Part shown: positions 1 through 64,000 of the stretch, piece after piece
How the letters are laid out: each line of letters opens with the position of its first letter
How positions within the stretch are numbered: position 1 is the stretch's first letter
Source: Kitasatospora sp. NBC_00315
Lineage (GTDB): Bacteria; Actinomycetota; Actinomycetes; Streptomycetales; Streptomycetaceae
Direction of reading: 5' to 3'
Length of the DNA: 64,000 nucleotides
Assembly: GCF_041435095.1 (NCBI RefSeq)
Contig: NZ_CP108025.1
Coordinates: forward strand, 868,001 to 932,000
Translations under genes and position numbers: made by a program
Notes under the pieces: model-generated
Seen by the model: only the letters and a program-made list of their open reading frames with translations
Databases searched by the model: none
What the model was told of the DNA's origin: nothing

Positions 1-334
1 CGTGGCCGGCCGCGTCGAGATCCAGGAGGTACTGCTTGCCCGCCATGTCGCCACGGCCCGTCAGCGGGTTGTAGACCCGGACCCCGGCGTCGAGGGCGGC
101 GCGACGGAAGGCGTCGTACTCCCGCTGGTAGTGCAGGACGGGCCCGCTGTTGCGCACCACGACCGCGTCGAATCGGCCCATCAGCGCCCGGGCTTCCAAC
201 GGGTGGCAGAGCGCGAGGTCGAAGTGCTCCCGCAACCGGGCGGTGAGCCGGGTGTCCTCGTCCCCGTAGCGACGTCCGTTGGCCGGGTAGGTGAGGTCGG
301 TGACGTACAGCAGGGACGGCCGGGCGGAGGTCAT
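1..334 (-). CDS. ATP-grasp-like protein, N-terminal part (runs off the window)
   Basis: Reading leftward from the ATG at 334, an open frame of 111 codons continues without a stop past the window edge. It begins MTSARPSLLYVTDLTYP, followed by stretches such as RYGDEDTRL, VVVRNSGPVLHY and NPLTGRGDMAGKQYLLDL. This alternating beta-alpha start, with an asparagine/lysine-rich patch before the expected nucleotide-binding lobe, resembles the pre-ATP-grasp region of RimK/glutathione-synthetase-like proteins. The catalytic part is outside the window, so the family call is tentative. It starts 58 bp after the stop of the phosphotransferase gene on the same strand, so the two are probably co-transcribed and act on the same small-molecule substrate. 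No strong Shine-Dalgarno sequence is seen. Confidence 0.5.
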   Translation of the reverse strand, partial: MTSARPSLLYVTDLTYPANGRRYGDEDTRLTARLREHFDLALCHPLEARALMGRFDAVVVRNSGPVLHYQREYDAFRRAALDAGVRVYNPLTGRGDMAGKQYLLDLDAAGH

Positions 335-392
335 GGGACAGGTCTCTCGGTCGTGGTCGGGGGGGGTGGCGTGGTCGGCGGGGGCTCCGGGG

Positions 393-1730
393 TCAGGCGC
401 AGGCCAGGGCGGCACGGATCTCGGTGGCGGGATCGCCCTCATGGTACGGACGCTCGGAGGTCTCGATGTTCTCCAGGAACTCCTGGTAGCGGAGCGCGTA
501 CGCGAGGTGCGCGAGCGGCTCGGCCAGCGTGAGAGCACGAGCCGGGTCGGAGCCCGGGGCGTGGACCGCCCAGGCCCGGGCCCAGGTGTCGGCGATCCGC
601 GCCCAGCACTCCTCGGAGACGAAGGCGCGTGGGCGCAGCCCGTCCAGTACGGGGTGGCCGAGGCAGCTGTCGGCGAAGTCCAGGAGGGTGGTGCGCCGCC
701 CGTCCGAACGCCAGTTGCCCGGGTGGAAGTCACCGTGGACGAAGGTCTCGGGCAGGCCGCAGGCGGCCAACTCCGCGACCAGTACGGGCAGGCGGTCGGC
801 CAGCGCGCGGGCCGCGGTGACCTCGTCCGCCGTCAGCCCGTCGGCGCCGGCACCGTTCAGCAGCCGGTGGACCCGGCCGGGCAGTGCGGCGGGCGCGCGG
901 TCGGGCAGCCCCGCCGCCGCGAGCGCGTCACTGCCGGCCAGCGCGGCCTGCGCGGCCACCAGGCGGGACACCACGTCCTCGACCGTCCGGGCGGAGGGCC
1001 CCCAGCAGTCCTCCCCCGGCACGTCGCCGAGCAGAACCCGGCGGCGCGCCGGATCAGCGGCGACGACCTCCGGGACGAGATCCGGATCGACGGCGCCGAG
1101 CAGACCGATGACGCCGGCCTCACAGGCGTTGAAGGCGGGGCTCGTGGTCTTCAGCCAGAGCGGACCCTGCGCGGCGGGTATCAGGAACAGGCCGGAGAGA
1201 TTCCAGCTCCGAATCTGCCGCACGGGCCCCTCCGGAGGGCGGCCGGCCGCGCGGGCGGCGGCGTCCGCCCAGTCGAGCGCGGCACGCAGGCCGTCCGAGG
1301 TGGCCCAGTCGGCCCGCCGCGCCGCTGGTCCCGACAGGGCGGCGGGCCCGGACCGAGCGGCGGGCCTGGTCAGGTCTTCCGGTGCGGACAGGGCCTCCGG
1401 TGCGGACAGGGCCTCCGGGTCGAGCGGGGCTTCCGGTTGGGGCCGCGCGGTGGGCCAGGCGTGGGCCGCTCCTGTCGGGAGGCGCCGGGCCGGCCGTTCC
1501 AGCGCCTCGGCGTGGAAGGTGGTGTGCCCCCCGCGCCCGCCGGCGCCGCCGGTGACGGCGGCCAGTCGCAGCACCGCCACCGGCACGCCGGAGGCGTCCC
1601 GGAGCCGGTCCGCGACCGGCCCCACCGCCGACCACCAGGGTTCCTCGACCGCGAACGGGCCGAGACTGCCGAGATACTCTCCCCGGTGGGTCAGGTGCGC
1701 GGTGACCGTACGTCCGTTCGTCTGATCCAT
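393..1730 (-). CDS. Phosphotransferase-fold protein (APH/choline kinase family)
   Basis: 445 aa from the ATG at 1730; an in-frame GTG at 1766 would add 12 residues that do not look conserved. The C-terminal half carries the aminoglycoside-phosphotransferase-type catalytic loop FVHGDFHPGNW and the metal-binding segment LLDFADSCLGHP, so an ATP-dependent small-molecule kinase is likely. The N-terminal half (about residues 1-75) is a separate NUDIX-like or unassigned domain rich in W and H. A low-complexity Ala/Pro/Ser linker built of repeated LSAPEA and SGPAA motifs lies at about residues 95-140, and its DNA is an internal 18-bp tandem repeat near 1368-1428. The substrate cannot be read from the sequence. 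It is first in a two-gene unit with the ATP-grasp-like gene downstream. Confidence 0.75.
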   Translation of the reverse strand: MDQTNGRTVTAHLTHRGEYLGSLGPFAVEEPWWSAVGPVADRLRDASGVPVAVLRLAAVTGGAGGRGGHTTFHAEALERPARRLPTGAAHAWPTARPQPEAPLDPEALSAPEALSAPEDLTRPAARSGPAALSGPAARRADWATSDGLRAALDWADAAARAAGRPPEGPVRQIRSWNLSGLFLIPAAQGPLWLKTTSPAFNACEAGVIGLLGAVDPDLVPEVVAADPARRRVLLGDVPGEDCWGPSARTVEDVVSRLVAAQAALAGSDALAAAGLPDRAPAALPGRVHRLLNGAGADGLTADEVTAARALADRLPVLVAELAACGLPETFVHGDFHPGNWRSDGRRTTLLDFADSCLGHPVLDGLRPRAFVSEECWARIADTWARAWAVHAPGSDPARALTLAEPLAHLAYALRYQEFLENIETSERPYHEGDPATEIRAALACA

Positions 1731-1934
1731 GGCGGCAGCGTGCCCCAGCCGGACGGCGGGCACCACCGGATTTCCGGCGAACGCGCCCCGCCCGGCGCGC
1801 GCCGCACTCCGAGCGCCCTGCGCAGGCGGCGCACGCGGCCGCCCAACCGGCGAACGCCCCGAGGACCGCCCCCGGCCGCGGGCCGCCCGTGCCGAGCGGG
1901 GCCGCCGTGTCGCCCGTCAGGCCGCCGGAGGGCG

Positions 1935-2822
1935 TCAGGCCGGGATCGGGACGGCCGTGCCGGAGACGCGGACCCGCTCCTCCCCCGCACGCAGCTCCAC
2001 CCGCAGCACGCCCGGCCGCCCCATGTCCGCGCCCTGGTGCAGGGTCAGCACGGCTGCCGACGGAACGGCGCCCAGATCACGGAGGTAGGCACCGAAGGCG
2101 GCGGCCGCCGCGCCGGTGGCCGGGTCCTCCACGACGCCGCCGACCGGGAACGGGTCGCGGACGTGGAAGGTCCGGTCGTCCTCGCGCCAGGCCAGTTGCA
2201 GGGTGGTCAGATCGCGGGCGGTCATGTAGGCCGCCAACCCGTCGAAGTCGTAGTGGAGGTCGGCCAGCCGGGACCGGTCGGCGACGACCAGCACCAGGTG
2301 GCGGACTCCGGCGTAGGCGAACCGGGGCGGCAGCGCCGGATCCAGCTCGGCGGCGGCCCAGCCGAGGAGGGCCAGCGCCTCGTCCACGTCCCCCCGCTCG
2401 GCCGGTTCGGTGTGCGGTGCCACGCTGGTCAGCGTGGCGCGCAGGACACCCGCCGGGTCCTCGTCGACCGCCACCGGCACCTCGCCGGCGAGGGTGCCGA
2501 AGACGTACTGCCCGGGACCGACTCGTTCGGCGAGCGCCACAGCTGCGGCCACGGTGGCGTGCCCGCAGAACGGCACCTCCCGCAGCGGGCTGAAGTACCG
2601 CACGTCGTAGGCCCTGGACGTGGCGGTCGGGCTGAGGAAGGCGGTCTCCGAGTAGCCGACCTCGGCCGCGACGGCGAGCATCCGGCCGGCCGAGAGCGCG
2701 GCCGCGTCCAGGACCACGCCGGCCGGGTTGCCTCCAGCCGGATCGGCGGCGAAGGCCGCGTATCGCAGGACCTCGGGAACCTCGGATGCCTCGGGTGTCG
2801 CTTCGGTCGTCTCGTTCGTCAT
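1935..2822 (-). CDS. PhzF-family isomerase/epimerase-like protein
   Basis: 295 aa from the ATG at 2822. It shows the PhzF fold signature: an N-terminal GNPAGVV segment with a catalytic-region glutamate in VGYSETAFL, the FSPLREVPFCGHATVAAA motif, and the C-terminal DPATGAAAAAFG motif. PhzF isomerises dihydro-hydroxyanthranilate in phenazine synthesis, but most relatives are of unknown substrate. No other phenazine genes are present here, so I infer a generic isomerase role. The gene is divergent from the MarR-type gene, with about 190 bp between starts, which suggests it could be the MarR target. Length matches the family (260-300 aa). Confidence 0.85.
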   Translation of the reverse strand: MTNETTEATPEASEVPEVLRYAAFAADPAGGNPAGVVLDAAALSAGRMLAVAAEVGYSETAFLSPTATSRAYDVRYFSPLREVPFCGHATVAAAVALAERVGPGQYVFGTLAGEVPVAVDEDPAGVLRATLTSVAPHTEPAERGDVDEALALLGWAAAELDPALPPRFAYAGVRHLVLVVADRSRLADLHYDFDGLAAYMTARDLTTLQLAWREDDRTFHVRDPFPVGGVVEDPATGAAAAAFGAYLRDLGAVPSAAVLTLHQGADMGRPGVLRVELRAGEERVRVSGTAVPIPA

Positions 2823-3008
2823 GACCGGTCGAACGCGACGGACGAACGCCGGATTCCCGGTCGGGGAAGGCGGCGCGCCGAAGAGCGGCCGGTCCACCCG
2901 CGCACCCGACGACCGGGCAACCGCGCCGCGTGTACGCGATACGCGATGCTGGGCTCCCGGCGGTTCGGCGCCGGGAGCGGAGTGTCCAGGAGAGACGGGC
3001 GGTGTCCG

Positions 3009-3680
3009 GTGGCGGACGACGGCGTGGCGGACGACGGCGTGGCGGATGACGAAGTGACGGACGGCGGCGCGACCCCGGCCCGCGGAGCAGTGGACGGCAG
3101 AGCAGTGGACGGCGGAGCAACCGACGGCACAGCGGACGACAGCGGAGCGGGCAGCAGCAGGAGTACCGGGAGTACGGGGAGCGGCGCGACCGACGGCGAC
3201 GGGATCTCGACCGCGGCTCAGGCGGCGGGGGACGGGCGGGTGCTGGCTTTCGGGCACCTGCTGGGGGCTGCCGCACGGCTGGAGCACATCCTGGGCCGGG
3301 CTGTGGAGGAGGCCTGCGGGATCAGCCACTCGGTCTTCGAGGTGCTGCTGGTGCTCGGTCGGGCGGGCAGGCCCGGGCTGCCCATGCGGGAGATCGGGCG
3401 GGAGCGAGTTCTGACCACGGGCGGGGTGACCAGGCTGGTGGACCGCATGGAGGCGGCCGGACTGGTCCGCCGTACCCAGCATCCGGAGGACCGCCGGGTG
3501 CAGCTGGTGACGCTGACCGAGCTGGGTGAGCAGACCTGCGTCCGGGCCGCCCGGGTGCACGCGGAGAACGTCCAGCACTACTTCCTGGACCGGCTGCCGC
3601 AGGCCGACCGCGACCGGTTCGTCCGGGATCTGCGGTTGCTGAGCCGAAGCGCGGGGGAATCACTGCCACGCCTGCGCTGA
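3009..3680 (+). CDS. MarR-family transcriptional regulator with low-complexity N-terminus
   Basis: The C-terminal 140 residues form a clear MarR winged helix: LPMREIGRERVLTTGGVTRL as the recognition region, then MEAAGLVRR and the wing HPEDRRVQLVTLT. MarR proteins bind DNA as dimers and usually respond to phenolic or oxidative ligands. The start is uncertain. I chose the GTG at 3009, 14 bp after an AGGAGAG stretch; the ATG at 2946 and several later GTGs are possible. The N-terminal 70 residues are an acidic D/G/A/V/S repeat (VADDG units) with no known fold, and the DNA there is a 15-bp tandem repeat. It is divergent from phzF-like and sits upstream of the metallo-hydrolase gene, whose upstream region has a palindrome that could be its operator. 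Confidence 0.8.
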   Translation: MADDGVADDGVADDEVTDGGATPARGAVDGRAVDGGATDGTADDSGAGSSRSTGSTGSGATDGDGISTAAQAAGDGRVLAFGHLLGAAARLEHILGRAVEEACGISHSVFEVLLVLGRAGRPGLPMREIGRERVLTTGGVTRLVDRMEAAGLVRRTQHPEDRRVQLVTLTELGEQTCVRAARVHAENVQHYFLDRLPQADRDRFVRDLRLLSRSAGESLPRLR

Positions 3681-3783
3681 CCGAACGGCACTCCTCCCGA
3701 GCTGCCCTTTCGGCGCAGCCGAGGGTGCGGGCGGGGGCCGGGCGGCGGAGTCTGGGCGGAAGACTGCACGACGGGCGCAATGC

Positions 3784-3812
3784 CTGATCGATCAGTTGCT
3801 GTTCGATCAGTT
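3784..3812. promoter_or_regulatory. Candidate operator: perfect 12-bp palindrome plus direct repeat
   Basis: CTGATCGATCAG at 3784-3795 is a perfect palindrome, and CGATCAGTT recurs 15 bp further on (3789-3797 and 3804-3812). It is the main AT-richer patch in the 329-bp gap between the MarR gene and the metallo-hydrolase gene; the rest of that gap shows nothing I can name. The position suits control of the downstream pair by the neighbouring MarR protein, but this is inference. Confidence 0.4.
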
Positions 3813-4009
3813 TCTTCACCCCTCCACGCGCGGCCCGGCACCCGAGGCGTAGCCGGCGCCCCGGCCCGAGCCCGGCGGATCCTGGACCGGACCACCCTCC
3901 GGGGCGCCGGTACCACCCCCGTCGAAACCACCACCGCGCATGCCACCGCAACCGCCCCCGCCGGCACCACGCCCCGAGCGCCGCCGCCGTCCGAGGAAGG
4001 ACCCGTCCC

Positions 4010-4819
4010 ATGAGCGCCCTCGACTTCCAGGTCATCGACAGCCCCGACAGCTCGCTCAACAAGACCGCCGTCCTGGTCACCGGCGAGAGGGAGGCCATGC
4101 TGATCGACGCCGGTTTCACCCGCTCCGACGGCCGCCGCCTGGTCGAGGCCGTCCACGCCACCGGCAAGAGGCTCACCACCGTCTTCGTCAGCCACGGCGA
4201 CCCGGATTTCTACTTCGGCGCCGAGGAGATCCAGGACGCCTTTCCCGACGCCCGCTTCCTCGCCCCGCACCTGGTGGTCGAGCACATCACGGAGACCTAC
4301 CCGGGCAAGCTGCAGACCTGGGCGCACCTGGGCGAGGAGCTCTCCACCCGGCTGGTGCTGCCCGAGATCCTCGTCGGGGACGAGCTGGACTTCGAGGGAC
4401 ACCGATTCGAACTGCGTGGCGCGGACTTCCATCTGCCGGACCGGCACTACCTCTGGCAGCACCAGCACCGCGCGCTGCTCGGCGGCGTCCTGCTCTTCGA
4501 GGGCCTGCACGTGTGGACCGCCGACACCCCCGCCCCCGAGCAGCGCGCCGCCTGGATCGACCTGCTCGACGGTATGGAGGCGCTCGATCCGCGGTTCGTG
4601 GTGGCCGGCCACCGCACTGCCGGCGCGCCCACGGACACCACAGCGATCCGGCACACCCGCGACTACCTGCGGGCGTTCGAGACCGAGGTCGGCAAAGCCC
4701 CCGACGCCGCCGCCGCGCAGGCGGCCCTGGAGGGGCTGTACCCCGACGCGGGCATGGTCCTCGCCGTCGAACTCGGCACGAAGGTCGCCAAGGGCGAGAT
4801 GTCGTGGGACCGACCGTGA
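4010..4819 (+). CDS. Metallo-beta-lactamase-fold hydrolase with degenerate metal motif
   Basis: 269 aa from the ATG at 4010, with AGGAAGG at a good distance upstream. The early strand ending MLIDAGF and the later VVAGHR are typical of the MBL fold. The first metal motif, normally HxHxDH, reads HGDPDF at about residues 62-67: the first His and the Asp are kept, but the second His is Asp and the last is Phe. Late ligands appear as H155/H157-like residues in LWQHQH and H in AGHRTAG. The protein may bind one metal or a different metal, as several MBL subfamilies do. Its stop overlaps the start of the SnoaL-like gene (GTGA), so the two are translationally coupled. Confidence 0.8.
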   Translation: MSALDFQVIDSPDSSLNKTAVLVTGEREAMLIDAGFTRSDGRRLVEAVHATGKRLTTVFVSHGDPDFYFGAEEIQDAFPDARFLAPHLVVEHITETYPGKLQTWAHLGEELSTRLVLPEILVGDELDFEGHRFELRGADFHLPDRHYLWQHQHRALLGGVLLFEGLHVWTADTPAPEQRAAWIDLLDGMEALDPRFVVAGHRTAGAPTDTTAIRHTRDYLRAFETEVGKAPDAAAAQAALEGLYPDAGMVLAVELGTKVAKGEMSWDRP

Positions 4820-5271
4820 CCACCACCCCGCCCACCGACCCACACAGCGCCGCCTCGCCCGTCGCCGCGCCGCCACCCTCCCACGCCCCGGCCGACGTGG
4901 TCCGGCGCCAGTACCTGGCCTCGGCCCACGGCGACCTCGCCGCCCTGCGGGCGACCCTCGCCGACGACGTCGAGTGGACCGAGATGGCCGGCTTCCCGCT
5001 CGCCGGGACGTACCGCACTCCCACCGGCGTCACCGCAGCGGTCATGGAGCGGCTGGCCGCCGACTGGGACGACTGGACCGCCCACGACGACACCTACGTG
5101 GTGGACGGCGAGAACGTCGTCGTGCTCGCCCGTTACACCGCGCGCAACCGGGCCACCGGCAAACCGCTCGCCGTCCGCGTCGCCCACCACTTCGTCGTCC
5201 GCGGCGGCCGGATCGTCCGGTTCGAGCAGTTCGCCGACACCGCGCTGGTACGCGAGGCGATGACCGGGTAG
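4816..5271 (+). CDS. SnoaL/NTF2-like protein
   Basis: 151 aa. The GTG at 4816 lies inside the stop of the metallo-hydrolase gene (4-bp GTGA overlap). The protein follows the NTF2-like cone fold: helix VVRRQYLASAHGDLAALRATLADDVEWTE, then the strand-rich segments VVDGENVVVLARYT and HHFVVRGGRIVRFEQFAD. Members of this fold are polyketide-cyclase-like, limonene-epoxide-hydrolase-like or ligand-binding proteins. The substrate cannot be told from sequence. Coupled translation to the MBL-fold enzyme implies that they act together, perhaps in detoxification of a small organic compound under the upstream MarR regulator. Confidence 0.8.
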   Translation: MTTTPPTDPHSAASPVAAPPPSHAPADVVRRQYLASAHGDLAALRATLADDVEWTEMAGFPLAGTYRTPTGVTAAVMERLAADWDDWTAHDDTYVVDGENVVVLARYTARNRATGKPLAVRVAHHFVVRGGRIVRFEQFADTALVREAMTG

Positions 5272-5300
5272 GCGCCGCACGAGCCCCGGCAGGCCCCGCC

Positions 5301-5358
5301 CGAGGAGCAGGCCCCCTCACCGGACAGCCCGAGGGGCAGGCCCCCTCACCGGACAGGG
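5301..5358. repeat. 29-bp tandem repeat, two copies
   Basis: Copies at 5301-5329 and 5330-5358 differ at three positions. The second copy ends in the hairpin at 5339-5362. Lies 30 bp after the stop of the SnoaL-like gene. Confidence 0.85.
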
Positions 5359-5362
5359 GGCC
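5339..5362. terminator. Hairpin downstream of the MBL/SnoaL pair
   Basis: GGCCCCC at 5339-5345 pairs with GGGGGCC at 5356-5362 across a 10-nt loop. There is no T-tract, which is common for terminators in very GC-rich actinomycetes. It could serve as a weak terminator or be only a by-product of the tandem repeat. Confidence 0.4.
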
Positions 5363-5470
5363 CTCACCCGAAAGGGGGAGCCTGCCGCGCCGCGCGCCCC
5401 GGAACCTCGACTCACCCGGGCCGCGCGGGCAGGCTGTCGCAGGCGTGGGAGAGCAGACGAGGAGCTGACC

Positions 5471-6724
5471 GTGAGCACAGGCAGGGACCGGGCGTTCGTG
5501 ATCGTGGGGGCGAGCCTGGCCGGGGCGAAGGCCGCCGAGGCGCTGCGGGAGGCGGGCCACGACGGCCCGGTCGTCCTGGTCGGCGAGGAGCGGGAGCGCC
5601 CCTACGAGCGGCCGCCGCTCAGCAAGGGCTATCTGCTGGGCACCAGCGAGCGGGAGAAGATCTTCGTCCACCCTCCGCAGTGGTACGCCGAGCACGACGT
5701 CACGCTGCGGCTCGGCACCGCCGTCACCGCGGTCGACCCGGCGGCGCACACCGTGAGCCTCGCCGACGGCGAGCGGCTCGGCTACGCCAAGCTGCTCCTC
5801 ACCACCGGCTCGTCGCCGCGTCGGCTGCCCGTTCCCGGCGCCGAACTCGCCGGAGTGCACTACCTGCGCCGGGTCGAGGACTGCGAACGGCTGAAGGCGG
5901 TGCTCCGCCCGGCTGCCAGGATCGTGGTGATCGGCGCCGGATGGATCGGCCTGGAGACGGCCGCCGCGGCCCGCGCGGCCGGTGCCGAGGTGACCGTCCT
6001 GGAGTCCGCCGAGCTGCCGCTGCTGCGGGTGCTGGGCCGCGAGGTCGCCGAGGTCTTCGCCGGGCTGCACCGCGACCACGGCGTCGACCTGCGCTTCGGC
6101 GTCCAGGTCGAGGCCCTCACCGGGGGTGCGGACGGCGTGGCGGGTGTCCGGCTGGCCGACGGCAGCACGGTCGCGGCCGATGCGGTCGTCGTCGGGATCG
6201 GCATCACCCCCAACACCGCCCTGGCCGAGGCGGCGGGCCTCACCGTCGACAACGGCGTACGGACGGACGAACGGCTGCGCACCTCCGACCCGGACGTCCA
6301 CGCCGCCGGCGACGTCGCCAACGCCTTCCACCCGCTGCTCGACAAGCACATCCGGGTCGAGCACTGGGCGAACGCGTTCAATCAGCCCCAGACCGCCGCC
6401 CGGGCGATGCTCGGCCAGGACGTGGTGTACGACCGGATCCCCTACTTCTTCTCCGACCAGTACGACCTCGGCATGGAGTACACCGGCCATGTCGAACCCG
6501 ACGGCTACGACCGGGTGGTGTTCCGAGGCGACGTCGCCGGCCGCGAGTTCATCGCCTTCTGGCTCTCCGGCGGCCGGGTGCTGGCCGGGATGAACGTCAA
6601 CGTCTGGGACGTCACCGACCCGATCCGCGAACTGGTCCGCTCCGGCCGACCGGTCGACCCGGCCGCCCTCGCCGACCCGGCCACCGACCTCGCCGACCTC
6701 GCCGACCTGCCCGACAAGCGCTGA
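5471..6724 (+). CDS. FAD/NAD(P)-dependent oxidoreductase (ferredoxin/rubredoxin reductase type)
   Basis: 417 aa from the GTG at 5471, with GAGGAG upstream. The N-terminal FAD-binding VIVGASLAGAKAAEALR, the central NAD-binding VVIGAGWIGLETAAAAR and the TSDPDVHAAGDVA segment that contacts FAD are all present, followed by the C-terminal reductase domain (PYFFSDQYDLGMEYTG). This matches class-I-like reductases that pass electrons from NAD(P)H to ferredoxins serving P450s or ring hydroxylases. No ferredoxin or P450 gene is adjacent, so the partner is unknown. The start was chosen for its ribosome binding site and because the FAD motif begins ten residues later. It is transcribed toward the hydrolase gene at 7002. 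Confidence 0.9.
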   Translation: MSTGRDRAFVIVGASLAGAKAAEALREAGHDGPVVLVGEERERPYERPPLSKGYLLGTSEREKIFVHPPQWYAEHDVTLRLGTAVTAVDPAAHTVSLADGERLGYAKLLLTTGSSPRRLPVPGAELAGVHYLRRVEDCERLKAVLRPAARIVVIGAGWIGLETAAAARAAGAEVTVLESAELPLLRVLGREVAEVFAGLHRDHGVDLRFGVQVEALTGGADGVAGVRLADGSTVAADAVVVGIGITPNTALAEAAGLTVDNGVRTDERLRTSDPDVHAAGDVANAFHPLLDKHIRVEHWANAFNQPQTAARAMLGQDVVYDRIPYFFSDQYDLGMEYTGHVEPDGYDRVVFRGDVAGREFIAFWLSGGRVLAGMNVNVWDVTDPIRELVRSGRPVDPAALADPATDLADLADLPDKR

Positions 6725-6844
6725 AGCGGCGCCTCGTCGAGTCACCTCGGCCTGCCGGAGGACCGAAGATCGGCGCGGCCCGGCCCGGGGCCCGGCGGTC
6801 GAGCAGGTCACCTGCCCGGGTGATCCTCGCGGGACCGGCCGGGC

Positions 6845-6884
6845 GCCGCCCCGGTCGCGGTGGTACCACCGCGACCGGGGCGGC
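6845..6884. terminator. Perfect 40-bp palindrome between convergent genes
   Basis: The 20-bp arms 6845-6864 and 6865-6884 are exact reverse complements with no spacer. In RNA from either strand this gives a very stable hairpin, so it fits a bidirectional terminator between the FAD reductase (+) and the hydrolase (-). Confidence 0.7.
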
Positions 6885-6954
6885 CGGCCATCGGTGGGCC
6901 GTCGCCATCGAGGAGGCTCGGGGCCTCTGTTCGACGGCGACGGCCCGGCCGACC

Positions 6955-6982
6955 CGCCTACCGCCTACCGCCTACCGCCTAC
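6955..6982. repeat. 7-bp tandem repeat, four copies
   Basis: CGCCTAC is repeated four times without change, about 20 bp beyond the stop codon of the minus-strand hydrolase gene. Confidence 0.9.
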
Positions 6983-7001
6983 CGCCGGCGACGGTCCGGC
7001 C

Positions 7002-7721
7002 TCACTTCAGGTGCCGGTCGTAGAACCGGCCCCCGTCCTCCACCTCGAACCACGGGGTGCCGACGTGCCCCCCGAGATTGGCGTGCAGGGTCTTCTCCTT
7101 GCTGCCGAAGGCGTCGAACAGGTCCAGGGCCCGCTGCCGGGGGTTCCCTTCGTCGTCCCACTGCAGCAGGAACAGCAGCGGGACGGTGATCTGCCGGGCC
7201 TCCTCGCGCTGGGCGCGGGGCACGTAACCCCCGGCGAAGAGACCGGCGGCCGCGATGCGCGGCTCGACCGCCGCCAGCCGGATGCCGACCGCGGTCCACC
7301 CCGAGTACCCGACCGGTCCGCCGATCTCGGGCAGTGACAGGAGGGCGTCCAGGGTGGTCCGCCAGTCCGGGACCGCCCTTTCGACCAGCGGGCCGATGAA
7401 GGACTCGAAGATCTCGTCGACCGGCTCGCCGGCCTGCATCGCCCGGCGGAGGTCGGCGCGGGCCTGCTCGTCGGCGGCGGACCGGGGCCGGTCACCGCAC
7501 CCGGGGGCGTCGATGGCGGCCACCGCGTAGCCGTTCGCCGCGTAGTGCCGGGCCCGGGCCACGAGTCGGGGTTCCCGCTTGGGCAGGCCGTTGTTGTGGG
7601 CCATCAGAATCAGCGGAGCCGGTGCGGATCCGGGCGTCCAGAGGGTGCCGGGGATCTCGCCGAGGGTGAATTCGCGTTCGACGACGCCGTCGTCGAGATG
7701 CTGTTCGGAAGTGAACTGCAT
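7002..7721 (-). CDS. Alpha/beta hydrolase, dienelactone-hydrolase-like
   Basis: 239 aa from the ATG at 7721, with GAAAGG ten bases upstream. The fold is recognisable from the LILMAHNNGLPK strand-loop, the nucleophile elbow GYSGWT (Ser in G-x-S-G), a late acid in LLQWDDEGN, and the C-terminal histidine in ANLGGHVG. Such enzymes hydrolyse esters or lactones in the cytosol. The elbow has Trp after Gly, which is unusual but seen in some uncharacterised actinobacterial members. It is divergent from the aldo/keto reductase gene across a 390-bp gap. Confidence 0.8.
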   Translation of the reverse strand: MQFTSEQHLDDGVVEREFTLGEIPGTLWTPGSAPAPLILMAHNNGLPKREPRLVARARHYAANGYAVAAIDAPGCGDRPRSAADEQARADLRRAMQAGEPVDEIFESFIGPLVERAVPDWRTTLDALLSLPEIGGPVGYSGWTAVGIRLAAVEPRIAAAGLFAGGYVPRAQREEARQITVPLLFLLQWDDEGNPRQRALDLFDAFGSKEKTLHANLGGHVGTPWFEVEDGGRFYDRHLK

Positions 7722-7890
7722 GGTCGTGCCTTTCGGGAGTGCTCGTGAACGGCGCTCCCGGACGACCTATCGCCCGACCGTGACCCCGGAGGAGAGCACC
7801 CATGTCGATACTGCGTTCACGGGTACCACCTCCTCGTTCTCTCGCACGGCCTCCGGAAGGCTAACAGTGGTCGCGGTGGTTGACCAGCGG

Positions 7891-7940
7891 GTTCCGGCGC
7901 AGGCACCGCGGCTCGGTTCCGGCGCAGGCACCGCGGCTCG
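7891..7940. repeat. Perfect 25-bp tandem duplication in a divergent promoter region
   Basis: 7891-7915 and 7916-7940 are identical. They lie in the 390-bp gap (7722-8111) between the divergent hydrolase and aldo/keto reductase genes. No clear promoter hexamers or other features could be assigned in this gap, apart from a TTGACC just before the repeat. Confidence 0.9.
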
Positions 7941-8111
7941 CCGCCCTGCCCGTGCACGTCGAGCGCGTCGCCCCGCTCCGCGGTCCTCCTGCTCCCGGCG
8001 CGCCCGCCCGCCGCTCGTGCGTCGAGGCGCCAGGCTGGGGCAGGCGAAGTGATCGGGTCGCGGCCCACCGGGCCGTACCACTGGAGCAGTTCAGCGGAAG
8101 GAGTGTGCGTG

Positions 8112-9089
<978 letters not shown>

Positions 9090-9127
9090 GGCGGGTCGTC
9101 AGGGGCCGCCCGGAAACGGGAACCCTT

Positions 9128-9162
9128 CTCCGCACCGCGGAACCCCGTTCCGCGGTGCGGAG
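9128..9162. terminator. Bidirectional hairpin terminator, 16-bp perfect stem
   Basis: The arm at 9128-9143 pairs exactly with 9147-9162 around a CCC loop. It sits between the convergent aldo/keto reductase (+) and SnoaL-like (-) genes, so it can end both transcripts. Confidence 0.85.
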
Positions 9163-9200
9163 GGTGGCCCCGGGCCCGGTGATCGCGAAACGCGGACGGG

Positions 9201-9722
9201 TCACCGCCGGCCGCCCGGCTCCCCGCGCGGACGCAGGGCTTCGGCGACAGCCGCGGTGTCCCAGTAGAACGGGCGAAACTCGGTGATGAGCCCGTCTTTG
9301 ACGGTGATCAGTTGCATCACCGAGGTGTCCAGGACCCGACCGCTGGCGCGGGCCCGCAGACGACCCCGGTTCAGCACCACGACAGAGTCCCCGTCGACCA
9401 CGAACCGCTGTTCCAGGAACTCCAACGACTGCCACGCCACGCTCATGGCGGCCATGAACTCCTCGATGCCGCTCGGCCCGCGCCACGTGCCCCCGTAGGG
9501 CAACCCCGGAGCCTGGTACATCACCACCTCGGGATCGAGGCACTCGGCGAGCCCGTCGAAGCGGGCCCTGCCAGGACCTCCGGCCGCGATGTAGGCCGCT
9601 TCGGCCGAGTAGAACTTCTGCAGCACCGCCAAGGCGTCGCCCGGCGCCCGGCCATCTGCGCGCGGCTCGGCCGCCGATGCCGCGATCGGCCTTGGGTTCC
9701 TCGTGTGTTCTCCGGTCACCAC
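9201..9722 (-). CDS. SnoaL/NTF2-like protein
   Basis: About 173 aa. Starts GTG at 9722 or 9719 both fit; an ATG at 9761 is possible but lacks a ribosome site. The core has the NTF2-like pattern: a helix LAVLQKFYSAEAAYIAAG, then LDPEVVMYQAPGLPYGGTWRG, then strands VVDGDSVVVLNRGR and LITVKDGLITEFRPFYWD. The latter resembles the SnoaL-like protein at 4816 in architecture, but the two are not close copies. It lies about 200 bp downstream of the epoxide-hydrolase-like gene on the same strand, which suggests a shared small-molecule pathway. Its ligand is unknown. Confidence 0.75.
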   Translation of the reverse strand: MVTGEHTRNPRPIAASAAEPRADGRAPGDALAVLQKFYSAEAAYIAAGGPGRARFDGLAECLDPEVVMYQAPGLPYGGTWRGPSGIEEFMAAMSVAWQSLEFLEQRFVVDGDSVVVLNRGRLRARASGRVLDTSVMQLITVKDGLITEFRPFYWDTAAVAEALRPRGEPGGRR

Positions 9723-9925
9723 CCCAGGGTGGCGACCCGGCGGCGAGGACGCTCGCAGCATTCGGACGTCGCGTTCCGAGCCCGACCGTGCCGGGCGGCA
9801 CGGGAGTTCCGGCTGACGGACCTGGCTGCAAGCCCGGCTCCCGCCGTCCGTCTCGCTCCGTCTCGGTCCGTCTCGACAGACCTCCTCCGTCGGTGCGACG
9901 TCATGTCCGGTCGGCGGAGCCGGCG

Positions 9926-10882
9926 TCAGAGGCTGTGCAGGAAAGCGATCAGCGCCTCCGACACCTCCTTGGGTCGCTCCTGCTGGATCCAGTGGCCGGC
10001 GCCCTCCAGCCACTGGATCCCGCGCAGCCGGGGCACGTGGTCGGTCAGGGTCGCCAGTGCCTCCCTGGCCCGGGCGTTGGAGACGACGAGATCCTTGTCG
10101 CCGACGACGTACAGGGCGGGCCGGAGGATCCTCGCGCCGTCCCAGGCCGCCGTCAGCTCCCAGTTGCGGTCGAGGTTCCGGTACCAGTGCAACGGGCGGC
10201 GGAACCCGCCCGTTTCGAACTCCCCGGCGAGGAAGGCGATGTCGGCTTCCGTCACCCAGTCGGGCAGCTCGGCCGGCTCCCGGAAGACGTCCAGGAACCC
10301 TCCGCCGTCGGGCACCAGCGGCAGGCCGTCGGGGCCGGTGAGCGGCGCTCCGGCGAGCAGCCGGCGGAAGGTGGCGGCCGGGTCCCGGGCGAGCTCCGCC
10401 TCCGGCGGGCCCTGCTGCTGGAAGTGCAGCATGTAGTACGACTCACCGAAGAGCCTGCGCATCGCCTCGGTCGGTCGCAGCCTGCCCCGGGGGGACGGCG
10501 GGACGGAGAGCCCGACCACGGCGCGCACCACGTCGGGGCGCACGAGCGCGGTGTTCCAGGCGACCGGCGCGCCCCAGTCGTGCCCCACCAGCACGGCCTG
10601 CTCCGCGCCGAGCGCGCGGATCAGGCCGACCGCGTCGCCGACCAGGTGCAGGATGCTGTAGCGATCCACCTCGTCCGGGCCACCGGTGCGCCCGTAGCCG
10701 CGCTGATCCGGGGCGACCGCGTGGAAGCCGGCCTCGGCGAGCGCCGTGAGCTGGTGGCGCCAGGAGTACCAACTCTCCGGAAAGCCGTGCAGCAGCAGCA
10801 CCAGCGGTCCTTCGCCGGCCTCGGCGACGTGCATCCGCAGGCCACCGGCCGTCTCCACGACACGGTGAGAGATCTCCGTCAC
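9926..10882 (-). CDS. Alpha/beta hydrolase, epoxide hydrolase-like
   Basis: 318 aa from the GTG at 10882, with GGGAGGG upstream. The oxyanion motif HGFPESWYSWRHQL, the nucleophile elbow VGHDWGAPVAW (Asp rather than Ser) and the late catalytic His in EGAGHWIQQE define the epoxide-hydrolase branch. Cap tyrosines needed to open the epoxide are plausibly in GESYYMLHF and the LHWYRNL segment. The expected reaction is epoxide plus water to a vicinal diol. It is divergent from the isochorismatase-like gene, and the region between them holds a perfect inverted repeat that may control both. Confidence 0.9.
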   Translation of the reverse strand: MTEISHRVVETAGGLRMHVAEAGEGPLVLLLHGFPESWYSWRHQLTALAEAGFHAVAPDQRGYGRTGGPDEVDRYSILHLVGDAVGLIRALGAEQAVLVGHDWGAPVAWNTALVRPDVVRAVVGLSVPPSPRGRLRPTEAMRRLFGESYYMLHFQQQGPPEAELARDPAATFRRLLAGAPLTGPDGLPLVPDGGGFLDVFREPAELPDWVTEADIAFLAGEFETGGFRRPLHWYRNLDRNWELTAAWDGARILRPALYVVGDKDLVVSNARAREALATLTDHVPRLRGIQWLEGAGHWIQQERPKEVSEALIAFLHSL

Positions 10883-11004
10883 TGGCCCTCCCTCGGGTTC
10901 GGCGCCCGCATCGGGCGGGTGCGGCGCCGGGGGCGCCGGTCACCAGTGTCGGTGGCACAGCACCCCACCGGTCAAGAGGGCGCGGCGGGGCACGGGCGAT
11001 ATCC

Positions 11005-11044
11005 GCAGTCCAGACTTGTCAGTCTGGACTGCGCAAACTAGCGT
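11005..11044 (+). promoter_or_regulatory. Inverted-repeat operator overlapping a sigma-A-like promoter
   Basis: 12-bp perfect arms at 11005-11016 (GCAGTCCAGACT) and 11021-11032, spacer TGTC. The right half overlaps a -35 TTGTCA (11016-11021), followed 17 bp later by -10 TAGCGT (11039-11044). This places a start near 11050, about 110 nt before the isochorismatase-like gene. A repressor bound here would block polymerase, and it may also act on the divergent epoxide-hydrolase gene. No regulator gene is adjacent. Confidence 0.7.
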
Positions 11045-11158
11045 GGACGCGAACCGCCCGGTCGTCGCCGCGACGGGGTCGCGCCGCACCCGACCGATCC
11101 CACGGCTCGACACCCCGCGCACCTCTCACCCCGTACCCGCCCCCCGAAAGGCGAGCTC

Positions 11159-11743
11159 ATGGCCCTGACCACGATCGACGAGCGCACAGCCCTGGTCCTG
11201 ATCGACCTCCAGGCCGGTATCACCGCCGCTCCCACCACCCCGCTCTCCGGCCCCGAGGTGGTCGCCCGCGCCGTCGAACTCGCCGCCGCCTTCCGCGACC
11301 ACGATGCCCCGGTCGTCCTCGTCCGGGTCACCGCCGCCGCGGACGGCGCGGACGCCGTGCCGGGCCGCAACGAGCAGCCCCGCCCGACCGGGGGCCGGCC
11401 GCAGGGCTGGGACGTCATCGTGGACGAGCTGGCCGGCCACCCGTCGGACATCCAGGTGACCAAGCGGAACTGGGGCGCCTTCCACGGCACCGACCTCGAC
11501 CTCCAGCTCCGCCGCCGTGGCGTCACCCAGATCGTGCTGGCCGGCATCGCCACCAGCATCGGCGTCGAATCCACCGCCCGGGCCGCCCACGAGCACGGCT
11601 ACCACGTCACCCTGGCGACCGACGCGATGTCCGACCTGAACGCGGACGCCCACCGCAACAGCATCGAGCGGATCTTCCCCCGCCTCGGCGAGAGCGGCAG
11701 CACCGCCGAGATCATCGAACTGCTGGAGAAGACCCGCGCCTGA
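11159..11743 (+). CDS. Isochorismatase-fold hydrolase lacking the usual cysteine
   Basis: 194 aa from the ATG at 11159, with GAAAGGCGAG upstream. The fold is clear: LVLIDLQAGI with the catalytic Asp at about residue 16, and VTKRNWGAFHG with Lys at about 101. The third catalytic position, normally Cys in a GxxTxxCVxxTA motif, reads IATSIGVESTAR with no Cys. Family members with this pattern are common but biochemically unclear, so amidase or isochorismatase activity should not be assumed. Expression is likely from the operator-controlled promoter at 11016-11044, and a stable hairpin follows the gene. Confidence 0.88.
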   Translation: MALTTIDERTALVLIDLQAGITAAPTTPLSGPEVVARAVELAAAFRDHDAPVVLVRVTAAADGADAVPGRNEQPRPTGGRPQGWDVIVDELAGHPSDIQVTKRNWGAFHGTDLDLQLRRRGVTQIVLAGIATSIGVESTARAAHEHGYHVTLATDAMSDLNADAHRNSIERIFPRLGESGSTAEIIELLEKTRA

Positions 11744-11784
11744 GCGCGGGTCGGCCGGGGACGCCCCGCGCCCGCCGACCGTTC

Positions 11785-11820
11785 GCGGCCGGACGCCCCC
11801 GGTCGGGGCCGTCCGGCCGC
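11785..11820 (+). terminator. Long hairpin after the isochorismatase-like gene
   Basis: 10-bp arms 11785-11794 and 11811-11820 pair perfectly, and the inner GCCCC/GGGGC extends the stem. It starts 41 bp after the stop codon. Confidence 0.75.
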
Positions 11821-11823
11821 GGC

Positions 11824-11891
11824 ATGCTCCGGCGTGGTCCGTGCTCCGGCGTGGTCCGTGCTCCGGCGTGGCCCGTGCTCCGGCGTGGTCC
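11824..11891. repeat. 17-bp tandem repeat, four copies
   Basis: The unit is (A/G)TGCTCCGGCGTGGTCC, with one or two changes across copies; a fifth, decayed copy follows. It lies between the terminator hairpin of the isochorismatase-like gene and the end of the convergent CopD-like gene. Confidence 0.9.
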
Positions 11892-11916
11892 GTGCACCGG
11901 CCGGTTCGGGCACGTG

Positions 11917-13101
11917 TCAGAGCGCGGCAGCGGCAGCAGCCGGAACCGGGACCGGGCGCCGCGCGAGAGCGTCGGAGACCCTGGCCGTGATGTAGAGCGA
12001 AGCCGCGAGGATGACCACCAGGGCGGCGCCGGCGGCGAAGATGCTGCCGCTCGAAACGGCGGGCGCACTGCCGGCCTGCGAGCGGGCGGAGCCGCTGAGG
12101 AACGGCACGACGGCCAGCACGGCCACCCCCAGGGCGACCTCGCCCCAGACGACCTGGGGGAAGTGCCACAGCGTCAGGTGCAGCAGCGAGGCGGTGGAAT
12201 CGTCGCGACGGGCCCTCGCGATACGCGGCATCAGCCAGAACTGGTTGAAGCCACCGGCCACGACCATGCCCAGGACCAGCCCGATCTTGACGAGCAGGGC
12301 GAATCCGTAACCCGTCGTCCACAACTGGCCGATCGAGCCGACGTGCCGCCAGCTCATCCAGAGCCCCGAAGTGAGCACGGCTCCGACGCAGATCAGGGCG
12401 ACCAGGCTGAACCGGCGCCAGAGATCGGCCCACAGGACGCCCGCGTTCTCGCTCATCCGCCCGCGGGCGGTGGCGAGGACGGCGAGCAGCGCCAGACCGC
12501 CGATCCACACCGTGCCACTGACGATGTGCACCTGGTCCAGCAGCGGATCGAGGACGTGGTCGCCGTCCTTCGGCGCGGTGGCCGGTATCGCCGCGACGAG
12601 CGTCACCGCGAGCGCCAGGGGCAGCGCGGTGAGCGCGACGGTGTTCAGGTGCCGTCGCACCCGGGGGGCGAAGAGTGCGACCAGCGCGGCGGACGCGAGA
12701 ACGAGGACGACGTTCTGCACCAGGTAGATCGTGCCCTGGGCGACCCAGGCCCCCTTCGCGGCCGGTGCGCGCAGGAAGTCCCAGATCCGTCCCGGCGCGA
12801 GCGCCTCGCCGAACGGCATGCCCTTGCCGGCCCGGGCCAGCCGGGCGGCGAGCTGGAAGTAGCCGGCCACGAGCAGGACCAGGCCGGCCCAGGCCAGGTA
12901 ACCGGCCGTTCTCCTTCGCAGGACCTCGGTGTCACCGGCCTCGGTCCCCTGGGCGCGCAGGGCGGGGCGAATGACCGCCGCATACGTGACGGTGGCACCA
13001 ACGGCTCCGGAAAGGCCAAAGAAATAGCCCGATTTGGTCAGGATTCGATAGAGCTGAGGCGTGGTGTAACCCGCCGAGGCGGCCAGGTGAACGAAAGTCA
13101 T
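11917..13101 (-). CDS. CopD-domain integral membrane protein
   Basis: 394 aa from the ATG at 13101. Roughly nine hydrophobic segments are visible, beginning SGYFFGLSGAVGATVTYAAV. A CopD-type block contains the histidines VHIVSGTVWIGGLALLA and a later FNQFWLMPRIARAR. CopD proteins are linked to copper uptake with periplasmic CopC. No CopC gene is adjacent, though a secreted protein predicted to start with His lies about 5 kb away at 17818. A DtxR/IdeR/DmdR-type iron box overlaps the region just before the start codon, so iron status may control it. Copper specificity is therefore unproven. Confidence 0.8.
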   Translation of the reverse strand: MTFVHLAASAGYTTPQLYRILTKSGYFFGLSGAVGATVTYAAVIRPALRAQGTEAGDTEVLRRRTAGYLAWAGLVLLVAGYFQLAARLARAGKGMPFGEALAPGRIWDFLRAPAAKGAWVAQGTIYLVQNVVLVLASAALVALFAPRVRRHLNTVALTALPLALAVTLVAAIPATAPKDGDHVLDPLLDQVHIVSGTVWIGGLALLAVLATARGRMSENAGVLWADLWRRFSLVALICVGAVLTSGLWMSWRHVGSIGQLWTTGYGFALLVKIGLVLGMVVAGGFNQFWLMPRIARARRDDSTASLLHLTLWHFPQVVWGEVALGVAVLAVVPFLSGSARSQAGSAPAVSSGSIFAAGAALVVILAASLYITARVSDALARRPVPVPAAAAAAL

Positions 13102-13102
13102 A

Positions 13103-13121
13103 GTAGGGAAGGCTAACCTAA
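13103..13121 (-). promoter_or_regulatory. Iron box (DmdR/DtxR/IdeR-type operator)
   Basis: On the minus strand the 19 bp read TTAGGTTAGCCTTCCCTAC. The left half matches the DtxR-family consensus TWAGGTTAGSCTAACCTWA exactly; three positions of the right half differ. It ends two bases before the CopD-like ATG, so binding would block initiation, and it is also the most AT-rich patch in this gap. Confidence 0.7.
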
Positions 13122-13192
13122 TAAATCAATGCTTCGCGACGCCCTCGGCGTTGATCGTTGAACCGTTGTGAGCGGAGACCCTGGCCCCTCTC

Positions 13193-13246
13193 CTCCTGAA
13201 ACACCCTCCGCTCCTGAAACACCCTCCGCTCCTGAAACACCCTCTG
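13193..13246. repeat. 18-bp tandem repeat, three copies
   Basis: The unit is CTCCTGAAACACCCTCCG; copies 1 and 2 are identical and copy 3 has one change. It lies in the 304-bp gap 13102-13405, which otherwise holds only the iron box and no gene. Confidence 0.9.
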
Positions 13247-13405
13247 CTCCGCCGCCGACCAGCTCCGCGAGCGGCGAGCGCCAGGCCACGAGCGCCCGGC
13301 CGGGCGAGGCGTGGCTCGGCCCGGGGCACAGCGTCGACCGCTCGACACTCCGGGCCGGGACGGTACGGCGGCCGACAGGCGCGGCCGGCGCGCCGCGGGA
13401 CCGGC

Positions 13406-14002
13406 TCAGGTGTCGGCGGCCCGGTGGCGGCCGAAGAATGCGGCGAGGCGGTCGTACGTCGGGGCGTCCGGTGCGATCGGAAGCTCGGGGCCGAAGGCGT
13501 GACCCTCGCTCTCCTCCCCCCGGAACTGCGGGCGCAGCGCGCCCTGGGCCCAGGCGAGCGCGGCGCGTCCGACCTGCTCGTCCAGATCGGTGGAGCGGCC
13601 TGTGGCGGTGGCCAGGTCCCAGGCGTGCACGGCGAACTCGGCGGCCTGCTGGTCCACCGGGAACCGGGCCGGGAGCTCGCCCATGCCGGGTACGTCCAGG
13701 ACGCCCGTGAGGTCACCGGCCCGGCGCCAGGCGGCGAGCAGGTCCTCGGCGCCCGCGTCGAAGGCCCGCTGCCAGTGGTCGGTGACGCGCTCGGCGGCGG
13801 TGTTCCGATCCGGAATGCCGCCGGCCGCACGGAGCGTGAACTGCTTGATGTCGTCGAGCAGATGACTGATCAGGTCGGTCACGTCCCAGGAGCGGCACGG
13901 GGTGGGCAGACCGGCCTGATCGGGCCTGACCTCGCCGATGACGGCACTGGCCTGGCGAAGAGCGCGGGCGAGCTGCCCGACCGGGTCGGTGCTGTCGGAC
14001 AC
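13406..14002 (-). CDS. TIGR03086/DinB-like metal-binding protein
   Basis: 198 aa from the GTG at 14002, with AGGAGG five bases upstream. Hallmarks of the actinobacterial mycothiol-dependent maleylpyruvate-isomerase-like family are present: TPCRSWDVTDLISHLL near the N-terminus, EFAVHAWDLATATG in the middle, and a C-terminal FGPELPIAPDAPTYDRLAAFFGR. The conserved His residues in SHLL and VHAWD would bind a divalent metal. Many members are of unknown role, and a thiol-transferase or isomerase function using mycothiol is possible. It is divergent from the FMN-dependent glutamate-synthase-like gene. Confidence 0.85.
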   Translation of the reverse strand: MSDSTDPVGQLARALRQASAVIGEVRPDQAGLPTPCRSWDVTDLISHLLDDIKQFTLRAAGGIPDRNTAAERVTDHWQRAFDAGAEDLLAAWRRAGDLTGVLDVPGMGELPARFPVDQQAAEFAVHAWDLATATGRSTDLDEQVGRAALAWAQGALRPQFRGEESEGHAFGPELPIAPDAPTYDRLAAFFGRHRAADT

Positions 14003-14233
14003 GGGTGCCTCCTGTGACGGGTCGGGTGAGGGCCGAGCCCGATCCTGGCAGTCCGTGGTCCTCGATCGACGGCGACTGGCCGTGGAGGCGCCCGAAGGTG
14101 GCGGACGAGGTCGGGCCGCCGAGGGCACGCCACCGGTCGGAGGGATCCGCCGCCGCCCCTCCGGAGGCCGGAGGGCGCGCGCACCCCCTCCTTGGTGCCG
14201 GGTCCGCTTGACGGCCGCGATCGGGGACAGACG

Positions 14234-15823
14234 GTGGCCGTGCTGAGAATCGTGTGGGTTGCCCTCCTGGCGTGCGCCGCCGCCGTCGCCGTCACAACCG
14301 CTGTGCTCCGGTCGCCGTGGTGGTGGGCCGCGGCCGGGCCGCTGCTGGCCGTACTCCTGCTGGCGGGCCGGGATCTGCTCCAACGCCGGCACTCCGTCCT
14401 GCGCAACTACCCCGTCCTGGGTCATCTGCGGTTCCTGCTGGAGGGCGTGCGACCCGAACTCCAGCAGTACTTCGTAGAGCGCAACTTCGACGGACGCCCC
14501 TTCGACCGTGACACCCGCTCCATCGTCTACGAGCGTGCCAAGGGCACCGAGGCCGAGGAGCCGTTCGGCACCGAACTCGACCTCTACGCGACCGGCGGCG
14601 AGTTCCTGGTGCCGTCGATGGCCCCGTGCCCCGTCCCCGAGACTCCGCCGCGGGTGCGGATCGGCGGGCCGCACTGCACCCAGCCGTACGACATGGCGCT
14701 GCTCAACGTCTCCGCGATGAGCTTCGGCTCGCTCTCCGCCAACGCCGTACTCGCCCTCAACACCGGCGCCGCGCTCGGCGGGTTCGCCCACGACACCGGC
14801 GAGGGCGGCCTGTCCGAGTACCACCTGCGCCCCGGCGGTGACCTGGTGTGGGAGATCGGCACCGGCTACTTCGGCTGCCGCACCGAGGACGGCGGCTTCG
14901 ACGAGGGCCGGTTCGCCGAGAAGGCGGCCAACCCGCAGGTCAAGTGCGTGTCGCTGAAGCTCAGCCAGGGGGCCAAGCCCGGGGTCGGGGGTGTCCTGCC
15001 CGGGGCCAAGGTCAACGCCGAGATCGCGCGGGTCCGCGGCGTCCCGCAGGGCGAGACCGTCACCTCCCCGCCCTACCACCGGGTCTTCTCCACCCCGCGC
15101 GAGCTGGTCCGGTTCGTCGGGCGGATGCGCGAGTTGTCCGGCGGCAAGCCCACCGGCTTCAAGCTGTGCGTCGGTTCGCGCCGGCAGTTCCTCGCCGTCT
15201 GCAAGGCCATGCTGGAGGAGGATCTCACTCCGGACTTCATCATCGTCGACGGCGCCGAGGGCGGCACCGGCGCGGCGCCGCTGGAGTTCGCCGACCACGT
15301 CGGCCTGCCGCTGACCGACGGCCTGATGATCGTCCAGGACGCCCTGGTAGGCACCGGTCTGCGCGATCGGATCAAGATCGGCGCCAGCGGCAAGGTCGCC
15401 ACCGGCAGCGACCTCGTCAAACGGCTCGCGCTGGGCGCCGACTACACCAACGCGGCCCGGGCCATGATGTTCGCCGTCGGCTGCATCCAGGCCCAGCGCT
15501 GCCACACCAACACCTGCCCGGTGGGTGTGGCCACCCAGGACCGGCACCGCGCCCGCGCCCTGGACGTGGGCGACAAGTCGCAGCGCGTCCGGCGCTTCCA
15601 GGAGGCGACGGTCAAGAGCGCCCTGCAGATCATGGCCGCCATGGGCGTGCAGGATCCGGCCCAGCTGCGTCCGCACATGCTGCGGCTGCGGGTGGACACC
15701 CACACCATCAGCTCCTACGCCGACATCCGCCCCTGGCTGGCCCCCCGGGAGCTCGTCGAGGGCGCGCCGCCGTCGTGGGCCGAGGACTGGCAGGCCGCCG
15801 ACCCCGACACCTTCACCGTCTGA
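14234..15823 (+). CDS. FMN-binding glutamate synthase-type protein
   Basis: About 529 aa from the GTG at 14234; an upstream GTG at 14192 would add a poor leader. The N-terminus has one or two membrane-spanning segments (VALLACAAAVAVTTAVLR, then AAAGPLLAVLLLAG). The rest matches the glutamate-synthase FMN domain: NVSAMSFGSLSANAVLALN, the glycine-rich DGAEGGTGAAP, IKIGASGKVATG, and the iron-sulfur cysteines in CIQAQRCHTNTCPVGVATQ. It lacks the amidotransferase and GltD parts, as in many archaeal and bacterial stand-alone versions whose substrate is unsettled. The membrane anchor suggests the enzyme works at the cytoplasmic face. Confidence 0.9.
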   Translation: MAVLRIVWVALLACAAAVAVTTAVLRSPWWWAAAGPLLAVLLLAGRDLLQRRHSVLRNYPVLGHLRFLLEGVRPELQQYFVERNFDGRPFDRDTRSIVYERAKGTEAEEPFGTELDLYATGGEFLVPSMAPCPVPETPPRVRIGGPHCTQPYDMALLNVSAMSFGSLSANAVLALNTGAALGGFAHDTGEGGLSEYHLRPGGDLVWEIGTGYFGCRTEDGGFDEGRFAEKAANPQVKCVSLKLSQGAKPGVGGVLPGAKVNAEIARVRGVPQGETVTSPPYHRVFSTPRELVRFVGRMRELSGGKPTGFKLCVGSRRQFLAVCKAMLEEDLTPDFIIVDGAEGGTGAAPLEFADHVGLPLTDGLMIVQDALVGTGLRDRIKIGASGKVATGSDLVKRLALGADYTNAARAMMFAVGCIQAQRCHTNTCPVGVATQDRHRARALDVGDKSQRVRRFQEATVKSALQIMAAMGVQDPAQLRPHMLRLRVDTHTISSYADIRPWLAPRELVEGAPPSWAEDWQAADPDTFTV

Positions 15824-15904
15824 CCGTCCGGGCCGACGGCCGCGCTCCACCGGGCCCGGTCACCGTCTCGGCCCGACCGGTTCCCGACCGGAAGCACCGC
15901 CCGG

Positions 15905-16016
15905 CAGCCCCGCTCACCGAGTCCCCGCTCGACAGCCCCGCTCACCGCGTTCCGTCTCGACAGCCCCGCTCACCGAGTCCCCGCTCGACAGCCCCGCTCA
16001 CCGCGTTCCGTCTCGA
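15905..16016. repeat. 28-bp tandem repeat, four copies in an ABAB pattern
   Basis: Units at 15905, 15933, 15961 and 15989 alternate between two variants that share their first 15 bases; copies 1 and 3 are identical, as are 2 and 4. It is therefore also a perfect 56-bp duplication. A partial fifth unit at 16017 leads into the ribosome binding site of the next gene. Confidence 0.95.
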
Positions 16017-16057
16017 CAGCCCCGCTCACCGTCTGCTCCCTCGGAGGACCGCTTCTC

Positions 16058-17785
16058 ATGGCTCGTACCGTTGCCCGTGTGCTCATCGACGCCCTGCAGG
16101 AACTGGGCGTGCACCACGTGTTCGGCGTCGTCGGCGACGCGCTGAACCCGCTGACCGACGCCATCCGCAGCACCGAGGGCGTGGAGTGGGTAGGCTGCCG
16201 CCACGAGGAGGCCGCCGCGTTCGCCGCGGGCGCCCAGTCCCAGCTGTCCGGCACCCTGGGCGTCTGCATGGGCACCGTCGGGCCCGGCGCCGTGCACCTG
16301 CTCAACGGTCTCTACGACGCCGCGAAGAGCCGGACGCCGGTGCTGGCCATCACCGGACAGGTGCCGCTCGCCGAGATCGGCAGCGACTACTTCCAGGAGG
16401 TCGACAACGACCTGCTCTTTCGCGACGTCGCCGTCTACCGCGCCACCGTCACCTCCCCCGACCAGATGCCACGGATGCTGGAGGCCGCCGTCCGCGCCGC
16501 GATCAGCGAGAGCGGCGTCGCCGTCCTCACCGTGCCCGGCGACCTCGGCGACCGGGAGGTCGGCGACGACCGCCCCGCCCGGTTCCCGCACACCCGCCCG
16601 GTCACCCGGCCCGACGAACCCGGTGTCCGCGAGGCCGCCGAGATCATCAACGCCGCCTCGAAGGTCACCCTGCTGGTCGGACGCGGCGCGCGCGAGGCTC
16701 GCCGGGAGGTCCTGGCCCTGGCGGAGCGGATCGCCGCACCGATGGTCCTCACCCTGAAGGCCAAGGAGGGCTTCGAGGGCGACAACCCCTACCAGGTCGG
16801 ACAGACCGGCCTGATCGGCAATCCCGCCGCCGCCCATGCCCTCGACGGCTGCGACGTACTGGTCATGCTCGGTACCGACTTCCCGTACCGCGACTGGTAT
16901 CCCACCGACTGCAAAGTCGTCCAGATCGACGTCCAGGAACGCAACCTCGGACGCCGGATCCCGCTGGACGCCGGCCTGGCGGGCGATGTCGGAGCAACGC
17001 TGCGCGCTCTGCTGCCCCATCTGGGGGCCACCACCGACCGCTCCCATCTGGACGCCGCACGCGAGGACTTCACCCGCTGGCAGACCGGCCAGCAACGACT
17101 CGCCGACCCGGCCCACGACCGGCACCTCACCGGCCGGCTGCGCAGCGCCCTCGACAACCGGGAGCACGACATCCGCCCCGAAGCCCTCGCCGCCACCGTG
17201 GACGCTCTCGCGAGCGAGGACGCGATCTTCACCTCCGACACCGGTATGGCGACCGTCTGGCTCTCCCGCTTCGTCACCATGCACGGCCGTCGGCGCCTGT
17301 TGGGCTCATACAACCTCGGCTCCATGGCCAACGCGATGCCCCAGGCCCTCGGCGCCCAGCTGTGGGCACCCGACCGGCAGGTGGTGGCCTTCTGCGGCGA
17401 CGGGGGCCTGAGCATGCTGCTCGGCGACCTCATGACGATCAGGACCCATCAACTGCCGGTCAAGCTCGTGGTCTTCGACAACCGCCGCCTGGGCATGGTC
17501 AAACTCGAGCAGGAACAGGCGGGCCTCGCCGAGTTCGGCACCGAGCTCGACAACCCCGACTTCGCGGCCGTCGCCACCGCCCTGGGCCTCACCGGTATCC
17601 GCGTCACCGACCCCGCCTCCCTGCACGACAGCGTCCGTCGCGCCTTCGACACCCCCGGCCCCGTCCTGCTGGACGTCCTGACCAACCCCCAGGAACTGGC
17701 CGTGCCCGGCAAACCCACCGCACAGCAGGGCTGGGGCTTCGCCATCGCCAAACTCAAGGAGACCCTCCGGAGCAACGAGAACTGA
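16058..17785 (+). CDS. Thiamine diphosphate-dependent pyruvate dehydrogenase/oxidase-like enzyme
   Basis: 575 aa from the ATG at 16058, with GGAGG ten bases upstream. The three-domain arrangement of the acetolactate synthase/pyruvate oxidase family is seen: an N-terminal pyrimidine-binding domain with the catalytic Glu in GCRHEEAAAFAAG, a central domain (about 190-330), and a C-terminal diphosphate domain with GDGGLSML followed by the distal Asn in VVFDN. The closest functional class is the PoxB type (pyruvate to acetate and CO2), but the membrane-binding C-terminal helix of E. coli PoxB is not evident. Family assignment is firm; substrate is inferred. A long tandem repeat directly precedes it. 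Confidence 0.88.
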   Translation: MARTVARVLIDALQELGVHHVFGVVGDALNPLTDAIRSTEGVEWVGCRHEEAAAFAAGAQSQLSGTLGVCMGTVGPGAVHLLNGLYDAAKSRTPVLAITGQVPLAEIGSDYFQEVDNDLLFRDVAVYRATVTSPDQMPRMLEAAVRAAISESGVAVLTVPGDLGDREVGDDRPARFPHTRPVTRPDEPGVREAAEIINAASKVTLLVGRGAREARREVLALAERIAAPMVLTLKAKEGFEGDNPYQVGQTGLIGNPAAAHALDGCDVLVMLGTDFPYRDWYPTDCKVVQIDVQERNLGRRIPLDAGLAGDVGATLRALLPHLGATTDRSHLDAAREDFTRWQTGQQRLADPAHDRHLTGRLRSALDNREHDIRPEALAATVDALASEDAIFTSDTGMATVWLSRFVTMHGRRRLLGSYNLGSMANAMPQALGAQLWAPDRQVVAFCGDGGLSMLLGDLMTIRTHQLPVKLVVFDNRRLGMVKLEQEQAGLAEFGTELDNPDFAAVATALGLTGIRVTDPASLHDSVRRAFDTPGPVLLDVLTNPQELAVPGKPTAQQGWGFAIAKLKETLRSNEN

Positions 17786-17817
17786 CCGGCACCCGGCCCG
17801 CCGCCCCCGCGAGCGGT

Positions 17818-18492
17818 TCAGCGGGCGGCGCGGCGGCGGGCCCGGCGAACCAGCAGGGCGACGCCGATGACGACGGCGAGGGCGACGGCGACGGCGATCG
17901 CCCCGAGAACGGCGAACCCGGTCACGAGCCGACCGGAACCGGAGTCGCTGCCGGGCTCCTTCGGCGACCCGGACAGCGGAGCGGGCCCGGCAGTCACCGG
18001 CGGGCTCGCGGCCACCGGCGGGCTCGCGGCTTCGGCGGCCACCGGCGGGGCGGACGCCGGTGCTGCCACCGGCGGGGCGGACGGGGACGCCAGGCCGTCG
18101 ACCGTCAACTCGGCCGTGCCGCGCCCCAGAGCGGGGAAACCGGACTCGACGGTCACCGACCAGGTCCCGCTGGGCAGCGTCTCACGTGTGGTGAAGGTGG
18201 CCGGGGCGCCCTGGACCGCGAGCAGGCGCCAGGGGCCGAGCGCCCGCCCGTCGGCCGAGACCGCGCTGAGGGTGGCGGCGACCTCCTCGTCCACCGCGTC
18301 ACCGTCGTTCTCCCAGGTCGCGACCGCCTGGGGGTGGCCCTGCACCAAGCCCGTGATCCGGAAGTGGATCGTGTCGCCGTGCGCGTCGGCCGGCTCGGCC
18401 GGGCCGAGGGCCAGAGCGAGGCCGAGCAAGGGGACGAGGACGAGGCCGGCGATCCGGCGGACCGTGGTCAGGGCGCTGCGGGGGCTGTGCAT
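17818..18492 (-). CDS. Secreted, membrane-anchored protein with predicted N-terminal histidine
   Basis: 224 aa from the ATG at 18492, with GAGGAG upstream. A signal peptide (residues 1 to about 37) ends PADA, and cleavage there would leave mature HGDTIHFRITG, a His at position 1 as in CopC and copper oxygenases. A beta-rich domain follows (about 38-125), then a repetitive Pro/Ala/Ser linker (APPVAA and SPPVAA units) and a C-terminal membrane helix (VLGAIAVAVALAVVIGVALL) with an Arg-rich cytoplasmic tail. I do not recognise a named family. The architecture suggests an extracytoplasmic metal or ligand binder tethered to the membrane. It is convergent with the thiamine enzyme gene, only 32 bp apart. 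Confidence 0.75.
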   Translation of the reverse strand: MHSPRSALTTVRRIAGLVLVPLLGLALALGPAEPADAHGDTIHFRITGLVQGHPQAVATWENDGDAVDEEVAATLSAVSADGRALGPWRLLAVQGAPATFTTRETLPSGTWSVTVESGFPALGRGTAELTVDGLASPSAPPVAAPASAPPVAAEAASPPVAASPPVTAGPAPLSGSPKEPGSDSGSGRLVTGFAVLGAIAVAVALAVVIGVALLVRRARRRAAR

Positions 18493-18656
18493 CGGTGGAG
18501 TGACTCCTCGGCGGATGGCGACGGATGGCGGCAGATCGGGGTGACGCGCGGCGGAGGGGGGTGATGCAGGACGGAACGGGGTGATGCAGGACGGAGCGGG
18601 GCCCCAGGGGACACCTCGGGGCGGCCCGAGGCCGACCGGAGTCGACCGGACGGACG

Positions 18657-18690
18657 CCCGGCCGCGCGAGGAGATCCCCGCGCGGCCGGG
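18657..18690 (-). terminator. Hairpin terminator of the metalloprotease gene
   Basis: 12-bp arms at 18657-18668 and 18679-18690 pair perfectly around a 10-nt loop. It begins 11 bases beyond the metalloprotease stop codon on the minus strand. Confidence 0.8.
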
Positions 18691-18701
18691 CACCGGCGGG
18701 G

Positions 18702-20936
18702 TCAGGAGGCCGGCTGGACGGTCCAGTTCTGGTAGCCCTGGCTGTCGGGCCGCTGGAGCTCCAGCAGTCGGCCGCCGTAGTACCAGCGGCTGCTGACGCC
18801 GAGGACGAGCGGACCACCGTCGGCCGTCAGCGTGTAGCCGCTGTCGGCGGCGGTCAGCTTCCATCGCTGGTCCGCCGAGGCGGGATCGCACGACTGCTGC
18901 ATCACGTACTGGCCGGGCAGCGCCCGGCCGCCGATCTGGAGGCACTTGCCGGACAACGCGGACCTCACCCGGAGGAAACCGTTGCCCGCGTCGTCGAAGA
19001 GCCACCGCTGGTTGGCGTACCCGGTGCGCTGGTAACCGATCAGTACGGCGCCGTCGCCGAGCGAGCTGCCCCACATGTCGGCCGACTGGCCGGTCAGGCT
19101 GTTGAGCAGCAGGTATGCCTTTCCGGGGACGGTGGCACCGGTGGTACCGCCGGCCGCCAGGGTGCGGAACGAGGCGGCGCGGCCGGGCTTCGAGATGCTC
19201 CCGCCCTGGTCGTGCACGGCCACCGCGAAGGCGTACGTCGTGTCGGGGCGGAGCTGGACGACACGGACCACGGTCGAGCGGACCGTGGCCAGGGCCCGGC
19301 CGTTCAACCGGATCTCGTACAAGGCGGCCGAGGTAACGGCCGGCCAGCTCAGTACGGCGGAGTTCTGCGTGATCTGACTGACGGTCACCGCGGGTCCGGT
19401 GCCCGGCGTCGGTCCGGCGGTCGCCGTCGGGGTCGGGGTCGCCGTCGCGGTCGGGGAGGGCTTGGCGGTGGGCGTCGGGCTGGGCTTGGGCGACGCACTG
19501 GGGCTGGGACCGGCGCTCGTGCTGGGACCGGGGCTCGCGGTGGGACCGGGGTTGGGATCGGGGTTGTTGCCGTTACCCGCGATCAGGAACTGGTTGTTGG
19601 CGATGTTCCAGTGCGAGGTGAGGTAGGTGCCGGGCTTGGGCGCGGTGTTGAAGTAGTCGTCGTGGTTGCAGTCGAGGCGCTCGTCCTGCGAGCGCTCCGG
19701 GCAGACGGTCTGCATGGCCGGGTAGTACGGCGCGTCCGAGTAGCACATGATGTCCCACTCGTCGACGCAGTGGCCGGCCCGGCTGGTGTGCGGGGCACTG
19801 TTGTTCACCGCGCCCAGGTTGTGGCCGAGTTCGTGCGCGGCGGTCGATCCGCTCCAGCAGCCGGAGTCCGTCCGGCCGTACGAGGGGCCGAAGTTGCTGC
19901 GATTGTCCTGGCCGGGGCGCTCGTCGCCGTTGAACGTGCCGATGCCGCAGTAGACCTGGGCGTCAGCGAAGATCATGTACTTCCGGTCCTGCCGCTTGTA
20001 GCCCTGCGCGGCGAGGGCGTCGTTGGCGGCACCGAACTCGCCCAGTGCCGCGGCCGACACCTCGACGTCGAGCACCGACACCGTGCAGTCGGGGGCGGTG
20101 ACGTAGCGGACATGACGCACGCCCCCGGTCTCACCGGCGCTCGCGTTGTAGATCGCGTCGGTGTCGGCGGCCCACTTCTTGAAGGACGGCAGGTACTGAG
20201 CGAATCGGTCCTGGCCCGCTGCGTGCAGGTAAAGCACCTGCACCCGGTTGCCGCTCGTGCCGTCGCCGTCGCAGACCACCGTGCTGCCGGCCGGAGCCGC
20301 CGCCGGAGCGGCCGCCGTGCTGCCGGCCACCGCACCCGGCACGCCGGTCGCCGCCGGAGCCGCGGCTGCGGCTGGTGTGGTCCCCGTGGCGCCGAGCAGC
20401 GCGCCGGTCTGTGCGTCGAGCACCGGCGGCTCACCGGCCAGAAGGTCCGAGGTCGCGGGTGCCGGGACGTTTCCGTCACCCTGCAGGGCGGGGGCCGGAT
20501 CGGTCGCCGGGACCGCCGGCGGCGTGGTCCGGTGGACGTCCACGCCGGCCGGCGGTGCGTCCGGTCCGTGCGTACAGAGGGAGGCCTGGGAGACCCGGTA
20601 GACGCCGACGCACGGGTCCTCGGCGGGCGCCGGTGTCAGGCCCGTGTAGACCATGCCCCGCGCCGGTTCGTCCTTGGGTATGCCCGTCAGCGGTGTCGGG
20701 GCCTCGTTGTGCTGCGGCTTCGACGCGGGCGACGGAGCCGGGGAGTCGCCGTCGGCGTCCACCGGCGCGACCGCGCCGGCCTGCAGCGGCTGTCCTGCCG
20801 CGACCGTCGTCGGACGGTCGTCCATCGTGGTGTTGACACCCACCACGCCGGCCACCACGGCGGCGGCCACCGCGACGGCGGTGACCAGCAGCGTGCGGGG
20901 GCTGCGGCGTTTGGGGAGGGCGCGCCTTCGTGCCAT
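18702..20936 (-). CDS. Secreted zinc metalloprotease with fibronectin III and ricin-type domains
   Basis: 744 aa from the ATG at 20936 (AGGA upstream). Order: Arg-rich signal/anchor (about 12-36), Ala/Pro-rich pro-region to about 225, protease domain with HELGHNLGAVNNSAPH at about 380 and a Met-turn DIMCYSD, a Pro/Ser/Thr linker (about 480-540), a fibronectin III-like domain (VSQITQNSAVLSWPAV), and a ricin B-type trefoil at the end (ANQRWLFDD, ADQRWKLTA, YQNWTVQ) for sugar binding. Zinc ligands 1 and 2 are normal; the third metzincin position is Asn, with a His five residues later that may take over. Likely acts on extracellular polymers or cell-surface protein. Confidence 0.85.
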   Translation of the reverse strand: MARRRALPKRRSPRTLLVTAVAVAAAVVAGVVGVNTTMDDRPTTVAAGQPLQAGAVAPVDADGDSPAPSPASKPQHNEAPTPLTGIPKDEPARGMVYTGLTPAPAEDPCVGVYRVSQASLCTHGPDAPPAGVDVHRTTPPAVPATDPAPALQGDGNVPAPATSDLLAGEPPVLDAQTGALLGATGTTPAAAAAPAATGVPGAVAGSTAAAPAAAPAGSTVVCDGDGTSGNRVQVLYLHAAGQDRFAQYLPSFKKWAADTDAIYNASAGETGGVRHVRYVTAPDCTVSVLDVEVSAAALGEFGAANDALAAQGYKRQDRKYMIFADAQVYCGIGTFNGDERPGQDNRSNFGPSYGRTDSGCWSGSTAAHELGHNLGAVNNSAPHTSRAGHCVDEWDIMCYSDAPYYPAMQTVCPERSQDERLDCNHDDYFNTAPKPGTYLTSHWNIANNQFLIAGNGNNPDPNPGPTASPGPSTSAGPSPSASPKPSPTPTAKPSPTATATPTPTATAGPTPGTGPAVTVSQITQNSAVLSWPAVTSAALYEIRLNGRALATVRSTVVRVVQLRPDTTYAFAVAVHDQGGSISKPGRAASFRTLAAGGTTGATVPGKAYLLLNSLTGQSADMWGSSLGDGAVLIGYQRTGYANQRWLFDDAGNGFLRVRSALSGKCLQIGGRALPGQYVMQQSCDPASADQRWKLTAADSGYTLTADGGPLVLGVSSRWYYGGRLLELQRPDSQGYQNWTVQPAS

Positions 20937-21020
20937 GTCGATCGTCCTGTCTGTTCGCTCGGGTAGCGGATCGGGGTCGGGAGTGCTGCTGCTCGGTGTC
21001 AGTGGCGTTGGGTTTTGGGC

Positions 21021-21048
21021 GTTGGGCGGTGGGCGTTGGGCGGTGGGC
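21021..21048. repeat. 14-bp tandem repeat, two copies
   Basis: GTTGGGCGGTGGGC twice, with decayed partial copies on both sides, in the 279-bp gap between the sigma-fusion stop and the metalloprotease start. Confidence 0.85.
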
Positions 21049-21215
21049 GGTACCGGCGGTGGGCCGGGCCGGCGGGCGGGTGCGGGACCGTCTCCGGGAC
21101 CGCCCCGGGGCATGGCTGAGGAGGAGTCGGCCGACGGAGGTCGGCGATGGACAGCCCGCGAGGGCCGGGAGGGGTGAGGGGGCGAAGGAGGGTGGGGTGG
21201 ACCAGGCGGTCCCGG

Positions 21216-22874
21216 TCAGCGGGCGGTACCGAAGTCCTGCGTCCACCAGGGCCCACCGGGGCCGAAGTGGACACCGACGCCGATGTCCTTGAACGCGCAG
21301 TTGAGGATGTTCGCCCGGTGGTCCGGAGCATTCATCAGTTCGGCCACCACCACGGCCGCGTCATCCCGGCCGTAGCCGATGTTCTCGGCATAGGTGGTCC
21401 ACCGGTAGCCGGTGGCGGTGATCCGGGCCGGGGCGGTGATGCCGTCCGGGTCGGTGTGGCCGAAGTAGCCGCGCACCGCCATGTCGTCGGCGTGCGTCTG
21501 GGCGGCGGTACGAAGCCGCGGGTCGGTCCGCAGCGGAGCGCACCCCTGCTTCGTCCGCTCGCTGTTGAGCAGATCGACGACCTCTCGCTCGAACGGGGAG
21601 AGCAGGACGGCGGGGACGGCGGGACCGGTCCGGGCGGCGGACGCCCCGGGCGAGACCGACGGGCGCGGTGAGGGTGAACCCGACGCGGGCGACTGCCTCT
21701 GGGGCCGTGGGGGCGGCGACAGCGTCGGTGTCGCCGACGGCCCGTCCGGGGCGGTGACCGAGGGCGTGGCCAGGACGCTCGGGGGCATCGACGGCGGCAC
21801 GCCGGTGATCCGCACCGGAACCGGCGCCACCGCCGGGACGGAGACGGCCCGGGCCTCGTCCGGTCGCGGCGCGTCGGGCATCGCGCAGGTGAGGACGGCA
21901 ACGGCCGCGACCGCGGCGATGCTTCCGACCATCGCGGTCGTGCGCGGGATCCGCCGAAGCGGTCGCCCCGGGTGCGGCCCCACTGCCCCGCCGCCCCCCG
22001 GAACCGCGGGCGGGACAGCGGGCGGAGCGGCGGACGGAGCAGCGGGTGGGACAGAAGGTGGGACAGAAGGTGGAGCAGCGGGCGGGACGGTGGCGGCGCC
22101 CGAGACGGCCAGGTGATCCGGCACCGGGACGAAGGCCAGTCCGGCCAGCAGCCCCTCGGCGGGCACCAGACCGTCGCGGTGGCCGCCGCAGTCCACGCAG
22201 TCGCGGGCGTGACGGGCTATCCGCTTGCGCCAGAGCGGGCCCGGCGTGCCGTCCCAGCCCGCCGTCAGTGTCTCCAACTCCGCACAGGCCGACGCCGCCG
22301 ACAGTGCGCGCACCACCACCCGGGCGAGCTCCAGCTGCGTCTTCATCCGCTGCACCCGGACGGTCACGTGCTGCTGCGGTTGCTCCAGGGCCAGGGCCAC
22401 GTCCGCCCGGGTGAGCTCGCCGGCGGCCTCCAGCCACCAGAGTGCGAGCAGGTCACGGTCACCCTCGTCCAGCCAACGGGTCGCCACGGTCACCTCGCGG
22501 CGCTGACCCGAGAGACCGAGCCGGACGATGGTCAGGCCGACGAAGTCGGCGCCCGGGTCGGCCACCTCCCGAGCCTCCTGCAGCCCGTCACAGAGCGCTG
22601 CCGAGCGGTGCGCCCGCTGGTGACGACGTACCTCGTTCATCGCTATCGCCACCAGCCAGGAGCGGTAGCGGGTCGCGTCCCGCAGCCCGGCCAGTCCGTC
22701 GACGACCCGCAGCATGGTCTCCTGCACGACGTCGTCGACGTCGGAGTTCCCGCTCAGCGCGCGACCGACGATGTTGTAGACCAGGGGCAGGCACTCCGCG
22801 ATCAGGGCACCCTGTGCCCGCTCGTCCCCGGCCTGCGCTGCCGCGACCATGTCGGTCCCGTTTGCACTGTTCAC
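21216..22874 (-). CDS. One-chain ECF sigma factor / ZAS anti-sigma / membrane / CAP-domain protein
   Basis: 552 aa from the GTG at 22874; GGGGAGAG lies upstream and an in-frame ATG at 22850 is an alternative. Residues 8-88 are a sigma region 2 (SDVDDVVQETMLRVVDGL, then YRSWLVAIAMNEVRRHQR). Residues about 133-190 are sigma region 4. A ZAS-type zinc motif follows: C197, H222, C226, C229 (C-x24-H-x3-C-x2-C). Then a Pro/Ala linker, one membrane helix (about 314-331, positive side before it, so the C-terminus lies outside), a second Pro/Ser linker, and an extracellular CAP/SCP domain at 425-552 with RGYFGHTDPDG, TTYAENIGYG and MNAPDHRANIL. It should keep a sigma factor at the membrane until an outside signal or cleavage frees it. 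No separate anti-sigma gene is adjacent. Confidence 0.9.
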   Translation of the reverse strand: MNSANGTDMVAAAQAGDERAQGALIAECLPLVYNIVGRALSGNSDVDDVVQETMLRVVDGLAGLRDATRYRSWLVAIAMNEVRRHQRAHRSAALCDGLQEAREVADPGADFVGLTIVRLGLSGQRREVTVATRWLDEGDRDLLALWWLEAAGELTRADVALALEQPQQHVTVRVQRMKTQLELARVVVRALSAASACAELETLTAGWDGTPGPLWRKRIARHARDCVDCGGHRDGLVPAEGLLAGLAFVPVPDHLAVSGAATVPPAAPPSVPPSVPPAAPSAAPPAVPPAVPGGGGAVGPHPGRPLRRIPRTTAMVGSIAAVAAVAVLTCAMPDAPRPDEARAVSVPAVAPVPVRITGVPPSMPPSVLATPSVTAPDGPSATPTLSPPPRPQRQSPASGSPSPRPSVSPGASAARTGPAVPAVLLSPFEREVVDLLNSERTKQGCAPLRTDPRLRTAAQTHADDMAVRGYFGHTDPDGITAPARITATGYRWTTYAENIGYGRDDAAVVVAELMNAPDHRANILNCAFKDIGVGVHFGPGGPWWTQDFGTAR

Positions 22875-23015
22875 CTGCGTCCGCTCTCCCCGTGGGCCTG
22901 CCCGAAAAATGCTCCGACACCTAGGAGACCTGCGGCCCGCACCGCGATAACAGAAATCCGGGACGAGTTTTTCGGGGGGAGTCGTCGCCCCGGAACCGTC
23001 GGTCGGCGCAACGCG

Positions 23016-23050
23016 AAAAGCCGCCCCCTCCGAGGAGGGGGCGGCTTCTT
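23016..23050 (-). terminator. Intrinsic terminator of the Rpf-LysM gene
   Basis: AAGCCGCCCCCTCC at 23018-23031 pairs perfectly with 23034-23047. On the minus strand the stem is followed by a TTTT run. It is about 120 bp after the Rpf-LysM stop and upstream of the sigma-fusion gene. Confidence 0.85.
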
Positions 23051-23169
23051 GTGTACGTCGTGCCTGTGACACATCGCAGCTGACGCCAGGGACCTGATGC
23101 CGCGCCGAACGTGACGCCGCGACGGATCGCCGCGGCCGGATCAGGTCGGGCGGAACCAGGTGCGGCGGA

Positions 23170-23919
23170 TCAGACGGAGAGCGTCTGGCCCGGGTAGATC
23201 AGGTCGGCGTTGCCGCCGATGACCTGGGCGTTCTTCGCCTCAAGCTTCGACACCGAGGTGCCGAACTTCGCGGCGATCTCGCCCAGGGTGTCACCGCTCT
23301 TGACGGTGTAGCTGCTGCCCTTGGCGCCGGCGTGCTGACCGGCGGACTTCCAGGACTTCACGGCGTCCGTGGAGGTCGACTGCTTCGAGTCGGCCTTGGG
23401 GGAGCTGTTGGTGGCGGCCGTGTCGTTCGAGGACGAGGTGGCCGGCTTGGCGGGCTTCGCGGCCGGGGCGGCGGCGGGAGTGCTGCTGGTCGCGGCCGAG
23501 GAACCGGTGTCCACCGAGGCGGGGGCGCCACCGGCGGTCAGGCCGGCCTTGACGGAGCAGACGGGCCAGGCGCCGGGGCCCTGCGAGGCGAGGACCTTCT
23601 CAGCGATGGCGATCTGCTGCGCCTTGGTGGCCTGGTTGGCCTGCGGGGCGAACGCGGTGCCGCCGTAGGCGGCCCAGGTGCTGGAGGTGAACTGCAGGCC
23701 GCCGTAGAAGCCGTTGCCGGAGTCGATGCTCCAGTTGCCCGTGCTCTCGCACTGCGCGACCTTGTCCCAGGTCGAGACCGAGGCGGCGGAGGCCGAGTTG
23801 GCCGTGACGAGGCCGGCCACCGGCAGGGTCACGACGGCCCCGCCGATCAGGGCCATCCGCACGCGGTTGCGCTTGGTGGCGGTCTTGGTGGCAGCGGCGG
23901 TCTCGTTACGGAAGGTCAT
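23170..23919 (-). CDS. Resuscitation-promoting factor-like muralytic protein with LysM
   Basis: 249 aa from the ATG at 23919, with GAGAGGA upstream. Signal peptide about 1-46 (MALIGGAVVTLPVAGLVTA, ending ASA). The Rpf transglycosylase-like domain follows: VAQCESTGNW with the catalytic Glu, then GFYGGLQFTSSTWAAYGG and AWPVC closing the disulfide. A Ser/Ala/Pro/Lys-rich spacer (about 125-195) leads to a C-terminal LysM domain (YTVKSGDTLGEIAAKFGTS to YPGQTLSV) that binds peptidoglycan. Such proteins cleave the cell wall during spore germination and regrowth. A long structured leader precedes it, consistent with RNA-level control. Confidence 0.93.
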   Translation of the reverse strand: MTFRNETAAATKTATKRNRVRMALIGGAVVTLPVAGLVTANSASAASVSTWDKVAQCESTGNWSIDSGNGFYGGLQFTSSTWAAYGGTAFAPQANQATKAQQIAIAEKVLASQGPGAWPVCSVKAGLTAGGAPASVDTGSSAATSSTPAAAPAAKPAKPATSSSNDTAATNSSPKADSKQSTSTDAVKSWKSAGQHAGAKGSSYTVKSGDTLGEIAAKFGTSVSKLEAKNAQVIGGNADLIYPGQTLSV

Positions 23920-24250
23920 GGAGGTCCTCTCGTCAGCCCCGGGCAGGCATGCGGAAGCAGAGCCCCGAAGGGCCTGTTCGTCACTCGCCTCACTCGATGA
24001 GCGGCTGGACGCGCAGGATCGCGTCACGCCGCACCGGCTCCCCTCCGCACACCGTGGACCACGTCGAAGCGGTCTCTCCGGTGGGCACGTCCGGGGCCGG
24101 CGAACCGGCGGGACGTGCGGTGGGGGTGAACCCGGGTGGTGCTCGATGCACCGACGAGAACGAAGCTACGGGCCCCGGAGGTTTGCTTCAAGCAATCAGG
24201 CGTTCGCCCAGGTCAGCCGATGGTTACCCGGAGTATTGATCAAGGAATTA
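23920..24250 (-). promoter_or_regulatory. Long structured 5' leader of the Rpf-LysM gene
   Basis: About 330 bases before the Rpf ATG contain no ORF but several hairpins. The best is at 24085-24118: GCACGTCC arms enclosing a GCCGG-TTCG-CCGGC hairpin with a UUCG tetraloop. A small GGTGC/GCACC stem lies near 24139-24153. Cell-wall hydrolase genes of streptomycetes are often under a cyclic di-AMP riboswitch, but I could not align the conserved core of that class with confidence. Upstream sequence near 24230-24300 is AT-rich and is a likely promoter. Confidence 0.45.
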
Positions 24251-24735
24251 TGCCCTAATTCGGGTATTTCGGGGTGAATTGCATGATCAAAAGGCGGTTT
24301 CGGGTGCTCGCGCTCACACTCCCGCCCCTATGAGCCCGCTCACACGGCCGACAGGGCGCCGCCGTCCGCTCACTCCGGGTGAGAATCCGCCGCAGCCGGC
24401 ACGTCCGTCGGAGCACCCCGCGTGGTGCCCGCCACACGGGGGCCCCACCGGCGCTGTCGGGGCGTCACCCCGGCCGGCGGCCGTGGATCAGGCGGACGCG
24501 GAAGCCCGGCGGTGTGGAGGAGAGGCACAGGCCGGGCGGTGCAGGGAGGGAGGGTGGCCCGACAGCGCAGAGCCCGCGGCACAGGGGCCGGCAGCGCAGG
24601 ACCCGCAACGTAGGACCGGCAACGTAGCGGCCAGGCGGCACGGAGGTCACCGGACCGGGGTGCAGGCACCGGACGCCGGGCGCAGGCACCGGACGCCGGG
24701 GCCGGCGCAGGCGCGGCCAGGTTCGCCTGCCGGCG
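24251..24735. other. Non-coding gap between the Rpf promoter and the NarL-type regulator
   Basis: The first 50 bases are AT-rich promoter-like DNA with TTGATC twice. The rest is GC-rich without a supportable gene; it holds runs of similar GGACC/GCAACGTAG phrases and the tandem repeat at 24662-24701. Near 24707-24727, GCAGGCG pairs with CGCCTGC across ten bases just beyond the regulator stop, a possible terminator. Confidence 0.5.
24662..24701. repeat. 20-bp tandem repeat, two copies
   Basis: 24662-24681 and 24682-24701 differ only in the last base. It lies 35 bp beyond the stop of the response regulator gene. Confidence 0.9.
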
Positions 24736-25398
24736 TCAGGCCCCCAGACCCGCGTCGCGCGCGAGCAGCGCGGCCTGGACACGGTTGTCGCACCCCAGTT
24801 TGGCCAGGATCCGGCTGACGTACGTCTTCACCGTCGCCTCGCTCATGTGGATGCGCGCCCCGGCGTCCGCGTTGGAGAGCCCTTCGCCGAGCAGGGCCAG
24901 CACCTCCAGCTCCCGGGCGGTCAGCAGCGCCACCCGTCGGCGGGCCGCCTCGCTCCGCGCCACGGCGGGGCCGGTCCGGCCGGCGGCCAGGCTGTCCACG
25001 ATGTAGCGGGCCGCCACCGGTGAGAGGAAGGCGTTGCCGCCGGCCGCCGCACGGACCGCCTGGATGAGCTCGGCGGGCGCGGTGTCCTTGAGCAGGAACC
25101 CGGCGCCACCGGCGGCCACCGCGCGCAGCACGTTGTCCCGTTCGCCGAAGGTGGTGAGGACCAGCGCGCGGGCGCCCGGCGCCACCCGGGGCAGCTCGCC
25201 GAGGGCGGTGAGACCGTCCATGACGGGCATCTGGATGTCCAGCAGCACGACATCGGCGCGATGCGTCCTCGCCAGTTCCAGCGCCTCGCGCCCGTCGGCC
25301 GCCTCGGCCACCACGTCGATGTCGTCGGCGGAGGAGAGGATCATCCTGATCCCGGCCCGGATGAGCGGTTCGTCGTCGGCGACCAGGACTCGGATCAC
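24736..25398 (-). CDS. NarL/LuxR-family response regulator
   Basis: 220 aa from the ATG at 25398. Receiver: acidic pair in VLVADDEPLIRAG, phosphoacceptor Asp in VVLLDIQMPVMDG, Thr in ALVLTTF, and Lys in GFLLKDTAPAE. The C-terminal LuxR helix-turn-helix reads LTARELEVLALLGEGLSNADAGARIHMSEATVKTYVSRILAKLG. It follows the sensor kinase gene by 64 bp on the same strand and is its obvious partner. Targets are unknown; no repeat-type binding site stood out nearby. Confidence 0.93.
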   Translation of the reverse strand: MIRVLVADDEPLIRAGIRMILSSADDIDVVAEAADGREALELARTHRADVVLLDIQMPVMDGLTALGELPRVAPGARALVLTTFGERDNVLRAVAAGGAGFLLKDTAPAELIQAVRAAAGGNAFLSPVAARYIVDSLAAGRTGPAVARSEAARRRVALLTARELEVLALLGEGLSNADAGARIHMSEATVKTYVSRILAKLGCDNRVQAALLARDAGLGA

Positions 25399-25462
25399 TG
25401 CTGGTCCTCCTGCTGGGACTCAGGGGCGGTCGACCGGGCGCTCCGGGCGCCGGCCGGCGTCG

Positions 25463-27325
25463 TCATACCTTTGCACGGTAGTGCTGCTTGTCGATCAGCC
25501 TGCCGTCCTTGAAGCAGAACCGGGCGACGTACTCACTGCTGAAGCCGCCGTCCTCGCCCGGCTGGTCGGAGACGAACCACAGGCAGGTCGCGCCCTCGGG
25601 CGGTGTCGGTCCGCTACCCCGGTAGCCGTCGGTCAGGAAGCGGCTGCCGACCGGCAGCCCGGCCCGGACGTCCGCCTCGGGAGTACCGACCACCATGGAG
25701 TCGTACGTCCGCTTGTCGACGGTGGCGTCGTCCAGCTCCCGGACGAAGCCGACCACGCCCCAGACGGCCAGCCCGATCATGACCACCAGCACGCCGGTGG
25801 CACCCACGGCGCAGCCGAGAGCCGGGTGGCGCCGGCGCCACCTCCGACTGCCCTCCGCCGTCTCGTGCACCCAGCCGGACTCCCCCTCCCCGGCGAGCGC
25901 CGCCGGGGCGTCGTAGGCATAGGGCAGGACGGCGGCGAGCCGCCAGCCCCCGCCGACGGCGGGACCGGCGTGCACCATGCCGCCGACCAGCCGGGCCCGC
26001 TCGCGCAGCCCCGTCAGCCCCTGGCCGCCGCTCACGGCCGGCGCGGCGGCGGGGGCGGTCACCGGGTCGTTGGCGATCTCGACCACCAGGGCGTCCGGCT
26101 CGTAGCGCAGCGCCACGCTGATCGGGGCACCCGGAGCGTGTTTGTGGGCGTTGGTCAGCGCCTCCTGGACGATCCGGTACGCGGCGTGCTCCGCCGCCGC
26201 GGGGAGCGGCCGGCTCTCGCCACTGCGGCTCACCGCCACCGTGGCGCCCGCCAGCCGGGAGCTCCTGGCCAGCCGCTCGATCCCGTCCAGTCCGCCGGCG
26301 CGGACCGGACCGGGGTCGGCGGCCCCCGGCAGGGCGGGCACGGGACCGGCCGGCGCCGGCTCCTCGTGCAGGACACCGACCACCTCGCGCAGCTCCCGCA
26401 TCGCCGTGACGGCGGCCTGCCGCAGCACACCGACGGCCTCCCGCTGCGGGCCGGTGAGGGTGCGGTCCACCTCCAGGGCCCCCGAGTGCACGGAGATCAG
26501 CGCGAGCTGGTGGCCGAGACTGTCGTGCATGTCCTGGGCGATCCGGTGCCGCTCGCGTAGCCGGGCCTGGCGCGCGACCATGGCCCGCTCCCGGATCAGC
26601 TGCTCGTTGCGTTCCCGGAGGGTGGTGAGCAGGGTACGGCGCTGGGCGAGGTAGCGGCCGGCCAGGGCGGGCAGCACGGCGCAGAGCAGGAACCCGGCGA
26701 GCGTGATGCCCATGATCCCCTTGACGGGCACCGAGTCGTCGCCGTGCCAGAGCGCGGTCGCCGTCATCAGCACGAAGGAGGCGGCCATCACGCCGGTCAT
26801 CGGCAGCACCCGGACGACCCGGTAACCGGCCGACCAGGCGGCGAAGACCACCAGCGGGGTGACGCTGTCGATCGCCCCGGCCCCGGCCGCCGTCACCAGC
26901 AGGACCGGCACCGGCAGACCGCGCCGCATGGCGAACAGCGCCAGGACCGCAGCCGAGCAGAGCGCCGCCCGCACCGCGCCCTGGTGGCCGACCAGCGCGA
27001 ACAGTGCCGCGCAGGCGGCGATCAGCACACCCCCGGCGCTCTCGCGCAGCACCAGCCGGACCGGCCACGGGCCGGGGAAGACCCGGCGCGCGATCGCCCC
27101 GGCCCGCCGCACCCCCCGGCCGTCGGACGGCCCCGGCGCCGGGGGACCACCCGGCTCCGCACCACCCGGCTCCGGACCACCCACCTCCGCACCGGCCGGC
27201 TCCACACCGGCCACGGGCGAGTCCGTCACCGACGCACGGCCTGCCGCCGCACGGCCCACCCGCGCGTCGGCCGCCACCGCGCCCGCCGCTCCCCCACCGT
27301 TCACTGCCCCCGTTGTCGTTGCCAC
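25463..27325 (-). CDS. Sensor histidine kinase with an extra C-terminal membrane/extracytoplasmic module
   Basis: 620 aa from the GTG at 27325; the first 70 residues are Gly/Ala/Pro repeats (PGGAE and PGGPE units), so a later start is possible. Five or six membrane segments (about 95-225) are followed by a HisKA_3 dimerisation helix with His267 in QDMHDSLGHQLALIS, and an HATPase with TNAHKHAP and GLTGLRERARLVGG. Unusually, the protein does not end there: an Arg-rich stretch, another membrane helix (about 505-528, CAVGATGVLVVMIGLAVWGV) and a 90-residue tail with Cys581 and Cys604 follow. The tail would lie outside the cell and could carry a disulfide. It is upstream of its response regulator. 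Confidence 0.88.
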   Translation of the reverse strand: MATTTGAVNGGGAAGAVAADARVGRAAAGRASVTDSPVAGVEPAGAEVGGPEPGGAEPGGPPAPGPSDGRGVRRAGAIARRVFPGPWPVRLVLRESAGGVLIAACAALFALVGHQGAVRAALCSAAVLALFAMRRGLPVPVLLVTAAGAGAIDSVTPLVVFAAWSAGYRVVRVLPMTGVMAASFVLMTATALWHGDDSVPVKGIMGITLAGFLLCAVLPALAGRYLAQRRTLLTTLRERNEQLIRERAMVARQARLRERHRIAQDMHDSLGHQLALISVHSGALEVDRTLTGPQREAVGVLRQAAVTAMRELREVVGVLHEEPAPAGPVPALPGAADPGPVRAGGLDGIERLARSSRLAGATVAVSRSGESRPLPAAAEHAAYRIVQEALTNAHKHAPGAPISVALRYEPDALVVEIANDPVTAPAAAPAVSGGQGLTGLRERARLVGGMVHAGPAVGGGWRLAAVLPYAYDAPAALAGEGESGWVHETAEGSRRWRRRHPALGCAVGATGVLVVMIGLAVWGVVGFVRELDDATVDKRTYDSMVVGTPEADVRAGLPVGSRFLTDGYRGSGPTPPEGATCLWFVSDQPGEDGGFSSEYVARFCFKDGRLIDKQHYRAKV

Positions 27326-27453
27326 CCGGGCAGGCTAGCGGCCGTGCACACCCGCGCGCCGTACCCCTTCGTCTCCGACCGCACCGACGAAAGTCGCGAA
27401 TGCGTCCCGGAACACTCGGACGAACTCGCGAGCCCGAGCGACCGGGAGGCCCC

Positions 27454-27489
27454 GGGCATACCAGGCGTACCGGGCGTACCGGGCGTGCG
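27454..27489. repeat. 9-bp tandem repeat, four copies
   Basis: GGGCGTACC units with one to two changes in the outer copies, in the 293-bp gap between the kinase start and the phosphatase stop. The ORF-like reading here (RYAWYARG) is only the repeat. Confidence 0.85.
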
Positions 27490-27566
27490 TCGGGCCGGCC
27501 CGACAGCGGGGCGGCCCGCCGTCACCGCATCCCGCGTCCCCGCATCCCAAATCCCCGCCACCCGAC

Positions 27567-27614
27567 GAGGTCACTGTCACCCGAGGTCTCCGCCACCCGA
27601 GGTCACTGCCACCC
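27567..27614. repeat. 16-bp tandem repeat, three copies, ending at a stop codon
   Basis: GAGGTCACTGYCACCC units plus a decayed fourth copy that overlaps the stop codon of the SpoIIE-type phosphatase gene at 27619. Confidence 0.85.
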
Positions 27615-27618
27615 AGGG

Positions 27619-30129
27619 TCACTGCGGCCGGTACGCGGTCAGCAGGAGCGCGACGTCGTCGGCGCGGTGCGTGGAGCTCCGGGCGTCCCCCAGCAGCCGG
27701 TCGGTCAGGCCCTCCAGGGTCGACGCGTCGGCGTGCGCCAGCGCGGCGCGCAACCGGTCGATGCCCAGGTCGATGCTGATGCCGGCCTCCTCGACCAGGC
27801 CGTCGGTGTAGAGGGCGAGGATGGATCCGGGAGCGAGTCGGAGCTCCGTGACGGGGAACTCCGCCCCGTGGTCGATGCCGAGCAGCGGACCGCCGCGCAG
27901 GTGCAGGACCTCGGTGCGGCCGTCGGGGTGCCGCAGCAGCGGCGGCAGGTGCCCGGCCCGGGCGGCACAGGCCCGGCCGGTGGCCGGTTCCAGGTAGATC
28001 AGGCAGCAGCTGGCCAGCAGCCCGGGATCCAGGTCGACCAGCAGCCGGTTGGTGCGCGCGAGGACGTCCCCGGGCGGCTCCCCGCCGCTGGCGAAGGCGC
28101 GGACGGCGCTGCGGAGCTGGCCCATGGTGGCGGCGGCGCCGACGTTGTGGCCCTCGACGTCCCCGATGACCAGGCAGACCCCGCAGCTGGTGGCGATCGC
28201 GTCGTACCAGTCGCCGCCGATCTCCATGCCCTCGGTGCCCGGCAGGTACCGGGCGGCGATCCCGACGCTGTCGATCTTGGGCAGCCGGTGCGGCAACAGG
28301 GCCTGCTGGAGACCGCGCGCCAGGGCGAACTCCGCGTCGTAGAGGCGGGCGCGCTCCAGTGCCTGGGCGATGAAACCGCCGAGTGCGGTGAGCACGCCGC
28401 GTTCCTCGACGGTGAAGGGCCTGGCCTCGTCGAAGCCCAGGATGCAGCTGCCGACCGGGTGGCCGGAGGCGATCAGCGGCAGGAAGGCCCAGGAGCCCAT
28501 CTCGTCGATGGGGATGCCGGGGTAGGCGGCGGACAGCTGGTGGACGGACTCGAAGAAGATCGGGGTTCCGGTGCTGAGCGCCTCGACGCCGGGCAGTCTG
28601 GTGCCCATCGGGGTGCCCTCGAACGGGTCGAGGAAGCCCGCGGGGTAGCCGCGCTGGGAGGCCAGGTGGAGGCGCTTGTCACGGACGGTGTAGATGGCCA
28701 GCTGCTGGCCGCCGAAGGCCGGCAGGATCTGGTCGGCGACCGCCCGGCAGACCTCCTCCACGCTGACCGCCGCGCTGAGCGCACTGGCCAGTTGGAGCAG
28801 GTGGTACGTGGCCCCCGGCGCGGCCCGGGTGACGGGTGGCGACGCGGTGGGCACGTCCGGCAGGCCGGGGGGCGGCTCCGCTGCGACCACCCGGCCGGTC
28901 ACGCCGTGGGCGTCCGGGTAGAGCGAGAAGGCGAGCCAGTGGTCGGGCGGGCGGTGGGCCAGGAAGGCGGTGGGCTGCTGCGACATCATCGCGGCCCGGT
29001 AGCGGTCCTCGTACACCGGATCGCCCAGCCAGGGCAGGACGTCCCACGGGTAGCGGCCGATCAGCTCCTCGCGACGGACGTTCAGCAGCAGTTCGCAGCT
29101 CCGGTTGACGTAGCTGGTCAGCCCGTCCGGGTCGAGCGAGAAGACACCGTCGCGCAGCCGCTCGACGGCGGCCGCGGCGGCCGTACCGGTCCGGGTGTCG
29201 ACGACGGTGCCCACCAGGTGGGTGCGCCCGGACGGACCGGTGGCGGGCACCCTGCCCCAGAGCTCCAGCGGGTGCAGCCGGCCCTGCCGGTCGAGCACCC
29301 TGAAGCGGGTGGCCAGCACCCGCCCGTGGTCGAGCGCGGCCCGCGCGGCGGCCCGGAACTCGGGCAGGTCGGAGGGGGCGATCCGGTCGATGAGCGCGGC
29401 GGCCCGGCCGTCGAAGTCCGCCGGCGCGACGCCGAAGAGTTCGCACAGCTCGTCGTCCGCGGACATCGCGCCGGTGGCCAGGTTCCAGTCGAAGAGCCCG
29501 ACCCGGGCGACCGCGACGGCCGGAGTGGGCAGCTCGACCACCGCCGTCTCGCCGGCCGCCTCGACCCGGTCGCCGCCGGCCGTCAGCCCGGCGAGCGCCG
29601 TGCCCAGCCGGTGCGCGATGCTTCGCAGCTGGCGCCCGGCCCGGTCGGGCACGCCGTGGTGCGAGGCGGGCCAGAGTGCGCCGAGCACTCCGAAGATCTG
29701 GCCGTCGGCGCTGATCGGCACGCAGGCGGAGGAGAAGTCGTACGGCATGCCCACCGCCAGCTGCGGGAACCGCCGCATGGTCTCCTCGGTGTCGGCCAGG
29801 GTCACCGTGCGGCCGGTGCGGTAGCAGACGGCGGCCGGCAGCGGCCCGGCGACGGCGACCCGCCGCACGCTGCTGAGCAGCGACAGCGGCACGCCGGCGA
29901 CGGTGGTGAGCACCAGGGATCGGCGATCGCGCGAATGCAGGTGAACCATGCCCCCGTAGGCACGGGTGGTGCTGAGTGCCTTGCGCACCGCGGCCGCGAA
30001 CAGGACGTCGGTCTCGTGTGCGGTGGCCCCGGCAGTGCGTGTCCCAGGACGGTGCGCGGTGACGCGCGCCGCCCCGGTACCGCCGCTCACGCGGGGGCCG
30101 TACTGGTCCGCCGGTACAGCTGGGCGCAT
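27619..30129 (-). CDS. GAF-PAS-PAS-GAF-SpoIIE (PP2C-type) serine phosphatase
   Basis: 836 aa if the ATG at 30129 is used (AAGAAAAG upstream); later GTGs within the first 25 codons are possible. A GAF-like domain (about 40-185), two PAS-like regions (about 205-310 and 320-405), a second GAF (about 435-585) and a C-terminal PP2C/SpoIIE domain (about 600-835) are visible. Phosphatase metal motifs are GMEIGGDWYD, IGDVEGHNVGAAATMGQLR, LYTDGLVEE and HRADDVALLL. Such proteins dephosphorylate anti-anti-sigma factors in partner-switching and often sense redox or small ligands through PAS/GAF. No anti-sigma partner is adjacent. Confidence 0.92.
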   Translation of the reverse strand: MRPAVPADQYGPRVSGGTGAARVTAHRPGTRTAGATAHETDVLFAAAVRKALSTTRAYGGMVHLHSRDRRSLVLTTVAGVPLSLLSSVRRVAVAGPLPAAVCYRTGRTVTLADTEETMRRFPQLAVGMPYDFSSACVPISADGQIFGVLGALWPASHHGVPDRAGRQLRSIAHRLGTALAGLTAGGDRVEAAGETAVVELPTPAVAVARVGLFDWNLATGAMSADDELCELFGVAPADFDGRAAALIDRIAPSDLPEFRAAARAALDHGRVLATRFRVLDRQGRLHPLELWGRVPATGPSGRTHLVGTVVDTRTGTAAAAAVERLRDGVFSLDPDGLTSYVNRSCELLLNVRREELIGRYPWDVLPWLGDPVYEDRYRAAMMSQQPTAFLAHRPPDHWLAFSLYPDAHGVTGRVVAAEPPPGLPDVPTASPPVTRAAPGATYHLLQLASALSAAVSVEEVCRAVADQILPAFGGQQLAIYTVRDKRLHLASQRGYPAGFLDPFEGTPMGTRLPGVEALSTGTPIFFESVHQLSAAYPGIPIDEMGSWAFLPLIASGHPVGSCILGFDEARPFTVEERGVLTALGGFIAQALERARLYDAEFALARGLQQALLPHRLPKIDSVGIAARYLPGTEGMEIGGDWYDAIATSCGVCLVIGDVEGHNVGAAATMGQLRSAVRAFASGGEPPGDVLARTNRLLVDLDPGLLASCCLIYLEPATGRACAARAGHLPPLLRHPDGRTEVLHLRGGPLLGIDHGAEFPVTELRLAPGSILALYTDGLVEEAGISIDLGIDRLRAALAHADASTLEGLTDRLLGDARSSTHRADDVALLLTAYRPQ

Positions 30130-30431
30130 CTTTTCTTGCTACGCCGGGGGTGGGGACCTGTCAAGGCAGGGCGCCCGGTTTGCGCCCTGGCCGGCCCGCG
30201 CCAGCATGGACGTACCGCCTCATGCCCTCTCCCGAGAACGGCGGCCCCGATGACCCTCACCCGCCGCAGCTCCCCGGTGCCTCCCTGTCGGACGGACGGC
30301 GCCCCGGTGGGCCGCTCCCCGGCGCACGGCCCCCGCTCCCCGGCGCTCGGCCCTCCGGTGGCGCCGCCGCCCCCGGTCGCGAGGCGGGCCGCGAGCCCCG
30401 CCGCGAGCCCGGCCGGCGCGTCGGGAGCCCG
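30130..30431. other. Gap upstream of the phosphatase gene
   Basis: 302 bases between the divergent phosphatase and DUF4326 genes. The first 60 hold the AT-richer CTTTTCTTGCTACG patch, the likely phosphatase promoter. The remainder is GC-rich with short imperfect repeats of CCCCGCTCCCCGGCGC. Plus-strand ORFs here are Pro/Ala/Arg-rich and not convincing. Confidence 0.4.
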
Positions 30432-30767
30432 GTGACCGGCCCGATCCCGGCCGGCCACGGGGCGACCCGCGTCGTCAACCTGAAGGGCCACCGGGAGGAC
30501 CCGGCCTACGCGGACGTGGTGTACGTCGGCCGGGCGATGCACCGCGGCGGCTGGCGTCTCGCGGGTTCGCCGTTCGCCTGCCCGTTCCGCCCCGGCCCGG
30601 ACGGGACGCGCGAGGAGGTGGTCGCGCAGTACCGCGCCTGGCTGCTGGACCACCCGGAACTGCTCGCCCGGCTGCCCGGCTTGAAGGGGAAACGACTCGG
30701 CTGCTGGTGCGTGCCGCTGCCCTGCCACGCGCAGGTGCTCGCGGAACTGGCGGACGCCGCGCGGTAG
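30432..30767 (+). CDS. DUF4326-domain protein
   Basis: 111 aa from the GTG at 30432 (CGGGAG upstream). The open frame extends further upstream, but that part is low-complexity and probably not translated. The conserved core TRVVNLKGHREDPAYADVVYVGRAMHRGGW through LKGKRLGCWCVPLPCHAQVLAEL fits DUF4326, with a Cys-Trp-Cys and a Cys-His pair near the end that could bind metal. Function is unknown; related proteins occur in phages and bacteria and may act on nucleic acid or nucleotides. It lies 54 bp upstream of the uridine-kinase-like gene. Confidence 0.8.
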   Translation: MTGPIPAGHGATRVVNLKGHREDPAYADVVYVGRAMHRGGWRLAGSPFACPFRPGPDGTREEVVAQYRAWLLDHPELLARLPGLKGKRLGCWCVPLPCHAQVLAELADAAR

Positions 30768-30821
30768 CGGCGTGCGTGGGCCGACCGACGCCCCGGTGCG
30801 GCCGCAGGGCAGGATGGCGCC

Positions 30822-31514
30822 GTGCAGGTACGCCCGATCTCCCCCGAGCGGCTGGCCGAGTTCCTCGCCGACCGCATCACCGAGCGCATCACCGATCTGT
30901 CCGCCGGGCAGCCCTCCGGGCGGTCGCCCGATCCGTCCGTCGGGTGGCCGACCGGCGGCGGCCGCCTGCGGGTCGCCGTCGACGGGGCTCCCGCCGCGCG
31001 GCCCGGGATACTGGCGGACGCGCTGGTGGAGCCGCTCCGACTGCGCGGCCACCCGACACTGCGGGTGTCCGCCGCCGACTTCCTGCGCCCCGCCTCGATC
31101 CGGTGGGAGTACGGCCGACAGGACGCGGACGCCTACCACGACCTGTGGTTGGACGACGGCGCGCTGGCCCGCGAGGTGCTCGACCCGCTGGAGCCGGGCG
31201 GCACCGGGCAGGTCCTGCCCAGCTTCTGGGACGCCGCCGCCGATCGCGCCACCCGTGCCCCGTACACGGACCTGCCGCCCGGCGGCGTGCTGCTGCTGGA
31301 CGGCGGACTGCTGCTCGGCCGCTGGCTGCCGTTCGACCTGACCGTCCATCTGGCGATGACGCCGGCCGCCCTCGCCCGGCGCACCCCGCCCGACGAGCAC
31401 TGGATGCTGGCGGCCTTCGCCCGCTACGCGAGCGAGACCGGGCCGGCCGAGGCCGCCGACGTCACCGTCCGGGTGGACGACCCGCGCCGCCCCGCCCTGG
31501 TCGAGCGCCCTTGA
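30822..31514 (+). CDS. Uridine kinase-like P-loop protein with degenerate Walker A
   Basis: 230 aa from the GTG at 30822. The order VAVDGAPAARPGILADALVEPL, FLRPASIRWEYGRQDADAYHDLWLDD and VLLLDGGLLLGRWLPFDLTVHLAM follows the actinobacterial uridine-kinase-like family. The Walker A, normally GxxxxGK(S/T), reads GAPAARPG with no Lys, so ATP binding is doubtful. The Walker B-like DGG is present. Its last 53 bp overlap the convergent DNA glycosylase gene. It may be a regulator or inactive paralogue, but the family often has weak P-loops. Confidence 0.8.
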   Translation: MQVRPISPERLAEFLADRITERITDLSAGQPSGRSPDPSVGWPTGGGRLRVAVDGAPAARPGILADALVEPLRLRGHPTLRVSAADFLRPASIRWEYGRQDADAYHDLWLDDGALAREVLDPLEPGGTGQVLPSFWDAAADRATRAPYTDLPPGGVLLLDGGLLLGRWLPFDLTVHLAMTPAALARRTPPDEHWMLAAFARYASETGPAEAADVTVRVDDPRRPALVERP

Positions 31515-32325
31515 GCGGACCGGCCGCGCCGGACGGAGCCGGGCCGCGCTGGCAGTAGGGGCACCAGTAGGCGATCCGGTCCTGCGGCGGGGTTCCCTGA
31601 CGGGCGGTCAGCACCAGGGTGCCGCAGCGCGGGCAGGGACGCCCGGCCCGGCCGTAGACCCAGTGCTGCTGTCCGCGCCGGGTGTTGCCGGTCGTGATGT
31701 GGCCCGGCCGCAGCTTGTTGGCCTCCAGCAACTGCCGGGCACGGGCGGCCAGCCGGTCGGGGGCGGGGAGCTCACCGACGGCCGTCCAGGGGGTGACCCC
31801 GGCGAGGAAGCAGAGTTCGTTGGCGTAGACGTTGCCGACGCCGGCGAGGTTGCGCTGGTCGAGCAGCGCCTCGGCCAGTGGTCGGCCCGGGTCCGCGGTG
31901 AGCCTGCGGACGGCCTCGGCCTCGTCCCAGTCGGGGCCGAGCAGGTCGGGACCGAGGTGACCGACGACCCGCTGTTCGTCGGCGGTCCGCAACAGCTCGA
32001 CGACCGGCAGACGGTAGCCCACGGCGGTGGCCGTCCCGTTGCCCAGCACGGCCCTGATCTGCCAGTCCGGGCCGCCGCTCCAGCGCTCACCGGGCAGGTG
32101 GATCGCCCAACGGCCGTCCATCCGCAGGTGGGTGTGGAGGGTGAGGCCGTCCTCCAGGCGGGTGAGCAGGTGCTTGCCGCGCGGGGTGACGTCCAGCACC
32201 CGGCGGCCGGTCAGGTCGGCGGTGGCGTGGGCGGGCACCCGAAGGTCCGCGACGGTCAGCACCCGGCCGGCCAGCGCCTCGTGCAGGCCGGCCGCGGCAC
32301 GGTAGACGGAATCACCTTCTGGCAT
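31462..32325 (-). CDS. Fpg/Nei-family DNA glycosylase, Nei2-like
   Basis: 287 aa from the ATG at 32325. The N-terminus MPEGDSVYRAA gives the catalytic Pro2 and Glu3 after Met removal; the helix-two-turn-helix region has LLDQRNLAGVGNVYANELCF; and the zinc finger has CPRCG and CPYCQRG near the C-terminus. The PEGD start is typical of mycobacterial Nei2-type enzymes that remove oxidised pyrimidines from single-stranded or bubble DNA. The C-terminal 25 residues (Gly/Pro/Arg-rich) extend into the antisense of the uridine-kinase-like gene by 53 bp. Confidence 0.92.
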   Translation of the reverse strand: MPEGDSVYRAAAGLHEALAGRVLTVADLRVPAHATADLTGRRVLDVTPRGKHLLTRLEDGLTLHTHLRMDGRWAIHLPGERWSGGPDWQIRAVLGNGTATAVGYRLPVVELLRTADEQRVVGHLGPDLLGPDWDEAEAVRRLTADPGRPLAEALLDQRNLAGVGNVYANELCFLAGVTPWTAVGELPAPDRLAARARQLLEANKLRPGHITTGNTRRGQQHWVYGRAGRPCPRCGTLVLTARQGTPPQDRIAYWCPYCQRGPAPSGAAGPLKGARPGRGGAGRPPGR

Positions 32326-32364
32326 GCCACCATCCTGACCCCTCGGACGCGGCTTCGACCGCTC

Positions 32365-32424
32365 GGGTCCGCTCGGATCGGGTCCGCTCGGATCAGGTCA
32401 GCTCGGATCAGGTCCGCTCGGATC
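32365..32424. repeat. 15-bp tandem repeat, four copies
   Basis: RGGTCCGCTCGGATC units with single changes (one A for C, and G/A at the first base), then a decayed fifth copy. It lies 40 bp upstream of the Nei2-like ATG, between it and the stress-protein gene. Confidence 0.9.
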
Positions 32425-32482
32425 AGGTCGGATCGGCTCCGCTGGGGGCGGCGGCGCCCGGGCGGGCGGGCGCGTGCCGGGG

Positions 32483-32941
32483 TCAGCCCCCGGCCGGCCC
32501 GTGGTCGTCGCGGATCACCACGACCGGGCAGGGCGCGTGCTCGGTGAGGTGGCGGCTGACCGAGCCGAGCACGGCGCCGGAGAACCCGCCGAGGCCCCGG
32601 CTGCCGACCACCAGCAACGCGGCGCCCTCGGCCGCGTCGAGCAGCACGCGGGCCGGATTCCCGGGGATCACCGCCTGGGAGACCTTCACCGGCGGCTCGG
32701 CCCCGGCCACCTCGGCCACCGTCTCGGCGAGCGTCCGGGTGGCCAGCTCCTGCGGGTCGAACCCGTCGCTGACCGGTACGGCGCCGACCCAGCCGTAGAA
32801 CGCCGGGTACTCCCACGCGGTGACCGCCTGCACCGTGCCGCCGGTCAGCCGGGCCTGCGCGATCGCCCAGCGCAGGGCGTTCTCCGAGGCCGGTGAGCCG
32901 TCCATGCCGACCACGATCCGCTGGTTCCCGCCGCTGCTCAT
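32483..32941 (-). CDS. Universal stress protein (single UspA domain)
   Basis: 152 aa from the ATG at 32941, with AGGAGGAC six bases upstream. The Usp fold shows RIVVGMDGSPASENALRWA at the N-terminus and the ATP-binding motif G-2x-G-9x-G(S) in VVGSRGLGGFSGAVLGSVSRHL, so it is an ATP-binding type. A longer frame to 32986 exists but lacks conservation. A TATAAA patch about 30 bases upstream of the chosen start is a possible -10. Usp proteins aid survival under starvation or oxidative stress. Confidence 0.92.
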   Translation of the reverse strand: MSSGGNQRIVVGMDGSPASENALRWAIAQARLTGGTVQAVTAWEYPAFYGWVGAVPVSDGFDPQELATRTLAETVAEVAGAEPPVKVSQAVIPGNPARVLLDAAEGAALLVVGSRGLGGFSGAVLGSVSRHLTEHAPCPVVVIRDDHGPAGG

Positions 32942-33098
32942 GTGTCCTCCTGGATCGGTCGCACATACCCTGCCTTTATAGATCAACAGGACATGGGCTC
33001 CGAAAACGCCACGCCCCCGCGCCGCGCCGCCTTACGAACCCCTGACGGACCGCCGTCGCTCCGGCCGACGGCGCCCGGGGCGCTCTAGCGTCGTCCGT

Positions 33099-34175
33099 AT
33101 GAACGTCCTCCTCACCGGCGGTGCCGGTTTCATCGGATCCGCCGTGGCCGCCCGACTGCTCGCCGACGGCCACCGGGTACGGGTGCTCGACGCGCTGTTG
33201 CCCGCCGTCCACCCCGGGGGCACCTGGTCGACCCGAAGGCCCGAGGGCGTGGAGTTCCGGCACGCGGACGTCCGTGACCGGGCCGCCGTCGAGCAGGCCC
33301 TGGAGGGCGTGGACGCGGTCTGTCACCAGGCCGCGATGGTCGGGCTCGGCCTGGACCTCGACGACGCGCCCGACTACGTGGGCTGCAACGACCTCGGCAC
33401 CGCCGTCCTGCTCGCGGCGATGCACCGCACCGGCGTGCGGGACCTCGTGCTCGCCGGTTCGATGGTCGTGTACGGCGAGGGCCGCTACCGCTGCGCCGAA
33501 CACGGCGAGGTCTCCCCCGGCCCGCGCCTGGGCGCGGAGCTGGACGCCGGCCGGTTCGAGCCGCCCTGCCCCCTCTGCGGCGCCGCACTGGCTCCCGGCC
33601 TGGTCGGCGAGGACGCCCCGGCGGACCCGCGCAACGTCTACGCGGCCAGCAAGCTCGCCCAGGAGCACCTCTCGGCGGCCTGGGCCCGCGCCTGCGGCGG
33701 ACGGGTCCTGGCGCTGCGGTACCACAACGTCTACGGGCCGGGGATGCCACGCGACACGCCGTACGCGGGGGTCGCCGCGCTGTTCCGCTCGGCCCTCGCA
33801 CGGGGCGAGGCCCCCCGGGTCTTCGAGGACGGCGGCCAGCGGCGGGACTTCGTGCACGTCGACGACGTGGCCGCGGCCAACGCCGCCGCCCTGGCCGGCG
33901 TGACCGGCCGGCCCGACGGCAGCTCCCGGGCCTACAACGTCGGCAGCGGCGAGGTACGGACCGTCGGCGCGATGGCCGACGCGCTGGCCGACGCCTACGG
34001 CGGACCGGCGCCGGTGGTGACGGGCGAGTACCGGCTCGGGGACGTCCGGCACGTCACCGCGGATTCGTCCCGGCTGCGCGCGGAGCTCGGCTGGCGACCG
34101 CGGGTGTCCTTCGCCGACGGAATGGCCGCCTTCGCGACGGCGCCGCTCCGGGGCGAGGAGAAGGCTCGGGGCTGA
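33099..34175 (+). CDS. NAD-dependent epimerase/dehydratase (extended SDR) with a cysteine-rich insertion
   Basis: 358 aa from the ATG at 33099. The N-terminal GGAGFIGSAVAARLL motif, catalytic YAASK (with Ser in LAGSMVVYGEG) and YHNVYGPGMPRDTPYAG place it in the extended SDR class acting on nucleotide sugars. Between strands about residues 128 and 165 is an insert with C132, H135, C157 and C160 (RYRCAEHG to PPCPLCG), a likely zinc site absent from standard GalE. It heads a neighbourhood that also encodes two glycosyltransferases, a methyltransferase and a molybdopterin enzyme, so it may supply a sugar donor. The stop codon lies inside the first unit of a 28-bp tandem repeat. Confidence 0.88.
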   Translation: MNVLLTGGAGFIGSAVAARLLADGHRVRVLDALLPAVHPGGTWSTRRPEGVEFRHADVRDRAAVEQALEGVDAVCHQAAMVGLGLDLDDAPDYVGCNDLGTAVLLAAMHRTGVRDLVLAGSMVVYGEGRYRCAEHGEVSPGPRLGAELDAGRFEPPCPLCGAALAPGLVGEDAPADPRNVYAASKLAQEHLSAAWARACGGRVLALRYHNVYGPGMPRDTPYAGVAALFRSALARGEAPRVFEDGGQRRDFVHVDDVAAANAAALAGVTGRPDGSSRAYNVGSGEVRTVGAMADALADAYGGPAPVVTGEYRLGDVRHVTADSSRLRAELGWRPRVSFADGMAAFATAPLRGEEKARG

Positions 34176-34257
34176 GGACCGACCGGCGGGCCCGGGAACG
34201 CGAGCACCGACCGGCGGGCGCGGGAGCGCGAGGACCGACCGGCGGGCCCGGGACGGT
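34174..34257. repeat. 28-bp tandem repeat, three copies, starting at a stop codon
   Basis: Units at 34174, 34202 and 34230 with a few changes. The first two bases of the array belong to the epimerase TGA. The remainder of this 320-bp gap to 34495 carries the broken ORF described separately. Confidence 0.9.
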
Positions 34258-34464
34258 GAGGAAGGGCCGTCGGCTCCGCGCCGAAGCCGAGCATGTCCAT
34301 CCCGATGCCGACCAGGAACGGCCCTGGCGCACGGAGCCCGCCAGGGCCGTCCGCTCCCGCAGGGCGGGGTCCGCCGCCGCCCGACGCGCACCGAGGGCCT
34401 CCAGCACCGTCTCGGAGCCCGTCAGAACGGCTGCCCGTAGTGCCCGCACCAGCCCGAATGCCAT
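34250..34464 (-). pseudogene. Small frameshifted ORF downstream of the kinase gene
   Basis: The ATG at 34464 starts a frame MAFGLVRALRAAVLTGSETV through LAGSVRQG with good third-position GC, lying 31 bp after the histidine kinase stop and in the same direction. After about 48 codons the high-GC3 pattern moves to the next frame, which reads PFLVGIGMDMLGFGAEP, while the original frame becomes Ser/Trp/Arg-rich. A one- or two-base indel near 34315 is the simplest reading. The 3' end runs into the 28-bp tandem repeat. I do not recognise the product, and a sequencing error remains possible. Confidence 0.4.
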
Positions 34465-34495
34465 GGCTGGAGGCGATGGGACGGGGAGCCGGGGG

Positions 34496-35653
34496 CTAAC
34501 GCAGCACGGCCGCCGCCGGCAGCACGATCTCGAAGCAGCAGCCTCCGTTCACGTTGCGCACGCTCGCCCGGCCGGCGTGCGCCTCCACGATGCCCCGGAC
34601 GATCGCGAGGCCGAGACCGGCGCCGCTGTCGCCGTGCCGGGCGTCACCACCGGCCTCCACCGGCGTTCGGGGCGTACGCGCGCTGACGCCGCGCCAGCCG
34701 GTCTCGAACACGCGCGGCAGATCCGGCTCGGGGATGCCGCCGCAGCCGTCGGTGACGGAGAGCACCACCTCGTCCGCCTCCTGGCGGGCCGCGACGGCCA
34801 CCACACCGTCCGCGGGAGTGCAGCGGATCGCGTTGACCAGCAGGTTCCCCAGCACTCGGGTGATCTCCCGACCGTCCACCTCGACCGGCGCCGGGTCCAC
34901 CCCGTCCCCGAGCAGCCGGACGCCGCGCTGGCGGGCCAGCGGGTGGGCACCCGCCATGGCGTCGCCCACCAGGTCGTAGACCGAGACCCGGGACAGCGAG
35001 AGGGTGAGCGCGCCGGCCTGGATCCGCGACAGCTCGAAGAGGTCGTCCACCATGCCGGTCAGCCGGTCCACCTCGGTCCGGATCTGTGCGTGGTAGCGGT
35101 GCGGCTCGTCGGCCACGCCGTCCTCCAGCGCCTCGGCCATGGCGCGCAGCCCGGCCAGCGGGGTCCGCAGGTCGTGCGAGATCCAGGCGATCAGCTCGCG
35201 CCGGGACGACTCCAGGGTCTGCTCCCGGCGGCGGGACTCCGCCAGCCGCGCGCTGGTGGCGGCGAGCTCGGCGCTGAGTGCGGCGAGCTCCGTACCGAGC
35301 GGACCGTCCGGCGGCGCGAAGCCGCCGTCACTGCCGACCGTCCGGGCCGCGAGGGCCAGCGCCCGGCTGCCGGCGACCACCTGGCGGCCCAGCAGCGCGG
35401 CGGTGGCCAGGGAGACGACCGCCGCCATGCAGAGCACCGTTATCACCACGCCGAGGTCGTGGTGGGAGAGGAACATCGCCTGGGCGACCGCGAGCGTCCC
35501 GGCGGTCATCGCGAGGACGGTGACCACCGCGACGCAGAACAGCGACAGCGCGACCGAACGCCGGCGCAGCAGCCGCACGACGGGCCAGCCGAGCAGACCG
35601 GCGCCGCCCGCGCCGAGGGCGGCGAAGGCGGCGATGAGGAGCAGGTCCTTCAC
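34496..35653 (-). CDS. Sensor histidine kinase of an OmpR-type pair
   Basis: 385 aa from the GTG at 35653, overlapping the regulator stop by four bases (GTGA). Two N-terminal membrane helices (about 5-27 and 37-60) and a third near 68-92, a HAMP-like linker, then the H-box WISHDLRTPLAGLRAMAEAL, N-box LLVNAIRCTPADG, and G-boxes VTDGCGGIP and GAGLGLAIVRGIVEAH. The short periplasmic loop suggests sensing within the membrane. Translational coupling to the regulator gene ensures matched expression. The pair is divergent from the GT2-DUF2064 gene. Confidence 0.93.
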   Translation of the reverse strand: MKDLLLIAAFAALGAGGAGLLGWPVVRLLRRRSVALSLFCVAVVTVLAMTAGTLAVAQAMFLSHHDLGVVITVLCMAAVVSLATAALLGRQVVAGSRALALAARTVGSDGGFAPPDGPLGTELAALSAELAATSARLAESRRREQTLESSRRELIAWISHDLRTPLAGLRAMAEALEDGVADEPHRYHAQIRTEVDRLTGMVDDLFELSRIQAGALTLSLSRVSVYDLVGDAMAGAHPLARQRGVRLLGDGVDPAPVEVDGREITRVLGNLLVNAIRCTPADGVVAVAARQEADEVVLSVTDGCGGIPEPDLPRVFETGWRGVSARTPRTPVEAGGDARHGDSGAGLGLAIVRGIVEAHAGRASVRNVNGGCCFEIVLPAAAVLR

Positions 35654-36633
35654 AGGAGGGGGCCTTTCGCGGCGGAGCTGTCGGTGGCGGGATCGTGCAC
35701 GGTGGAGCTGCTCCTCGTGGCGGAACCGCCGGTCGCGGAGCGGCCCGTCCCGGCGGCGGGAGGCACGGCTGCGGGGAGCACGGCCGGGGAGAGCGCGGCG
35801 GCGGAGCCGTGGGCAGCGGCGGCTCGCGCCTCCGCCGCGTCCGCCCCGGGCGCGCTCGTCTCCGGCCCGCCGGTACCGGGCCCGCCGGTGCTGGGGTCGA
35901 AGCGGTAGCCGACGCCCCAGACGGTGGTGATCAGGGCCGGCGCGGCCGGGTCGTCCTCGACCTTCTCGCGCAGTCGGCGGACGTGCACGGTGACGGTCGA
36001 CAGGTCACCGAACTCCCAGCCCCATACGCGCTGCATCAGCTCCTCCCTGCCGAACGCCGTCCCGGGGTGCCGGATCAGGAACATCAGCAGGTCGAACTCT
36101 CTGAGGGTGAGCGCGAGCTCGCGCCCGCCTCGGAAGGCCCGGCGGGCCGAGGGGTCGAGGCTGAGATCCCCGGCGCCGAGCGGTCCGGGCGCGGCGGAGC
36201 CCGGTGTGTTGGCCGAGCGCCGCAGCACGGACTGCACCCGCAGCACCAGCTCGCGGGGGCTGAACGGCTTGGTGACGTAGTCGTCGGCGCCGAGTTCCAG
36301 CCCGAGGATCCGGTCGGACTCCTCCCCCTTGGCGGTGAGCATCACCACCGGGAGCCGCTCGCCGCCCTCGCTCGCCCGGAGCCTGCGGCAGACCTCCAGA
36401 CCGTCGAGCCCGGGCAGCATCAGATCGAGCACGACCAGATCGGGGCGGACGGCCGCGGCGACCGCGAGGGCCTGGTGACCGTCGGCGGCCCGCTCGACGC
36501 GGTAGCCGGCCCGCAGCAGGTAGCCCGCCACGACCTCGGCGACGGTGGGGTCGTCGTCGACGACGAGGATCCGGCCGGCTGTGCCCGGGGGAGCCGTGGC
36601 CGCGCCGGATCCGGGGGATGGGGGAACTGTCAC
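35650..36633 (-). CDS. OmpR/PhoB-family response regulator with long C-terminal tail
   Basis: 327 aa from the GTG at 36633. GGAGG lies only one base upstream, so initiation may be leaderless or atypical. Receiver: VVDDDPTVAEVV, Asp in LVVLDLMLPGLDG, and Lys in DDYVTKPFSPREL. The winged helix reads LTLREFDLLMFLIRHPGTAFGREELMQRVWGW with the wing TVTVHVRRLREKVEDDP and VWGVGYRFD. After the domain end (about residue 235) come about 90 residues of Ala/Pro/Ser/Thr with no fold. The gene lies 50 bp from the direct-repeat site at 36683-36702, so autoregulation is likely. Confidence 0.93.
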   Translation of the reverse strand: MTVPPSPGSGAATAPPGTAGRILVVDDDPTVAEVVAGYLLRAGYRVERAADGHQALAVAAAVRPDLVVLDLMLPGLDGLEVCRRLRASEGGERLPVVMLTAKGEESDRILGLELGADDYVTKPFSPRELVLRVQSVLRRSANTPGSAAPGPLGAGDLSLDPSARRAFRGGRELALTLREFDLLMFLIRHPGTAFGREELMQRVWGWEFGDLSTVTVHVRRLREKVEDDPAAPALITTVWGVGYRFDPSTGGPGTGGPETSAPGADAAEARAAAAHGSAAALSPAVLPAAVPPAAGTGRSATGGSATRSSSTVHDPATDSSAAKGPLL

Positions 36634-36682
36634 ACCTCCGAGGATAGGAAGCCGGACGGGTGACCGGAGCGCACGCAGCTGC

Positions 36683-36702
36683 TCCGTAGGACTTCCGTAA
36701 GG
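36683..36702. promoter_or_regulatory. OmpR-type direct repeat A (11-bp spacing)
   Basis: TCCGTAGG at 36683-36690 and TCCGTAAG at 36694-36701 are half-sites with an 11-bp period, one helical turn, as OmpR/PhoB-type regulators prefer. It lies between the divergent response regulator (start 50 bp to one side) and GT2-DUF2064 (48 bp to the other). A nearly identical 17-bp core recurs at 42529-42545. Confidence 0.75.
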
Positions 36703-36748
36703 TGGCGATGCCCTCTTTGTGCCGATTCTGCTGGGTAGCGTGAGCCGG

Positions 36749-38098
36749 GTGACCCTCCTTCCCCCTCCCCCGCCCGTCGACGTGGTGCTGCCCTGCCTGG
36801 ACGAGGCCGAGGCGCTGCCCTGGGTGCTCGGGCGGATCCCGCAGGGCTGGCGCGCGATCGTCGTCGACAACGGCTCGACGGACGGCTCGGCCGAGCTGGC
36901 CGGCTCGCTGGGCGCGACCGTGGTCGCCGAACCGCGACGCGGTTTCGGCGCCGCCTGCCACGCCGGACTGCTCGCCGCCACCGCCCCGACGGTCTGCTTC
37001 CTGGACTGCGACGGCTCGCTGGACCCTGCCCAGCTGCACCGGGTGGTCGACCCGCTCGACGCGGGCGTCGCCGATCTGGTGCTGGGCCGGCGGCGCCCGG
37101 TGACCCGAGGGGCCTGGCCGCCGCACGCCCGGCTGGCCAACCGGATGCTGGCGCGCAGACTCCGGGCGCTCACCGGTGCTCCGCTGCACGACCTCGGGCC
37201 GATGCGGGCGGCCCGGCGCGAGCGGCTGCTGGCGCTCGGCCTCGGCGACCGCCGGTCGGGCTACCCGTTGGAGATGGTGCTCGCCGGGCACGCCGCCGGG
37301 ATGCGGATCGCCGAGCGCGAGGTCGACTACCGCCCGCGCTCGGGACGCTCCAAGGTGACCGGCACGCTGCGCGGCACCCGGCAGGCCGTCCAGGACATGC
37401 GGGCCGTGCTGGCGGCGCCGCCGCCGACCCTGCTGGTGATCGCCAAGTCGCCGGTGGCGGGACGGGTGAAGACCCGCCTCACACCGCCCTGTACGCCCGA
37501 GCAGGCCGCCTCGCTCGCCGAGGCCGCGCTCCGCGACACCCTGCGCACCCTCGACGCCGTACCGGCCGGGCGGCGGCTCCTGGTACTGGACGGCGAGCCC
37601 GGCCCGTGGCTGCCGGGCGGCTGGCAGGTCCTGCCGCAGGTGTCGGGCGGCCTGGACGTCCGGCTGGCGGCCGCGTTCGCGGCGGCCCCGGCGCACACAC
37701 CCGCGATCCTGGTCGGGATGGACACCCCGCAGCTGAGCGCGCGGGATCTGGCAGCCCCGCTCTCGCCCGCGGCCCGGGCCGGCGCCGACGCCTGGTTCGG
37801 CCCTGCTTCGGACGGCGGATTCTGGGCGCTCGGCCTGGCCCGGCCCACGCCGGAGCTGGCGCGTGAGCTCCTGGTCGGCGTCCCGATGTCGACCGCCGGG
37901 ACGGGCGCGGCCCTGCTGGAGCGGATGGCGCGGGCGGGTCTGCGGGTCCGACGGCTGCCGGAGCTCACCGACGTGGACACCGCGGCGGACGCGGCCGAGG
38001 TGGCCGAGCTGGCCCCCGACAGCGCGTTCGCGACCCGCTGGCGAGCCGTCGGGATCACCGGCGGGGCCGTCCGGAGCGGCACCGGGGCCGTCGGATGA
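36749..38098 (+). CDS. Glycosyltransferase family 2 fused to a DUF2064 domain
   Basis: 449 aa from the GTG at 36749; a longer frame from 36719 adds an unlikely leader. A TAGCGT -10 at 36736-36741 would place transcription start at the GTG, so the mRNA may be leaderless. Residues about 10-225 are GT2: VVLPCLDEAEALPWVL, VVDNGSTDGSA, and the metal motif in FLDCDGSLDP. Residues about 230-430 form DUF2064 (LLVIAKSPVAGRVKTRL, ILVGMDTPQLSA, DAWFGPASDGGFWALGL), a GT-A-like module found with arsenosugar or unknown sugar pathways. Its last four bases overlap the methyltransferase start. It likely acts with the downstream methyltransferase. Confidence 0.9.
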   Translation: MTLLPPPPPVDVVLPCLDEAEALPWVLGRIPQGWRAIVVDNGSTDGSAELAGSLGATVVAEPRRGFGAACHAGLLAATAPTVCFLDCDGSLDPAQLHRVVDPLDAGVADLVLGRRRPVTRGAWPPHARLANRMLARRLRALTGAPLHDLGPMRAARRERLLALGLGDRRSGYPLEMVLAGHAAGMRIAEREVDYRPRSGRSKVTGTLRGTRQAVQDMRAVLAAPPPTLLVIAKSPVAGRVKTRLTPPCTPEQAASLAEAALRDTLRTLDAVPAGRRLLVLDGEPGPWLPGGWQVLPQVSGGLDVRLAAAFAAAPAHTPAILVGMDTPQLSARDLAAPLSPAARAGADAWFGPASDGGFWALGLARPTPELARELLVGVPMSTAGTGAALLERMARAGLRVRRLPELTDVDTAADAAEVAELAPDSAFATRWRAVGITGGAVRSGTGAVG

Positions 38099-38793
38099 CG
38101 GCGCCGGCCACCCTGCGGGCGGCGGCGGGCCGCCCCTGGATCGACGATCCGTTCAGCGAGGCGATCCGTACCGGCCGCGGCCCGCTCTGGCTCCGCACCG
38201 AGGACGGCGCCCGGCACCGGCTGGACGTCGACCGCTGGTGCGCCCCGCCGGACGCGGCCGACCTCGGCCTGCTGGAGCGGTGCGTCCGGCTCGGCAGGCC
38301 GGCGCTGGACATCGGCTGCGGTCCGGGCCGGCTGGTCGCGGCGCTGCTCGCGCTCGGCGTCCCCGCACTCGGCGTCGACCTCACCGCCGCCGCCGTCGCG
38401 CGGACCCGCCGGCTCGGCGGCCCCGCGCTCTGCCGCTCGGTCTTCGACCGCCTCCCCGCCGAGGGCCGCTGGGGCTCGGCCCTGCTGGCGGACGGCAACC
38501 TCGGCATCGGCGGCGACCCGAGCGCGCTGCTGCGCCGGATCGCCCTGCTGCTCTCCCCCGGGGGCACCCTGCTCGTCGAGGTCGAGCCGCAGGAGACGGA
38601 CGAACGCCTCACCGTCCGGATCGAGGACGGCGCCGGACGCCGGGGCCCGGCCTTCCGCTGGGCCCGCCTCGGAGCCGAGGCCACCGTGCGCCGGGCCGCC
38701 GCGGTCGGCCTCGCCGAGACCGACCGCTGGGCCGCCCACGGCCGCCACTTCCTGGCCCTCACCCGGCCGGGGCGGGCCGCCGCGGCGCCGTAG
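38095..38793 (+). CDS. Class I SAM-dependent methyltransferase
   Basis: 232 aa; the ATG at 38095 overlaps the previous stop by four bases (ATGA), so translation is coupled to the glycosyltransferase. The SAM-binding motif I is ALDIGCGPGRLVAALLALG, with acidic motif in LGVDLTAAAV. A conserved N-terminal segment WIDDPFSEAIRTGRGPLWLRTEDG is typical of an actinobacterial family found beside GT2-DUF2064 and molybdopterin genes. The acceptor is probably the sugar-linked product of the neighbouring enzymes. A hairpin terminator follows. Confidence 0.9.
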   Translation: MTAPATLRAAAGRPWIDDPFSEAIRTGRGPLWLRTEDGARHRLDVDRWCAPPDAADLGLLERCVRLGRPALDIGCGPGRLVAALLALGVPALGVDLTAAAVARTRRLGGPALCRSVFDRLPAEGRWGSALLADGNLGIGGDPSALLRRIALLLSPGGTLLVEVEPQETDERLTVRIEDGAGRRGPAFRWARLGAEATVRRAAAVGLAETDRWAAHGRHFLALTRPGRAAAAP

Positions 38794-38845
38794 GCCCGAC
38801 CCGGCCGCCCCCACCCCAACCCAACCGGCCCGGCCCGGCCCGGCA

Positions 38846-38879
38846 CCGGTGGCGTCGGCCGAGCGGCGGACGCCACCGG
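38846..38879. terminator. Hairpin terminator between convergent genes
   Basis: CCGGTGGCGTC (38846-38856) pairs perfectly with 38869-38879, and GCC/GGC in the loop adds to the stem. It lies between the methyltransferase (+) and the metalloprotease (-). Confidence 0.75.
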
Positions 38880-38888
38880 CGGCCGGGG

Positions 38889-39881
38889 TCAGGTGCGGTA
38901 CGCCGCCCAGGAGTTGGTCATCCGGGTGACCTGGCCGGGAGTGAACTGGGTCATGCAGGAGTCGTACGTGTAGTCCATGAAGTTCCTGATCGGGTCGAGC
39001 CCGGCGGCCGCGCAGGTGTCCCGGCCGACCGGGCACTGGTAGGCCGCGCTCTTCTCGGCCGGGGTGTCGGCGACGTAGTCGCCGTTGCCGCCGCAGCCGC
39101 CCTGGAAGGTGTGGTACAGCCCGAGCCAGTGGCCGATCTCGTGCGTCGCGGTGTCGCCCTCGTCGTAGTGCGCGGCCGAGCCTCCCGGCAGCGAGGCATC
39201 GAGGATCACCACGCCGTCGTCGGTGGGGTTCGAGGTGTAGGAGCTCGGGAACGTCGCCCAGCCGAGCAGGCTCTGGCCCAGGCTGGCGGTGTAGAGGTTG
39301 AGGGTGCCGGCGCCGCCCTTGCGCAGGGCGGTCTTCATCGCCTTCTCCGCCGAGGAGCCCGGCGCGATGCCGTTGTACCAGGCGGCGTTGTCCGTGTAGT
39401 CCGTCCCCGCCAGCTGGAACGTGAACGGCGTCGCGGTGTTGCCCGCGCCCTGTCCGCCGTAGGCGGCGTTCAGGACGGCGAGCTGGCCGTCGATGTCCGC
39501 GGCGGTGAGCTTTCCGGTCGCGCCGGAGTGCACGACGTGGACGTAGACGGGCACGGCGGTGCCGGCGAGCGCGGGGGCGAGCAGCAGGTTGCCCCTCGGC
39601 GAGTCGCGCAGATCGCGGACCTTGGCCGTCAGGTCGGCGTCCATGGCGCCGGCCTGGGTGTCGGTGACGGCGTTGGGTTCGTGGGCGGTGCTGCCGGCGG
39701 CGCGCCGGGCGGCCGCGTCCCGGCCGTCGGTGTCGGCACCGGCGCACCGGCCGACGGCGGTGGACGCGGTAGCGGCGCCGATGCCGGTGGGAGCGGCGAA
39801 CTGGGTGAGGGCGAGGGCCGCGACGAGCGCGGCGGAGCCGAGGAGTCCGCGGGGCGCGGGAGCGTGGACGGAACGACGCAT
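38889..39881 (-). CDS. Secreted M43 (pappalysin-type) zinc metalloprotease
   Basis: 330 aa from the ATG at 39881, with AGGAGAG upstream. Signal peptide about 1-36 ([19 protein letters not shown]). The mature part has a short pro-region and then a metzincin domain: [13 protein letters not shown] at about residues 240-252 with all three His ligands and the Glu, DTPAEKS, and a Met-turn [11 protein letters not shown]. Six or more cysteines suggest disulfides. M43 enzymes cleave extracellular proteins. It interrupts the sugar-enzyme neighbourhood and may be unrelated to it. Confidence 0.92.
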
Positions 39882-40225
39882 CTGCTCTCCTGGGGAGAAG
39901 TCGGGGACGGCGCTTCGGAGGCCGTACGCCCGGAGCCGCGACGGCCGGCACGCGGCGGCCCGCACCGGAGGCGGTCCCGAGGATCCGTCAGCCGCCTCCG
40001 GGCGGTTCGCCCGGACAGAGCTGGTGGGTCGGGAGGATCCGCCGCCGACGTCCTGGCCGCCGTGTCCGAAATTGACGGGCCATCCATTTCCCGCCGGTCC
40101 GCCGGGCACACGCCGCCCGCCCCCGGTACGCCCACCCGGACGCCTGGGCCCCGCCCGGACGTCCGGAGACCGAACACCCGCACGCCCGCGGGCCTGCACC
40201 TCCGCACGCGCCCGCGCGCCCGGGG
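39882..40225. other. Non-coding gap between the metalloprotease and the P-loop gene
   Basis: 344 bases with no supportable gene. A perfect 8-bp hairpin, TCCGGGCG with CGCCCGGA, is at 39997-40015. A slightly AT-richer patch near 40068-40095 (AATTGACGG, CCATTTCC) may be the promoter for one flanking gene. The last 100 bases are Cys/Pro-coding-like GC-rich sequence. Confidence 0.4.
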
Positions 40226-40936
40226 TCAGGCCGCCGCGAAGACGATCTCGCGGAGCCCGCGCGCCGCCGCCCGGTCCAGCACCACCACCGAGGCACACCC
40301 CGCCGGCGGCGCCCCGGTGCCGGCCAGCCGGAGCCGCAGCCGGCGGGCCGCCCGGCAGTGCCGTGCGAAGGCGTACGCCGAGACGCTCTGGCCCCGCGCC
40401 AGCTGACCCGCCCGCGCCTCGGCGCTGGTCGCGTCCAGCAGCACCAGGTGCAGCCGTCGGCCCTGCCGGGCCGCCGAGCGGGCCAGCCAGAACCGCACCC
40501 AGGGCAGCGCACCGCAGTCGTGCACGGCCAGCGGCCCGCCCGCGAGCAGCGCCCGCCGCAGCCGGTGGTAGTGGGCTAGCCGCACGAGCGGCCGGTACAC
40601 CGCGTAGGGGAGCCAGGCCGGCAGTCGCTGCGCGTACTCCTCGCGGACCTGCTGCGAGTCGATCACGTCCACCCGCACGCAGCTCCGCAGCAGCGTGCTC
40701 TTCCCACTGCCCGGCAGGCCCGAGACCACCACCAGGTCGCGTGGCGGGTAGTGCAGCGCCACGGGCCCCCGGCCGTGCCGCAGGTCGTGCAGCGCGCGCG
40801 GGCGCAGCGGCGCCGGCCCCGGCGCGCTCCTGGGCGGCGGCACCCGCGCCGGCGGCCCGGGCGCCTTCGGCTGCATCGGCTGCATCGGCTGTCCGTGCTG
40901 CGCCAGCAGCTCGGCCTCGGTCGACTCGGACACCAT
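40226..40936 (-). CDS. P-loop ATPase/kinase-like protein (AAA_33 type)
   Basis: 236 aa from the ATG at 40936 (or the GTG at 40933), with GGAAGGAG just upstream. A disordered N-terminal 60 residues (QPMQPMQP and Pro-rich) is followed by [17 protein letters not shown] (Walker A), [18 protein letters not shown], and a Walker B-like LVLLDAT. The compact size and layout resemble the AAA_33/zeta-toxin-like nucleotide kinase group. The substrate is unknown. An AT-richer stretch around 41005-41030 is the probable promoter, or may be the terminator zone of the glycosyltransferase gene upstream. Confidence 0.85.
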
Positions 40937-41029
40937 CACTCCTTCCGGAGCCCGGTTCCTGACTCCCCCCGGGCCTGCTCCAGCTTCTCCCAGAGACAGC
41001 GTTCTCAAAGAGAGAGTAAAGAGTAGTGG

Positions 41030-42478
41030 TCAGGCCCGGTGCAGCTGAACCCGTTCAGCCGACCCGGAGGGCAGTTCTCCGGCCGGTGCCCGGTCACGGC
41101 GCAGGGCCGCCCCCGTCAGCACGACGGCCAGTGCGGCGCCGTAGGCGGGCTGCTGGGCCGCTCCGCCGGCCAGGTAGACCAGTTGCCCGGCGGCCGGCAC
41201 CGCCAGCCACTCCCACCGGCCGTCGAGCGCGACCAGGCCGACGACCAGCAACGCGTACCAGGGGTAGCCCGGCGTGACGGCCAGCAGGGCGCCCCCCGTG
41301 ACCAGCAGGGCGCCCCGCCAGGGCCGCGCCGGATCACCCCGGCGCAGCACGTGCAGCACGACCGCGCCGAGCAGGAGGGCCGCGCCGTAGGGGGCGAGTG
41401 CGTCCGGGAGCACCAGCCGGAGCAGGGCGAAGCGGTCGATGTGCTGCTGGTCGTAGCCCTCCTCCCGCAGGTAGCCGGGGAGGTAGCCGAGCACGCCGGT
41501 GCCGGAGAGCGCCACGTACGGAAGGTAGGCCAGCGCGAAGGCGGTGAGCGCGGTGAGTGGTGGGACGAGGTCGGCGCGGCGCGGCCGGCGGGCGAGCAGA
41601 CCGGACATCGCGCCGGGCAGCGCGAGCGCGGGCAGCAGCTTGGTGGCCGCGGCCGCCCCGAGCAGGACCCCGGACACCGCGCCGCGGCGGGCCGTCAGGG
41701 CGAGGCCGGACACCATCAACAGGGCTCCGAGGACGTCGACGTGGGCGTCGTTCACCGCCCAGAGCACGACACCCGGACACCAGCCCCAGAGCGCGGCCCG
41801 CCAGGCGACGGACGGGCCGGGGCGGCGGCGCAGGACCGCGAGCAGCACCCCGGTGGTCGACACCGCCAGCAGCGCTCCGCCCGCCTGCGCCGCCCGGACG
41901 CCCAGGGCGCCGCCCACCGTGTACAGACCGGCGAACCAGGCTTCGGCGACCGGCGGGTAGACGGTGTGTGCCTCGGGCCGGTTGAGCCGGCTGCAGAACC
42001 CGGGGGCCGCGCGCCGCTCGTCCCAGGCCGCGCAGGGGCCGCCGACCGGGAACAGATCGGGTGCGCGGGCACGCAGGGCGGCCAGCGCGGGATCGTCGGG
42101 GGCGTAGGCGTACGGGGAGACGCCGGCCAGCTGCACCCGACCGTCCCAGAGGTAGCGGTAGGCGTCGTCACTGGTCCGGGGTGGGGCGAGCAGACCGGTG
42201 AGGGCGAGCAGGACGCTGCCCGCGAGCACCACCCCGCTCGCCCGGCCCGCCGGTACCCGGCGCAGCGTCAGGACGGCGAGGGCGAAGAGCGCCGCGTCGG
42301 CGGCGTACCACCCGTAGAGCGGGTCCCGGTCGCCGAGCGTGCCGCCCCGCGTCACGGTCAGGGCGAGCGCGAGCGCCAGGGCGGCCAACACCGCGCAGCA
42401 GGCGGGGACGGCGGCGCGGCGGGCGGAGGCGGTGGGCCGGCCGAGGGCCTCGGCGCCGGTGGTCGGGTTCTCTGGCAC
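41030..42478 (-). CDS. GT87-like integral membrane glycosyltransferase
   Basis: 482 aa from the GTG at 42478. About ten membrane helices are visible (for example [17 protein letters not shown] and [14 protein letters not shown]). The early luminal loop contains [28 protein letters not shown], the DDxYRYxWDG signature of polyprenyl-phosphate-dependent mannosyltransferases of the GT-C fold; the [14 protein letters not shown] loop follows. It probably adds a sugar from a lipid carrier to a lipid or wall glycan. Its start is 49 bp from the direct-repeat site at 42527-42545, so it appears to share the regulon of the GT2 gene. Confidence 0.88.
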
Positions 42479-42526
42479 CAGGTCAGCGTGCCACCGGACG
42501 GCGCCCGGTGGCCGGGGCGGTGGGGC

Positions 42527-42545
42527 GCCGTAGGACTTCCGTAAG
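42527..42545. promoter_or_regulatory. OmpR-type direct repeat B (11-bp spacing)
   Basis: Core CCGTAGGACTTCCGTAAG at 42528-42545 is the same as in site A (36684-36701). It is 49 bp from the GT87-like GTG and 47 bp from the molybdopterin enzyme GTG. No other copies were seen in the window. Confidence 0.75.
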
Positions 42546-42591
42546 CACGTCGAAGGCCGTCCGGGCGGCTTGCGGGCGCTCTGATGGAGGG

Positions 42592-43767
42592 GTGGACAAG
42601 ACCCCCGTTCCCCGCCGCCGGTCGTACGACCTCCCGCTGCCGCCACCGCCGGACGCCCTCCGGCGAGGTCCGCTGCGCGAAGGCGTGTTCGACTCCGCCC
42701 TGCACGAGCCGCGCACCGCCGTGGTGCTCGGCCGCCTGCTCGGCGTCGCCCTGCTCGTCTGCTTCCTGACCGGCCTGCTCAGCCACCTGCTCCAGGACCC
42801 GACCGGGTGGGTGGCCGGCCATCTGCCCAGCCGCCCGGTCAACGGCTACCGCGTCAGCCAGGGCCTGCACGTGATCAGTGGCATCGCCGCGGTCCCGCTG
42901 CTCAGCGCCAAGCTCTGGACCGTCTACCCGAAGCTGTTCGAATGGCCGCCGGTCCGTGGCGGGTCGCACGCGGTGGAACGGCTCGGCATCGCGGTGCTGG
43001 TGGCCTCGATGCTGCTGGAACTGTTCACGGGACTGCTCAACACCCTGCAGTGGTACCCGTGGCCCTTCCCCTTCCGGCAGACGCACTTCTGGCTGGCCTG
43101 GCTGGCCGTCGGCGGGCTGCTGCTGCACGTCGCGGCCAAGGGACCGCTGATCGCGCGGCACTGGCGGCGGGTCGGGCCGGCGCCGGCGCAGCGGCGGGCC
43201 TTCCTCGGCGCGGTGACCGCCTCGGTGGCCGCCGTCACGCTGGTCACCGCCGGACAGAGCGTGCCGTGGCTCCGCAGGACGGATCTGCTGGCTCCGCGCC
43301 GCCCGGATCTCGGCCCGCAGGGCCTGCCGGTCAACCGGACCGCCGCCCAGGCCGGGACCGGCGCGACGCCGGCCGGCTGGCGGCTGCGGGTGGACGGCCC
43401 CCGGCCGTACGAACTGACCATGGACGACATCCTCGCCATGCCCCAGTACGAGGCCGAGTTGCCGATCGCCTGTGTGGAGGGCTGGAGCGCCTCGGCGCGG
43501 TGGTCGGGTGTGCGGGTGGCGGACCTGCTGGCGCGGGCCGGGGCGCCGCCCTCGGCCCGACTGCGGGTCACCTCGCTGGAGGCACAGGGCCCCTACCGGG
43601 TGATGGACATGCCCGCCGCCTACGCCCGGGATCCGCTGACGCTGCTCGCCCTGCGGGTGAACGGACAGGTGCTGAGCGCCGACCACGGCTACCCGGCCCG
43701 GATCATCGCGCCCGGGCGGCCCGGTGTGCTGCAGACCAAGTGGGTCGCCCTGATGGAGGTCCTGTGA
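42592..43767 (+). CDS. Membrane-anchored molybdopterin oxidoreductase (SUOX-type)
   Basis: 391 aa from the GTG at 42592; GGAGGGG sits very close, and a TCTGAT -10-like hexamer at 42580-42585 would make this leaderless. Residues about 40-185 contain four membrane helices resembling a cytochrome b/DUF4405-like anchor with His residues (GLHVISG, FRQTHFWLAW, GLLLHVAAK) that could bind haem. The C-terminal domain (about 250-390) is a sulfite-oxidase-type Moco domain: YELTMDDILAMPQYEAELPIACVEGWSASARWSGV, with the molybdenum-ligand Cys in ACVEGW, and DHGYPARIIAPGRPG. Its stop overlaps the next gene by four bases. Confidence 0.9.
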   Translation: MDKTPVPRRRSYDLPLPPPPDALRRGPLREGVFDSALHEPRTAVVLGRLLGVALLVCFLTGLLSHLLQDPTGWVAGHLPSRPVNGYRVSQGLHVISGIAAVPLLSAKLWTVYPKLFEWPPVRGGSHAVERLGIAVLVASMLLELFTGLLNTLQWYPWPFPFRQTHFWLAWLAVGGLLLHVAAKGPLIARHWRRVGPAPAQRRAFLGAVTASVAAVTLVTAGQSVPWLRRTDLLAPRRPDLGPQGLPVNRTAAQAGTGATPAGWRLRVDGPRPYELTMDDILAMPQYEAELPIACVEGWSASARWSGVRVADLLARAGAPPSARLRVTSLEAQGPYRVMDMPAAYARDPLTLLALRVNGQVLSADHGYPARIIAPGRPGVLQTKWVALMEVL

Positions 43768-44177
43768 CGGCGCGGGTGCTCAGACTGCTCACGGCGCTCG
43801 GCGGCATCGCCCTGATGGCGTACGGGTCGTACGGGTTGCTGCACGACCACTACGTGACCGACCCGGCGGACGTCCTGTGGTGGGCGCTCGGCGGGCTGGT
43901 GCTGCACGACGGGCTCTGGTTGCCGCTGGTCTGCCTGGTCGGCGCCCGTGTCGCCGGGGGGCCGGTCCTGCGGGCCTGGCTGATCGTTGCCGCCACGCTC
44001 ACCGCGGTCGGCCTGCCCGCCGTGTTGCGGGCGGGACCGGACCGCGGCAACCCGACCCTGCTGCCACTGCCCTACCTGCGCAACCTCCTCCTGTTGCTCG
44101 CGGCCACCGCCCTCGTCGCCCTGGTCCTGGCCGGTGCGCGACTGATCCGGCGGCGCCGGGGCCCCGGGCGCGAATGA
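43764..44177 (+). CDS. Small membrane protein coupled to the molybdopterin enzyme
   Basis: 137 aa; the GTG at 43764 overlaps the previous stop (GTGA). Four hydrophobic segments are visible: LLTALGGIALMAYGSYGLL, WWALGGLVLHDGLWLPLVCL, AWLIVAATLTAVGLPAVL and NLLLLLAATALVALVLAGA, ending in an Arg-rich tail. Translational coupling implies a partner or assembly subunit for the membrane oxidoreductase. No named family recognised. Confidence 0.8.
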   Translation: MTARVLRLLTALGGIALMAYGSYGLLHDHYVTDPADVLWWALGGLVLHDGLWLPLVCLVGARVAGGPVLRAWLIVAATLTAVGLPAVLRAGPDRGNPTLLPLPYLRNLLLLLAATALVALVLAGARLIRRRRGPGRE

Positions 44178-44500
44178 GCGGGCGGCGACCGGGGGGCCAG
44201 TGAGCGGGCGGCGGCCGAGGTGCCGACCGCGGCCCGACCGTCGGCGAGGTCGGCTCGTGGAGCACGGGAGCCGCCCCGGCGCGCTTGTCCGGCCGAACCC
44301 CGCAGTTCAGGGCCGGGACGACTTCGGGGCGGACTTTGGATGCAGTCCCGATCGCGATCTCCTCCTTATGTTGAGGCGAAACGCAGCCATGAGCGGATGC
44401 GGGAGCAGAAGTGCACTGGTCAAATATCCATGGCCGCCCGAGAGAATCCGGCGCGGTCAACAGCACTCTTTTGTCCACGGCATAGCGAAAGGTATCGATC
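44178..44500. promoter_or_regulatory. Upstream region of the flavoprotein cassette
   Basis: 323 bases. The first part repeats TGAGCGGGCGGCG twice. From 44330 it turns unusually AT-rich for this genome (CAAATATCCATGG, CTCTTTTGTCC, CATAGCGAAAGG), consistent with a regulated promoter for the cupin gene. I see GTCAAC near 44456 and CATAGC near 44481 as weak -35/-10 candidates. No gene is visible. Confidence 0.45.
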
Positions 44501-44893
44501 ATGTCCGACGACAATGACATGACGGCGTTTCCGAGGCTTTTCGGGGGAATCCCCGGATCATCTTTCGGGCCGCAGGCCTACGACTTCCGGCCGCTGATGC
44601 GCGACGGGCGGGTGGGAGCGGAGATCCATTCGCTGTACTCGACGGAGCAGACCGGTGAGGGCGGGCCGGCGGCGGCCATCGTCCGCTATCTGCCGAGCGG
44701 CGCCGCCGAGCCGCACCGGCACCCCGGGTACGAGCTCATCTGGATCCTGGAGGGCGAACTGGAGACCGACGACGGCGTCTATCCGGCCAACAGCCTGCTG
44801 GTGATGCCTCCCGGCAGCGTGCACACACCGCGCAGTCCCAAGGGCGCGGTCGGGTTCGTGGTGTGGGAGCAGCCGGTACGACCGGCGCAGTGA
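44501..44893 (+). CDS. Cupin-domain protein
   Basis: 130 aa from the ATG at 44501, with GAAAGG ten bases upstream. The cupin metal motif 1 is PSGAAEPHRHPGYELIWILEGELE (two His, and Glu for the acidic ligand), and motif 2 is LLVMPPGSVHTPRSPKG (His). A single-cupin protein of this size is either a small dioxygenase/isomerase or a metabolite-binding protein. It is the first gene of the cassette that includes the double flavoprotein, flavin reductase and NAD(P)H oxidoreductase. Confidence 0.88.
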   Translation: MSDDNDMTAFPRLFGGIPGSSFGPQAYDFRPLMRDGRVGAEIHSLYSTEQTGEGGPAAAIVRYLPSGAAEPHRHPGYELIWILEGELETDDGVYPANSLLVMPPGSVHTPRSPKGAVGFVVWEQPVRPAQ

Positions 44894-44943
44894 CCGTCCC
44901 TCGCGGCCCCTCCTCCCGTCCCTTTTCGAAAGGACCGCACCAT

Positions 44944-47688
44944 ATGTCCCGTGTCCTGCCTCCCGGAGTCGACGGAAAACACTTCGACAAGGCCGTCGCG
45001 GCCCTTCGCCGCGAACTCGGCGCACAGTGGGTGATCACCGAGGAATCGGCCGGACTGGCCGAGTACCGCGACACCTTCGCCATTCTCGACGCGGAGCACT
45101 GCGCTCCGTCCGCCGCCGTCCGACCGGGTTCGGTGGAGGACGTCCAGAAGGTCATGAGGATCGCCGGGGAGTACGGTGTCCCGCTCTCCCCCATATCACG
45201 CGGAAAGAATCTCGGATTCGGCGGCGCCTCACCGCGGCTCTCCGGCGCGGTCGTGCTCGACCTGAGCCGGATGAACCGGATCATCGAGGTCGACGAGACC
45301 TTCGGGTACGCGCTGGTCGAGCCGGGCGTGAGCTTCATCGAGCTGGCCGAGCACCTTCGGGAGAACGACTCGGACTTCTGGCTCGACGTCCCCGACCTCG
45401 CCTGGGGCAGCGTCCTGGGCAACACCCTGGAGCGGGGCGTCGGCTACACCCCCTACGGCGACCACCTGGCCATCCAGTGCGGCATGGAGATCGTGCTGCC
45501 CGACGGTGACGTGGTGCGCACGGGCACGGGCGCGCTGCCGGGCAGCAGGACGGCCCAGCTGGCCAAGTACGGCTACGGCCCGCAGTACGACCCGATGTTC
45601 ACCCAGTCCAACTTCGGCGTCGTCACCAAGATGGGCGTCTGGCTCTTCCCCAAGCCGGCCGGGCACCGGGGCTACATGATCACGCTGCCCCGCGAGGAGG
45701 ATCTCGGCCCGTTCGTCGAGATCCTGCGTCCGCTGCGCCTGAACCAGACCGTCCCGCACGGTCCGACCCTGCGCAGCCTGCTGCTGGACGCCTCCGCCCA
45801 TGGGCCCCGCAGCGCGTACTACACCGGCGAGGGCCCCATCCCGGAGCACGTGTGCCGGCAGATCCAGGACGAGTTGAAGATCGGCCGCTGGAACTTCTAC
45901 GGGATGCTGTACGGGACCCCGGCCGCGATGGACGCCCAGTGGGAGGTCATCCGGGAGGCGTTCTCCGCGATACCGGGAGCGCGGTTCTACTTCGAGGGCG
46001 AGCACGACAACCCGGTGCTGGCCATCCGCTCGAAGATCATGTCCGCCCGGCCCAGCCTGGAGGCGACCTCGACCTTCCAGTGGATCGACAACGCCGGGCA
46101 CGTCAACTTCGCGCTGTCCTCGCCCGCCACCGGCGCCGACGCGCTCAAGCAGTACCGTATGGCCCGGGACCGCGCCCACGAGGCCGGCAAGGACTACATG
46201 GGCACCTTCATCGTCGGCCTGCGGGACATGCAGCACGTCAACCCGATGATGTTCGACACCCTCGACCGGCAGGACCGCACCCGCACCCACGAGTTGTGCG
46301 TTCGCCTGCTCCGGGACGCGGCCGCGGAGGGCTACGGCGCCTACCGCACCCACCCCTCCCTGATGGACCAGGTGGCCGCCACCTACAGCCACAACGGCAA
46401 CTCCCTGCTGCGACTGAGCGAGAAGATCAAGGACGCGCTCGACCCCGCGGGCATCCTCGCCCCCGGCAAGCAGGGCATCTGGCCCGCGCGCTTCCGCGGC
46501 TCGGACCAGCCGGCGCTGATCGACCGGGTGCCGCTCACGGACGAGGCCGTGGAGTGGCTCGGCCGGGTCGAGGGCATCGCGCCGGTCATCGAGAAGTTCC
46601 GGGACGACGCCGAACGGGACCGGCACCTCTCCTGGCAGGTCTTCGAGGCACTGCGCGGCGCCGGGATCCACCGGATGCTGATCTCCCGGAAGTTCGGCGG
46701 CTCGCACGTCGATCTGCGGACGGGCTCGGCCGTACTGCAGGCACTCGCGAAGCTCGATCCGTCCGTCGCCTGGGTGATGGCCGTGCAGGCCGCCGTCGGG
46801 CGGCTCTCGGACTACCTCGCCAAACCGATCGCCCGGAAGATCTTCAAGGACCAGTCCTCGCTGGTCGTGGGTTCGGTGAACCCCAGCGGTCGGGCCGAGG
46901 TCGCGGCCGGCGGCTACCGGCTGAGCGGCACCTGGGCCTTCGCCAGCGGATCGGCCGACGCCGACTGGCTGGTCTGCGCCGCGATCGTGACCGAGGGCGG
47001 CAAGCCGCGGGGGGCCTCCGGGCCGGAGATCCGGATGCTCTGCGTGCCGAAGTCCGAGGTCCGGATGCTGGACACCTGGTACACGCTGGGTCTGCGCGGC
47101 ACCGGTAGCGAGCACTACGAGATCGAGGACCTCTTCGTCTCCGAGGAGTTCACGGTGGACGGGGCGATCCTGCACCGCCCGCCGGCCGACCGCCCCTCGC
47201 TCGGATACGCCATCAGTTACTACGACTTCGGCCTGTTCGGATCGGCGTCGACCACGCTGGGCATCGCCCGGGGAGCACTGGAGTCGTTCAAGGCCCTGGC
47301 CCTCGCGAAGACGCCCGCCGGGGCGACGAGCACCCTGGCCGGGAACCACACCGTGCAGGAGAAGCTCGCCCGGGCGGAGATGCTGGTGCGCTCCGCACGG
47401 GTGCTGCTCTCCGACGCGGCCTGGCACGCCACGGAGCACGGCACGGACGGCGGCGAGTCGCTGAGCGCGACGCTACGACTCACCGCGGCCACCGTGGCCG
47501 AGAACAGTGCCGCGGCCGTCGACATCCTCTTCAACCTCGCGGGCACCAGTTCGGTGTACTCGAACCACCTCCTGGAGCGGTACTTCCGCGACGTGCACTC
47601 GGCGGCCAAGCACATCACGGTCTCGCCGTCGAACATCGAGATGGCCGGCCAGTACCTCCTCGGCGGGCCGCTGCAGCTGCGCCGCTAG
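44944..47688 (+). CDS. VAO/PCMH-type flavin oxidase fused to an acyl-CoA dehydrogenase-fold monooxygenase
   Basis: 914 aa from the ATG at 44944 with GAAAGGAC upstream. Residues about 10-517 are a vanillyl-alcohol-oxidase/p-cresol-methylhydroxylase-type protein: FAD-binding PISRGKNLGFGGASPRLSG, WGSVLGNTLERGVGYTPYGD and a C-terminal half with PAGILAPGKQGIW. After an 18-residue linker, residues about 540-914 form an acyl-CoA-dehydrogenase fold: RDDAERDRHLSWQVFEALRG, the central WAFASGSADADWLV and a four-helix end (RYFRDVHSAAKHITVSPSN) like the two-component phenol hydroxylases HsaA/HpaB-C2. The first domain likely oxidises a 4-alkylphenol at the benzylic position; the second likely hydroxylates using FMNH2 or FADH2 from the next gene. 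Such a fusion is unusual. Confidence 0.88.
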   Translation: MSRVLPPGVDGKHFDKAVAALRRELGAQWVITEESAGLAEYRDTFAILDAEHCAPSAAVRPGSVEDVQKVMRIAGEYGVPLSPISRGKNLGFGGASPRLSGAVVLDLSRMNRIIEVDETFGYALVEPGVSFIELAEHLRENDSDFWLDVPDLAWGSVLGNTLERGVGYTPYGDHLAIQCGMEIVLPDGDVVRTGTGALPGSRTAQLAKYGYGPQYDPMFTQSNFGVVTKMGVWLFPKPAGHRGYMITLPREEDLGPFVEILRPLRLNQTVPHGPTLRSLLLDASAHGPRSAYYTGEGPIPEHVCRQIQDELKIGRWNFYGMLYGTPAAMDAQWEVIREAFSAIPGARFYFEGEHDNPVLAIRSKIMSARPSLEATSTFQWIDNAGHVNFALSSPATGADALKQYRMARDRAHEAGKDYMGTFIVGLRDMQHVNPMMFDTLDRQDRTRTHELCVRLLRDAAAEGYGAYRTHPSLMDQVAATYSHNGNSLLRLSEKIKDALDPAGILAPGKQGIWPARFRGSDQPALIDRVPLTDEAVEWLGRVEGIAPVIEKFRDDAERDRHLSWQVFEALRGAGIHRMLISRKFGGSHVDLRTGSAVLQALAKLDPSVAWVMAVQAAVGRLSDYLAKPIARKIFKDQSSLVVGSVNPSGRAEVAAGGYRLSGTWAFASGSADADWLVCAAIVTEGGKPRGASGPEIRMLCVPKSEVRMLDTWYTLGLRGTGSEHYEIEDLFVSEEFTVDGAILHRPPADRPSLGYAISYYDFGLFGSASTTLGIARGALESFKALALAKTPAGATSTLAGNHTVQEKLARAEMLVRSARVLLSDAAWHATEHGTDGGESLSATLRLTAATVAENSAAAVDILFNLAGTSSVYSNHLLERYFRDVHSAAKHITVSPSNIEMAGQYLLGGPLQLRR

Positions 47689-47788
47689 CGGCCGGAGCGA
47701 CGGCACGTCCTTCTCTCCGGGCCGCGCCCCGGGCCGGCGTTCCCGGTGGCGCCCCGGAGTCAACCCGCCAGTAGAGAACGGAGATCTG

Positions 47789-48298
47789 ATGACTGTCGCG
47801 CTCGAGGACTTCATGCGGGCCATGTCCAGGGTGCCCGGTCCGGTGGTCGTGGCGACCACGGTCGACGACGCCGGGAGGAGCTGGGGGTTCACGGCCAGTT
47901 CGTTCAGCTCGCTCTCGCTCTCACCGCCGCTCGTCCTGGTCTGCCTGGACAGCTCCGCCAGCACGCACGAGGCGTTCGTGGGCGCCGCCGGCTTCATGGT
48001 CAACGTCCTGGCCGACGACCAGGCGGACGTGGCACGCCGGTTCGCCGGACCGGGGGCGGACCGCTTCCGCGCCGGCGACACCACCGCGCTGGAACTGGGC
48101 CTGCCCGGCGTCCCGACCGCCACCGCCCGCCTGGCCTGCTCGATGTACCGGGTGCTCGGCGCCGGTGACCACAGCATCCTGATCGGCCAGGTCGAGGCCG
48201 CGTACGTGGGCGGTCACACGCCACTGATGTACGTCGACCGGTCGTTCGCCCGCCCGGCGGCCCTGGACGCGTCGGTCCGTCTCGCGCCCGCGTACTGA
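47789..48298 (+). CDS. Flavin reductase (HpaC/NtaB-like)
   Basis: 169 aa from the ATG at 47789 with GGAG upstream. The flavin-reductase fold shows VVVATTVDDAGRSWGFTASSFSSLSLSPPLVLVCLD, the conserved NVLADDQADVARRFAGPG, and the C-terminal HSILIGQVEAAYVGGHTPLMY. These enzymes use NAD(P)H to reduce FMN or FAD, which diffuses to a monooxygenase partner. The immediate partner is the acyl-CoA-dehydrogenase-fold half of the fused protein upstream. Its position 100 bp after that gene supports co-transcription. Confidence 0.92.
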   Translation: MTVALEDFMRAMSRVPGPVVVATTVDDAGRSWGFTASSFSSLSLSPPLVLVCLDSSASTHEAFVGAAGFMVNVLADDQADVARRFAGPGADRFRAGDTTALELGLPGVPTATARLACSMYRVLGAGDHSILIGQVEAAYVGGHTPLMYVDRSFARPAALDASVRLAPAY

Positions 48299-48364
48299 CA
48301 CCGGCCACCACGAGCGGCGGTCGCACTCCACTGCACCACCGCGCCACCCCACCACCTCGCCCCA

Positions 48365-48390
48365 CCATCACGCCCGACCATCACGCCCGA
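48365..48390. repeat. 13-bp tandem repeat, two copies
   Basis: CCATCACGCCCGA twice, within a longer CCACC/CGCC-rich stretch (48310-48400) between the flavin reductase and NAD(P)H oxidoreductase genes. Confidence 0.8.
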
Positions 48391-48464
48391 CCACCTCGCC
48401 GGTCGGCTCCTCGCCCACGCGACAGCCACCGGGACGCCGGTCATCCTCAGAAGGAGACAGACAC

Positions 48465-49118
48465 GTGAGCACCCGAAGCACCCTCGTCGTCGTCGCCCAC
48501 CCGAACCTGGCCGGGTCGCGGGCCAACGCCGCCATGGTGGCGGCGATCGGCGACCTGGACAACGTCACCGTGCACGACCTGTACGCGGCCTACCCGGACT
48601 TCCGGATCGACGTCGCCCGGGAGCAGGAGCTGCTGCGGACGCACGACACCGTGGTCCTGCAGTTCCCGCTCTACTGGTACAGCACCACCCCGCTGCTCAA
48701 GGCCTGGTTCGACCAGGTGCTGACGATCAACTTCGCCTTCACCTTCGACGGCACCGCCTCCGAGCTCAGGGGCAAGCAGGCTTGGGCCGCCGTCACGGTC
48801 GGCGGCGACCCCGGCTTCTACACACGCGAGGGCTTCAACACGGTCGCCGTCGAGGAGTACCTGCGCCCGCTCCAGCAGACCCTCGGGATCTGCCAGTTCG
48901 AGGATCTGGGGCATCTCAAGGTGCACGGCCTGATGACCGGCGCGCTCAGCGACGAGGACCTCGCCCTGCACGCCAAGCAGTACCGTGCGCTGCTGGCCTC
49001 CGGCGGCTCCCCGGCGACGACGCTGGCGGCCGTCAACCCGTGCGGCGACGACCACGCCGCCGCCCGCGTGCTGGCGCGACTGGCCGGCACGCACGAGGAC
49101 CAGCCCGTGGACGCCTGA
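48465..49118 (+). CDS. NAD(P)H-dependent flavodoxin-fold oxidoreductase (KefF/MdaB-like)
   Basis: 217 aa from the GTG at 48465 with AAGGAG upstream. The flavodoxin-type phosphate loop VVVAHPNLAGSRANAAM, the FMN-ring contact VVLQFPLYWYSTTPLLKAWFDQVL, and the GKQAWAAVTVGG strand mark the quinone-reductase-like family. It may reduce a quinone formed from the phenol products of the fused flavoprotein, an inference from neighbourhood. Tandem repeats begin within its last codons. Confidence 0.9.
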   Translation: MSTRSTLVVVAHPNLAGSRANAAMVAAIGDLDNVTVHDLYAAYPDFRIDVAREQELLRTHDTVVLQFPLYWYSTTPLLKAWFDQVLTINFAFTFDGTASELRGKQAWAAVTVGGDPGFYTREGFNTVAVEEYLRPLQQTLGICQFEDLGHLKVHGLMTGALSDEDLALHAKQYRALLASGGSPATTLAAVNPCGDDHAAARVLARLAGTHEDQPVDA

Positions 49119-49151
49119 CCGTGGACACCTGACCGTGGATACCTGACCGGG
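49114..49151. repeat. 14-bp tandem repeat overlapping a stop codon
   Basis: CCTGACCGTGGAYA twice, plus a partial third copy. The first copy contains the TGA of the oxidoreductase gene; another array follows at 49156. Confidence 0.85.
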
Positions 49152-49155
49152 CAGG

Positions 49156-49207
49156 CCCGACCGCGGCCGCCCGACCGCGGCCGCCCGACCGCGGCCGCCC
49201 GACCGCG
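49156..49207. repeat. 14-bp tandem repeat, three full copies and one partial
   Basis: CCCGACCGCGGCCG units. It fills part of the 317-bp gap 49119-49435, which otherwise shows no gene; the final 100 bases have CCGGGCCGTGG phrases only. Confidence 0.9.
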
Positions 49208-49435
49208 CGCGGCCACCGTCGCCGGGCCTCCCGGCCGACGCACACCGTCGAATCCGCCCTTCCGCTCCGTCGCACGGCCCTGGACGCCACCGGCCTCCAG
49301 GGCCGTGCGGCGTTCGCCCCACAGGCCGCTCCGCTCGCCCGGTCGCCCGCCACGGCCCGGACCACGGCCTGGCCGACGACCGGGCCGTGGCCGGCGGACA
49401 GCACCGGACCACGGCCCACAGGAGGAACTCGCGGG

Positions 49436-50152
49436 TCAGCCCACCGGGATGCCGGCGTCCAGGGCGGTGCGTACCAGCAGAACGGCCTGCAGCCGGTTCC
49501 GGGCGCCCAGCTTGGCCAGCGTGCGTGACACATGGCTCTTCACCGTGGTCGGCGAGATCAGCAACCGGGCGGCCACCTCGGAGTTGGACCAGCCCTCGGC
49601 CAGCAGTCTGAGCACCTGGCGTTCGCGATCGGTCAGAAGGTCGAGCAGGCGCCGTACCGCCGCCTCACCGGACTTCCCCTGCCCGGCCGTGGCGGCCAGG
49701 CCGGGCTGCTGCTTCGTCATGTGCCGGTGGATCTGCGGCGAGATCACCGTGAGGCCCGCGTGCACCGCCTGGACCGCCCCCACCAGGTTCGACATCATCG
49801 GCTCCTTGACCAGGCAGCCCGCGGCCCCGGCCGCGAAGGCGGAGTCCAGGCGCTGACGGGTCCAGATGGAACTGATGAGCAGCACCCGCTTGCCGCAGCG
49901 GGCCACCAGGTCGTCGACCGACGGCGGAATGTCCTCGTCGGGACCGATGGACATGATGACGATGTCCGCGCGGGCGGACATGGCCGTCAGACCCTTCACT
50001 TCCGCGGTGTCGGAGGAGACCACCTCCATCTGCTCGTCGCGCTCCAGGATGCCGGTCAGGACATGGCGCGAGATCGGGTCCTGCTCGATCAGCAGAATCC
50101 TCGCCCCGGTCGTCGTGTCGCTCTCAAGGTCAACCAACTCGGTACCAGACAT
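49436..50152 (-). CDS. LuxR-family regulator with an atypical receiver (no phospho-Asp)
   Basis: 238 aa from the ATG at 50152, with GAGAGG upstream. The N-terminal 130 residues follow the receiver fold ([36 protein letters not shown]), but the phosphoacceptor Asp is Ser68 in [10 protein letters not shown], and one residue of the acidic pair is changed. The C-terminal helix-turn-helix is normal: [44 protein letters not shown]. No kinase gene is next to it. Such regulators in natural-product clusters often bind a metabolite instead of phosphate. It is the best candidate to control the flavoprotein cassette, convergent with it. Confidence 0.9.
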
Positions 50153-50454
50153 GCATGGCGGCCTCTCAGTCGCTGCCGTCAGCAGCAGTCCTCCTGACGG
50201 CGCTCAAGCATTCCTTGATCGGGTTTGGTCCTGGTCGCCCCGGAAGGCCGGATCACGTGTCACGACGTCGGAACACCTGACCACACCAAGCCCCGTTGGA
50301 AACAACATCAGTTGCTCGCATAACAAATGACGAACCGTCACAAAAAGAACACGATCTTCGCGCCCGTTCAGAAGGATGCCCGGCCCGGCACTCGACGGTG
50401 CGTCGCGCCGATGCCGAGGCGGGCACAACCGGGCCCGCCGTGCTCGCCCGCCCC

Positions 50455-50495
50455 GGACCCCACGATCCGGACCCCACGATCCGGCGCCACGATCC
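50455..50495. repeat. 14-bp tandem repeat, two copies and a shorter third
   Basis: GGACCCCACGATCC twice, then GGCGCCACGATCC. Located in the gene-free region between the LuxR and CGNR genes. Confidence 0.85.
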
Positions 50496-50723
50496 GGCGC
50501 CCCGAGGATGGGAAGGGGAGTTCGCCGCCCGGGCGCCGATACGGTCGTGCATCGCGGGCCCGGGCGGCGCCGGCCCGGGCCCGCCACGGCCGCCGACCCG
50601 GCGGGTGGCGCTCACCGTGGACGGCGTCCGCACACGGCCATCGGGCTCACCGAACCCGGGGCAGCAAGGACGTACCCACACGCCGACAGCTGCCCCTCGG
50701 GAGTCCACCGGCCGGCCGGCGCC

Positions 50724-50768
50724 CACCGCCGGTCAGGAGTCACCGCCGGTCAGGCACCGCCGGTCAGG
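50724..50768. repeat. CACCGCCGGTCAGG repeated three times
   Basis: Copies at 50724, 50741 and 50755, with a 3-bp spacer between the first two. No coding role seen. Confidence 0.8.
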
Positions 50769-51045
50769 ACTCACCCGGGCCGCCGCGGCCGGAGGCTCGG
50801 ATCGAGGGCCCGGACCGGGCCCTTCGACGCCTATGCGGTGCCCCTCCCCGGGACCCGTCGGCACCTCCACCGCACGCGCCCCGCACCGCGGCCCCGGACC
50901 CGGGCACGGCACCTCGACTCCCAGGGTCGGATCCCGGGCGCCGTCGAACTGGGGCCGTCACCTGGCGGCAGCGTGGCGGACGCGGTCATGGGCACCCCTT
51001 CGAGCCGAGCGCCCGGCCGAGCGGATCGGCGTCCGACGCGCAGAT

Positions 51046-51102
51046 GTAACCTGCTATTACAGTTACTGAGGTTACTGGCGATACACCGTCGACCGCCAGT
51101 AA
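51046..51102. promoter_or_regulatory. AT-rich island with inverted and direct GTTAC repeats
   Basis: TTACTGGCG (51072-51080) and its exact complement CGCCAGTAA (51094-51102) form a 9-bp inverted repeat with a 13-bp spacer. GTTACTG occurs twice (51062 and 51071), and GTAACCT at 51046 pairs with AGGTTAC at 51069. A GTAAC also lies near the CGNR start. This could be an operator or a small RNA promoter; no plus-strand gene follows. Confidence 0.45.
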
Positions 51103-51223
51103 ATATTGTTCAAAGCGTTACCCGCGCCAGGGCGGCCGCCCGGCGCGGGACGGCCCGGCCACAGGGCGCGGGCGGAAGACCGGACCGGGGGCCGGGGAGA
51201 CCGGTCGGGGCCGTCGGCCGACG

Positions 51224-51763
51224 TCAGCCGGCGCGGCGCGCGCGGAACTCCGCCACCTTGGCCCGGTTACCGCACCGGCGCATGTCGCACCAACGCCGTG
51301 AGCCCGTCTTGGAGCCGTCCAGATAGAGCCGGGTGCAACCGTCCGCGGCGCACTCCTTGATCCGGGCGGCGGACGGTCCGGCCAGCAGCTCGACGCCGCG
51401 TCGGGCCAGTGAGGCGAGCACCGCGGCCGCGTCACCGGCCCGGGTCGCCGTCCCGTCGGGGTTGAGCCGGCGGCGCACCGGCAGACCGGCGGCCAGATCG
51501 TTGACGATCCCGCAGTCGTCCGGATCCAGCTCACGCCGCCCGGCCGTGGCCAGCGCGAGCCGGTACAGCGCCTCGCGCAGTTCCAGGGCGGCCGTGAACT
51601 CCCAGGGACGGACCTGGATCCGATGGTCCAGCAGACCGGACTCCTCGACCCAGCGGGCGAAGTCCTGCGGCTCGGCGAGCAGATCCTGGACGAGCGTGCG
51701 CCGCTTCTGCACCGTTCCGGTGAGGTCCAATGCGCTGTCACCGCTGACGAATGCGAATTGCAT
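51224..51763 (-). CDS. ABATE/CGNR zinc-finger protein
   Basis: 179 aa from the ATG at 51763. A TACACT at 51771-51776 (minus strand) sits seven bases before the ATG, so the message may be leaderless. The N-terminal ABATE-like helical part (FVSGDSALDLTGTVQKR, then ALELREALYRLALA) is followed by a C-terminal CGNR zinc finger: IKECAADGCTRLYLDGSKTG and RRWCDMRRCGNRAKVAEFRAR, with four cysteines. This architecture is typical of putative stress-related DNA-binding regulators in actinomycetes. Target is unknown; TGTAAC motifs near its start and in the upstream island hint at autoregulation. Confidence 0.9.
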   Translation of the reverse strand: MQFAFVSGDSALDLTGTVQKRRTLVQDLLAEPQDFARWVEESGLLDHRIQVRPWEFTAALELREALYRLALATAGRRELDPDDCGIVNDLAAGLPVRRRLNPDGTATRAGDAAAVLASLARRGVELLAGPSAARIKECAADGCTRLYLDGSKTGSRRWCDMRRCGNRAKVAEFRARRAG

Positions 51764-52151
51764 GCCCGACAGTGTAACTGCACAAGCAGGTTTCCGGCCT
51801 CGTTGCGGCCTCGATCCGCGCCGGTCGCCGTGCGACGCCCACGGGCGGGGCCGCGCCGCCGGCCGCGCCCGACGGCGCGGCCTCCTTCGAGCGCCGGGCG
51901 ACGCCGCCAGCGGTCCGCACCCGTGAGGCCCCGCAGCCGTCGCCCGGGCCCGCTCGGAGCCGCGCGCGCCGAGGCGCCCACGATCGTGGTGCCTACCGCG
52001 GCCATGGCGGGGAACACTCCGGTGGGGGCGGCGCCGGTTCCCTGCGATGATCGGGATCCGGGCAAACAGCCCGCCGCATCCGCGCGGACGCGCCGGTGAC
52101 CACCCGAACGCACGAGCGACCCCGGGAAGTCGCACGAAGGGAGCACACGCC
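51764..52151. other. Divergent intergenic region, no feature identified beyond promoters
   Basis: 388 bases between the divergent CGNR and DUF5709 genes. The leftmost 30 bases contain the CGNR promoter candidate. The rest is GC-rich with no repeat array or recognisable gene. Confidence 0.4.
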
Positions 52152-52619
52152 ATGGCTGCCACGGAGAACGCCAGGGGCGACGACGTCTACCAGCCCGACG
52201 GCGAGGGCATCGTCGACGACAGCGGGCTGCTCGATCCCGGGGACACGCTCTCCGGACGGGAGGCCGACCCGTACGACGAGGGCTGGTCACCACCGGAACG
52301 GCCGTTGGCCGTGGAGCGCGACGGCACCACGAACGCCGAGCAGCAGACGGGCGAGAGCCTGGAGAAGCGCCTGACCGAGGAGATTCCCGATCCGGCACTC
52401 GCCCTTCCGGACGACCGCGAGGACGGGATCGGTGACGTGTCGGACACCGACGGTGAGCCCCGGGACAACGAGGTCGGCGCGACCCGTTCGGGCCGGCTGA
52501 CGGCCGCGGACGGACCGGGCCCCAGCACGTTCGCGGTGGACGTCGGCATCGACGGCGCCGCCGCCTCCGCCGAGGAGGCCGCCGTCCACCTCATCCCGGT
52601 CGACGACGAGGTCCTCTAG
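52152..52619 (+). CDS. DUF5709-family acidic protein
   Basis: 155 aa from the ATG at 52152, with GAAGGGAG upstream. The sequence is acidic and has the conserved GIVDDSGLLDPGDTLSGREADPYDEGWSPPERP block, then SLEKRLTEEIPDP, typical of DUF5709 proteins. No catalytic motif, signal peptide or membrane segment is seen, and much of it looks disordered. Function is unknown. It is convergent with the MTA phosphorylase gene. Confidence 0.85.
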   Translation: MAATENARGDDVYQPDGEGIVDDSGLLDPGDTLSGREADPYDEGWSPPERPLAVERDGTTNAEQQTGESLEKRLTEEIPDPALALPDDREDGIGDVSDTDGEPRDNEVGATRSGRLTAADGPGPSTFAVDVGIDGAAASAEEAAVHLIPVDDEVL

Positions 52620-52653
52620 CCCCGCCGTACGCCGCCTCCCGCCTCCCGTGCGC

Positions 52654-52674
52654 CGTCCGTCGTCCGTCGTCCGC
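52654..52674. repeat. 7-bp tandem repeat, three copies
   Basis: CGTCCGT twice and CGTCCGC once, between the convergent DUF5709 and MTA phosphorylase genes; GCCTCCC also repeats just before. Confidence 0.75.
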
Positions 52675-52732
52675 TCGCTTCGGGCTTACCCGGACGGCTC
52701 CGACACCGGCTCCGGCGCCGGTGCGCGCACGG

Positions 52733-53587
52733 CTACGGCGAGGGAACGCCCGGCAGGCCGGTGCTGAGCCCGTCCAGGGCGTGCGAGCACACGCAGTCGC
52801 GCGCCTGCGGCAGACTCTCCAGGGCCTTGAACAGCACGGTGCGCAGCCGGTCGACGTTGCGGGCGAAGACCTCCAGCACCTCGGTGTGGGTGACGCCCTC
52901 TCCCGTCTCGACCCCCGCGTCGAGATCGGTGACCAGGGCCAGCGAGGTGTAGCACAGGCCCAGCTCACGGGCGAGTACGGCCTCCGGGTGGCCGGTCATG
53001 CCGACCACCGACCAGCCGTTGGCGGTGAACCAGCGGGATTCCGCGCGGGTGGAGAATCGCGGCCCCTCGATCACCGCGAGGGTGCCCCCGTCGACGGGCT
53101 CCCAGGCGGCGTCCCGAGCGGCGTCCAGCGCGGCACGGCGCCCGTCGGGGCAGTAGGGGTCGGCCAGCGAGACGTGGACGACCTCGGGGACGGTGCCGTC
53201 CGGCAGCGGCAGGCCGTCGTAGTACGTCTGCACGCGTCCGGAGGTGCGGTCGGCGAACTGGTCGGGGACGAGCAGGGTGCCGGGCCCGTACTCCGGCCGC
53301 AGGCCGCCGACCGCGCACGGCGCGAGGACCTGGCGGACGCCGAGCGAGTGCAGCGCCCAGAGGTTGGCGCGGTAGTTGATGCGGTGCGGCGGCAGCCGGT
53401 GCCCGCGCCCGTGACGGGGCAGGAAGGCCACCCGTCGGCCGGCCAGCTCGCCGGTGAACAGGGAGTCGCTCGGCGGGCCGTAGGGGGTCTCCACGACGGT
53501 CTCGGTGACGTCGTCGAGCAGCGCGTAGAGGCCGGATCCGCCGATCACGCCGAGTTCGGCCCGCGCGGAGCCCGTACTTCCTGACAT
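52733..53587 (-). CDS. mtnP: S-methyl-5'-thioadenosine phosphorylase
   Basis: 284 aa from the ATG at 53587. The purine-nucleoside-phosphorylase II family signatures are present: LGVIGGSGLYALL, FLPRHGRGHRLPPHRINYRANLWAL, GPRFSTRAESRWF, and MTGHPEAVLARELGLCYTSLALVTDLDAG. The MTG-type substrate loop resembles methylthioinosine enzymes, while the Asp pair in TDLDAG fits binding of adenine. The enzyme cleaves methylthioadenosine to adenine and methylthioribose 1-phosphate in methionine salvage. No other salvage genes are adjacent. Confidence 0.88.
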   Translation of the reverse strand: MSGSTGSARAELGVIGGSGLYALLDDVTETVVETPYGPPSDSLFTGELAGRRVAFLPRHGRGHRLPPHRINYRANLWALHSLGVRQVLAPCAVGGLRPEYGPGTLLVPDQFADRTSGRVQTYYDGLPLPDGTVPEVVHVSLADPYCPDGRRAALDAARDAAWEPVDGGTLAVIEGPRFSTRAESRWFTANGWSVVGMTGHPEAVLARELGLCYTSLALVTDLDAGVETGEGVTHTEVLEVFARNVDRLRTVLFKALESLPQARDCVCSHALDGLSTGLPGVPSP

Positions 53588-53781
53588 GGCGTCAGCCTTT
53601 CGGTCACATCCGGATCTTCGGAGGCGGGTGGCGCCTCCGTGACCACCCTAGGCGGCGACCGGGGGCCGCCGGGCACGTCCCGCCTTACGAATCGCGGACG
53701 TCCCGGGGCGCCACCCGGCCGCGCCCGGCCCAACCCGGCCGCGCCGCCCCGGGGCACCGGCCGGGCGGGCGGGCGCGCGGC

Positions 53782-54708
53782 TCAGCCGAGCTGTGGCGCG
53801 ACCCGTTCGGCGATCAGCCCGAGGTGGTCCAGGTCGTCCAGGTCGAGGATCTGGAGGTAGATCCGCTCCGTGCCGGCCGCCGCGTAGCGGCCGATGGTCT
53901 CGACCGCCTCGTCCGGAGTCCCGGCCACGCCGTGTGCCCTGAGATCCTCCACGCTCCGGCCGATCGCGGCCGCCCGGCGGGCCACCTCGGCGTCGTCCCG
54001 GCCGACGCAGACGACCAGCGCGTTGGAGTACACGAGCTCGTCGGCACGCCGGCCGTGCCGCTCGACGGCCGCCCGGACCCGGCCGAACTGCGCCCGGGTC
54101 TCGTCGACGGAGACGAAGGGCAGGTTGAACTCGTCCGCGTACCGGGCGGCCAGCGCGGGCGTCCGGGTCGGGCCGGTGCCGCCGATCAGGACGGGGATCC
54201 GCTCCTGGACGGGCTTGGGCAGGGCCGGGGAGTCGGTGAGCCGGTAGTAGGCGCCCTCGAAGTCGAATGTCTCACCGAGCCCGGTCCGCCAGAGCCCGGT
54301 GATGATCGCGAGCTGCTCCTCCAGCCGCCCGAAGCGCTCCTTGGGGAACGGGATGCCGTACGCCGCGTGCTCCTCGCCGAACCAGCCGGCGCCGATCCCG
54401 AGCTCGACCCGGCCGTTGCTCATCGCGTCCACCTGCGCGACCTGGATCGCCAGCACGCCGGGCAGCCGGAAGGTCGCGGCGGTCATCAGGGTGCCGAGGC
54501 GGATGCGGGCGGTCTCGCGGGCGAGGCCCGCCAGCGTCAGCCAGGCGTCGGTGGGGCCGGGCAGGCCGTCGCCGTCGCCCATCCTCAGATAGTGGTCCGA
54601 GCGGAAGAACGCGCTGAAGACGCCGAGCTCCTCGGCCGTCCTCGCGACCCGCAGCAGCGTCTCGTAGTCGGCGCCCTGCTGGGGTTCGGTGAAGATACGA
54701 AGATCCAT
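53782..54708 (-). CDS. LLM-class F420-dependent oxidoreductase
   Basis: 308 aa. The ATG at 54708 has GAGG upstream; an in-frame ATG three codons earlier is possible. The TIM-barrel luciferase-like pattern is MDLRIFTEPQQGADYETLLRVARTAEELGVFSAFFRSDHYL, LGTLMTAATFRLPGVLAIQVAQVDAMSNGRVELGIGAGWFGEEH and VLIGGTGPTRTPALAARYADEFN. The GAGW and HY residues fit coenzyme F420 binding. The substrate is unknown. Confidence 0.92.
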   Translation of the reverse strand: MDLRIFTEPQQGADYETLLRVARTAEELGVFSAFFRSDHYLRMGDGDGLPGPTDAWLTLAGLARETARIRLGTLMTAATFRLPGVLAIQVAQVDAMSNGRVELGIGAGWFGEEHAAYGIPFPKERFGRLEEQLAIITGLWRTGLGETFDFEGAYYRLTDSPALPKPVQERIPVLIGGTGPTRTPALAARYADEFNLPFVSVDETRAQFGRVRAAVERHGRRADELVYSNALVVCVGRDDAEVARRAAAIGRSVEDLRAHGVAGTPDEAVETIGRYAAAGTERIYLQILDLDDLDHLGLIAERVAPQLG

Positions 54709-54872
54709 GGGCCTCATTCTGCGCCGCGCCGGCGCGGCCCGAGGGGCGGCCCCGCGCACCCCGGCCGATCCCCACACGATCTCTCCATCCGCCGGCCGCG
54801 GGTGGCGGAGATCTCACCACCGAATTTCTTATCCCGGGCTTATTCGGTCGTTCGCTCACCTACCGTTGGCGG

Positions 54873-55202
54873 GTGATCGCCTCTCCCGACGAAGCAGCCG
54901 ACTGCCCGCTGACCGGCATTGTCGCCGCCTACACGCCGCGCCTGGCCGAGTTCGCCTTCGAGCCGGGCTTCGTCGCGGCCGTCGACCAGCACGCGGCGGA
55001 GATCCGCGAGCGGCTGTACGCCCACGGGCCCGAGCTGCTGCCCCGGCCGCTGGACCGGGAGGAACTGACCGCGTACGCGCTCGGCTTCCTCGACGCGCTG
55101 GCCGACGTCGGATGGCCCGAACCGGCCGCCCACGACTACGCCGCGCACCGGCTGACGGCGATCTGCTGGCTGGTGCACCGGCACAACCTGCTCGACGTCT
55201 GA
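54873..55202 (+). CDS. Small hypothetical protein
   Basis: 109 aa from the GTG at 54873. A CTACCGT sequence lies six bases upstream, so the message may be leaderless. The protein is helical and acidic, with the pattern LTGIVAAYTPRLAEFAFEP, LDREELTAYALGFLDAL and HRLTAICWLVHRHNLLDV. The good GC3 pattern and the compact conserved-looking blocks support a real gene, but I do not recognise the family. It lies 65 bp upstream of the alpha/beta hydrolase gene. Confidence 0.7.
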   Translation: MIASPDEAADCPLTGIVAAYTPRLAEFAFEPGFVAAVDQHAAEIRERLYAHGPELLPRPLDREELTAYALGFLDALADVGWPEPAAHDYAAHRLTAICWLVHRHNLLDV

Positions 55203-55267
55203 GGCCCGCCCGCCTCGCGGGTGACACCCCGCCCGTCCGGCCCGCCACCCGTTCGGGGGAGAACGCC

Positions 55268-56122
55268 ATGGCGGCGGCGCCCGGCGCGTACAGTGTGCCG
55301 TCCACGGAGCGATCGACGGCGGGAACGGCCAGAGTGAGCAGGCAGGCGGGCAGGAACGGGGCGGCCGGGCACCAGGCACTGGTGTGGCGGTTCATGCCGG
55401 AGCGACCTTCGGCGGCGGTCCTGCTGCTGCACGGCGGACGCGAGCACGGCCTGACGAGGCCGGGCCGGTGGAACCTCCCGGGGCTGCGGATGTACGGCTT
55501 CCTCCGGGCGATCCGGCAGGAGACCGCGGGGGCGGACGTGGCGGTCGGCGCGGTGCGCTACCGCCACCGCGGCTGGAACGCCGACCGGGCGGACGCCGCC
55601 CGCGACACCGCCGCCGCTCTCAACGACCTCGCCGAGGAGCTCGGCCACATCCCGACCGTGCTGGTCGGCCACTCGATGGGCGGGCGCGCGGCCCTGCGTT
55701 CGGCGGCGCATCCCAACGTGACCGGTGTGGTCGCGCTCGCCCCGTGGTGCCCGGAGGGCGAGCCGTGCACCCAGCTGTCCGGCCGGGACGTGGTGATGCT
55801 GCACGGCGACCGCGACCAGGTCACCGCGCCGGCCGCCACCCGCCTGTTCGCGGCCCGCGCGCGGGCGGCGGGCGCGCGCGTCTGCGGCTACACGGTTGCG
55901 GGCAGCGGCCACACCCTGCTCCGGCGCTCCGCCGACTGGCACCGGGCCACCGCCCGGTTCTGCGCCGGACTGCTGGGTCTGCGCGAGCTGCCCGCCGACA
56001 CGGCGGCCGCGCTGGCGCTGAGCGGCGAGGCGCCCGGCGGGCTGGGCCTGCCGCTGCCCTCGTACCCCCGGATCCGCCCGGGTGCCGACCGCTGTGCGCC
56101 GCCGATCCGCACGGGTGCCTGA
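55268..56122 (+). CDS. Alpha/beta hydrolase
   Basis: 284 aa from the ATG at 55268 with GGGGGAGAA upstream; the first 40 residues are poorly structured, so a later start is possible. The fold shows AVLLLHGGREHGL (oxyanion region), the nucleophile elbow VLVGHSMGGRAAL with Ser, the acid in VMLHGDRDQVTAP, and the His in VAGSGHTLLRR. Relatives include esterases and serine aminopeptidase-like hydrolases. The substrate is unknown. The C-terminal 40 residues are Pro/Gly/Ala-rich. Confidence 0.88.
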   Translation: MAAAPGAYSVPSTERSTAGTARVSRQAGRNGAAGHQALVWRFMPERPSAAVLLLHGGREHGLTRPGRWNLPGLRMYGFLRAIRQETAGADVAVGAVRYRHRGWNADRADAARDTAAALNDLAEELGHIPTVLVGHSMGGRAALRSAAHPNVTGVVALAPWCPEGEPCTQLSGRDVVMLHGDRDQVTAPAATRLFAARARAAGARVCGYTVAGSGHTLLRRSADWHRATARFCAGLLGLRELPADTAAALALSGEAPGGLGLPLPSYPRIRPGADRCAPPIRTGA

Positions 56123-56453
56123 ACCCGGTGCCTGAACCACCCGGAGCCTGACGACCGGGCCCGCCGGGGCGTTTCACGGCCCCTGGTCGGCCCCGGTCAC
56201 GGCCCCCGGTCGACTCCGGGCCTCGTCCCGCCCGAACGGCGTCACGACGGTGGTCGGCGCGGAGCCTGCCCGGCGGTGGGACGCGATACCGCTCGGGTGC
56301 GCGGTCCGGCTGCGGCAAGCATCCTGGCACTGCAAGAGCGGACCGCATGCCCCGGGCGGCCGGGCAGCGCCGGCTGCCCGCGTTCCCGGTGGCGCGGCCC
56401 CCGTCCCCGGCGCCGTGCTCCTCCGGACGCGGCGCGTACAGACAGGACCCACC
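56123..56453. other. Intergenic region between hydrolase and DUF1269 genes
   Basis: 331 bases with GGTGCCTGAACCC-type imperfect repeats (56113-56155) right at the stop codon. The middle has GGCCCCTGGTCGGCCCCGGTC phrases. No convincing promoter hexamers or gene. Confidence 0.4.
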
Positions 56454-56963
56454 GTGGCGAAGCCCGAAGCGGTATTCATCTACATCGGCATCTACCCGAC
56501 CGAGGCCGGGGCCAAAGCGGACTACGAGATCGTCAAGGAGCTCCACGCACTCGGAGCGGTCGGCTCCTACGACTCCGCCCTCGTCACCAAGGACAGTGCC
56601 GGCAAGGTGCACGTGAACAAGGACGAGACCGCCACCAGGCACGGCGCCTGGGGCGGCGCCGCCACCGGCGCGCTCGTCGGACTGCTGTTCCCGCCCGCGG
56701 TCATCGGCACCGCCGTCGTCGGCGCCGCCGTGGGCGGGATCGGCGGCCACCTGTGGCGCGGTATGTCCCGGGCCGACGTGAAGGAGTTCGGGGAGCTGAT
56801 CGACGAGGGCCAGGCCGCCCTGATCGTGGTCGGCGAGAGCAACCTGGCCCAGGCCATCGAGAAGGCCGGGCTGAAGGCCGAGAAGCACATCGCCAAGGAG
56901 CTCGACGTCAGCCCCGAGGACATCGACCTGGCCGTCCGGCAGGCCGCCGGCGCCGTGGGCTAG
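56454..56963 (+). CDS. DUF1269 family membrane-associated protein
   Basis: 169 aa from the GTG at 56454 with AGGA upstream. The DUF1269 pattern has an N-terminal ferredoxin-like strand-helix (AVFIYIGIYPTEAGAKADYEIVKEL), a glycine-rich hydrophobic hairpin (WGGAATGALVGLLFPPAVIGTAVVGAAVGGIGGHLW) and a C-terminal helix-strand (LIDEGQAALIVVGESN). The hydrophobic hairpin probably inserts in the membrane. Function is unknown, though these proteins are often stress-induced. Confidence 0.88.
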   Translation: MAKPEAVFIYIGIYPTEAGAKADYEIVKELHALGAVGSYDSALVTKDSAGKVHVNKDETATRHGAWGGAATGALVGLLFPPAVIGTAVVGAAVGGIGGHLWRGMSRADVKEFGELIDEGQAALIVVGESNLAQAIEKAGLKAEKHIAKELDVSPEDIDLAVRQAAGAVG

Positions 56964-57035
56964 CCGGCCCCTCCCCCGGGCCCGTCCCCGCACCGCGCAC
57001 ACCGCGGCGACGAGCACCGTTCACCCGAACGACCG

Positions 57036-57069
57036 AAGCGGGTCTGTCATCTTGTCGACAGACCCGCTT
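57036..57069. terminator. Bidirectional hairpin, 13-bp perfect stem
   Basis: AAGCGGGTCTGTC (57036-57048) pairs with 57057-57069 across eight bases. It lies between the convergent DUF1269 and katG genes. Confidence 0.85.
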
Positions 57070-57147
57070 GTCGCACTCCCGCGTCGCGTGGGGCACGGCC
57101 CGCCGTACTCCGATGGGCAGCGCGCACGGGGTAGGCACCCGGCGCGT

Positions 57148-57182
57148 ACGTCCGGGCCGGCCGGTTCGGCCGGCCCGGACGT
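57148..57182 (-). terminator. katG terminator, 16-bp perfect stem
   Basis: Arms 57148-57163 and 57167-57182 are exact complements with a GTT loop, beginning seven bases past the katG stop codon. Confidence 0.85.
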
Positions 57183-57189
57183 CACACGG

Positions 57190-59825
<2,636 letters not shown>

Positions 59826-59860
59826 AGAACCGATCCTACGATGGACAGGTTCTAAGTCAA
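59826..59860 (-). promoter_or_regulatory. katG promoter with an overlapping FurA/CatR-type operator
   Basis: On the minus strand -35 TTGACT (59860-59855) and -10 TAGGAT (59838-59833) are separated by 16 bp. AGAACC (59826-59831) and GGTTCT (59848-59853) form an inverted repeat overlapping the -10 and spacer. It lies 87-121 bp upstream of the divergent fur gene, consistent with a metal/peroxide-responsive repressor controlling both directions. Confidence 0.7.
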
Positions 59861-59946
59861 GAAGGACATCAGACTCTCGTCCGATCCACACCGAAAGCCC
59901 ACTGATAAAATCCAGCCATCCCATGAGCCCGAATAGGCGGACCAAT

Positions 59947-60357
59947 ATGAGCGACCTGCTGGAGCGACTGCGCGGACGCGGCTGGCGGATGACTTCCCAG
60001 CGGCGCGTCGTCGCGGAGGTCCTCGACGGTGACCACGTGCACTTCACCGCCGACGAGGTACACACGCGCGCGGCACAACGGCTGCCCGAGATCTCCCGGG
60101 CGACCGTCTACAACACCCTGGGTGAGCTGGTCGCGCTCGGCGAGGTCATAGAGGTCACCACCGACGGCCGCGCGAAGCGCTACGACCCCAACGCGCACCA
60201 CCCGCACCAGCATCTGGTGTGCTCCGGCTGTGGCACCGTCCGCGACGTCGACCCGACCGGTGACCCGCTGGCCGACCTCCCCGTGGACGGCCGGTTCGGC
60301 TTCACGGTCTTCCGGGCCGAGGTCACCTACCGAGGGCTCTGTCCGTCCTGCGTCTGA
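59947..60357 (+). CDS. Fur-family peroxide/metal-responsive repressor (FurA/CatR-like)
   Basis: 136 aa from the ATG at 59947; an in-frame ATG at 59923 would add eight residues. The winged helix reads RGWRMTSQRRVVAEVL, ISRATVYNTLGELVALG; the metal-binding end has HHPHQHLVCSGCGTVRDVD and LCPSC, giving two Cys pairs for structural zinc and His ligands for the regulatory metal. In streptomycetes, CatR/FurA proteins repress catalase genes and release on peroxide; the divergent katG makes the same role likely here. The ribosome site AGGCGG is close to the chosen start. Confidence 0.93.
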   Translation: MSDLLERLRGRGWRMTSQRRVVAEVLDGDHVHFTADEVHTRAAQRLPEISRATVYNTLGELVALGEVIEVTTDGRAKRYDPNAHHPHQHLVCSGCGTVRDVDPTGDPLADLPVDGRFGFTVFRAEVTYRGLCPSCV

Positions 60358-60389
60358 CCGATCGCCGACCGATCGCCCACCGATCGCCG
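60357..60389. repeat. 11-bp tandem repeat, three copies, starting at the fur stop
   Basis: ACCGATCGCCS units at 60357, 60368 and 60379; the first base is the last of the fur TGA. Confidence 0.9.
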
Positions 60390-61130
60390 ACCGAGGCGCC
60401 CGGGGGCAGCGACCCGGGGCCCCTCGGACCCCTGCCCCCACGCCCCGACCGCACCTCCCTACCGCACCCCCCGACCGCGGTGCGCGGCTGCGGGCGCCCC
60501 GCTCGCGAAGCCGCGTCCGGGTGCGCCGGACCCGATCAGCCGCCGCACCGCGCCTCGCCACACTCCACGGCACTCCACGGCTCGGCATGACGCGGCATGA
60601 CGCGGCGCGGCACGGCCGGACGACCCTGCGAAGGAAGCCGTGTGAGCGGTGATCAGGCCGGGGCACCAGGCGTACCCGCCTTTCGGGTCGCGCCGCTGTG
60701 TCCGGAAGTCGACGTGGACCGGGGCCGAGGCGCCGGCGGTGAACCGCACACCGCCGCAACGTCCTCCCACCGCCGCAGGTCCTCTCAGCGCCGCGGGTCC
60801 TCTCAGCGCCGCACGTCCTCTCACCGTCCCCCGGGCGCACACACGTCCCGAGCCGCAGGCGACACACCGCGGGCCGTGGCGCGAAACCTTCGGCCGACGC
60901 ATCGGCCGACGCATCCGCCCACGCGGCCGTCACCTCGGTCGTTGCCTCGGCCCGGCCGCTCGACACCGGCGTACGCCCGCCACGCTCGCCCACTCAGTGA
61001 GGCTAATCACCATCTCGCCGTATCGGCCCGGGAGGCCGAGGAGGTGTAGGTTCCTGCGACCAGCGGATCGAGCAACCCCGCTGCCGCAGATGCCCGGTCA
61101 GCAGCGCCTCCGACGAGAGAGACACCAGAC
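60358..61130. other. 773-bp gap between fur and pntA without a supportable gene
   Basis: Contains the arrays at 60357-60389 and 60752-60824, doubled phrases such as GGCATGACGC (60580-60605) and CGGCCGACGCAT (60893-60920), and a TAAT-containing patch at 61000-61010 that may be part of the pntA promoter. ORFs crossing it are Arg/Pro/His/Ser-rich with no conserved start. Confidence 0.45.
60752..60824. repeat. 18-bp tandem repeat, about four copies
   Basis: CGCCGCRNGTCCTCTCAG units; copies 2-4 are 18 bp and the first is 19 bp. Located in the fur-pntA gap. Confidence 0.85.
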
Positions 61131-62699
61131 ATGTCTGCACAGGTCCCGACCCACCACCCACCCCAGCGCATCGGCGTGGTCGCCGAGTCGACCTCCGGGG
61201 AGACCCGCGTCGCGGCGACACCCGCGACGGTGCGGCAGTTGCTCGACCTCGGCTACGAGGTCGTCGTCGAGTCGGAGGCCGGCGCGGCCTCCGGATTCAG
61301 CGACGGGGCCTACGCCGAGGCCGGCGCGAGCATCGGCGAAGCCTGGGCGGCCGAGGTGGTCCTCAAGGTCAACGCACCGTCGAGCGACGAGATCGCCCGG
61401 CTGCGCGCGGACGCCACCGTCGTCGGTCTGCTCGCCCCGGCGCAGCACCCTCAGCTGGTCGCGGAGTTGTCCGCGCGCGGCGTTACGGCGCTCGCCCTGG
61501 ACGCCGTCCCGCGCATCTCGCGGGCCCAGTCGATGGACGTGCTCAGCTCGATGGCGAACATCGCCGGGTACCGGGCCGTGATCGAAGCGGCCCACGTGTT
61601 CGGGCGCTTCTTCACCGGCCAGGTGACCGCCGCGGGCAAGGTACCGCCGGCGAAGGTCCTCGTGGCGGGTGCCGGCGTGGCCGGGCTCGCCGCCGTCGGC
61701 GCCGCGTCCAGCCTGGGCGCGATCGTCCGCGCCACCGATCCGCGGCCGGAGGTCGCGGACCAGGTCCGCTCGGTGGGCGGCGAGTACCTGGCCGTGGACG
61801 TCCTTCAGGAGGCGAGCACCGACGGCTATGCCAAGGCGACCTCCGCGGACTACGACCGCGCCGCCGCCGCGCTCTACCACGAGCAGGCCAAGGACGTGGA
61901 CATCATCGTCACCACGGCGCTGATCCCCGGCCGACCGGCCCCACGGCTGGTCACGGCCGAGGACGTGGCGGCCATGAAGCCGGGCAGTGTCATCGTCGAC
62001 ATGGCCGCCGCCCAGGGCGGCAACGTCGAGGGCACCGTGCCCGGCCGGGCGGTGGTCACCGACAACGGCGTCACCATCATCGGGTACACCGACCTGGCCG
62101 GCCGGCTGGCCACCCAGGCGTCCCAGCTGTTCGGCACCAACCTGGTGAACCTGCTGAAACTGCTGACTCCCGGCAAGGACGGCCGGCTGGTCATCGACTT
62201 CGACGACGTCGTCCAGCGGGCCGTGACGGTGGTCAGGGCCGGGGAGGTCACCTGGCCGCCGCCGGCGGTGGCCGTGTCGGCGGCCCCCGTCGCGACGCCC
62301 GCGGCCGCTGCCGCGCCGGTGGGGGCGAAGGAGTCCCGCCTCACCCCCGCGGCGCGGTTCGGCCTGATCGGCCTGGGGATGCTGGCGGTCTTCCTGGTGA
62401 TCGCGTTCGCACCGACCCGACTCGCCGAGAACTTCACGGTGTTCGCCCTCGCGGTGGTCATCGGCTACTACGTCATCGGCAAGGTCCACCACGCTTTGCA
62501 CACCCCGCTGATGTCGGTGACCAACGCGATCTCCGGGATCGTGGTGATCGGCGCCCTCCTGCAGATCGGGCACGAGAACTGGGTCGTGACCACGCTGTCC
62601 TTCGTGGCGGTACTGCTGACGAGCGTGAACATCTTCGGAGGCTTCGCCGTGACCCGCCGCATGCTGAGCATGTTCTCGACCGCCCCCGAAAGGCGCTGA
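61131..62699 (+). CDS. pntA: NAD(P) transhydrogenase subunit alpha (PntAA plus PntAB in one chain)
   Basis: 522 aa from the ATG at 61131. Residues about 10-380 form the NAD(H)-binding domain I: the alanine-dehydrogenase-like [44 protein letters not shown], and the acidic strand end [13 protein letters not shown]. Residues about 395-520 hold three or four membrane helices ([34 protein letters not shown] and [17 protein letters not shown]). Domain I and part of the proton channel together drive hydride transfer from NADH to NADP+ using the proton gradient. pntB starts five bases after its stop. Confidence 0.96.
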
Positions 62700-62704
62700 G
62701 CCCG

Positions 62705-64000
62705 ATGACTTCCACAACGGCGTCCCACGCCGCGGACCTGGTCGCCGCCCTGCTGTTCATTCTCAGTCTGGCCGGACTCTCCCAGCACCGGACCTCACGC
62801 GCCGGCGTCGTCTACGGCATCGCCGGCATGGCCCTCGCACTGGTCGCCACCGTCGTACTGGCGGCGCAGAGCATCACCGCCGGCGCGGTCGCCCTGATCG
62901 TCCTCGCGATGGTGCTCGGCGGTGCGGCGGGCCTCTGGCAGGCGCGGCGGGTCGAGATGACGCAGATGCCCGAACTCATCGCCGTCCTGCACAGTTTCGT
63001 GGGTCTCGCCGCCGTCCTGGTCGGCTGGAACGGCTATCTGGAGGTCGAGGCCCACGGCGCGGCCCAGACGCTGGTCTCCGGCGAGTTGCTGGGCATCCAC
63101 CACGCCGAGGTCGTCATCGGCATCTTCATCGGCGGGGTCACCTTCACCGGCTCCATCGTGGCCTTCCTCAAGCTGTCCGCACGGATCGCCTCGCGCCCGC
63201 TGACGCTGCCCGGCAAGAACGCCCTGAACCTGGGGGCGCTGGCCGCGTTCGCGGGGCTCACCGCCTGGTTCACCGCCGGCCCGGGCCTGGGGCTGGTGGT
63301 GGCGGTGACCGTCCTGGCCCTGGCCCTCGGCTGGCACCTGGTCGCCTCGATCGGCGGCGGCGACATGCCCGTCGTCGTCTCCATGCTCAACAGTTACTCG
63401 GGCTGGGCCGCGGCCGCCGCCGGGTTCCTACTCGACAACAACCTGCTCATCGTCACCGGGGCCCTGGTCGGCTCCTCCGGCGCGTACCTGTCGTACATCA
63501 TGTGCCGGGCGATGAACCGCTCCTTCATCTCGGTCATCGCCGGCGGTTTCGGCATCGAGGCCCCGTCGGGCGGGGACGAGGAACAGGGGGAGCACCGCGA
63601 GATCCGCGCCGAGGAGACCGCCGGGTTGCTCGCACAGGCCCGGTCCGTGGTCATCACCCCCGGTTACGGGATGGCCGTGGCCCAGGCCCAGCACCCGGTG
63701 GCGGAGCTGACACGCCGGCTGCGCGAGCGCGGCATCGAGGTCCGCTTCGGTGTGCATCCGGTGGCCGGGCGCCTGCCGGGGCACATGAACGTCCTGCTTG
63801 CCGAGGCGAAGGTGCCGTACGACATCGTCCTGGAGATGGACGAGATCAACGACGACTTCGCCGGGACTTCCGTCGTCCTCGTCATCGGCGCCAACGACAC
63901 CGTCAACCCGGCCGCCACCGACGACCCGTCCAGCCCCATCGCCGGGATGCCGGTCCTTCGGGTGTGGGAGGCGGAGCAGGTGATCGTCTTCAAGCGCTCG
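62705..64000 (+). CDS. pntB: NAD(P) transhydrogenase subunit beta (3' end outside window)
   Basis: The ATG at 62705 follows pntA by five bases, with AAAGG within the pntA end. 432 codons are visible and the frame is open at the window edge. Eight or nine membrane helices ([34 protein letters not shown] and others) form domain II, then domain III begins at about residue 295 with the NADP-binding [43 protein letters not shown] and [14 protein letters not shown]. Only roughly 30-45 C-terminal residues are missing. It pairs with PntA to make NADPH. Confidence 0.96.

Follow-up and report, generated by a model that had tools for sequence, protein, structure and literature searches.

The DNA analysed here, a stretch of 64,000 nucleotides called the window below, carries on its minus strand a gene in which an ECF sigma factor is joined to an outer CAP/SCP domain (the sigma-CAP protein). 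The gene with its parts, the promoter-like dyad before it and two genes after it are arranged as follows.

22924–22952, minus strand: predicted autoregulatory promoter TGTTATC-N15-GGTCTCC, 14/14 match, 49 bp before the start codon.
21216–22874, minus strand: sigma-(Cys/His motif)-membrane segment-CAP fusion gene, 552 aa, GTG start.
22605–22805, minus strand: sigma region 2 (residues 24–90); Pfam Sigma70_r2 2.9e-11, fold match to 4lup.
22299–22508, minus strand: sigma region 4 with helix-turn-helix (residues ~123–192); TIGR02937 over 20–182, AF2 helices with pLDDT 85–96.
22188–22286, minus strand: putative zinc anti-sigma motif C197-x24-H222-x3-C226-x2-C229; ligands invariant, zf-HC2 unmatched.
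21879–21935, minus strand: predicted single membrane segment (residues 314–332), N-in/C-out, from hydropathy and positive-inside bias.
21603–21878, minus strand: Pro/Ser/Thr-rich linker, predicted from sequence to span the wall; pLDDT mostly <55.
21219–21596, minus strand: CAP/SCP ectodomain (residues 427–552) with conserved Cys445 and Cys526; Pfam, alignment and fold.
18702–20936, minus strand: secreted reprolysin-like metalloprotease with fn3 and ricin-B lectin, 744 aa, predicted to be co-regulated.
17818–18492, minus strand: small secreted/membrane protein, 224 aa, third gene of the cluster, kept in relatives.

The N-terminus of the sigma-CAP protein contains regions 2 and 4 only and scores above the cut-off of the sigma70-ECF profile TIGR02937 (53.1 bits against 42.9), as expected of an ECF sigma factor. 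In fold comparisons, its region 2 resembles that of sigma-E (4lup; Z 14.0, rmsd 1.9) and residues 1–189 resemble sigma-E 1or7_A (Z 14.5). At the other end, residues 433–548 match the CAP family PF00188 at 1.4e-20, the model of the ectodomain is close to solved CAP structures (4ifa, Z 21.5; 4d53, Z 20.6), and H473, E497 and H519 are at least 90% conserved in the alignment of relatives. The AF2 model has pLDDT of about 80–98 for most of the sigma, motif and CAP regions and <50 for the linker and membrane segment, where the helix is not formed. The domain order, motif spacing and single polypeptide given in the initial annotation were confirmed by the ORF, the Pfam and TIGR02937 matches and the cysteine positions. 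The frame is open as far as 23072, but an alternative start there was rejected because the conserved dyad lies inside this extension; the position of the dyad, 49 bp before the GTG, favours the start at 22874.

A frameshift joining two genes, raised as what would overturn that annotation, is ruled out by approximately 130 relatives that keep the sigma-motif core in one frame. In public genomes we found 80 loci with cores (residues 1–245) 59–86% identical to that of the sigma-CAP protein; among the relatives, core identity is mostly 50–86%. Together with sampled genomes of the same taxonomic family, the public-genome loci gave 148 sequences, 133 of which entered the tree. Of 61 Streptomycetaceae genomes sampled, 46 encode a member of the fused sigma family. 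It was not seen outside the taxonomic family in a thinner sample of the phylum, and a search of public genomes found single members in Micromonospora, Catenulispora and Actinocrinis. In the core tree, the sigma-CAP protein groups with that of Kitasatospora indigofera (L009; support 100). The host genome encodes two further members: a second sigma-CAP protein, whose gene adjoins a convergent secreted CAP gene, and a sigma-beta-helix version (L163/L179; G000:C1 7703289-7704032, minus strand) with LPATG near its C-terminus and a promoter that matches the dyad poorly. At L037:7932-9398, transposase-like sequence continues the frame of a sigma core, which probably reflects an insertion or a contig-end artefact.

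Directly after the sigma domains, C197, H222, C226 and C229 form an Hx3Cx2C motif with an upstream cysteine, spaced C-x24-H-x3-C-x2-C, which had been annotated as a zinc anti-sigma (ZAS) motif. The spacing stood, and the four ligands are invariant in aligned relatives (n = 44 and n = 65), with a C-x20-30-H-x3-C-x2-C motif in all 148 collected sequences. The profiles did not bear the assignment out: zf-HC2 gave no match to the sigma-CAP motif region at E ≤ 10 in Pfam, while an ECF52-like control matched at 3.1e-6, and a profile search against anti-sigma structures in the PDB also left the region without a match. From motif, position and invariance we infer that the region acts as an anti-sigma domain; because it matches neither zf-HC2 nor a solved anti-sigma factor by profile, the term is used here in that inferred sense.

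Residues 314–332 form a hydrophobic segment (mean hydropathy 2.2) with a basic N-side. Across the family, the top-scoring stretch of 19 residues from motif to linker has a hydropathy of 1.6 or more in 120 of 136 members. In 127 of the 136 the N-side of this stretch is the more basic one, and in one member the C-side is. Such a charge bias is as expected for the predicted N-in/C-out topology. Two cysteines in the CAP domain are kept by 73 of 76 CAP-class members and, as a pair, would suit a disulfide outside the cell.

The presence of a CAP domain, as first annotated, holds for this protein, but CAP turned out to be one of several ectodomains in a family that also shares a promoter-like dyad. 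On the same core, Pfam identifies CAP, Glyco_hydro_cc (GH128-like), right-handed beta-helix and AbfB domains; a GH99-like ectodomain scores just under the Pfam cut-off, and one class carries an unnamed ectodomain. Mapped onto the core tree, the ectodomain labels cluster strongly and require at least 8–11 changes. In L019, L021, L150 and L155, the CAP ectodomain has lost most conserved CAP residues while the sigma core is intact. Two sigma-beta-helix members (L166:374-3160 and L167:303-3197) end in LAQTG or LAHTG, a hydrophobic stretch and a basic tail. This reads like a sortase signal, by which these sigma factors would possibly be fixed covalently to the wall.

The dyad emerged when spaced words in the regions preceding the sigma genes were counted without bias; one pattern dominated, TGTTATC-N15/16-SRTCTCC, usually 40–100 bp before the core. 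At least 12 of its 14 positions are matched upstream of 69 of 79 CAP, all 15 CAP2 and 12 of 16 GH128-like sigma genes, and in 1 of 435 shuffled controls. No clear dyad precedes the GH99, AbfB and degenerate-CAP sigma genes or part of those with the unnamed ectodomain. Variants of the dyad track the sigma clades, with TGTGACC in the L030/L049/L135/L151/L154/L157 group and CGTTATC in many GH128-like members. The site at 22924–22952 scores 26.9 bits, the next best in the window 13.1. When the 8.3-Mb host genome was scanned by pattern rather than by matrix, the exact core dyad was found three times: at the sigma-CAP gene, at its paralogue and at a site reading TTATCCACA, which we take to be a DnaA box. 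Among the one-mismatch sites inspected, the well-placed one lies 41 bp ahead of the secreted CAP gene next to the paralogue. Genomes with the core average 3.4 dyads, compared to 1.3 in 15 genomes without it (p 0.0003; reversed-pattern control, 0.7), an excess due partly to the sigma genes' own promoters. We discounted matches resembling DnaA boxes or palindromes (GAGAGCGCTCTCC) and set aside a conserved dyad-like Kitasatospora site (G014 C1:590703 and five others) that had no plausible downstream gene start. Conserved sites like GTTATACCA...GAGAGCGCTCTCC, palindromic at one end, occur at G006 C2:95236, G032 C47:608441, G043 C58:23821, G047 C5:191301, G059 C62:182801, G021 C194:59342 and G025 C1:1431150; they are probably the operator of another regulator.

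In the window, the metalloprotease gene directly follows the sigma-CAP gene, starting 279 bp downstream of it, and has no dyad of its own; because of this distance, read-through is assumed. The sigma, metalloprotease and small third gene stand together, as in the window, in L009, L019, L021, L031 and L035, where the metalloprotease gene after the sigma gene likewise lacks its own dyad (best score 4). Metalloprotease orthologues located away from the sigma gene, 59–61% identical over full length, have their own dyad in four genomes, where they were found by dyad search. This association with the sigma factor, by position or by an own dyad, is the strongest evidence that the metalloprotease belongs to the regulon. 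A gene for an Rpf-type transglycosylase with LysM lies upstream of the sigma-CAP gene (23170–24027, minus strand), as it also does in L009 but not generally; a link to it was dropped, since only 4 of the 80 loci have similar genes in their flanks.

Among secreted CAP genes beside sigma-CAP, the dyad precedes those at L225, L231, L233, L219, L238, L239, L014, L050 and L039. In the flanks of the 80 relatives, sites of at least 19 bits are found at sigma genes, except for those before stand-alone CAP genes (L014, L050, L039) and a papain-like protease (L017, L018); of the eight stand-alone CAP genes that lie uncut in these flanks, only three have the dyad. The dyad precedes thaumatin-like genes at five sites in four genomes, all of which carry a GH128-like sigma factor. 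At L251, the dyad precedes a gene for a stand-alone wall-anchor-type protein that shares 46% identity with the unnamed ectodomain (E 9e-43), in a genome that encodes a sigma factor with this ectodomain. A large secreted protein with its own dyad is encoded directly 3′ of unnamed-ectodomain sigma genes at L246:1996-4026, L247 and L248, that of L246 ending in a LAQTG-like anchor. In Kitasatospora relatives, YtkA-like secreted proteins (L218, L221, L228) and thioredoxin-like lipoproteins (L223, L232) also have the dyad and are candidate members of the regulon.

Fused sigma/anti-sigma proteins were already said by the initial annotation to occur in actinobacteria, correctly so, as ECF52 and ECF53. 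These actinobacterial groups have an ECF sigma factor, a zinc-finger-like anti-sigma, a membrane helix and an extracytoplasmic domain in one chain, as the sigma-CAP protein does, and the ectodomains reported for them include glycoside hydrolase (GH) and carbohydrate-binding types (PMC8999054, PMC10766802). The ECF53 order of sigma, ZAS, membrane segment and GH/CBM is found in the sisters of the sigma-CAP protein with GH128-like, GH99-like and AbfB ectodomains (cf. PMC10766802), and by its architecture the core is likely ECF53, the group whose reference sequence is WP_030276194.1. BLAST of the sigma-CAP protein against the host's own NPCBM-bearing ECF52-like protein gave no significant similarity; by this sequence comparison, the core is not ECF52. 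The ECF52 protein SCO4117 of Streptomyces coelicolor shares the fused architecture and the Pro-rich stalk, and for it proteolytic release has been proposed and positive autoregulation suggested (PMC5826349). It differs from the sigma-CAP protein in sigma family by sequence, as assessed through the host's ECF52-like protein, in its carbohydrate-binding ectodomain and in its published motif, CSGYN-17bp-SRHA, which is unlike the dyad (PMC5826349). In Clostridium thermocellum, the GH10 domain of RsgI6 is 57% identical to Xyn10D, SigI6 activates the Xyn10D promoter, and the system is autoregulated (PMC4711584). SigI/RsgI thus resembles the sigma-CAP family in that the ectodomain is like the secreted enzymes under control (PMC4711584), but uses separate genes for sigma and anti-sigma, other sigma and anti-sigma families and carbohydrate sensors, whereas the sigma-CAP protein and its relatives are single polypeptides. 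IutY of Pseudomonas putida (ECF243) is a sigma factor fused to a membrane anti-sigma and released by Prc and RseP (PMC8999054); unlike the sigma-CAP protein, it serves Gram-negative siderophore surface signalling, and no CAP domain or zinc motif is described for it there. For ECF52 and ECF53, we found no description of a CAP ectodomain, a common promoter or a regulon matched to the ectodomain in the searchable literature. Nor did we find a studied CAP version there, in line with the initial annotation, although classification papers may mention one. As far as that literature goes, the CAP ectodomain, the common dyad and the pairing of ectodomain and target are new for fused sigma factors.

Altogether, these results make it probable that the sigma-CAP protein is a one-component, autoregulated transmembrane ECF sigma factor whose ectodomain, across the family, often mirrors a secreted protein under its control. 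Binding of RNA polymerase and DNA would fall to residues 1–190, which the Cys/His region (~195–245) would keep inactive at the membrane, and one helix with the Pro-rich stalk would display CAP outside the cell. The ectodomain may bind a ligand or itself be cleaved, setting the N-terminal part free, probably by regulated, stepwise proteolysis; release of this kind is plausible by analogy with IutY and with what is proposed for SCO4117. The free sigma factor, recognizing TGTTATC-N15/16-SRTCTCC as sequence evidence suggests, is predicted to drive its own gene with read-through into the metalloprotease and small secreted protein genes, and to activate secreted CAP genes where the dyad is present. 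During evolution, ectodomains are swapped on a core that persists, usually together with its promoter, so that an ectodomain is often related, by homology or in function, to a secreted protein whose gene has the same dyad.

A broader reading, which we offer tentatively, is of a modular family in which a constant sigma-inhibitor core reads a constant promoter and each of the swapped outer domains mirrors the secreted proteins under its control. Taken together, the outer domains and targets comprise CAP/PR-1-like, GH128-like beta-1,3-glucanase, thaumatin-like and secreted protease types, which would suggest both sensing of and attack on foreign surfaces, such as those of fungi or oomycetes. Sterol binding is known from other CAP proteins, and plant PR-1 is active against oomycetes that are auxotrophic for sterols (PMC10189770), which makes a sterol or other foreign-surface ligand a reasonable first candidate, not a conclusion.

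CAP might instead be the output, a membrane-displayed effector with a built-in autoregulator, the sigma factor mainly controlling itself and sibling CAP proteins. In the host genome, the only promoter-placed near-perfect dyads indeed precede the two sigma-CAP genes and the secreted CAP gene. We regard this as unlikely, since the dyad is shared by sigma genes with other ectodomains and is found as well at metalloprotease, papain-like protease and thaumatin genes, and the degenerate-looking ectodomains of L019, L021 and L150 fit binding or sensing better than activity. Still less probable is a cytoplasmic signal, with the Cys/His motif as a redox or zinc sensor of the RsrA/ChrR kind and the ectodomain serving only as a wall anchor. 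The invariance of all four ligands and the LAxTG-like endings of two beta-helix members would be consistent with it, but ectodomain classes are kept within clades and paired with matching targets, and zinc motifs of membrane-bound anti-sigma domains may be structural (PMC7406223). Equally doubtful is that the dyad serves another regulator and the fused sigma factor has a different target: the link is purely a correlation and the 15 core-less genomes still contain dyads, yet the dyad mostly lies 40–100 bp ahead of sigma genes, in variants that go with the sigma clades.

To our knowledge, fused sigma/anti-sigma receptors are almost unstudied and few functions are known for bacterial CAP domains; a CAP domain wired to transcription would therefore offer a direct readout of what it recognizes. 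For the autoregulated receptor favoured here, sequence predicts not only the promoter but also the probable targets and a series of naturally swapped sensors, so that tests from signal to release become simple. If this reading is true, the core would be a ready-made chassis with which new outer sensors could be coupled to one promoter.
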